From: Frankiaceae bacterium
GTDB lineage: Bacteria > Actinomycetota > Actinomycetes > JAFAQI01
Direction of reading: 5' to 3'
Assembly (NCBI GenBank): GCA_019239875.1
Contig: JAFAZI010000194.1
Coordinates: 1 to 32,563, forward strand
Length of the DNA: 32,563 nt
Shown: one piece after another, positions 1-32,563 of the stretch
Numbering within the stretch: position 1 is the stretch's first letter
How the letters are laid out: every line of letters begins with the position of its first letter
The notes under the pieces: generated by a model
Database searches by the model: none
Told to the model about the DNA's origin: nothing
The model's input: only the letters and a program-made list of their open reading frames with translations
Position numbers and translations under genes: made by a program

Positions 1-113
1 CCGATCACCCGGATCGTCAGAAACGCCAGATGGTCCGGCGGCAACCACTCCCGCATATCCGGGGGCAGCAAGAACACCTGATCACGCTGCGGATAGTGAA
101 AGTCCTTCGCCAC
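1..113 (-). CDS. IS1182-family transposase, N-terminal fragment
   Basis: Reading the complement from GTG at 113 gives VAKDFHYPQRDQVFLLPPDM and then REWLPPDHLAFL. This matches the N-terminus of IS1182-family transposases, where an 'F-x-P-x-x-x-x-Q-x-x-L-L-P-P-x-x-R-E-W-L-P-x-x-H-L' pattern precedes a DUF772-type domain. A GGGAG ribosome binding site lies just upstream on the minus strand, and TTG codons at 116 or 119 are alternative starts. Only 37 codons are present because the gene continues past the left edge, so activity cannot be judged. The product would be a DDE transposase acting on the ends of its own element. Confidence 0.75.
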   Translation of the reverse strand, partial: MAKDFHYPQRDQVFLLPPDMREWLPPDHLAFLTIRVI

Positions 114-180
114 CAACAAAGTCTCCCGCCACCACCCAACAGAACCCGCCAGCCGCGCCGGTATTTAGCAACAGGCTCTA
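1..180 (-). mobile_element. End of an IS1182-like insertion sequence, truncated by the window edge
   Basis: The transposase start at 113 and about 65 bases of leader before it look like the 5' end of an IS element. The outer boundary probably lies in or just after the stretch around 163-180 (complement reads GAGCCTGTTGCTAAAT). The opposite terminal repeat is outside the window, so the exact end and any target duplication cannot be confirmed. Confidence 0.6.
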
Positions 181-219
181 GAACGTCGTCAATCCCCCAT
201 GATCTTGAACCAGGACCTA

Positions 220-248
220 ACACCGGCCACCCGCTACACCGGCCACCC
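220..248. repeat. Two direct copies of a 13-base unit
   Basis: ACACCGGCCACCC occurs at 220-232 and again at 236-248, a 16-base period. The pair lies between the IS end and the antiporter start at 282, where a promoter or operator would be expected. Its function is unknown, and it could be a chance duplication in GC-rich DNA. Confidence 0.45.
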
Positions 249-281
249 ACTCTGCGATGCGACTCTGAAAGACTCGGCGCG

Positions 282-1340
282 GTGAATGTGCTGACGCGCT
301 CTGAGCGGATCATCGTCGGGCTCTCGGCCGTCTTCACGGCGGTCGCAGGAGTCCTGAACTACACCGACTCCAACCCGACCGCCACCTTCATCGTCGCAGC
401 GGGTGCGCTCGCCGCTCTCGCTGCTCTCGTCGGCAAGTGCGTCGAGCAGGTCGCGGACCGGCTCGGGTCGGGCGCGACCGGCGTCGTGCAGAGCGCGCTC
501 GGCAATCTTCCCGAACTCTTCGTGTGCATCTTCGCGCTGCGGGAGGGGCTGCGCGGCGTCGTCGAGGCCGCGATCATCGGTTCGATCCTCGGCAACGCGC
601 TGCTCGTGCTCGGCCTCGCCTTCATGGTCGGCGGGCTGAAGAACGGCCGGCAGGCCTTCGACGGCGGCCGGGCACGGACGCTCGTCGCGATGATGCTGCT
701 CGCAGTCTTCGCGATGCTCGTGCCGAGCCTCGCGTCGTACGTCCACACGCCGGCCGCCCAGCACGAGCACGCCTTGTCCGTCATCGCCTCTATCGCACTG
801 CTCGCCGTGTTCGCGCTGTCACTGCCAGCCTCGATGCGGCGAGTCGAGGGGGAGCAGGAGGCGGCTCACCACCAGGCGACCTGGCCGGTGTGGCTCGCGA
901 TCACCGGACTCGCACTGACCGGAGTGCTCGCAGCGCTGGTGTCCGACTGGTTCGTCGCGGCGCTCCAGCCGGCGTTGGACTCCCTCCACATCTCGCAGGC
1001 ATTCGCCGGTCTCGTCATCGTGGCGATCGCCGGCAACGCAGTCGAGAACGTCGTCGGCATCCAGCTCGCCGCACGCGACAAGGCCGACGTCGCGATGTCG
1101 GTGATCCTCAACTCACCGATCCAGATCGCCCTGGTGCTCGCGCCCGTGCTGGTGCTGATCTCACCGATCATCGGTGGTGCCACCTTCACGCTGGTGTTCC
1201 CGCCGCTGCTCGTGACGACCCTCGTGGCGTCGATCATCGCCGTCAGCTTCGTCATTCTCGACGCCGAGTCGGACTGGCTCGAGGGTGCTGCCTTGCTCGG
1301 CCTGTACACCGTGATCGCCGCGTCGTTCTGGTGGGGTTGA
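282..1340 (+). CDS. Ca2+/H+ (Cax/ChaA-type) cation antiporter
   Basis: This is a 352-residue integral membrane protein of the CaCA superfamily, most like the Cax branch that exchanges cytoplasmic Ca2+ for protons. Both family alpha-repeats are visible. The first is GNLPELFVCIFALREG with GSILGNALLVLG at about residues 74-111. The second is GNAVENVVGIQLAARDKADV with NSPIQIALVLAP at about 251-288. The ion-binding acidic residues would be Glu78 and Glu255. About ten or eleven hydrophobic helices are predicted, with an acidic, His-rich loop near 187-199 between the halves. The frame is open further upstream into the IS, but homology-like sequence begins only here; GTG at 282 is chosen and GTG at 288 is possible. 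No strong ribosome binding site is seen. Substrate (Ca2+ rather than Na+ or Mn2+) is inferred from family resemblance. Confidence 0.85.
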   Translation: MNVLTRSERIIVGLSAVFTAVAGVLNYTDSNPTATFIVAAGALAALAALVGKCVEQVADRLGSGATGVVQSALGNLPELFVCIFALREGLRGVVEAAIIGSILGNALLVLGLAFMVGGLKNGRQAFDGGRARTLVAMMLLAVFAMLVPSLASYVHTPAAQHEHALSVIASIALLAVFALSLPASMRRVEGEQEAAHHQATWPVWLAITGLALTGVLAALVSDWFVAALQPALDSLHISQAFAGLVIVAIAGNAVENVVGIQLAARDKADVAMSVILNSPIQIALVLAPVLVLISPIIGGATFTLVFPPLLVTTLVASIIAVSFVILDAESDWLEGAALLGLYTVIAASFWWG

Positions 1341-1440
1341 GCGGATCGGGATCGGCCCGCCGCTCGCGCCCATAGACTTAACGAGCGTGGCCTGACCTAC
1401 GGCCGCGCGGAGCACGGCAGGATGTCTGGAGGCGGAAACG

Positions 1441-4264
<2,824 letters not shown>

Positions 4265-4284
<20 letters not shown>

Positions 4285-4350
4285 GTCAGCCTGCAACCGG
4301 CGTCGCGTGAGTCAGCGCCCCCGGCGTCGCGTGAGTCAGCCTGCAACCGG
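4265..4350. repeat. Duplicated 3' end of secA (two 36-base copies plus one partial copy)
   Basis: The 36 bases at 4265-4300, which include the last secA codons and its TGA, recur exactly at 4315-4350. A shorter 19-base copy (CGGCGTCGCGTGAGTCAGC) lies between them from 4298, so this core occurs three times, starting at 4272, 4298 and 4322. The first stop codon ends SecA, so the extra copies are untranslated. Replication slippage is the simplest origin. Confidence 0.9.
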
Positions 4351-4395
4351 GTAGAGCCATCGAATGCCACACGAAGTTGAGCCAAATGGCTCTAC
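4351..4395. promoter_or_regulatory. 10-base inverted repeat upstream of the secreted propeller gene
   Basis: GTAGAGCCAT (4351-4360) and ATGGCTCTAC (4386-4395) are perfect inverted copies separated by 25 bases. An inner GAGCCA at 4379-4384 can pair alternatively with TGGCTC at 4387-4392. There are thus three GAGCCA-type half-sites, two direct and one inverted. The element begins directly after the secA-tail repeats and ends 82 bases before the next start. It could be an operator or a weak terminator for secA; there is no T-tract to favour the latter. Confidence 0.5.
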
Positions 4396-4477
4396 AGGGT
4401 GGTATGGACCGGTCAATACCGTGGAATTCGGACGCTGATCCGTCGCGATCCGCTCGTCACGCCTACGGGAAAGCCAG

Positions 4478-5845
4478 GTGTTCGCTGTGATCCCAGCCAG
4501 CCGCAAGGCCGCTCGGTCTGCCGTCGTAGCCGCGATCGCGACGACCGGCCTGCTGTCGGCGTCTGGCGCGTTCGCGGATGTGCCGTTCGGCCCGCCGAGT
4601 CTCACCCCCGCGACCGGGACGCCGCACCTCGTCACGAACAGCGCGACGCAGTACGTCCGCCAGCTCGTCCAGTGTGGCGGCACCATGTACGCCGTCGGCA
4701 CGATCACCCAGATCGCCAAGGGTTCGACGAAGTACACCCGCGGTGGAGCGTTCAGCTTCAGCGCCACCTCGCCGTTCAAGGTGACTAGTTGGGACCCTGA
4801 GGTCAACGGAACGGTCAACACGATTGGCTTCAACGGCACCGACTGTTCGGTCGCCTACCTCGGCGGCAAGTTCACCCAGGTGGGCTCAACCACGGTCAAG
4901 AACCTCGCGGCGGTGAGCACGACCACCGGTCAGGTGCTCGGTTCGTGGAAGAACGCCGCAGGCGGCGAGGTGCAGACGATCGCCGGATGGAACGGCCACC
5001 TGCTCGTCGGCGGGAAGTTCGCCGGTATCGGCGGCAGCAATGCGCACCCCTACTTCGCGAGCCTGAACCCAGCGACCGGCAAGGACGATGGCTACCTGTC
5101 GCTCGGGATCTCCGGCAACTACGTCTTCACCGACGACGCTCGCCGGAGCTCGGCGTCGAACGCCACACAGGTCTACAACCAGCAGCTCAGCCCGGACGGC
5201 ACCAAGGACCTGATCGAGGGTGTCTTCACGACGGTTGGCGGCCAGCCGCGCCGCCAGGTCGCGATCATCGACCTCAACGCGGACGCCGCAAGCACCGATG
5301 CCTGGTACGCGCCGGAGTTCGACGCGAACTGCTACGTCGGCGAGCCGTTCTACGCGCAGGCGGGCGCCTGGGCGCCGGACGGCCAGACGGTGTACTTCGC
5401 ATCGACCGGATACAAGCCGTCCAACGGACCCGCGTTCTCCACGCGCAACGCGCGAGCTGGACTCTGCGATGCGGCGGCCGCTTTCCCGACGACGTCGGGT
5501 CAGGTGAGCCACCTCTGGGTCAACTACACCGGCTGCGACTCGCTTTACGCCGCGGCGGCCGACGCGAGTACGGCGTACTTCGCCGGTCACGAGCGGTACG
5601 CCTCCAACGGAGAGGGTTGCGACGGCCCCGGCCGCAACTCGGTCGCCGCGCCTGGCATGGTCGGCCTGTCGCCGACCGATGGGTCCGTCACCTACAACCC
5701 GACGCGAGACCGCGGCCTCGGTGCCGATGACCTCGAGGTGACCAGCGCCGGCCTGTGGGTCGCGAGCGACAACAACAACGGCTCGAACATGTGCGGCCAC
5801 GTCGCGAACCTCGCGGGCATCTGCTTCCTGCCGTACGGCTCGTAA
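4478..5845 (+). CDS. Secreted beta-propeller-like protein
   Basis: This 455-residue protein has an N-terminal signal peptide: basic SRKAAR at 8-13, a hydrophobic core at about 14-28, and likely cleavage after AFA at 31-33. The mature chain has recurring short motifs such as 'GTMYAVGTITQI', 'CSVAYLGGKFTQVG' and 'GHLLVGGKFAGIGG'. These are spaced roughly 40-50 residues apart and resemble blades of delta-60/WD-like secreted propellers of actinobacteria. About eight cysteines occur in the mature part, consistent with disulfides outside the cell. No catalytic motif is recognised, so function is unknown; a binding or scaffold role is inferred. GTG at 4478 follows a GGGAAAG site by about five bases, and the internal GTG at 4487 is the alternative. 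It sits between secA and the Rv3235-like genes and converges on the latter with a 12-base gap. Confidence 0.8.
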   Translation: MFAVIPASRKAARSAVVAAIATTGLLSASGAFADVPFGPPSLTPATGTPHLVTNSATQYVRQLVQCGGTMYAVGTITQIAKGSTKYTRGGAFSFSATSPFKVTSWDPEVNGTVNTIGFNGTDCSVAYLGGKFTQVGSTTVKNLAAVSTTTGQVLGSWKNAAGGEVQTIAGWNGHLLVGGKFAGIGGSNAHPYFASLNPATGKDDGYLSLGISGNYVFTDDARRSSASNATQVYNQQLSPDGTKDLIEGVFTTVGGQPRRQVAIIDLNADAASTDAWYAPEFDANCYVGEPFYAQAGAWAPDGQTVYFASTGYKPSNGPAFSTRNARAGLCDAAAAFPTTSGQVSHLWVNYTGCDSLYAAAADASTAYFAGHERYASNGEGCDGPGRNSVAAPGMVGLSPTDGSVTYNPTRDRGLGADDLEVTSAGLWVASDNNNGSNMCGHVANLAGICFLPYGS

Positions 5846-5857
5846 CTGGCGGACCGC

Positions 5858-6229
5858 TCAGCCGATGTGCAGGGCGGTGCACCGCCACCGGTCATCGCCG
5901 GCCGCCTCCATCCGGAAGGCGATCGCGCGGTAGCGAACCCCCAGGTTGATCAGCGCGCAGGCCTCTGCGACGCCGGGCGCGGGCTCGTCGATGTGAACTG
6001 TGCACACGATGGGGCACAGCACCGGCGCACCGGGGACGGCGCGCAGCCGGCCCGCGCTGCGAACGAGCATCCGGATCACATCCGGCGCGGCCACGTCCGA
6101 CAGCTGGGCGGCCGGCCGGGCACCGGTCAACACCTCCGCGATGACCTGCGCCAGCCGGCGGGTGGCCGGCATCGGGTCGAGCCGTGCCGGCCGGGACAGC
6201 AGCTGGTCGGCGATCGCCAGCCTTGCCAT
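5858..6229 (-). CDS. Rv3235-like protein (DUF6459), short paralogue
   Basis: This 123-residue soluble protein belongs to a conserved actinobacterial family of unknown function usually found close to secA. The C-terminal core reads PGAPVLCPIVCTVHIDEPAP then GVAEACALINLGVRYRAIAF and ends in WRCTALHIG. The same landmarks occur in the adjacent gene at 6362-6880, so the two are tandem paralogues. This copy lacks the proline-rich N-terminal 70 residues of its neighbour. ATG at 6229 is chosen because a GAGGGGG ribosome binding site precedes it. A 132-base gap separates it from the upstream paralogue, so it may have its own promoter. It carries two extra cysteines (in VLCPIVC) absent from the other copy. 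Confidence 0.8.
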   Translation of the reverse strand: MARLAIADQLLSRPARLDPMPATRRLAQVIAEVLTGARPAAQLSDVAAPDVIRMLVRSAGRLRAVPGAPVLCPIVCTVHIDEPAPGVAEACALINLGVRYRAIAFRMEAAGDDRWRCTALHIG

Positions 6230-6361
6230 GGTTCCCCCTCGACGGCCAGCCACCTGGGGTGGCGTACGGGCTCTTGGAGAGTCGCAGGCCAACGGGGGCA
6301 AACCATCGAAAATGCGTTGTCCGCCAACGGAAATGGCACCTACCGGTCACTATCGCGGGCA

Positions 6362-6880
6362 TCAGCCCACCTGCAGCGCGGTGCAACGCCACTGACCGTC
6401 GCTGCCCTCGAGCCGGAACGCGAGGGCTCGCTTTCTGGCACCGGTGTCGACGACCGCGCACGCCTCCGCGACGCCGTCCCGCGGTTCGCTGACCCGGACC
6501 GAGCCGACGACCGGTCGTTGCACCGGCGCGCCAGGTCGCACCCCCAGTCGGCCGGCGCCTCGCTCGAGCAGGTGGAGCACCTCCAGCGTCGCGACCCGTG
6601 ACAGCTGCCCGGGAGGCCGTGCGCCCGCGAGAACCTCGGCGATCGCTTGCGCGAGCCGCGCAGTCCACGGCCGCGGATCCGGCAGGAGGTCACGCCGGCT
6701 CGGCTCCGGCGTGAGTGTCACGCCGCCAGCCGGCGGCACGAGTCGAAGTGGGACGCTCACGCGCGTTGGCGGCGGGAAGGCCAACGCAAGACTTCCGTCG
6801 ATCGGCGGAATCGGGGGATCGAGTCGTTCGTCGTCATACGGCCCGTCGAGTGCCGGGACTGGAAGCAGGCGTAGTGGCAT
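6362..6880 (-). CDS. Rv3235-like protein (DUF6459), full-length paralogue
   Basis: This 172-residue protein has an N-terminal proline-rich, low-complexity region (about 1-70) and a C-terminal Rv3235-like domain (RLAQAIAEVLAGARPPGQLS, then PGAPVQRPVVGSVRVSEP and GVAEACAVVDTGARKRALAF, ending WRCTALQVG). ATG at 6880 is preceded by AGGAGATC, which overlaps the stop codon of the LysM gene. The spacing is 10 bases, so the two genes are co-transcribed and probably translationally linked. The biochemical role of the family is not established. Its conserved position beside secA and LysM genes suggests an envelope or export link, but this is inference. Confidence 0.82.
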   Translation of the reverse strand: MPLRLLPVPALDGPYDDERLDPPIPPIDGSLALAFPPPTRVSVPLRLVPPAGGVTLTPEPSRRDLLPDPRPWTARLAQAIAEVLAGARPPGQLSRVATLEVLHLLERGAGRLGVRPGAPVQRPVVGSVRVSEPRDGVAEACAVVDTGARKRALAFRLEGSDGQWRCTALQVG

Positions 6881-6890
6881 GGCAGATCTC

Positions 6891-7580
6891 CTAGTCGTCG
6901 GTGGAGGTCGGGATCACGAGGCGCTGACCGGCGTGGATGAGGCTGGGGTTGGCGCCGATCACGCCGCGGTTCGCGGCGTACCAGGCGTGCCAGGCCGCGG
7001 TGATCGACGTCCCGGTCGCGCCAGGGCCGAGGTGGCGAGCGGCGATCGCCCACAGCGTGTCGCCGGGTTGGACGACAACTACATCACCGGCGGCGCGGGG
7101 CGGCGCTCGGTGATGGTGATTGTGATGGTGGTAGGGGGTGGCGGCAGTTGTCGCAACCAGCCCCGGCCAGTCCAGCGCGGAGCCAGCGACGGTCCGTGCA
7201 GCTGCAGGCGGCGGCGCGGCCGCCGCGACACCCGCGGCTGGTCCGGCGACCAGCGACGCGGCGACGCCGATGGACAGCGCCGCGTCGACCAGCCGACGAA
7301 TGCGGTACGGCGCGATCCGGGCCAGTGACTGGCCAGCAACGCCGAGGCCGGCCGCGACATGCGCGGCGGCCGTTGCGGCCACTGCCATGCAGAGGTAGCC
7401 CGCCGCAGCCCAGGAGAGCCAGGTCGCGGCGAGCACGATGTCGGCGTCCGGCGCGGACGACCCGGTCGAGGTGCCCGGGTGCAGGTGCCAGATGAGGACC
7501 GCGCCGCCGATCGCGGCCGTCATGAGCAGCAGTGCTCGCAGCAGCCGCGACGGGGGCGCGGATGTGTCGTGGATGTCCAC
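6891..7580 (-). CDS. Membrane-anchored LysM-domain protein with a histidine cluster
   Basis: This 229-residue protein has hydrophobic segments at about 13-32, 48-75 and 99-120, then an Ala/Pro-rich linker and a C-terminal LysM domain at about 167-224 (VVVVQPGDTLWAIAARHLGP to NPSLIHAGQRLVIPT). LysM domains bind N-acetylglucosamine polymers such as peptidoglycan, so the C-terminus is likely outside the membrane. Just before LysM is an unusual HHHNHHH cluster at about 151-157, a possible metal-binding or pH-sensitive linker. The frame is open further upstream, but GTG at 7580 is preferred: GGAGGCGACT lies directly before it and hydrophobic sequence begins here. It heads a minus-strand operon with the Rv3235-like gene 10 bases downstream. 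Confidence 0.85.
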   Translation of the reverse strand: MDIHDTSAPPSRLLRALLLMTAAIGGAVLIWHLHPGTSTGSSAPDADIVLAATWLSWAAAGYLCMAVAATAAAHVAAGLGVAGQSLARIAPYRIRRLVDAALSIGVAASLVAGPAAGVAAAAPPPAAARTVAGSALDWPGLVATTAATPYHHHNHHHRAPPRAAGDVVVVQPGDTLWAIAARHLGPGATGTSITAAWHAWYAANRGVIGANPSLIHAGQRLVIPTSTDD

Positions 7581-7608
7581 AGTCGCCTCCGGTCGGGTGG
7601 GGGACCGG

Positions 7609-7637
7609 ATGGTCGAGATGCCGCCGGTTGCTGTCAA
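7609..7637 (-). promoter_or_regulatory. Candidate promoter of the LysM-Rv3235 operon
   Basis: On the minus strand a perfect TTGACA (7632-7637) is followed after 17 bases by GACCAT (7609-7614), about 28 bases before the GTG at 7580. The -35 box is strong and the -10 box keeps only the central A and final T of the actinobacterial consensus. A second TTGACA on the plus strand at 7658-7663 faces the divergent gene but lacks a convincing -10. Confidence 0.4.
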
Positions 7638-7731
7638 TCGCGTGGCCCTGCGTGCTGTTGACAACCTCGGGCAACGGACGATGTCCACAGGCCCGGTTGC
7701 CGGCGCGCGCACCGGCCCGGAGACTTCGGCC

Positions 7732-8247
7732 GTGCGGTGGACCCGATTCTTCGACGATCTGGACGCCCAGTTCGACGCCGAGTCTGCGGCCGACGACCGG
7801 CTCGAGGTCTCGGATCGCACCCGCCGAGAACTCGCCGGCGTGTCGCTGGCCGATCGACTGCGAGCGTCGCGTGGCCGGGTCGTCGACCTGGTGGTCGACG
7901 GGATGGGCCGGCAACGCCTCGACGTCCGCGACGTCGGCCCCGACTGGGTGCTCGGTCGCGCGGAGTCAGGCCACGATGTGGTGATCCAGCAGCTCGCGAT
8001 CAGCGGTGCCTGGGGTCTCGCTGCCGGCGCCGTAAGCCTCGTCTCAGAGGTCGACCGCCGCGTCGGCATGGGGCAGGTCCTGCGAGGGCTGGCCCGCGAT
8101 CGCGCCGGCGTTGCGCTGTGGCTGCGCGATGGATCGAGCCAGGCCGGCCGGCTCGACCGGGTCGCCGCGGACTACCTCGAGCTGGCCGACCCGCACGGCG
8201 TGATCGCCCTCCGCGCCGTCGCCGGCGTACAGATCTGCCCTGCGTAG
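7732..8247 (+). CDS. Conserved actinobacterial hypothetical protein
   Basis: This 171-residue soluble protein starts VRWTRFFDDLDAQFDAESAA and then DDRLEVSDRTRRELAG. Such proteins, with an acidic helical N-terminus followed by a small beta-rich domain ('DVRDVGPDWVLGR' and 'HDVVIQQLAISG' here), recur in actinobacteria beside the HTH and LysM genes. Function is unknown. GTG at 7732 follows a GGAG by nine bases. Longer in-frame starts exist, but they would read through the divergent promoter region. It is divergent from the LysM operon and converges on the HTH gene with only three bases between stop codons. No catalytic residues or membrane segments are apparent. Confidence 0.72.
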   Translation: MRWTRFFDDLDAQFDAESAADDRLEVSDRTRRELAGVSLADRLRASRGRVVDLVVDGMGRQRLDVRDVGPDWVLGRAESGHDVVIQQLAISGAWGLAAGAVSLVSEVDRRVGMGQVLRGLARDRAGVALWLRDGSSQAGRLDRVAADYLELADPHGVIALRAVAGVQICPA

Positions 8248-8250
8248 CTG

Positions 8251-8463
8251 TCAGAAGGGATGACGCTCGACGAACTCGCGGGTGTCCCGGTGTGCCTTGC
8301 GAATGAACGCCTCGAGCTGCTCGGCGTCGACGCGCCACTGCCCGCGGCCGCCGATCTTGATGCCGGGGAGCTCGCCGCTACGGACCAGCGCATAGGTCTG
8401 CGCCGATGAGATGTTCAGGATCTCGGCGACGTCGGACAGGCGAAGGAAGCGCGGGTTCGGCAC
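8251..8463 (-). CDS. Small BldC/MerR-like helix-turn-helix DNA-binding protein
   Basis: This 70-residue protein is almost entirely one winged HTH: FLRLSDVAEILNISSAQTYA, then LVRSGELPGIKIGGRGQWRV, then EQLEAFI. The pattern matches the excisionase/BldC class, in which the AEIL and SSAQTYALV helices form the HTH and the 'GRGQWRV' hairpin forms the wing. It probably acts as a transcription factor or nucleoid-associated regulator in the cytoplasm; targets are unknown. GTG at 8463 gives the usual family length; the ribosome binding site is weak. Divergent from the SAF/TadZ pair (125-base gap), it may regulate that operon, which is inference from position only. Confidence 0.85.
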   Translation of the reverse strand: MPNPRFLRLSDVAEILNISSAQTYALVRSGELPGIKIGGRGQWRVDAEQLEAFIRKAHRDTREFVERHPF

Positions 8464-8587
8464 GGGCGCGAGTCTCGCAACGAATCGAGGCAGCCGCGAC
8501 CGGGCCTGTGGACAACGCACCGCGGCGGGGCGCGACTTCGGGCAACCTGACGCGAGTCGTGTGGATGCGTGTCGTGATGGAGGTCGG

Positions 8588-9265
8588 GTGTCTGACGCTT
8601 CGCCGCAGGTCGGTTCACCGCGGGTCAGGCGGCTCGCGACACCGAGCTGGCTCGACCTGCGGCTGGTCCTCGGTGTCCTGCTCGTGCTCGGCTCGGTCGT
8701 CATCGGTGCGCGGGTCGTCACCGCCGCCGACCACCTGACGCCGGTCTACGTCGCGCGGGTGGAATTGGTCCCCGGCGAGCAGCTCCGGGCGGGCGATCTG
8801 GCCGTCAGCCAGGTCCGGTTCGACGGCGAGGGTTCGGCGTACGTCGCTGCCGGCGCTGCGCCGGTCGGGTACGTCGTGACACGGCACGTCGGCGCCGGCG
8901 AGCTGTTACCGGTCGCCGCGCTGTCGGCGGACCCGGGCGACACATCGGACCGCCGCTTCGTGACCGTGCCGGTCTCGCCAGGACACCTGCCGGTCGACCT
9001 GGTTCGCGGCGACCTGGTCGATGTCTACGTGACCACCAAGTCGGGAATCGCGCGACGGGCCGACCCGCCGACTCGCGTCCTCGCGGCGGTACCGGTCGAT
9101 TCCTACGACGATGGCTCGACATCGCTGTCAGGCAGCGACATCGCCGCCGTCGTGCTTGCCGTCCCAGCCGCCGACGTCGATCGGATCATCGCAGCGCTCG
9201 AAGGTGGCGACCTCGACCTGGTTCGCGTGCCGGTCGAGCTCGTCGACGGGGCCGGCTCGCCGTGA
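8588..9265 (+). CDS. SAF-domain protein, CpaB/RcpC-like pilus assembly factor
   Basis: This 225-residue protein has a short basic N-terminus, one membrane helix at about 23-43, and an extracytoplasmic SAF domain from about 52 (VYVARVELVPGEQLRAGDLA to VTRHVGAGELL). A C-terminal RcpC/CpaB-like part follows (RFVTVPVSPGHLPVDLVRGD, then LVDVYVT). In Tad/Flp pilus systems this protein is thought to connect pilus assembly to the envelope. GTG at 8588 is preceded by GGAGG at five bases. It overlaps the TadZ-like gene by four bases (GTGA), indicating translational coupling. No CpaF, TadB/C or pilin gene follows, so the pair may be a remnant. Confidence 0.8.
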   Translation: MSDASPQVGSPRVRRLATPSWLDLRLVLGVLLVLGSVVIGARVVTAADHLTPVYVARVELVPGEQLRAGDLAVSQVRFDGEGSAYVAAGAAPVGYVVTRHVGAGELLPVAALSADPGDTSDRRFVTVPVSPGHLPVDLVRGDLVDVYVTTKSGIARRADPPTRVLAAVPVDSYDDGSTSLSGSDIAAVVLAVPAADVDRIIAALEGGDLDLVRVPVELVDGAGSP

Positions 9266-10611
9266 CGATCCAGATCCTGACGGCGATCGGCGACCCCACC
9301 GCGGAGGCCGAGCTGGCCGCGACGCTTGCGACTTCAGCGCCCGACCTCGAGGTCGTTCGTCGATGCGTCGACCTGGCTGACCTGCTGGCCACGGCGGCGG
9401 CCGGGCGGGCACGTGCGGTCGTGCTCGCGGCTGACCTCCGACGGCTCGACCGAGAGGCCATCAGCCGGCTCGGATTCGCCGGCGTCGCGGTGGTGGGTCT
9501 CGCTGCCTCCCCGGACGACAGTGCCGCGCAGCGACTCCGCCAGCTCGGGGTCGAGCGCGTCGTCACTGCAGACGGCGTCGCGGTGGCGGTGCGACTCGCC
9601 GTCGACGCCTTCACCGCAGGTGTCACGGCGAGCCAGGCACCGCAGGCGCAGGAGCCGCCGCAGGGACTCGGCCGTGTCATTGCCGTCTGGGGCCCCGCGG
9701 GTGCACCGGGGCGGACGACCGTCGCCGTGAATCTCGCGGCCGAGCTCGCCCGGCTCGGCCGGCCGGTGTTGCTCGTGGACGCCGATACGTACGGCGGTGC
9801 GGTCGCCCAGCTGCTCGGCGTCCTGGACGAGGCGCCGGGGCTCGCTGCTGCTTGCCGATTCGCCAATGCCGGACGGCTGGACCGCGCCCAGCTGGTGACG
9901 GTTGCGCAGGAGCTCAGCCCCGGTCTCTGCGTGCTCACCGGTATCGGTCGAGCGGAGCGCTGGCCGGAGATCCGCGCCTCGTCGTTCACTGAGGTCCTCA
10001 GGGTTGCGCGCGACGTCGCGTCCTACGTCGTCGTCGACGCCGGTTTCTGCCTGGAGCAGGACGAGGACCTGACCTATGACACGACCGCGCCGCATCGCAA
10101 TGGCGCGACGCTGGCCGCGCTGGCTGCAGCCGACGTCGTGGTGGCGGTCGCCGGCGCCGACCCGGTCGGCCTCGGGCGTTACCTCCGCCTGTTTCCCCAG
10201 CTGAGCGAGCTGACGGCCGTCGCCCCCGTCACGGTCGTCAATCGCGTTCGGGAACGCGTCCTTGGGCCGGGCGACCCCGGCCGGCAGGCGACGAGTGCGC
10301 TGGTGCGCTATGCGGGCATCGAGGCGCCGGTCGTCGTACCGGACGATCCGGCCGCCGTCGACGGCGCGACCGCGGTCGGACGCACGCTCGCCGAGCAGGC
10401 GGCGAAGTCAGCGGTCCGGCTGGCGATCCGTGGGCTGGCGCTCAGGATCGCTGAAGGTACTTACCGAGCTCCTGGCGAGCCACCGACCGGACATGCACCT
10501 CGTCGGGACCGTCGGCGAGGCGCAGCGTCCGGGCTCCGGCGTACATCTGGGCGAGGGGGAAGTCGTCGCTCACGCCGCCGCCGCCGTGAATCTGAATCGC
10601 CCGGTCGATGA
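9262..10611 (+). CDS. TadZ/CpaE-like MinD-family ATPase with anomalous C-terminal extension
   Basis: This 449-residue protein has an N-terminal response-regulator-like pseudo-receiver domain (about 1-115) and a MinD/ParA-like P-loop domain from about 139. The deviant Walker A reads [10 protein letters not shown], with Arg where Lys is usual, followed by [11 protein letters not shown] and a VVVDAG segment. TadZ proteins localise Tad pilus machinery at the membrane. The recognisable fold ends near residue 393 ([12 protein letters not shown]). The last 56 or so residues are Arg/Gly/Ser-rich, lie antisense to the acyl-CoA dehydrogenase, and resemble shadow translation rather than protein. The original stop codon therefore seems lost, and the extension starts just where the convergent gene ends. 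The GTG start overlaps the SAF gene. Confidence 0.75.
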
Positions 10612-11656
10612 CGCGGCAGGCCATCCGTGGCGCGATCACCTTGATCGCCGCGATCTCGCTCCGGGCGCCTTTCGCGCCGACGGTGTCGATCAGCCACGCG
10701 GTCTTCAGCGTCATCAGGCGTGCCTGCTCGATCTCCATCCGGGACTCGGCGATCTGCTCCTGGACCACGCCCTGGCGCGCCAGCTCCTTGCCGAACGCGA
10801 CCCGCGACGCCGCGCGCTGGCACATCATCGCCAGGGCCCGCTCGGCCATCCCGATGGCGCGCATGCAGTGGTGGATCCGGCCGGGACCGAGGCGAGCCTG
10901 GGCGATCGCGAACCCGCCACCCTCCTCGCCGATCAGGTTCGACGTCGGCACGCGGACGTTCTCGAACGTGATCTCGCAGTGGCCGTGCTGGTCCTGATAG
11001 CCAAAGACCGGGAGCGGCCGTACGACGGTGACACCGGGGGTGTCCATCGGGACGAGGACCATCGACTGCTGCTGGTGGGCGGCGGCGTCCGGGCTGGTCT
11101 TGCCCATCACGATCATGATCGCGCAGCGCGGGTCGGCGCTGCCGCTGATCCACCACTTGCGCCCGTTGATGACGTACTCGTCGCCCTCGCGCCGGATCTC
11201 CGTGGAGATGTTGGTCGCGTCCGAGGAGGCGACCGCCGGCTCGGTCATCGCGAAGGCGGAGCGGATCTCTCCGTCGAGCAGCGGCTGCAGCCACCGCTCC
11301 TTCTGCTCGGTCGTGCCGAACAGGTGGAGCACCTCCATGTTCCCGGTGTCCGGCGCCGCCGAGTTGGTCGCCTCGGGCGCCAGGTTGCCGGAGTGCCCCA
11401 TGATCTCGGCCAGGTGGGCGTAGTCGACGTTGGACAGGCCGGAGACCGCGGGCAGCCACAGGTTCCACAGGCCGCGGCTGCGGGCCTCGACCTTGAGGTC
11501 CTCGACCACCTGCGGAACGTGGTGCTCCTTGCCTTCGGCCGCGAGGGCGATGCGCTGGTCGCGGTACACCGGCTCGGCCGGGTAGATGTGGCTGTCCATG
11601 AAGTCGCTCAGGCGCTTGGCATAGTCCTCGGCCGCGCTCGAAATCGCGAAGTCCAC
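10442..11656 (-). CDS. Acyl-CoA dehydrogenase (ACAD10/11-like)
   Basis: This 404-residue flavoprotein has the usual ACAD layout: an N-terminal helical domain, a middle beta domain with [16 protein letters not shown] at about 135-150 and [12 protein letters not shown], and a C-terminal helical domain with [20 protein letters not shown] and [20 protein letters not shown]. The terminal [10 protein letters not shown] motif is typical of the ACAD10/11-like branch, which tends to act on unusual or longer acyl-CoAs. It would introduce the alpha-beta double bond in a fatty acyl-CoA, passing electrons to ETF; substrate is not deducible. GTG at 11656 follows GAGAGGA by five bases. A TAAGGT -10-like box lies on the minus strand at 11678-11683. 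Its 3' end overlaps the TadZ-like frame by 170 bases. Confidence 0.93.
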
Positions 11657-11703
11657 GTTCGTCCTCTCGTCGAGGCGACCTTAAAGCAAAGGCGCTGAGA
11701 CGC

Positions 11704-11721
11704 GGGGCGGGACTCCGCCCC
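11704..11721. repeat. GC-rich hairpin, 7-base stem
   Basis: GGGGCGG (11704-11710) pairs perfectly with CCGCCCC (11715-11721) around a GACT loop. A short C-rich, then T-containing stretch follows on the plus strand. It lies upstream of the acyl-CoA dehydrogenase, so it is not that gene's terminator; it could block antisense transcription. Confidence 0.5.
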
Positions 11722-11763
11722 CGACCCCTTTCGTCGGCCGCCTGCGGTTCGTCGGGGGTGTGT

Positions 11764-11795
11764 GCTGTTAGCGGTGCCAGAACACCGCTAACAGC
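11764..11795. promoter_or_regulatory. 13-base perfect inverted repeat, possible operator or stem-loop
   Basis: GCTGTTAGCGGTG (11764-11776) and CACCGCTAACAGC (11783-11795) are perfect inverted copies around a six-base loop, CCAGAA. No T-tract follows on either side. The site lies 108 bases upstream of the acyl-CoA dehydrogenase start. TetR-type regulators of fatty acid genes bind inverted repeats with TTAGCG/CGCTAA-like arms, so an operator is plausible; no such regulator gene is in the window. Confidence 0.55.
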
Positions 11796-11834
11796 TCACA
11801 ACCTCACCAGCCTGCGGCTGGCGCGGAACCACAG

Positions 11835-11862
11835 CCGGCCGCGACAACCGGACCGCGGCCGG
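11835..11862. repeat. 9-base GC-only inverted repeat
   Basis: CCGGCCGCG (11835-11843) is inverted as CGCGGCCGG (11854-11862) with a 10-base loop. It lies about 90 bases before the LytR_C gene. In DNA of this composition a nine-base GC-only match has limited weight, but it is the third hairpin within 160 bases. Confidence 0.4.
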
Positions 11863-11950
11863 TGCCGCGCCCCCGCAGTCAGCCCGCTCTGAGTTACGTA
11901 GCGGTAGGCAAAGCCCAGCGAAAGACACGGGTCTCCTACGATTACGCCCC

Positions 11951-12550
11951 GTGACGATCCTCGGGCGCGGCGATCTCTCGCCGCCGCGTCGCAACCGCTC
12001 CACCGGGCGATCTGTCACGGTTGGCCTGGTCGTCATCCTCCTCGGCGGCGGCGGCTTCGCGGCGTACAAGGGCCTCAAGAGCAACACCGACTCCGGGCCG
12101 GCCGCTGCGCTCCCTGTGTGCAAGAAGCAGGCCCAGCCGTCGCCCGCCGGTCCACCGAAGGTGCGTTCCACCAAGTTCGTGGTCGACAACGCGACCCTCA
12201 CGGCCGGTCTCGCGAACCAGGTGGCTGATCAGCTGCAGTCCCGCGGCCTCCCGGTCGACTCCGTGGGAAACACCGCGACGCGCGGAAAGGGCATTGCGAC
12301 GGTGCGCTACTCCGCTGATCGCAGGGCGGTGGCGCAGTGGGTGGCCGCACAGATCAAGGGGGCCAGGCTCGTGGCGACCGCTGGCACGAACCAGGTCGAG
12401 CTCGACATCGGGCCGAAGTACCGGGCGTTGCAGTCGAAGTCGGCGGCGAAGGCAGCGTTCGCCCGGTCCCAGCAGGCCGCCTCGCCCACTCCGACCGCGA
12501 CACCGAGCCCGACCTGTCGGCCCCGGTCAGTAGGTTCCAGGCGTGGCTGA
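11951..12550 (+). CDS. LytR C-terminal-domain (LytR_C) membrane protein
   Basis: This 199-residue protein has a basic N-terminus, one membrane helix at about 22-39, and an extracytoplasmic LytR_C-type domain at about 72-160 (STKFVVDNATLTAGLANQVA, then DQLQSRGLPVDSVGNT). A Thr/Pro-rich tail follows. LytR_C domains occur at the end of LytR-CpsA-Psr wall ligases and as stand-alone actinobacterial proteins. This one lacks the catalytic LCP domain, so an accessory envelope role is inferred. The GTG start at 11951 is close to the end of a hairpin-rich region. Its 3' end overlaps the HAD gene by eight bases, which suggests coupled translation. Confidence 0.8.
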   Translation: MTILGRGDLSPPRRNRSTGRSVTVGLVVILLGGGGFAAYKGLKSNTDSGPAAALPVCKKQAQPSPAGPPKVRSTKFVVDNATLTAGLANQVADQLQSRGLPVDSVGNTATRGKGIATVRYSADRRAVAQWVAAQIKGARLVATAGTNQVELDIGPKYRALQSKSAAKAAFARSQQAASPTPTATPSPTCRPRSVGSRRG

Positions 12551-13214
12551 ACCTCGCGCTCTCGTCTTCGACTACGGCGGCGTCCTCACCACGCCGCTTC
12601 AGGACTCCATGTCCTCCTGGTGCGAGGACGATGGCATCGACCTCGGTGAGTTCCGCAAGGCTCTGGCCACCTGGTTCGGCCCGGAGTACGGCGGCGAGGC
12701 CGCGGTCAACCCCATCCATGCCCTCGAGCTCGGCGAGATGGAGGTGCCGGACTTCGAGCGCGAGCTGGCGAAGCATCTCCAGACGCGCAACGGCCTCCCG
12801 GTGGAGCCCGAAGGGTTGATCGCTCGGATGTTCGCCGGTTTCAGTCTGGAGAGCGGCATGTTCAACGCGCTGCGCCACGCCCGAGCTGCGGGCATCACCA
12901 CCGGCCTGCTGTCGAACTCCTGGGGGCTGGACTACCCGCGGGACGAGTGGGACGAGCTGTTCGACGTCGTCGTCATCTCGGGTGAGATCGGGATGCGCAA
13001 GCCGGAACCCGGCATCTATCAGCACCTGATCGACAAGCTGGGGCTGGAGCCGGCGGAGTGTGTCTTCGTCGACGACATCAAGGGCAACATCGACGCGGCC
13101 GTCGAAGCCGGCATCGTCGGTGTCCATCACGTGACGCCGCAGCAGACCATCGACGAGCTCGAGGCGCTGTTCAAGATTCCGTTGCGCGGGCAAATTGGCA
13201 GGTCGCAGGCATAA
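12543..13214 (+). CDS. HAD-superfamily (subfamily IA) hydrolase
   Basis: This 223-residue cytoplasmic enzyme has all four HAD motifs: motif I FDYGGVL with nucleophile Asp10, motif II LLSNS with Ser125, motif III Lys153 in MRKPEP, and motif IV VDDIKGN with Asp177-Asp178. The second motif I aspartate is replaced by Gly12, as in the 'FDxGGVL' branch that includes epoxide-hydrolase N-terminal phosphatases and dehalogenase-like proteins. It probably hydrolyses a small phosphorylated metabolite, but a dehalogenase reaction cannot be excluded. It overlaps the LytR_C gene by eight bases and ends 29 bases before the WS/DGAT gene. The latter spacing and the TAAATC at 13212-13217 leave room for a separate promoter. 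Confidence 0.88.
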   Translation: MAEPRALVFDYGGVLTTPLQDSMSSWCEDDGIDLGEFRKALATWFGPEYGGEAAVNPIHALELGEMEVPDFERELAKHLQTRNGLPVEPEGLIARMFAGFSLESGMFNALRHARAAGITTGLLSNSWGLDYPRDEWDELFDVVVISGEIGMRKPEPGIYQHLIDKLGLEPAECVFVDDIKGNIDAAVEAGIVGVHHVTPQQTIDELEALFKIPLRGQIGRSQA

Positions 13215-13243
13215 ATCCGGTCAACGGGTGCAGACTTGAGCGT

Positions 13244-14638
13244 GTGACCGAACGGCTTTCTGCTCTCGACGTCTCCTTCCTGTACCTCGAGACGCCGACG
13301 ACGGCGATGCACGTGGGCAGTGTCGCGACGTTCGAGCCGCCGCCGGACGGCGATTTCGACTACGAGGCGTTCTGCGCGCTGGTCGCCAAGCGGATCAGCC
13401 TGGTCCCGCGGTACCGGCAGAAGGTCCGCTGGGTGCCCGGCCATATCGCCAACCCCGTGTGGGTCGACGACGACGACTTCGACATCACCTACCACGTCCG
13501 CCGCAGCGCGCTGCCCAAGCCTGGTTCGGACGATCAGCTCCGGCAGCTGGTCGGGCGGCTGCAGGCCCGGCAGCTCGATCGGGCTCGCCCGCTCTGGGAG
13601 ACCTATCTGGTGGAGGGGCTGTCCGACCGACGGTTCGCGATCATCACGAAGACTCACCACGCGATGGTCGACGGGATCAGCGCCGTGGACATCGGGACGG
13701 TCCTGCTCGACCTCGAGCCCACCCCCCGCGAGGTGCCCGAGGACACGTGGGTGCCGCGACGGGAGCCGTCACGGGCCCGGCTTGTCCTCGGCGCGATGGT
13801 CGACAACGTCCGCCGTCCCGCTCAGATCGCTGAGACGATCCGGAGCGGTGCGACCGATGCCAGGGCGATCGGATCGCGCCTGCTGGGGACGGCGCTGGGG
13901 GTCGCCGCGATGGCGCGAACCTCGTTCCGGTCGGCGCCGGACAGCCCGCTCAACGCCGACATCGGCGAGCAGCGCCGGTTCGGGATGGCCGCAACCTCGC
14001 TCGACGACTACAAGCGGATCCGCAAGACCCACGGTGGCACGATCAACGATGTCGTGCTCGCGGTCGTGGCGGGTGCGCTGCGCACCTGGTTGCTGACCCG
14101 CGGCGAGTCGGTCGTGCCGAGTACGACGGTGCGCGCGATGGTGCCGGTCAGTGTGCGGACGGAGGGCCAGGACGGCGCGCTCGGGAACCGGGTCTCGTCG
14201 TACTTCGTCGACCTTCCGGTCGGCGAGCCGAGCCCGGCGATGCGCTTGCACCAGGTCAGCTACGCGATGAAGGGGCACAAGGAGTCGGGGCAGTCCGTCG
14301 GTGCCGACGCGCTGGTCAGATTGACCGGGTTCGCCCCTCCGACGATCCACTCAGCCGCGGCGCGGCTCGGTTCCGGGCTCACCCGGCGGCTGTTCAATGT
14401 CGTGGTGACCAACGTCCCCGGACCGCAGTTCCCCTTGTATGCGGCGGGCGCCCAGATGATCGATTGTTACCCAGTCGTCCCGCTTGCGAAGGGGCAAGCC
14501 GTGACCATCGGCCTCACCTCCTACAACGGAGGCGTCTATTACGGCCTGAACTGTGATCGTGACTCGATGCCGGACATCGACGTCCTCGCCGGCTGCATCG
14601 AGGAAGCGCTCGCGGAACTCATGGGGACGGTGAAATGA
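13244..14638 (+). CDS. Wax ester synthase/diacylglycerol acyltransferase (WS/DGAT)
   Basis: This 464-residue acyltransferase transfers acyl groups from acyl-CoA to diacylglycerol or fatty alcohol, forming storage lipid at the membrane-lipid body interface. The catalytic HHxxxDG motif is HHAMVDG at 138-144. Other family blocks present are PLWETYLVEGL near 116-125, TINDVVLAVVAGALRTWL, and NVVVTNVPGP near the C-terminus. Length is typical. GTG at 13244 begins the recognisable N-terminus (VTERLSALDVSFLYLETPTT). An upstream open frame reads through the HAD gene and is rejected. No good ribosome binding site is seen, so a leaderless or short-leader transcript is possible. An ATGA overlap with the patatin gene suggests joint control of synthesis and turnover of neutral lipid. 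Confidence 0.93.
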   Translation: MTERLSALDVSFLYLETPTTAMHVGSVATFEPPPDGDFDYEAFCALVAKRISLVPRYRQKVRWVPGHIANPVWVDDDDFDITYHVRRSALPKPGSDDQLRQLVGRLQARQLDRARPLWETYLVEGLSDRRFAIITKTHHAMVDGISAVDIGTVLLDLEPTPREVPEDTWVPRREPSRARLVLGAMVDNVRRPAQIAETIRSGATDARAIGSRLLGTALGVAAMARTSFRSAPDSPLNADIGEQRRFGMAATSLDDYKRIRKTHGGTINDVVLAVVAGALRTWLLTRGESVVPSTTVRAMVPVSVRTEGQDGALGNRVSSYFVDLPVGEPSPAMRLHQVSYAMKGHKESGQSVGADALVRLTGFAPPTIHSAAARLGSGLTRRLFNVVVTNVPGPQFPLYAAGAQMIDCYPVVPLAKGQAVTIGLTSYNGGVYYGLNCDRDSMPDIDVLAGCIEEALAELMGTVK

Positions 14639-15612
14639 GCGCGAAACCGAAGCCGCCGCGCCGCGGCTTGGTCCTCGGCGGCGGCGGAGTCCTCGGCGCG
14701 GCGTGGATGATCGGCGCGTTGGCTGCGCTGTCGGAGAGTCTCGACTGGGATCCACGTGACGCCGAGGTGGTGGTCGGCACGTCGGCCGGCTCCGTCCTCG
14801 CCGCGATGCTGGCAAGCGGGCGTGGCGTCGAGCAGCTGCTCAATCACCAGCGCGGCATCATCGCCCCCGGCGACGAGCACATCGACTTCGATCCCGACAC
14901 GGCCAGCGGCGGCTCGATGCCACCGCGACCCCAGTTCCGGATGGGGTCGCGCGCGCTGGTTGCCCGCTCGGTGCTGCACCCGCGGCGGGTACCGGTCCTG
15001 GCTGCGCTGTCTGGCCTGGCGCCGCGCGGCCGCGGCAGCCTCGCGGCGGTCGGGAACCTGGTGAAGGCCGCCAACCCCGACGAGGTCTGGCCAGAGCATC
15101 CGCAGGCGTGGCTGATCGCGATGGACTACGACACCGGCAAGCGGATCGCGTTCGGGCGTCCGGGCTCGCCGACGGCGAGCATGTCGGAGGCGGTCATGGC
15201 CTCCTGCTCGATCCCCGGCTGGTACGCGCCGCTCGCGATCGGCGGGCGGCGCTACATCGACGGCGGCACGCTGTCGCCCACCTCGCTCGACCTGCTGGCC
15301 GGCTCCGGCCTGGACGAGGTCTACTGCCTCGCGCCGATGATCTCCTTCGACTACGACGAGCCGACGACGGTGGTCGGGCGGGTGGAGCGTCGGTTCCGCC
15401 GGCTGATGACCAAGCGGGTTCTTCAGGAGGCCGGCAAGGTACGGCGGCATGGCGCAGCGGTGACGCTGCTCGGGCCAGGCCGCGAGGACCTCGAGGCGAT
15501 CGGCGTCAATCTGATGGATCATCGCAGGCGCACCACCGTGCTCGACATTGCCCTGCGGACGACCGCGGCGGCGCTCGCCGCCAACACGCCGCCGCTGTCC
15601 GCCGCCGGCTGA
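14635..15612 (+). CDS. Patatin-like phospholipase/lipase
   Basis: This 325-residue alpha/beta hydrolase is of the patatin family, with a Ser-Asp catalytic dyad. The oxyanion hole is GGGGVLG at 15-21, the nucleophile elbow is GTSAG with Ser50, and the second residue is Asp209 in the DGG motif (YIDGGTLS). No signal peptide is seen, so it probably acts on lipids in the cell or at the inner membrane face. The ATG overlaps the WS/DGAT stop as ATGA, a strong sign of coupled translation. Pairing a lipase with an acyltransferase suggests acyl remodelling or storage-lipid turnover, which is inference. The C-terminal part (about 240-325) is helical and less conserved. Confidence 0.9.
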   Translation: MSAKPKPPRRGLVLGGGGVLGAAWMIGALAALSESLDWDPRDAEVVVGTSAGSVLAAMLASGRGVEQLLNHQRGIIAPGDEHIDFDPDTASGGSMPPRPQFRMGSRALVARSVLHPRRVPVLAALSGLAPRGRGSLAAVGNLVKAANPDEVWPEHPQAWLIAMDYDTGKRIAFGRPGSPTASMSEAVMASCSIPGWYAPLAIGGRRYIDGGTLSPTSLDLLAGSGLDEVYCLAPMISFDYDEPTTVVGRVERRFRRLMTKRVLQEAGKVRRHGAAVTLLGPGREDLEAIGVNLMDHRRRTTVLDIALRTTAAALAANTPPLSAAG

Positions 15613-15627
15613 CCCCCTCGCCGAGCG

Positions 15628-16122
15628 GTGCGCGTCTACCTGCCAGCCACGCTCCCGCTGCTCCGGCAGTGGCTGGTCGCCGACGCCGCGGCCGTCTCCG
15701 GACCGGCATTCGCCGTCACGCCGGAGCTGCGCGAGTGGTACTTCGAGGCCGACCTCGAGGAGCTCGAGCATGCGGCGCAGACCGCCGCGGCAACCGAGGC
15801 GCTTCGCCTGATCGCCGCCGACCCGGCCGCCGCACCACGCCGCATCGTCATCGCCGCGGATGTCGACGATGGCGCCGTGTCGCCGGATCCGACCGCCGGG
15901 CGTGCGGCGGTCGCGGTGTCCGGGCCGATTCCCCGCGCTCGGTGGGGCAGTGCGCTGGTCGACGACGAGACGGCCGCTCCCGTCGTACGGTCCGGGGCCG
16001 CCAGGATCACCGCAGCAGACGCCGGCGACGCTGATGCCCAGTTCGAGGTGGACGAGGTCGAAGCGCACGAGCTCGGGTGGTACGCCGTCCAGGAGCTCCA
16101 GGTCTTCGCCCAACCGTCTTGA
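15628..16122 (+). CDS. DUF6912-family protein
   Basis: This 164-residue conserved actinobacterial protein of unknown function starts VRVYLPATLPLLRQWLVADA. The 'MRVYLP(A/L)T' start, the 'LEELEHAAQTAAATEALRL' helix and the C-terminal LGWYAVQEL are the features I associate with DUF6912. It is acidic, soluble and without a signal peptide or known active site. The GTG lies 15 bases after the patatin stop, so it belongs to the same transcription unit. Related proteins are often encoded near secA, and here it is about 11 kb away. Its last five codons and stop lie inside the left arm of a 62-base palindrome, so the transcript folds over the end of the coding region. Confidence 0.75.
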   Translation: MRVYLPATLPLLRQWLVADAAAVSGPAFAVTPELREWYFEADLEELEHAAQTAAATEALRLIAADPAAAPRRIVIAADVDDGAVSPDPTAGRAAVAVSGPIPRARWGSALVDDETAAPVVRSGAARITAADAGDADAQFEVDEVEAHELGWYAVQELQVFAQPS

Positions 16123-16169
16123 ATCGTTGGTTCCGCGACCGCGGAACCAACGATTTGAGACGGTTGGGC
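16108..16169. terminator. 62-base near-perfect palindrome over the DUF6912 stop codon
   Basis: The 30-base arms at 16108-16137 and 16140-16169 are complementary except for two adjacent positions, with a two-base centre. The left arm includes the final DUF6912 codons and its TGA at 16120-16122. There is no T-tract after it (GTAGTGGGG follows). It could be a terminator of the lipid-gene run, an mRNA-stabilising stem, or a mobile palindromic element. The next gene starts 35 bases later. Confidence 0.7.
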
Positions 16170-16203
16170 GTAGTGGGGCGGCGTGGTGGCAGGATGACCA
16201 GAC

Positions 16204-17832
16204 ATGGACGCTGCGACCACGGTCCCGATTCCGGTCAACGAGCCGGTGCGCTCCTACGCGCCCGGTTCGACTGAGCGAAGCTCGCTCGAGGCCAAGCTGA
16301 AAGAGCTGGGCTCGGCTGGGCCGCTGGACCTGACGCTCACGATCGGCGGGCGCGAAGCGGCGGGGCAGGGCGATCCGATCGCGGTGGTTGCGCCACATCG
16401 GCACTCGGTCGTGCTCGGCCACACCTGGGAGGCGACCGCGGCGCAGGTGCAGGATGCGGTAGACGCTGCGCTGGCAGCGGCACCCGCGTGGCGCGAGCTG
16501 CCCTTCGACGACCGCGCCGCGGTGTTCCTGAAAGCCGCGGACCTGCTCGCCGGACCGTGGCGCGACGCGATCAACGCCTCGACCATGCTCGGCCAGTCGA
16601 AGACCTGTTACCAGGCGGAGATCGATGCGGCTTGCGAACTGGCTGACTTCTGGCGGTTCAACGTTCATTTCGCCCGCGAGATCCTCGCCGAGCAGCCGAG
16701 GTCGGCGGCCGGCACGTGGAACCGGTTCGACCACCGGCCGCTCGAGGGCTTCGTGCTGGCCATCACGCCGTTCAACTTCACCTCGATCGCGGCCAACCTG
16801 CCGACCGCGCCCGCGCTGATGGGCGTCCCGGCGATCTGGAAGCCGTCGCCCACGCAAGGCTTCTCGGCACACCTGCTGATGCGGTTGCTGGAGGCGGCCG
16901 GCCTTCCGCCCGGCGTCGTGAACCTGGTCACAGGGAGCGGGCAAGCCGTCAGTGAGGTCGCGCTCGTCCACCCCGACCTGGCCGGCGTCCACTTCACCGG
17001 CTCGACGCCCACCTTCGAGCACCTGTGGCGGACGGTGGGGGAGAACCTGCCGGGGTATCGCAGCTATCCGCGGCTGGTGGGGGAGACCGGCGGCAAGGAC
17101 TTCGTGATCGCGCACCCCTCCGCCGACGTCGACGCGCTTCGGGTCGGTCTGATCCGAGGCGCCTTCGAGTACCAGGGGCAGAAGTGCTCCGCGGCGTCCC
17201 GGGCCTACATCCCGCGCTCGATCTGGGGTCGGCTCGAGGCGGATCTGGTTGCGGACGCAGAAGCGCTCCCGATGGGCGATCCGACCGATTTCTCCAACTT
17301 CATCGGTGCGGTGATCGATCGTCGGGCGTACGACCGGCTGTCCGGCGTGCAGCAGCGGGCAGCCCCCGACCCCTCCCTCACCGTGATCGCCGGCGGCACG
17401 GCCGATGACAGCGAAGGGTTCTTCATCAGACCGACGATCCTGGTGGGCACGGATCCGACCCACGAGGTGTTCACGACCGAGTACTTCGGGCCGATCCTGT
17501 CGGTGTTCGTGTACGACGATGCCGAATTCGACGCCGTGATGGAGCAGGCCGCGACGGCCACGCCGTACGCCCTGACCGGAGCCGTGTTCGCCCAGGACCG
17601 CGAGGCGATCGCGCGGGCGTCGCACGCGCTGCGCTACGCGGCCGGAAACTTCTACGTGAACGACAAGCCGACCGGCGCGGTCGTCGGGCAGCAGCCGTTC
17701 GGCGGCGCGAGGTCGAGCGGGACGAACGACAAGGCAGGCTCGGCACACAACCTGCTCCGCTGGACGAGTCCGCGGGTCATCAAGGAGACCTTCAACCCGC
17801 CCACGGATTGGCGGTACCCGCACCTCGGGTGA
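16204..17832 (+). CDS. pruA: L-glutamate gamma-semialdehyde (1-pyrroline-5-carboxylate) dehydrogenase
   Basis: This 542-residue NAD+-dependent aldehyde dehydrogenase oxidises glutamate semialdehyde to glutamate, the second step of proline (and arginine-derived ornithine) degradation. Length matches monofunctional P5CDHs. Catalytic Cys328 lies in YQGQKCSAASRAYIP and the general base Glu294 in LVGETGGKDF. Further matches to this branch are PLEGFVLAITPFNFTSIAAN, the NAD-binding FTGS stretch and the C-terminal VVGQQPFGGARSSGTNDKAG. ATG at 16204 follows AGGATGA by eight bases. Proline dehydrogenase is not in the window, so the partner must lie elsewhere. The gene starts right after the long palindrome, and its promoter was not identified. 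Confidence 0.95.
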   Translation: MDAATTVPIPVNEPVRSYAPGSTERSSLEAKLKELGSAGPLDLTLTIGGREAAGQGDPIAVVAPHRHSVVLGHTWEATAAQVQDAVDAALAAAPAWRELPFDDRAAVFLKAADLLAGPWRDAINASTMLGQSKTCYQAEIDAACELADFWRFNVHFAREILAEQPRSAAGTWNRFDHRPLEGFVLAITPFNFTSIAANLPTAPALMGVPAIWKPSPTQGFSAHLLMRLLEAAGLPPGVVNLVTGSGQAVSEVALVHPDLAGVHFTGSTPTFEHLWRTVGENLPGYRSYPRLVGETGGKDFVIAHPSADVDALRVGLIRGAFEYQGQKCSAASRAYIPRSIWGRLEADLVADAEALPMGDPTDFSNFIGAVIDRRAYDRLSGVQQRAAPDPSLTVIAGGTADDSEGFFIRPTILVGTDPTHEVFTTEYFGPILSVFVYDDAEFDAVMEQAATATPYALTGAVFAQDREAIARASHALRYAAGNFYVNDKPTGAVVGQQPFGGARSSGTNDKAGSAHNLLRWTSPRVIKETFNPPTDWRYPHLG

Positions 17833-17886
17833 GGTGCGAGCTGGTGACCGACAGCCAGCCCGCGCGACTCGGCAAGCGGACTTGAT

Positions 17887-18237
17887 TCAGGCTTCGGCTT
17901 GTTCCAGGGCCTGCTTCACGTAGGGCGCGAAACGCTGTTGGGCGGCCTGCTTGGTGACCCCGAGCGCCCCGCCGATCGCGGCCCAGGCGACGCCCTGGGA
18001 GCGAGCTTCACCGACCAGCGACAACATCGCCCACTCGACCCGTTCGGACATCGCGGCCAGGTGCGACAGTCCGGTCAGCAAGGAGTCGGGCTCGGCGGTG
18101 ACGGGTTCGCCGGTCTCGGCGACGGTCGACCGAAGGGTTCGGACCACGGCGGCCAAGTATCGGTCCGGGCCACGGTCGCCACCCAGCCAGTGGCGGTCGA
18201 CGTATGACGGATACGGCCAGTCGGCGACGACGGTCAT
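17887..18237 (-). CDS. Small helix-turn-helix protein
   Basis: This 116-residue cytoplasmic protein has a C-terminal HTH at about 84-104 (AWAAIGGALGVTKQAAQQRF). This is the 'W-x-x-I-(A/G)-x-x-(L)-G-(V/I)-(T/S)-(K/R)-Q-A-A-x-x-R(F)' type found in many small actinobacterial regulators. An N-terminal helical part (about 52-80) may dimerise. ATG at 18237 has GAGGGG a few bases upstream; a longer open frame lacks such a site. It is divergent from the giant Ig-repeat gene. A TGGCAGT/ACTGCCA inverted repeat lies 21 bases before its start, a candidate autoregulatory operator. Whether it controls the Ig-repeat/GGDEF pair is speculation based on position. Confidence 0.8.
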   Translation of the reverse strand: MTVVADWPYPSYVDRHWLGGDRGPDRYLAAVVRTLRSTVAETGEPVTAEPDSLLTGLSHLAAMSERVEWAMLSLVGEARSQGVAWAAIGGALGVTKQAAQQRFAPYVKQALEQAEA

Positions 18238-18257
18238 GGAACACCCCTCGAGCTTTG

Positions 18258-18273
18258 TGGCAGTGGACTGCCA
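18258..18273. promoter_or_regulatory. Inverted repeat upstream of the HTH gene
   Basis: TGGCAGT (18258-18264) and ACTGCCA (18267-18273) form a perfect seven-base inverted repeat with a two-base centre. It lies 21 bases upstream of the HTH gene start in the divergent region, where an autorepressor site is commonly found. Confidence 0.45.
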
Positions 18274-18291
18274 GAATTGCGGCAACAACCA

Positions 18292-18400
18292 TTGACACTG
18301 TGGTTTCGGCAAGGGTCGACCTGGTCTTGAGGGTTGTCAATCGCCGTTGACTATGGATGCTGGTCAAATTTGACTGCGATTTACCACCCCAAGGGGTCAA
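18292..18400. promoter_or_regulatory. Cluster of GTCAA/TTGAC half-sites upstream of the Ig-repeat gene
   Basis: Six half-sites occur in about 110 bases: TTGAC at 18292, GTCAA at 18336, TTGAC at 18347, GTCAA at 18363, TTGAC at 18370 and GTCAA at 18396. Four form two inverted pairs, one of them the 12-base perfect palindrome GTCAAATTTGAC at 18363-18374. A possible promoter is TTGAGG (18327-18332) with TATGGA (18352-18357) at a long 19-base spacing, which would put the palindrome near the transcription start. Operator function is inferred. Confidence 0.45.
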
Positions 18401-18401
18401 G

Positions 18402-21400
18402 GTGAAGCGCCTTTTTGTCGATTCACCCGCGATGGGCAGCGTGCGAAAGGCCACACGGGGACGCCGTAGGCGCCTCACCCGTGCGGTTTCGGCTTCGCTC
18501 GTCACGCTCATCGGTGCCAGCGGCATCGTCACGCTCAGCGCGGCTCCGGCCGCCGCCGCGACCTCGCTGATCACCTCCTCGCCGGCCAGTCCGCAGACGA
18601 TCTCCACCTCCGTCACGCTCACGTGGACGATCGGTGACCCCGCCGGACTGGACTGCGACCTGGTCGACGGCGCCAACCACACCGTCGCATCGCAGGCCGC
18701 ATGCGCCGCGTCTGCCAGCTACGACGTGACCGCCCCCGGCCAGTACACGCTCGAGCTGCGTGACTCGGGTGACTCGTCGCTGGTGGGCAGCTCCGACCCG
18801 GTCGAGGTGGTTCCGGACGCCCCGACGATCACGTCAGCGCCGACCACGCCGTACAACGACAAGACGCCCACCTGGCAGTTCACCCTGATGGGTGGCGCGA
18901 CCGGGACGTGCACGCTCGAGTACGGCGGGTCGGTGGTGCTGACCAAGACCGGCTGCAAGAGCCCGTACAGCCCCGACGTCACCAAGTCCACGACCGGTGG
19001 AGCGGACGGCGTCTACACGCTGCGCGTCACACAGACAGTGGCGGGCGAGACCAGCGGGGCGGCGTCGTCCGACTACGACTACGAGACAGCGAAACCGGAC
19101 GCGCCCGGCGTCACTGCAGACGCGACCGGTGGCAACGACCGGCATCCGACGTTCACCGTCACCGGCCTCGTGTCCGGGGCGTCGGCGACCTGCAAGGTGA
19201 GCCCGGGCGGCAATGTTCTGACCTGCGGGGCCGCGACCGGCGTCGGCCTCGTCGGGCGGCCCGACGGCGTCTACACCCTGCATGTCACCCAGACCTACGC
19301 CGGGAATGTCAGCGACGAGGGCACCGCGACCTACGACCTCGACACCACGGTTCACCAGCCGACGATCAGTGGCGCCGCCGCATTCGGCTCGAACGCCGCT
19401 CCGACGTTCACGGTCGGCAACATCGACTCCGACGCGACCCTCCGGTGCGACGTCACCGGCCCGGCAGGCGCCTCGGTGAGCCAGTGTGGGTCGTCAACCG
19501 CCCTTGACCTGTCTGCCGCACCAGCGGGGATCTACACCGTCAAAGTTGATGCGAAGGACGACGCGGGCAACGTCAGCGCCACGTCCAAGGCCACCTACGA
19601 ATACCTGCCATCGCCGCCGCCCGCACCGGACGTCAATGCGCGGGCAGCGGCGGGTAACGACTCGTCGCCGGTGTTCTCGGTCAGCGACTCCCAGGCCACC
19701 AACCTGACCTACCGCTGCACCGTGTCGGCCGCATCGTCGAACGCCTCGCTCACGGTTCCCGCACCGGCCTGCCGGGCCGGCACCGTGACCCTCGACCTGT
19801 CCGCCGCGCCGGACGACACGTACACGCTCTCGGTGACGGTGCGGGACCGGCTGGGGCAGCTCAGCACGGTGGGCAGCGCGACCTACCGCTATGACACGAC
19901 CACGGCCAAGCCGACGGTGTCGCTGCTGGACCCGGCTTCCTCACCCGGCAGTGACCGCTCTCCGACGTTCACCATCACCGATGCCGAGGCCGGTGACACG
20001 TTCCAGTGCCTGTGGGTCGCACCCGACGGCTCCACCATCGCCGACCAGCCGTGCGCGTCCGGTGACGCAATGGGGACGAAGAGCCACGGCAACGGCGCCT
20101 ACACGCTGACCGTCACGGCGACCGATGCGGTCGGGAACACCGCGGTCTCGGATCCGGTGACCTACATCCTCGAGGTCTCCGCGCCGCCGGCGCCGACGGT
20201 CACGGTCGTGGGGCCGGACACCGGTAAGAGCACCACCCCCTCCTTCACGGTCGTCGACTCGGAGAACGTCCCCTTCACCTACCACTGCGCGGTTGCGACG
20301 CACCCGGCCGGCGTTGTGTTCACCCAGTGTGGGCCGACCACGAACCTCGACCTCAGTACGGCGCCGGACGGCACCTACACGGTGCTCGTGCGGGTCAAGG
20401 ACGAGCTCGGACACACGAGCCCGGTCGGTACGGCGACTTACACGCTGGACACCGCGGCGCAGGCACCGACCGTCACGTTGACCGCGCCGCTGACCTCGCC
20501 GTCCACGAACACCTCGCCGCGGTTCACGATCGCCGACCAGGAGCTGGTCTCGGGGCCAGACACGTTCACCTGTGAGTGGGACGCCCCGAACGGGACGCCG
20601 ATCAGCACCGGCGCCTGCGCGTCCGGTGACAGCTTCGCCGCCACCGGCGACGGCACGTACACGCTGACCGTCGCCGCCACCGACCAGCTCGGCAACGTCA
20701 GCACCGCGGTAGGAACCGCGACCTACACGCTCGACCGTTCGCTCCCCAACACCCCGTCGGTCGTGCTCTCGTCGCCCGCATCGTCTCCCGGCAACGTCAC
20801 CTCGCCGCAGTTCACCGTCACCGACCCCGACACCTCCCCAGGCGGCATCACCTACGTCTGCTCGGTGGCCGGCAAGACCTCGGTGCCGAGCTCCGCGATC
20901 ACCTGCGGTCCGACGACGACGGTCGACCTTTCCGGAGCCGGGCGGGACGGGACGTACATCTTGTCCGTCACCGCGGTCGACGCGGCTGGTAACGCCAGTC
21001 CCGTCGCCGGCACCGCAAGCTACGCCCTGGACACCACGCGGCCGGGGCCGCCGAACGTCACCTTGACCTCTCCCGCCAGCTCGCCGGGCAACCGCTCGAC
21101 CGCGACCTTCAGTGTCAGTAGCCCGACTGACGCCTCGCCCGGCGGCGTCACCTACGCCTGCACCGTCACGCGCACGTCGCCGCTACCCGTGACGGCCGTA
21201 GCCGCGTCATCGATCACCTGCGGCACCACGACCACGGTCGACTTCAGCGCGATCGGAGACGGCTCCTACACGGTGTCGGTGATCGCGACCGATCGGGCCG
21301 GCAACGTCGGAACCGGCCCGGGCACCGCCACGTACGTCCTCGACACCGGTGCCCCGCCGGCCCCGGTCATCGTGGTCCCGATCGCGTCGACCAAGCTGCC

Positions 21401-23768
21401 GGCGTTCGGTATCTCCGACGCCGACCCGACGGTGACATTCACGTGCCAGCTGGTGTCGCCCCGCGGCCGGGTCGTGTTCCCGACCGGCGCGGACGCCACG
21501 TGCCCGGCCGACGGCACCTTCGACACGACTCCGTACGTCGACGGCGACTACGTGTTGACGGTCACGGCAACCGACCCTGCCGGCAACCCGTCGCAGGCGT
21601 CGGCGACCTGGACCCGAGACACGACCGAGCCGCCCGCGCCGACCGTCACCGCCCCCGCGTCACCTTCCAACGACTCGACGCCGACCTTCACGATCAGCGA
21701 CACCGAGGCGACCGCGATCCTCAACTGCATCCTGACCGGGCCCAACTCGAGCGCGGTGACCGCGTTCACGGGCGCGTGCCCGACCGACGGCACCTTCACC
21801 CTCACCGGCGACGGCGTGTACACGCTGACGGTGACGGCGAGCGACCAGGCGGGCAACGTGCAGGCCACGTCGGCATCGGCGTCGTACACGCTCGACACCG
21901 GCGTACCGGCCGCACCCGCCGTCACGCGGACCAGCCCGGTCGGATCGCCGAACAACGTGAGCGCCGTCCGGTTCAGCGTCGTGGAGACGGACTCCTCGCC
22001 CGGCGGCGTGACCCTGACCTGCACCGTGACCGGTCCCACAACCGTGCCCGCCAGCGCGGTCAGCTGCGGGGCGACGACGCTCATCGACCTCTCGGGCCCT
22101 GGCCGCGACGGCAGCTACACCCTGTCGGTCATCGCTCGCGACCTGGCGGGCAACGTGAGCCCGGCCGGGACCGGCGAGTACACCTTGGACACCGTCGCGC
22201 CGCCCGCCCCCGACGTCGCGCTGTCGATGCCCGCCACCTCGCCCGGCCACCTCACGATCCCGGCGTTTGCCGTCACGGATACCGAGTCCAGCCCGGGGAT
22301 GACCTTCCAGTGCACCGTCACCGGCGCGACGGCAGTGCCGGCAAGCGCCGTCGCCTGCGGCTCGACGACCTCCGTCGATCTCTCCGGCCCCGGCCGCGAC
22401 GGCGCGTACACGTTGAGCGTTACCGCGACGGACGCGGCGGGCAACACCAGCCCGGCCACCACCGCCGGCTACACCATGGACACGGTGGCGCCGTTCGCCC
22501 CGGTGGTCTCCCTGGCGAGCGCCACGCGCTCCAGCGACAGGTCCCCGTTGTGGACCTGGCAGTTCGGCGTCAATGACACGGCAACCGATCTTGACACGGC
22601 GACCTGCATCGTCACCGGGCCGCATGGCTGGACCCTGACCACGACTGACTGCCATCGGCACTATGCACCGCAGCTCGGCGGTGGTGACGGCACGTACACC
22701 GTCACCGTGGTGCTGACCGACGAGGCCGGCAACGAGGCCTCGCAGGTGTCGCCGGAGTACACCCTCGACAGCACCGCGCCGATCGGCGCAAGTGTCACGC
22801 TGCGTCGCCCCGGCTTCGTCGGCCTCTCCCGCCACCCGGTGTGGAAGATCGTGGCGCCGCCCACCAGCACTCTCGAGTGCACGCTGCTCGCCGGTAACGC
22901 CACCAATGGCACGCCGGTCGCACCTGCAGCAACGTGTCCGGATCCGGCGACGTTCAGCCTCGTGGGACAACCGGACGGCATGTACACGTTGCGGGTCGTG
23001 GCGGTCGACTCCGCCCACAACAAGAGCGCTCCCGCGAGCGCGTCGTACATCCTCGCGCCCAGCCCACCGAAGGTGCTCGCGCCGCGCGGCAACGGCACCC
23101 TCGCGGTCTGGTCGGTCGAGGGCAACCCCGATGACCTGTTCAGCTGCACCCTGCTGCGCGGCGGCAAAGCCGTCGCGGGCCCGCACCACTGCGGCGCGCG
23201 CCCGACGTACGACATGTCGAAGCGGCCGTCGGGCACCTACGTCCTGTCGGTGGTGCAGATCGGGGCCGAGGGCGCGCAGAGTGCCCCGGCGTCGGCGTCA
23301 TGGTTCTGGGTGGGCCACGTCCCGACCAACCCTGGCACCGACCAGACCAACGGGAACGACAACACGACCACGCCGCCGCCGCCGAGCGACAACAGCAACC
23401 GCAATGGGGACATCAAGAAGGCGGTCAAACCGGCAAGCGTTCTTGACCAGCTGCCCTCGAACACCCGCCAGCTCGTCCAGCGGGTCAAGCGTGAGGTCGG
23501 CGGAACCGTGCCGCCGTTCGTTCACCCGAACGTGCACCCCAACCGCGTGACCGACCACATCACCTCAGCGGTCCAGAACGCCGTGCACGTCGTCGGCTCG
23601 GCCGGCGGCGGCACCGGCTTCCCGCTGATGCTGCTCGGGCTCGTGCTGGCCTTCCTCGTGGCGCAGAACCGAATCGACCGGCGAGATCCCAAACTTGCCC
23701 TCGCGTCGATCGCTGCCGATGACATGGTGGAGTTCGGACAACCTCCGAGTCGAAGGGAACGGCCATGA
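18402..23768 (+). CDS. Giant exported protein with 17 Ig-like repeats and a C-terminal membrane anchor
   Basis: This 1788-residue protein has an Arg-rich N-terminus, a hydrophobic export segment and an Ala-rich cleavage region (SAAPAAAA) near residue 52. It is followed by 17 tandem repeats of about 93 residues. Each has a Thr/Pro-rich start, a 'PTFTVTD' strand, two cysteines, a 'DGTYTLSVTATDAAGN' segment and a 'TYTLDT' end, like bacterial Ig-like folds. After a Pro/Asn-rich linker and a basic helical stretch, a membrane helix at about 1740-1758 and a short cytoplasmic tail close the protein. It is probably a surface adhesin, stalk or sensor ectodomain. GTG at 18402 has AAGGGG upstream; ATG at 18432 is an alternative without a clear site. 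It overlaps the diguanylate cyclase gene as ATGA. It has no sortase motif or enzyme domain. Confidence 0.88.
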   Translation: MKRLFVDSPAMGSVRKATRGRRRRLTRAVSASLVTLIGASGIVTLSAAPAAAATSLITSSPASPQTISTSVTLTWTIGDPAGLDCDLVDGANHTVASQAACAASASYDVTAPGQYTLELRDSGDSSLVGSSDPVEVVPDAPTITSAPTTPYNDKTPTWQFTLMGGATGTCTLEYGGSVVLTKTGCKSPYSPDVTKSTTGGADGVYTLRVTQTVAGETSGAASSDYDYETAKPDAPGVTADATGGNDRHPTFTVTGLVSGASATCKVSPGGNVLTCGAATGVGLVGRPDGVYTLHVTQTYAGNVSDEGTATYDLDTTVHQPTISGAAAFGSNAAPTFTVGNIDSDATLRCDVTGPAGASVSQCGSSTALDLSAAPAGIYTVKVDAKDDAGNVSATSKATYEYLPSPPPAPDVNARAAAGNDSSPVFSVSDSQATNLTYRCTVSAASSNASLTVPAPACRAGTVTLDLSAAPDDTYTLSVTVRDRLGQLSTVGSATYRYDTTTAKPTVSLLDPASSPGSDRSPTFTITDAEAGDTFQCLWVAPDGSTIADQPCASGDAMGTKSHGNGAYTLTVTATDAVGNTAVSDPVTYILEVSAPPAPTVTVVGPDTGKSTTPSFTVVDSENVPFTYHCAVATHPAGVVFTQCGPTTNLDLSTAPDGTYTVLVRVKDELGHTSPVGTATYTLDTAAQAPTVTLTAPLTSPSTNTSPRFTIADQELVSGPDTFTCEWDAPNGTPISTGACASGDSFAATGDGTYTLTVAATDQLGNVSTAVGTATYTLDRSLPNTPSVVLSSPASSPGNVTSPQFTVTDPDTSPGGITYVCSVAGKTSVPSSAITCGPTTTVDLSGAGRDGTYILSVTAVDAAGNASPVAGTASYALDTTRPGPPNVTLTSPASSPGNRSTATFSVSSPTDASPGGVTYACTVTRTSPLPVTAVAASSITCGTTTTVDFSAIGDGSYTVSVIATDRAGNVGTGPGTATYVLDTGAPPAPVIVVPIASTKLPAFGISDADPTVTFTCQLVSPRGRVVFPTGADATCPADGTFDTTPYVDGDYVLTVTATDPAGNPSQASATWTRDTTEPPAPTVTAPASPSNDSTPTFTISDTEATAILNCILTGPNSSAVTAFTGACPTDGTFTLTGDGVYTLTVTASDQAGNVQATSASASYTLDTGVPAAPAVTRTSPVGSPNNVSAVRFSVVETDSSPGGVTLTCTVTGPTTVPASAVSCGATTLIDLSGPGRDGSYTLSVIARDLAGNVSPAGTGEYTLDTVAPPAPDVALSMPATSPGHLTIPAFAVTDTESSPGMTFQCTVTGATAVPASAVACGSTTSVDLSGPGRDGAYTLSVTATDAAGNTSPATTAGYTMDTVAPFAPVVSLASATRSSDRSPLWTWQFGVNDTATDLDTATCIVTGPHGWTLTTTDCHRHYAPQLGGGDGTYTVTVVLTDEAGNEASQVSPEYTLDSTAPIGASVTLRRPGFVGLSRHPVWKIVAPPTSTLECTLLAGNATNGTPVAPAATCPDPATFSLVGQPDGMYTLRVVAVDSAHNKSAPASASYILAPSPPKVLAPRGNGTLAVWSVEGNPDDLFSCTLLRGGKAVAGPHHCGARPTYDMSKRPSGTYVLSVVQIGAEGAQSAPASASWFWVGHVPTNPGTDQTNGNDNTTTPPPPSDNSNRNGDIKKAVKPASVLDQLPSNTRQLVQRVKREVGGTVPPFVHPNVHPNRVTDHITSAVQNAVHVVGSAGGGTGFPLMLLGLVLAFLVAQNRIDRRDPKLALASIAADDMVEFGQPPSRRERP
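18558..23318 (+). repeat. 17 tandem ~280-base coding repeats
   Basis: The repeats run from ATSLITSS to the WFWVGH segment, 4761 bases and about 93 codons each. The units are diverged in DNA, but all keep one cysteine after the first strands and one before the 'DLSxxxDGTYTL' segment. Units 9, 10, 13 and 14 form a closer subgroup (SPASSPGN-like openings, SPGG inserts, TCG-type second cysteines), suggesting later internal duplication. Confidence 0.9.
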
Positions 23769-25342
23769 CGGCCGCGTCGCAGCGCTCGACGGACCTGGTG
23801 CCGCTGAGCGAACGCCTGATGTACCTGCGCGTTCTGCGCGCGGTGCTGGCGGCCACGACGGTGCTCGACGCTGCCCTGCTGCCCCACCTGCTCCGCCAGT
23901 CCTTCGTCTTCGTCTCCTGCACCGCCCTTGGGTACGTCGTCGTCTCCCTCGGCCTCGAAGGGCTCTGGCGGCTGCTGCAGCGCCGCGGCCTTTGGCTGTT
24001 CGGGACGTTGCTGATGATTGACGGCGTCTACCTGGCGGGTGCGACGTACCTGTGTGGGGGCTCGACCAGCCCGGTGCGCTACCTGGTGCTCGTGTACCTC
24101 GCCGCCATCACCTTGCTCGGCTCGTACCGGTCCGGCGTCAAGGTCGCGTTGTGGCAGTCACTGATCCAGCTCGTGGTGTTCTACGCGCAGAAATCCGGCG
24201 CGCTGGACCGGCTCGGAGATGCGACCGCGACCGACACGGAGTGGTACCGGCTGGTCGCCTTCATCTTCGCGCTGTGGGCCCTCGTCCTCACCACGGCGTC
24301 GCTGGCCGCGGTCAACGAACGCGAGCTGCGCCGCCGCCGGTTCGAGCTCGAGCAGCTCGCGCAGATGGGTCGCGACCTCGAAGACGCGAACGATCCACTC
24401 TCCGCCGGCGACGTCCTCCTCGAAGCCCTCACCGACACGTTCGGCTTCCGCCGGATGGCGCTGTTCGAGGTGGTGGAGGACGCACCGCCACGGATGCTCA
24501 CCGCCCGTGGTCTGCTCGACGCGGTGGTCGCGGACTTCAGCCTCGGCGAGAACTCCGTGCTCCAGGTTGCGAACGACCAGCGCCAGACCCTGCTCGTGGG
24601 TCAGATCGACGAGAGCGTCGATCCCTGGCTCGCCGCGATCATGCCGGATGCCCGCAACCTGGCGATCGTCCCTCTGGTGGCCGACGGCGTCGTCGGGGTC
24701 CTGGTGGCTGAGACCGGCGAGCGGGCGGGCGCCCGCATCGAGCGCCGGGTCATCGCGACCACCGAGCGGTACGCCGGTCACGCCGCTCTGGCGATCCGGA
24801 ACGCGAACCTCCTGGCGCGCGTCCAGCAGATGGCCGTCACCGACGGGCTCACCCAGCTCGCGAACCGGCGTGCCTTCGACCGCTCGCTCGATCGGGAGCT
24901 CAGCCGAGCGGCCAGAACTGACGGCCGGCTGTCCGTCGTCCTGCTCGATATCGACCACTTCAAGCTGCTCAACGACAACCACGGCCACGTCGTCGGTGAC
25001 GCCGTTCTCAAACAGATCGCCCATGCGCTCCAGCTCTGCGGCCGTGAATACGACACGATCGCCCGCTACGGCGGTGAGGAGTTCGCTGCGGTGTTGCCCG
25101 GCTGCTCCTCCGGCCTGGCCCTACAGGTGGCGGAGCGGTTGCGCCTGGCGGTCCAGGACGCGGCGACCGACGTCAAGGTCACGGCCAGCTGTGGCGTTGC
25201 GACCTACCCGTACGACGGGATCGACGTGGCCGGCCTGCTCAGTGCAGCAGACCGGGCGCTGTACACCTCGAAGCGGGCCGGCCGCAACCAGGTCCGATCC
25301 GCCGAGCAGGCGCGTACCGCGGAGATCACCGCCGCCGGTTGA
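23765..25342 (+). CDS. Membrane GAF-GGDEF diguanylate cyclase
   Basis: This 525-residue enzyme has six predicted membrane helices (about 22-40, 46-68, 76-96, 103-122, 126-143 and 161-183), a charged linker helix, a GAF-like domain at about 205-350 and a GGDEF domain from about 355. The active-site motif is intact (RYGGEEF, GGEEF at 436-440). A product-inhibition I-site, RxxD, is present at Arg427-Asp430, five residues before it. It should make c-di-GMP from two GTP, with signal input through the membrane part or the GAF ligand. The ATG overlaps the Ig-repeat stop as ATGA, so the two proteins are probably made together. No EAL, HD-GYP or PilZ partner is in the window. Confidence 0.93.
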   Translation: MTAASQRSTDLVPLSERLMYLRVLRAVLAATTVLDAALLPHLLRQSFVFVSCTALGYVVVSLGLEGLWRLLQRRGLWLFGTLLMIDGVYLAGATYLCGGSTSPVRYLVLVYLAAITLLGSYRSGVKVALWQSLIQLVVFYAQKSGALDRLGDATATDTEWYRLVAFIFALWALVLTTASLAAVNERELRRRRFELEQLAQMGRDLEDANDPLSAGDVLLEALTDTFGFRRMALFEVVEDAPPRMLTARGLLDAVVADFSLGENSVLQVANDQRQTLLVGQIDESVDPWLAAIMPDARNLAIVPLVADGVVGVLVAETGERAGARIERRVIATTERYAGHAALAIRNANLLARVQQMAVTDGLTQLANRRAFDRSLDRELSRAARTDGRLSVVLLDIDHFKLLNDNHGHVVGDAVLKQIAHALQLCGREYDTIARYGGEEFAAVLPGCSSGLALQVAERLRLAVQDAATDVKVTASCGVATYPYDGIDVAGLLSAADRALYTSKRAGRNQVRSAEQARTAEITAAG

Positions 25343-25380
25343 TCGGGCCCGCTGCCGCACGGCGGCGGTAACTTGCGGGC

Positions 25381-26673
25381 ATGACCCGTGCGATCGTCAT
25401 CGGCGCCGGCGTTGTCGGGTGCTCGACCGCCTGGTCGCTCGCCCGCGCCGGCCTCGATGTGGTGATCGTGGAACGTGCCCCCCGCGTGGGGATGGGCTCG
25501 ACGAGCGCGTCCTCGGCAATCGTGCGCATGCACTACTCGACGTTCGAAGGCGTTGCCGTCGCATGGGAGGCGAAGCAGGCGTGGGAGGACTGGCCGGCGC
25601 ACCTCGGCGTGGTGGACGAGGCCGGCATGGCGCGTTACATCGAAACCGGCATCCTGATGCTCGACAGCCCGGGCTTCGACGCGAGCCGGGTGCTCGCGCT
25701 GTACGACCGGTTCGGCATCCCGTACGAGGTGCTGTCCGCCGCGGCGATCTGCAACCGTTTCCCCTACCTCACGCCGGATCGGTTCTGGCCGCCACGAGCC
25801 GTCGACGACGACCGCTTCGGTGACCCGCCGGACGGCGAGATCGGTGGCTTCTACACACCGCAGGCCGGGTTCGTCGACGACCCGACGTTGGCCGCACACA
25901 ACCTGTGGGCGGCGGCCACCGCCGCGGGCGCGGTGACGGAGTACCGCGCTGAGGTCGCCGAGATCTTCCATACCGCCGGTGGAGTTGGCGGCGTCCGGCT
26001 GGCCGACGGTCGCGAGCTGGCCGCCGACGTCGTCGTGAACGTCGCCGGTCCGCACTCGGCGGCGATCAACCGGCTCGCTGGCGTGCTCGACGACTTCGCG
26101 ATCAGCACCCGCCCGCTGCGCCAGGAAGTGCACCAGGTCGCAGGTCCGCCGGAGCTTGGCGGCCAGGTGGGTGTGTCGGTCGGCGACGGTGACCTCGGGA
26201 CCTACTTCCGGTTCACGCCGGGCGGCGGGGTGCTGGTGGGCAGCCAAGAGCCTGACTGCGACGAGCTGGAGTACCTCGACGACCCGGACGCCAACAACAT
26301 CAACCCGACGGTGGCGGGGTTCGAGCGCCAGACGCTGCGGGTGGCGCGACGCATGCCGTCGATCGGGATCCCGAACCGCCCGACCGGCCTGGCAGCGGCG
26401 TACGACGTCACCGAGGACTGGATCCCGATCTTCGACCGGACCAGCCTCGACGGGTACTTCGTTGCCATTGGCACCAGCGGCAACCAGTTCAAGAACTCGC
26501 CGGTGATCGGTTCGCTGATGACGGCGATCATCACCGATGCGTTGGCCGGCGGCGATCACGATGCCCGCCCCGTCACGTGGACGGCGCCGAGGACCGGCTC
26601 GGTGGTCGACCTCAGCCACTATTCGCGACTGCGGTCCCCGAACGCGGCGAGCTCGAACTCGGTGCTCGGCTGA
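25381..26673 (+). CDS. FAD-dependent oxidoreductase of the DAO (D-amino acid/sarcosine oxidase-like) family
   Basis: This 430-residue flavoprotein has an N-terminal dinucleotide-binding motif GAGVVG at 8-13 and the acidic end of strand 2 in DVVIVERAP. A later GxG-like FAD contact is seen (VVVNVAGPHSAAINRLAG). The C-terminal GLAAAYDVTEDWIPIFD and YFVAIGTSGNQFKNSPVIG resemble sarcosine oxidase beta and dimethylglycine dehydrogenase-like enzymes. It would oxidise a secondary or primary amine or amino acid, producing an imine; the substrate is unknown. ATG at 25381 lies 38 bases after the GGDEF stop and lacks a strong ribosome binding site. The gene converges on the EssC-like ATPase gene, and their 3' ends overlap by 55 bases. 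A link to P5CDH upstream, through amino acid oxidation, is possible but weak. Confidence 0.88.
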   Translation: MTRAIVIGAGVVGCSTAWSLARAGLDVVIVERAPRVGMGSTSASSAIVRMHYSTFEGVAVAWEAKQAWEDWPAHLGVVDEAGMARYIETGILMLDSPGFDASRVLALYDRFGIPYEVLSAAAICNRFPYLTPDRFWPPRAVDDDRFGDPPDGEIGGFYTPQAGFVDDPTLAAHNLWAAATAAGAVTEYRAEVAEIFHTAGGVGGVRLADGRELAADVVVNVAGPHSAAINRLAGVLDDFAISTRPLRQEVHQVAGPPELGGQVGVSVGDGDLGTYFRFTPGGGVLVGSQEPDCDELEYLDDPDANNINPTVAGFERQTLRVARRMPSIGIPNRPTGLAAAYDVTEDWIPIFDRTSLDGYFVAIGTSGNQFKNSPVIGSLMTAIITDALAGGDHDARPVTWTAPRTGSVVDLSHYSRLRSPNAASSNSVLG

Positions 26674-29600
26674 GGCTCGAACGGGTCCGCGAGCTGCACC
26701 CGCCGAGACTTGCCGGCTACGACGAGCCAGCCTCGGCCGGCTGGCAGCCGCGCCGCGCCGTTGCGGTCGAGACTGATGCCGAAGATCTCGCCGTCACCCC
26801 GCCGGGCCACGCCGAGCAGCACCCCGGACCGCGCGTGACGCGCGGCAGGCAGCGGCCCGCGAAAGCTGGTGACGGCAGCCTCGGTGGTGGCGCTCAACCC
26901 GAGCCACGGCGGGTCCGCCGCAGTGCCGCGGGCAAGGTCGGTCAGCCGGGCCAGCAGTGGACCGTCGGCAAGCAGGTCGACGTCGTCGACCAGGACGGCG
27001 GTGGGCCCGGCGCTGAGCAGAGCGTCCAGCACCGCGACTGCGTGAGCCTCGTCGTCGCCCGTCAGCCGAACCCCGCCCGCGACTCGGGCGAGCGGCGAGT
27101 GATCGGCGCACAGCAGTGCGGTGCGCCGGGAGATCCCGACGGCGAGCAGAGCGAGAGCGGTGCTCCGTCCGGAACGGCGGGATCCGGCGACGACGAACGG
27201 GCTTGGCAGGACGTCGGCCGGCAGGCGCACGACGCCGCCATATCCGAGCCCGATCGTCACGCTCTCGGGTTGGGGCTCGAGCTCACCTAGCGAGACCCGG
27301 TCCGGCAGCGCGGCGAAGCGTGGTGGCCGCACCGGCGGGGGCGACCAGCGCATCGCTGACGCTCTCGCTGCCGGATCCGCGACGGCGACCTGGACCAGGG
27401 CGCCGTCGCTTTTGCGAAGGCCCCGGCCAGGCGGAAAGTCGTCCGGCAGGTCGCGCCGTGCCGGCGCGACCAGGAGCAGGTCCGTGGGATCGGCGAGGCG
27501 CAGCGCTACCTTCTCCCTCGCGTGACTGGCGAACCGCACAGTCAGCAGGCTGCGGCCACCGGCGACGAGTAGGTGCAGTCCAACGGCGGTGTTCTCGGCC
27601 AGCGCCTCCAGGCGATCCGCTGCTGCCGCCCAGCCGTCAATCGCCAGCAGCAGCCCGGGGAGGTGGTCGGCTCCACCGGCTCGGCGTTCGGTGACGAGGC
27701 GTTCCAGATGGGACAGGAGGGCCTCGACCCGCTCCCCGTCGCCCACCGGTACGACGGCACCACAATGCGGCAGCGCGGCAAGGTCGCTCAGGCCGTGACC
27801 CCCGTCAACCGCCCAGATCTGGAGCCGGCCAGGGTCGAGCCGGGCCGCGATCGCCGTCACCGCGCTCACGAGAGCGGTGGTGCGGCCGCTACCTGCTGAG
27901 CCCACGATGACGGTGAGCCCGCCGGCGATCGGGTCGAGGGTAAGTGCCGGTTGCCTGCCGTTGGCTGCGTCGTCGACGAGGCCCCATCCGACCTGACGCG
28001 GGTCGGCTGGCGCCGGCACGGAGGTCAGCGGCAGCTCGGCCGGAAGCGGCGGCAACCAGGGCGCCGGGATCGGTGCGCACCCCAACTCTGCGGCGAGCGG
28101 CGTCACGACAGCGATCAGCGCGTCGAGCTCGCTCGGGCCGGCCGCCTCGGGCTCGGGGTCGGGAGGGTCGCCGAGCGTGGCGGGCGGTGCGAGCCGGACG
28201 CGGACCGCCTCGCGCGCCGGTCGGGCCGCGGTGACCCGGGCGGCTTGGAACTCCTGCAGCTCACCCGGCCCGAGCCGGAGGTACCCGCGACCGGGTGTCG
28301 AGCGGCTGATCGACGCCGCGGCGGGACTGTCGAGAACGTCGCGGGACTCCGACTCTCGGGCCACCCCGAGACACACTCGCAGCCTGACATTCGCGCGGAT
28401 GTCGGCCGACACGACGCCCTCCGGTCGCTGCGTCGCGAGGATCAGGTGGATGCCGAGCGACCGCCCACGCTGGGCGATGCCGACCAGACCGTCGACGAAC
28501 CCGGGCTGCTCCTCGACCAGCGTGGCGAACTCGTCGACGACGATCACCACGCGGGCGACCGGCGTAGCAGGAGCGGTCGCGACGTACTGCTCGAGGTCGC
28601 TGACGCCTGATGCGGCGAACGCGGCCTCGCGCCGGCGGATCTCGGCGCCCAGCGATGCCAACGCGCGGCTCGTCCCGGCCCGGTCCAGATCCGTGATCAG
28701 GCCGAGGACGTGCGGCAGCGCGCGGCACGCTCCGAAGGCCGCACCGCCTTTGTGATCGACCAGGACGAACCCGAGCCGGTCGGGCCGATTACGGGCCGCG
28801 AGGCTCGCGATCAAGCCGATGAGGAGCTCGCTCTTGCCCGAGCCGGTGGTGCCCGCGACGAGCATGTGCGGCCCGTCGGCGACCAGGTCGAGGCTGACCA
28901 CGCCGGATCGCCCGAGCCCCAGCGGAATCGTCGTCCCTGGTGGCTCCGCCCACTCCCGGCGGATCTCCGTCGGATTGAGCTCCGACCAGCTGACCGCGCG
29001 CGGCGGCGTCCATTCCGAGCCGCCCGCCCTGATGGACAGCGGTGCGAGGGCTCTCGCCACCCGCTCGGCGATGTCATCGGCGACCTGATCGCCGTGGTCC
29101 ACGATCGGACGACACGCGTTCGGCAGCGCCCGGACGTTCTCGGCGAGACACAGCACCGCCGTGCGGGGCGGCACCTCGTCGACAGCGGCGGCAAGCTCGG
29201 GCCCACCGGCGTCGACGACGACCAGCGTCCAACCCCGGAACGCCGTCAGCCCGGCCCGGAGGCGTTCGACCTGGACCGCGTCGAACCCCATCAGCGCGCG
29301 TCCCGGGCACCGTGCATCGGCGACGTGCGGGAGCCAGCGCGCCCACCGCCAGACCTCGCTGCCGCCGGGCGCCAGCACCATGATCCGCAGCTCGGTCGGA
29401 CCGTGCAGTACCGCCGCCTGCACCAGAAGCGCCCGAACGATCCCGCGACGATCCGGTCCGACGACCCCGACCAGGGGCGCCGTGGTCAGCGGCAGATGGA
29501 CCGGCACGTCCTCGGCCGTCGCCGCCGGCCCGCCCTCGACCTGCACCTCGCTGGGCAGGTCGCCACGGCCGAGCCGGAGGACGAGCAGGTCGGTGTCGCC

Positions 29601-30533
29601 GGCGCCGCGCTGCCAGAGCTCCGGACCGGCGGTCTCGGCGGCGCCGGCCAGGCGCCCGAGGTCAGGCGCGGCGGCAAACCGGCGGTCCCGCTCACCGGCC
29701 AGGCCCGCCTCGAGCTCGCGGGCCGCGAGCCGGGTGGCCGCCGCGTACGTCGCCGCGCTGCGGCGCCGGTCTCGCCGCCACGCTCGCCGGTCACTCGCCG
29801 CCTGGCCGAGGATCATCACCGGCGACAGCGCCGTGAAGGCAAGGAACTCCCACTGGTGCACGGCGAGCGCCAGAATCAGGCCCGCAATGGTCGGGACGAT
29901 CGCGGCCAGCAGCGGGACGCGGGGTGGCTGGGGTGGCACCGGTGGGGCGGGGAACCGCACGGTCTGCAGCTGCTGGCTTGCGGGCTGTCGTGGCGCTCGA
30001 TGCACGACCTGCCGGCTCGATGGCCGGGTCGGGGTCGGCTCGACCCGCAGCTCCACCCCACCGACGCGCAGCGATGTCCCACCGATGAGTGCGGTGCCGT
30101 TCGCCGTACCGAGATCGGTCGCGACGACCGAGTCGTCCGCGATCTCGAGCCGCGCGTGCAACCGGCTGACCGAACCGTCGTCGATGCAGATGTCGCAGTC
30201 GGGGGAGCGGCCGATCGTGAGCACGCCTTCGGGAAGCGGCCAGCGGCGACCAGCGTCACAGCCTCCGGTTTTGACCAGGCTCAGAACCGGGGGCGTCAGC
30301 CGCGGCGGCACGACTCCAGCGCTGACCACCGCCCCGGCGCAGAGGCCGCTGTCGATGACGAGCCCGTGCTCGTCGAGGCTCCGACCACCAACCGACAGCG
30401 GGACCGCAGGATCCAGCCCGACGACGTCGCGCACCGCTCGCAGCACCGAGCTCGCGAGGGCGTCGGCCGGCGCCTCGATCCAGACGTCGGCGCTTCGGCC
30501 GTCACCATCGCGGACCGTGATCGTTAGATCCAT
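26619..30533 (-). CDS. EssC/EccC-like FtsK-SpoIIIE ATPase with ubiquitin-like and FHA domains
   Basis: This 1304-residue membrane ATPase has, in order, a ubiquitin-like/YukD-like domain (1-73), an FHA domain (about 83-165, with GRS at 108-110, SRLHARL and NGT), two membrane helices (about 206-245), and three P-loop modules. Walker A1 GTTGSGKSE is canonical (about 561-569), with Walker B VVIVVDEFATL. Modules 2 (GSAGSGRTT, about 877) and 3 (GSRRSGRST, about 1116) have Arg in place of the P-loop Lys. This layout is that of the type VII secretion motor, nearer to EssC than to split mycobacterial EccCa/EccCb because of the cytoplasmic FHA. FHA domains bind phosphothreonine, suggesting kinase control. 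No WXG100 or other secretion gene is present here. ATG at 30533 has no clear ribosome binding site. Confidence 0.9.
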   Translation of the reverse strand: MDLTITVRDGDGRSADVWIEAPADALASSVLRAVRDVVGLDPAVPLSVGGRSLDEHGLVIDSGLCAGAVVSAGVVPPRLTPPVLSLVKTGGCDAGRRWPLPEGVLTIGRSPDCDICIDDGSVSRLHARLEIADDSVVATDLGTANGTALIGGTSLRVGGVELRVEPTPTRPSSRQVVHRAPRQPASQQLQTVRFPAPPVPPQPPRVPLLAAIVPTIAGLILALAVHQWEFLAFTALSPVMILGQAASDRRAWRRDRRRSAATYAAATRLAARELEAGLAGERDRRFAAAPDLGRLAGAAETAGPELWQRGAGDTDLLVLRLGRGDLPSEVQVEGGPAATAEDVPVHLPLTTAPLVGVVGPDRRGIVRALLVQAAVLHGPTELRIMVLAPGGSEVWRWARWLPHVADARCPGRALMGFDAVQVERLRAGLTAFRGWTLVVVDAGGPELAAAVDEVPPRTAVLCLAENVRALPNACRPIVDHGDQVADDIAERVARALAPLSIRAGGSEWTPPRAVSWSELNPTEIRREWAEPPGTTIPLGLGRSGVVSLDLVADGPHMLVAGTTGSGKSELLIGLIASLAARNRPDRLGFVLVDHKGGAAFGACRALPHVLGLITDLDRAGTSRALASLGAEIRRREAAFAASGVSDLEQYVATAPATPVARVVIVVDEFATLVEEQPGFVDGLVGIAQRGRSLGIHLILATQRPEGVVSADIRANVRLRVCLGVARESESRDVLDSPAAASISRSTPGRGYLRLGPGELQEFQAARVTAARPAREAVRVRLAPPATLGDPPDPEPEAAGPSELDALIAVVTPLAAELGCAPIPAPWLPPLPAELPLTSVPAPADPRQVGWGLVDDAANGRQPALTLDPIAGGLTVIVGSAGSGRTTALVSAVTAIAARLDPGRLQIWAVDGGHGLSDLAALPHCGAVVPVGDGERVEALLSHLERLVTERRAGGADHLPGLLLAIDGWAAAADRLEALAENTAVGLHLLVAGGRSLLTVRFASHAREKVALRLADPTDLLLVAPARRDLPDDFPPGRGLRKSDGALVQVAVADPAARASAMRWSPPPVRPPRFAALPDRVSLGELEPQPESVTIGLGYGGVVRLPADVLPSPFVVAGSRRSGRSTALALLAVGISRRTALLCADHSPLARVAGGVRLTGDDEAHAVAVLDALLSAGPTAVLVDDVDLLADGPLLARLTDLARGTAADPPWLGLSATTEAAVTSFRGPLPAARHARSGVLLGVARRGDGEIFGISLDRNGAARLPAGRGWLVVAGKSRRVQLADPFEPQPSTEFELAAFGDRSRE

Positions 30534-30748
30534 CGCCGGACGGTATGGCGGGCCATGCGATACGTGGGCGGTTGTCCACAGACGTCCGATTTGAGCCTGG
30601 TCATTTGTGACCCCGCGAAAAGATGACCCGATCGGGCTAGTCGCATGCGGGGCTCGCCCGCCGATATGGGTTAATCACCCGGAATGTTCCGTCGTGGCGA
30701 GCGCCTGAACCGTTTCAGCGGGCTAGTCATGACGCCGAAGAACTAGTT
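30534..30748. promoter_or_regulatory. Divergent regulatory region between the EssC-like and secreted EEP genes
   Basis: This 215-base gap separates two divergent starts. CGGGCTAGTC occurs at 30633-30642 and again at 30719-30728, and a CTAGTTATGAC variant of CTAGTCATGAC follows across the start codon. TTGTCCACA at 30572-30580 equals an actinobacterial DnaA box. Short inverted repeats are GGTCA/TGACC (30599-30612) and CTGAA/TTCAG near 30704-30717. A five-codon frame, ATG to TAG at 30729-30746, ends three bases before the main ATG. No riboswitch family was recognised. Confidence 0.4.
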
Positions 30749-32293
30749 ATGACTACGTTGCCTCCACGACCGGCTCGGCGCCGGTCCCTGTCCCGGATCG
30801 CGAGCGGTGCTGTTCTCGCTGCCGGCGTGGCGACGATTCTGGCCCCCGCGACCGTCGCGCAGGCACATTCTTCGATGCCGAGCGCTCCGACCGGGTTGCG
30901 AGTGGTCAAGGTCTCGCCGTCGTCGTTCACCGTCTCGGCCAACGCCTCGGCTCGGCACTACCGGCTGTTCGCGGCGAAGACCCGCCACGAGCTGGCCACG
31001 GTGCGCATCAAGAACGCGGCGAAGTCAAAGCTGCGGACCACCCCGAAGCTGACGCTCAAGCACCTGAACTACACCACGGACCAGTACTTCTACCGGGTTG
31101 AGGCGCTCAACGGGAAGAAGCACCGCTTCTCCGCCATCACGGGCACCGTCGGTCTCAAGCCGGCCACGCCGACCAACCTGCACGCGACCGGCAACCTGCA
31201 GGGCTTCTCGCTCACGTGGGACAGCGGCCGCGCCACCGGGTTCACCGTCACGCAGGCGACCAACGCGGCGATGACGCAGGGCGTGAAGACGTACTCGATC
31301 GCGCACGAGGACCACCAGTTCTCCCCGCCGGACCTGGTGCCTGGCACGACGTACTACTTCCAGGTTCAGGCGCTGAACGGTACGACGCCGTCGGACAAGT
31401 CCACCGTCGCCTCCGCGACCTGCCAGACCCTCATGCAGCCGCTGCGCCAGATGACCTTCAACATCCTCAAGGCTGAGGGTGACGGCCGGATCGAGGGTGG
31501 CAACACCGTCGCCCCTTGGTCGCAGCGCAAGGCGGTCATCGTCGAAGAGATCCAGCGGGCGGACCCTGACGTCATCAACATCCAGGAGGGCATGTCCTGG
31601 GTGGGCGCACCCGGCACCAACCGGCAGGTCGACGACCTGGTCAACGCCCTGCACGGCGAGTACTCCCTGGTGCGTTCGGAGATCCCGCCGGCCGAGCCGG
31701 GCACGCAGCGCCTCGGCGTCTACATCCTCTACAAGGCTTCGGAGTACACGACGGTCGGCAACGGCGGGCACTGGAACGTCGGCGACGACCACTACGCGGC
31801 CTACCAGGTGCTGCAGAACAACGAGTCGGGCGCCGAGTACCTCGACGTCAGCCCCCACCTCGAGGTCGCCCTCAAGGGCGGCACCGACCAGATGCGGCTG
31901 GACGAGGACAAGAGCATGTACTCCCAGGCGATGGCCTTCGCGCAGCGCATGGGCAACGTGCCGGTCGTCTTCGGTGGTGACTTCAACAGCGACCCGTCGC
32001 ACGGCCACGAGTTCAACGGTCCGAGCGACTACAACCTGTCGCAGGGCATGGCCGACTCCTTCGACGTCGCGCAGACCCGCACCAACGAGCAGTACAACAG
32101 CGCGAACGGCTACCAGACCACGCCGCCGGCGCTCGGCCTTCGGATCGACTACATCTTCACCTCGCCTGGCATCGCGACCAAGTCGTGGGGCCTGATGCTG
32201 AACCTGTCCCACGGCAAGTGGACCGGCGTCATCCCCTCGGACCACAACGCGATGGTCACGGATCTCGAGATCCCGTACCAGGCAACCTCCTGA
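30749..32293 (+). CDS. Secreted FN3-type and endonuclease/exonuclease/phosphatase (EEP) protein
   Basis: This 514-residue protein has a signal peptide (basic 8-16, hydrophobic 18-32, cleavage likely after AQA at 37-39). Two fibronectin type III-like modules follow (about 46-140 and 142-230, the second with 'PTNLHATGNLQGFSLTWDSG' and 'LVPGTTYYFQVQALNG'). A C-terminal EEP fold runs from about 235. Metal and catalytic motifs are present: MTFNILKAEG (Asn), NIQEG (Glu), GGDFNSDP, RIDYIFTSPG and SDHNAMVTDL. It should cleave a phosphodiester or phosphomonoester bond outside the cell, for example extracellular DNA or an inositol/lipid phosphate; the substrate is not deducible. ATG at 30749 has a weak site (GAAG). 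A strong hairpin follows the stop. Confidence 0.9.
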   Translation: MTTLPPRPARRRSLSRIASGAVLAAGVATILAPATVAQAHSSMPSAPTGLRVVKVSPSSFTVSANASARHYRLFAAKTRHELATVRIKNAAKSKLRTTPKLTLKHLNYTTDQYFYRVEALNGKKHRFSAITGTVGLKPATPTNLHATGNLQGFSLTWDSGRATGFTVTQATNAAMTQGVKTYSIAHEDHQFSPPDLVPGTTYYFQVQALNGTTPSDKSTVASATCQTLMQPLRQMTFNILKAEGDGRIEGGNTVAPWSQRKAVIVEEIQRADPDVINIQEGMSWVGAPGTNRQVDDLVNALHGEYSLVRSEIPPAEPGTQRLGVYILYKASEYTTVGNGGHWNVGDDHYAAYQVLQNNESGAEYLDVSPHLEVALKGGTDQMRLDEDKSMYSQAMAFAQRMGNVPVVFGGDFNSDPSHGHEFNGPSDYNLSQGMADSFDVAQTRTNEQYNSANGYQTTPPALGLRIDYIFTSPGIATKSWGLMLNLSHGKWTGVIPSDHNAMVTDLEIPYQATS

Positions 32294-32298
32294 CGCGG

Positions 32299-32335
32299 CT
32301 CGGGGCCGCGAGCTGTGAGCGCTCGCGGCCCCGAG
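32299..32335 (+). terminator. Intrinsic-type terminator hairpin after the EEP gene
   Basis: CTCGGGGCCGCGAGC (32299-32313) pairs perfectly with GCTCGCGGCCCCGAG (32321-32335) across a seven-base loop, a 15-base stem starting five bases after the stop codon. It is followed by TTGTCC rather than a true T-tract, as is common for actinobacterial terminators. Confidence 0.8.
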
Positions 32336-32455
32336 TTGTCCAAGCTCCAGTCGGCTCGAAGTTCCAGCCGACATCGACCAGCGCCGGTCGGCTAGCTCCG
32401 ATCGGCTAGTGTGTTGAGTCATTAGTTTGCTGCCAGTCTGGATTAGGCTTAGTGA

Positions 32456-32563
32456 GTGCCGGATCCGTATGCAGCAGTGGTGGTTTTGACAGAGGACGAG
32501 CGGGCCCAGCTTGAGGCCTGGTCGCGACGTCCGAAGAGTGCTCAGTCGTTGGCTCAGCGCTCT
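32456..32563 (+). CDS. IS630-family transposase, N-terminal fragment
   Basis: GTG at 32456 opens a frame of 36 codons to the window edge. It starts VPDPYAAVVVLTEDERAQLE and continues AWSRRPKSAQSLAQRS. The 'LTxxERxxLExWxRRxKxAQxLAxRx' pattern is the start of IS630-type transposases, followed in full-length proteins by an HTH and DDE domain outside this window. An alternative start at GTG 32477 is possible. The IS left end would lie between the terminator (32335) and this start; the spot is not resolved. The stretch around 32388-32412 holds repeated TCGGCTAG units that could mark the junction. Confidence 0.75.
   Translation, partial: MPDPYAAVVVLTEDERAQLEAWSRRPKSAQSLAQRS

Follow-up and report, generated by a model that had tools for sequence, protein, structure and literature searches.

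Palindrome at the end of the DUF6912 gene

The DUF6912 gene in the analysed window, a 32,563-nucleotide stretch of DNA from a Frankiaceae bacterium, ends inside a long near-perfect palindrome, and the locus raises the question of whether the gene gave rise to the palindrome or the palindrome to the end of the gene. The initial annotation described 62 bases (16108-16169) and offered both origins: either the end of the gene had been copied, or a palindromic element had inserted and brought the stop codon. The features of the locus are listed below.

15628 to 16122, + strand: DUF6912 gene, 164 aa (Pfam PF21853, E 1.1e-49, residues 1-158); final FAQPS from the element
16103 to 16174, no strand: whole element copy, 72 positions, ends TTWTCGC...GCGAWAA (family covariance model match G000:C58:16103-16174, 79.3 bits, E 2e-13)
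16107 to 16137, no strand: left arm, encoding the DUF6912 end
16120 to 16122, + strand: DUF6912 stop TGA within the left arm; CGA in the family consensus (CpG to TpG)
16138 to 16139, no strand: two-base centre of the window copy, the middle of the family's 10-nt variable centre
16140 to 16170, no strand: right arm, the palindrome's second arm
16204 to 17832, + strand: pruA, L-glutamate gamma-semialdehyde dehydrogenase (TIGR01236, E 1.9e-235), downstream of DUF6912

Analysis of the window revealed that the palindrome is real and that its strict form reaches one base further on each side than first described (16107-16170, 64 bp). The 31-nt arms carry the two mismatches and the 2-bp centre that had been reported, and the palindrome does cover the final codons of DUF6912 together with its TGA (16120-16122). 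A repeat search of the window called the inverted repeat at 16104-16137 and 16140-16173 (34 nt, 91% complementary, 2 nt between), and the palindrome ranks first among the window's inverted repeats. Its RNA fold has an energy of -59.0 kcal/mol, where shuffled sequences average -20.0 (z -14), and its DNA fold gives a z of -13 against shuffles. An Rfam scan of the window gave no match. Elsewhere in the window, a 21-bp inverted repeat (90%, 6-nt loop) occupies a divergent gene gap at 11756-11803; it is a candidate operator and is distinct from the palindrome family.

Palindrome family in the host genome

The window palindrome is one of about 54 near-identical 65-base copies in its own genome, which was searched over 4.15 Mb in 206 contigs. 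BLAST of the 70-bp stretch against this genome found at least 40 places, and an arm pattern search found 48 forward and 45 reverse arms against none for the reversed-pattern control. A total of 48 copies with both arms were fetched. Matches to a covariance model trained on 46 of these brought the count to about 54, among them an older, decaying subfamily with CAAAGC arms. All full arms in the genome occur as close pairs, with no distant pair seen in the 206-contig assembly. One copy (G000:C121:26965) is a hybrid with one main-type arm and one arm of the CAAAGC subfamily, as if arms were individually replaceable.

The family consensus is TTWTCGCCCAACCGTCTCGAATCGTTGGTTY-N10-RAACCAACGATTCGAGACGGTTGGGCGAWAA, a symmetric element of about 66-72 bp with the ends TTWTCGC/GCGAWAA, flanked by T-rich sequence before the stem and A-rich sequence after it. 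Between copies, the two 20-nt arm cores have mean pairwise identities of 0.94 and 0.93; the 10-nt centre has 0.38 and the flanks have 0.36. The spacing from core to core is 18 nt in 46 of the 48 copies, though the letters of the centre vary. Several copies retain the symmetric centre TTCGAGACGTCTCGAA in full or nearly so, and judging from these copies the ancestor of the family was probably a perfect palindrome. The element holds 103 bits of shared information, while about 17 bits suffice to specify 54 sites; therefore, the copies descend from one another by duplication and not by convergence. Covariation between paired positions is modest (39 cells against 25.7 shuffled). Sense-strand mismatches in co-directional copies are as often A.C (20) as G.U (18), and RNA pairing as the selected trait therefore finds no support.

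Placement at gene 3' ends

Analysis of gene neighbours, called with a simple home-made codon-usage gene finder, placed 47 of the 48 copies at a gene 3' end. The neighbours are convergent for 23 copies, co-directional for 24 and divergent for one. Of the 127 gaps of 60 bp or more that served as background in the same DNA, 5 are convergent, 76 co-directional and 46 divergent. Both the convergent excess (23/48 against 5/127, p 4e-11) and the divergent deficit (1/48 against 46/127, p 6e-7) are evident. The stop codon lies within 30 nt of the element in 37 of 47 copies (median about 11 nt), and co-directional copies stand a median of 10.5 nt from the upstream stop against 81 nt to the next start.

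Donated C-terminus of DUF6912

DUF6912 homologues from the taxonomic family and beyond end, directly before their stop codons, in ...YAVQELPHLLH, ...YAVQEIPSLFD or ...YAVQELPDLLAD, with the general form ...QELPxLL (...YAVQELPxLLx at the very end), and no palindrome of the window family was found at these ends. The window protein ends in ...YAVQELQVFAQPS. Its AQPS codons lie wholly inside the arm, the F codon overlaps the conserved WTC at the element edge and the homologues end otherwise; hence FAQPS is supplied by the element. An inserted element that brought the stop, the second of the two origins offered, is supported by the roughly 54 copies and the palindrome-free homologues. The first, duplication of the gene's end, is rejected because the remaining copies stand after unrelated genes.

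In the window copy, both arm mismatches stem from a C-to-T change on the + strand that affects the same CpG in each arm (consensus TCTCGAATC and GATTCGAGA). Read in the DUF6912 frame, each change turns CGA into TGA, at 16120 and at 16156, the former being the present stop. Without the TGA at 16120 this frame next reaches the TGA at 16156 and then a TAG at 16171, at the element edge.

Among relatives, several carry pruA after DUF6912 with a short spacer free of a palindrome. The DUF6912-pruA region of the soil MAG Frankiales bacterium CP_BM_ER_60, the closest named relative, matches that of genome G010. In the relative G001, tandem repeats of GTTGCGAAGCAATGTGACCCG lie directly 3' of the DUF6912 stop.

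Distribution outside the host genome

The family arm was not found in 393 other genomes of the class, and an earlier genome set gave two single matches, each with three mismatches, to a shorter arm pattern. The exact arm pattern was absent from named GTDB genomes, a set that may omit the host's own or very near records. The plasmids and phages searched gave no match and thus no such source for the family. A marginal model match in a related genome (G003:C55:43221, E 0.009) was not convincingly of the same family.

Seven element-bearing gene pairs are syntenic in sampled relatives, and the window family is absent there in all seven; at two of the seven sites a different palindrome or inverted repeat occupies the same gap. 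Genome G004 contains palindromes of TGGCCCAT and GTGGGGC blocks, one of them in the gap orthologous to that of the G000:C146 element. In genome G003, the gap orthologous to that of the G000:C198:39682 element contains an inverted repeat, CCCGAAGTAGCACAC...GTGTGCTACTTCGGG.

Unrelated palindrome families in related species

Genome G003, from the same family as the host, contains two palindrome families of 63-68 bp (A and B) that are unrelated to the window family. Family A (GAGCCCAACGTTGTTGGTCTTTC-N9/10-mirror) has about 38 copies with a centre of 9-10 nt. It is not strictly a 3'-end element, because 5 of the 22 gaps examined are divergent, the others being convergent and co-directional. The GCCCAAC...GTTGG blocks of family A bear a faint resemblance to the window family.

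Family B (GGTGATCTTGACG...) has about 20 copies with a 17-nt centre of constant length, and its GTGATC end often provides the stop codon (TGA). The sister species G008 holds nine family-B copies, in which the outer arm GGTGATCTTGACG is the same and the inner arm has changed yet is still paired. Orthologous genes at G003:C21:8933 and G008:C75:2292 end at exactly the same element-supplied TGA, and a second neighbourhood has two more family-B copies common to both genomes at slightly shifted positions. Two or three sites are therefore shared against roughly 0.05 expected by chance, a figure that we estimated for 9 and 20 copies among about 3,300 genes. Either these copies were retained vertically and changed in concert, or elements inserted repeatedly at the same gene ends. 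In G003, two family-B copies (G003:C56:10990 and 12066), separated by about 1.1 kb, share an identical 17-nt centre and both overlap a gene end, as if a gene and its element had been duplicated locally.

Interpretation of the palindrome family

On balance, the palindrome appears to be a copy of a species-specific, dispersed repeat family of the REP/MITE-like kind, spread by copying and kept mainly downstream of stop codons. The element would have entered the 3' end of DUF6912 and replaced the native last residues, giving the gene its FAQPS and stop, so that it now sits between DUF6912 and pruA. The arms may be kept since the sequence itself, beyond its pairing, is what a protein or the machinery behind the spread recognises. 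When transcribed, the predicted hairpin (-55 to -59 kcal/mol) might mark or protect transcript ends and insulate convergent genes, and copies would persist at gene ends where they do least harm. Counted against this explanation are the centre, less uniform than the arms and unlike what is expected of recent parasites, the modest covariation and the failure of G.U to exceed A.C (18 against 20).

Several known repeat systems come close to the family. REP repeats are short, palindromic and dispersed in convergent or co-directional gaps, with few species per family; they have stems of 5-13 bp in units of 20-40 bp and a GTAG or CGTC end tag, and the CGTC type, surveyed from five phyla that do not include Actinobacteria, is often without a dedicated transposase (PMC3733652). 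The window family is likewise palindromic, extragenic and species-restricted, with about 54 copies of a single consensus in convergent and co-directional gaps; unlike REP, its arms are near 30 bp, it has no GTAG/CGTC tag and the genome has no Y1/RAYT gene. YPAL of Yersinia and Efa-1 of Enterococcus are species-specific structured repeats of about 163-168 bp, in tens to about a hundred copies, that favour the 3' ends of coding sequences (PMC1590033, PMC2267715). The window family shares their species specificity, structure and placement near coding-sequence 3' ends, but is about 66-72 bp long and near-perfect, with a variable centre of constant length and another sequence. MITEs (ERIC, RUP, BOX) are described as non-coding, palindromic and multicopy elements in or beside genes that can carry reading frames (PMC2759123). 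Our copies are also non-coding, dispersed inverted repeats derived from each other, whereas they show no target-site duplication, and no parent transposon with matching ends was found in the 206 contigs.

A search of the host genome for a Y1/RAYT transposase (PF01797) gave no match. Direct repeats in the flanks showed no excess that would indicate target-site duplication; several hundred tests were run, and the highest z, 3.1, was attributed to chance. Copy-by-copy extension of the palindrome into its flanks showed no excess either. Since neither transposase nor target-site duplication was found, mobility is a point that we infer.

Alternatively, though less probably, the family could be a MITE-like repeat that is purely selfish and plays no role in the host. 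Here insertions away from 3' ends would have been lost, the arms would look conserved owing to the youth of the family, and the centre would mutate fast or be remade at each copying. The restriction to one species, the relatives' sites empty of the family and the older decaying CAAAGC-arm subfamily are all consistent with this, and tolerance alone explains the placement. It is opposed by a centre diverged nearly to flank level while the arms remain 94% identical to the consensus at fixed spacing, by family B being kept at the same G003/G008 gene ends with arms changed yet paired, and by the lack of any target-site duplication or transposase found.

Somewhat less likely again is a binding site at the DNA level. 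A putative protein, dimeric or tetrameric, would recognise the repeated, evenly placed CCAAC/GTTGG half-sites in duplex or cruciform form; it could be a nucleoid factor, say, or a roadblock acting between convergent genes. Invariant arm letters, a constant 18-nt spacing between the 20-nt arm cores with variable letters and the lack of a sense-strand G.U preference would fit such a site. However, 103 bits is far above the need for 54 sites, the family is confined to one genome and no candidate protein was found.

We regard a plain DUF6912 terminator, or bidirectional intrinsic terminators generally, as unlikely, even though strong hairpins sit right behind stop codons and are over-represented between convergent genes. 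The T-tract that the initial annotation reported as missing is indeed absent 3' of the window palindrome, the family has an A-rich 3' side, and a U-tract is lacking on either strand. T-rich sequence before the stem and A-rich sequence after it is the wrong order for intrinsic terminators, and a terminator scan shows no terminator-like site at the window palindrome. The stem sequence is conserved across loci, unlike that of ordinary terminators. A hairpin conserved at DUF6912 ends and present nowhere else had been set against the element reading; the palindrome is instead absent from relatives' DUF6912 ends and recurs throughout its own genome. Integron attC-like recombination sites are very improbable and were rejected: although the outer boxes GCCCAAC...GTTGGGC of the consensus fit RYYYAAC...GTTRRRY at both ends and the elements follow stop codons, no integron integrase (TIGR02249) was found above cut-off, the copies are dispersed between conserved syntenic neighbours and not in cassette arrays, extrahelical bases are not conserved, the box spacing is 11 nt and the boxes are missing from family B.

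Beyond the preferred reading of a repeat spread by copying, we tentatively suggest that gene 3' ends in this lineage could be served by fast-turning palindromes, whose species-specific arms change in concert and with compensation across all copies at fixed length and spacing. If true, such a pattern would call for a co-evolving recognition factor or for a process that homogenises the copies arm by arm.

Significance

Species-specific structured repeats near 3' ends are already known (YPAL, Efa-1 and REP; PMC1590033, PMC2267715, PMC3733652). Less ordinary are the variable centre of constant length and the arms at orthologous sites, which are species-specific and paired. Our analysis catches a small palindromic repeat rewriting the C-terminus and stop codon of a gene, and extends the record to an actinobacterial group in which several unrelated families of 3'-end palindromes are rapidly replaced. 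Their arms are conserved, the centre varies at constant length, and paired changes at orthologous gene ends are specific to the species; together these features offer a testable case for the old question of whether repeats of this kind are parasitic or serve as functional parts of transcript ends.
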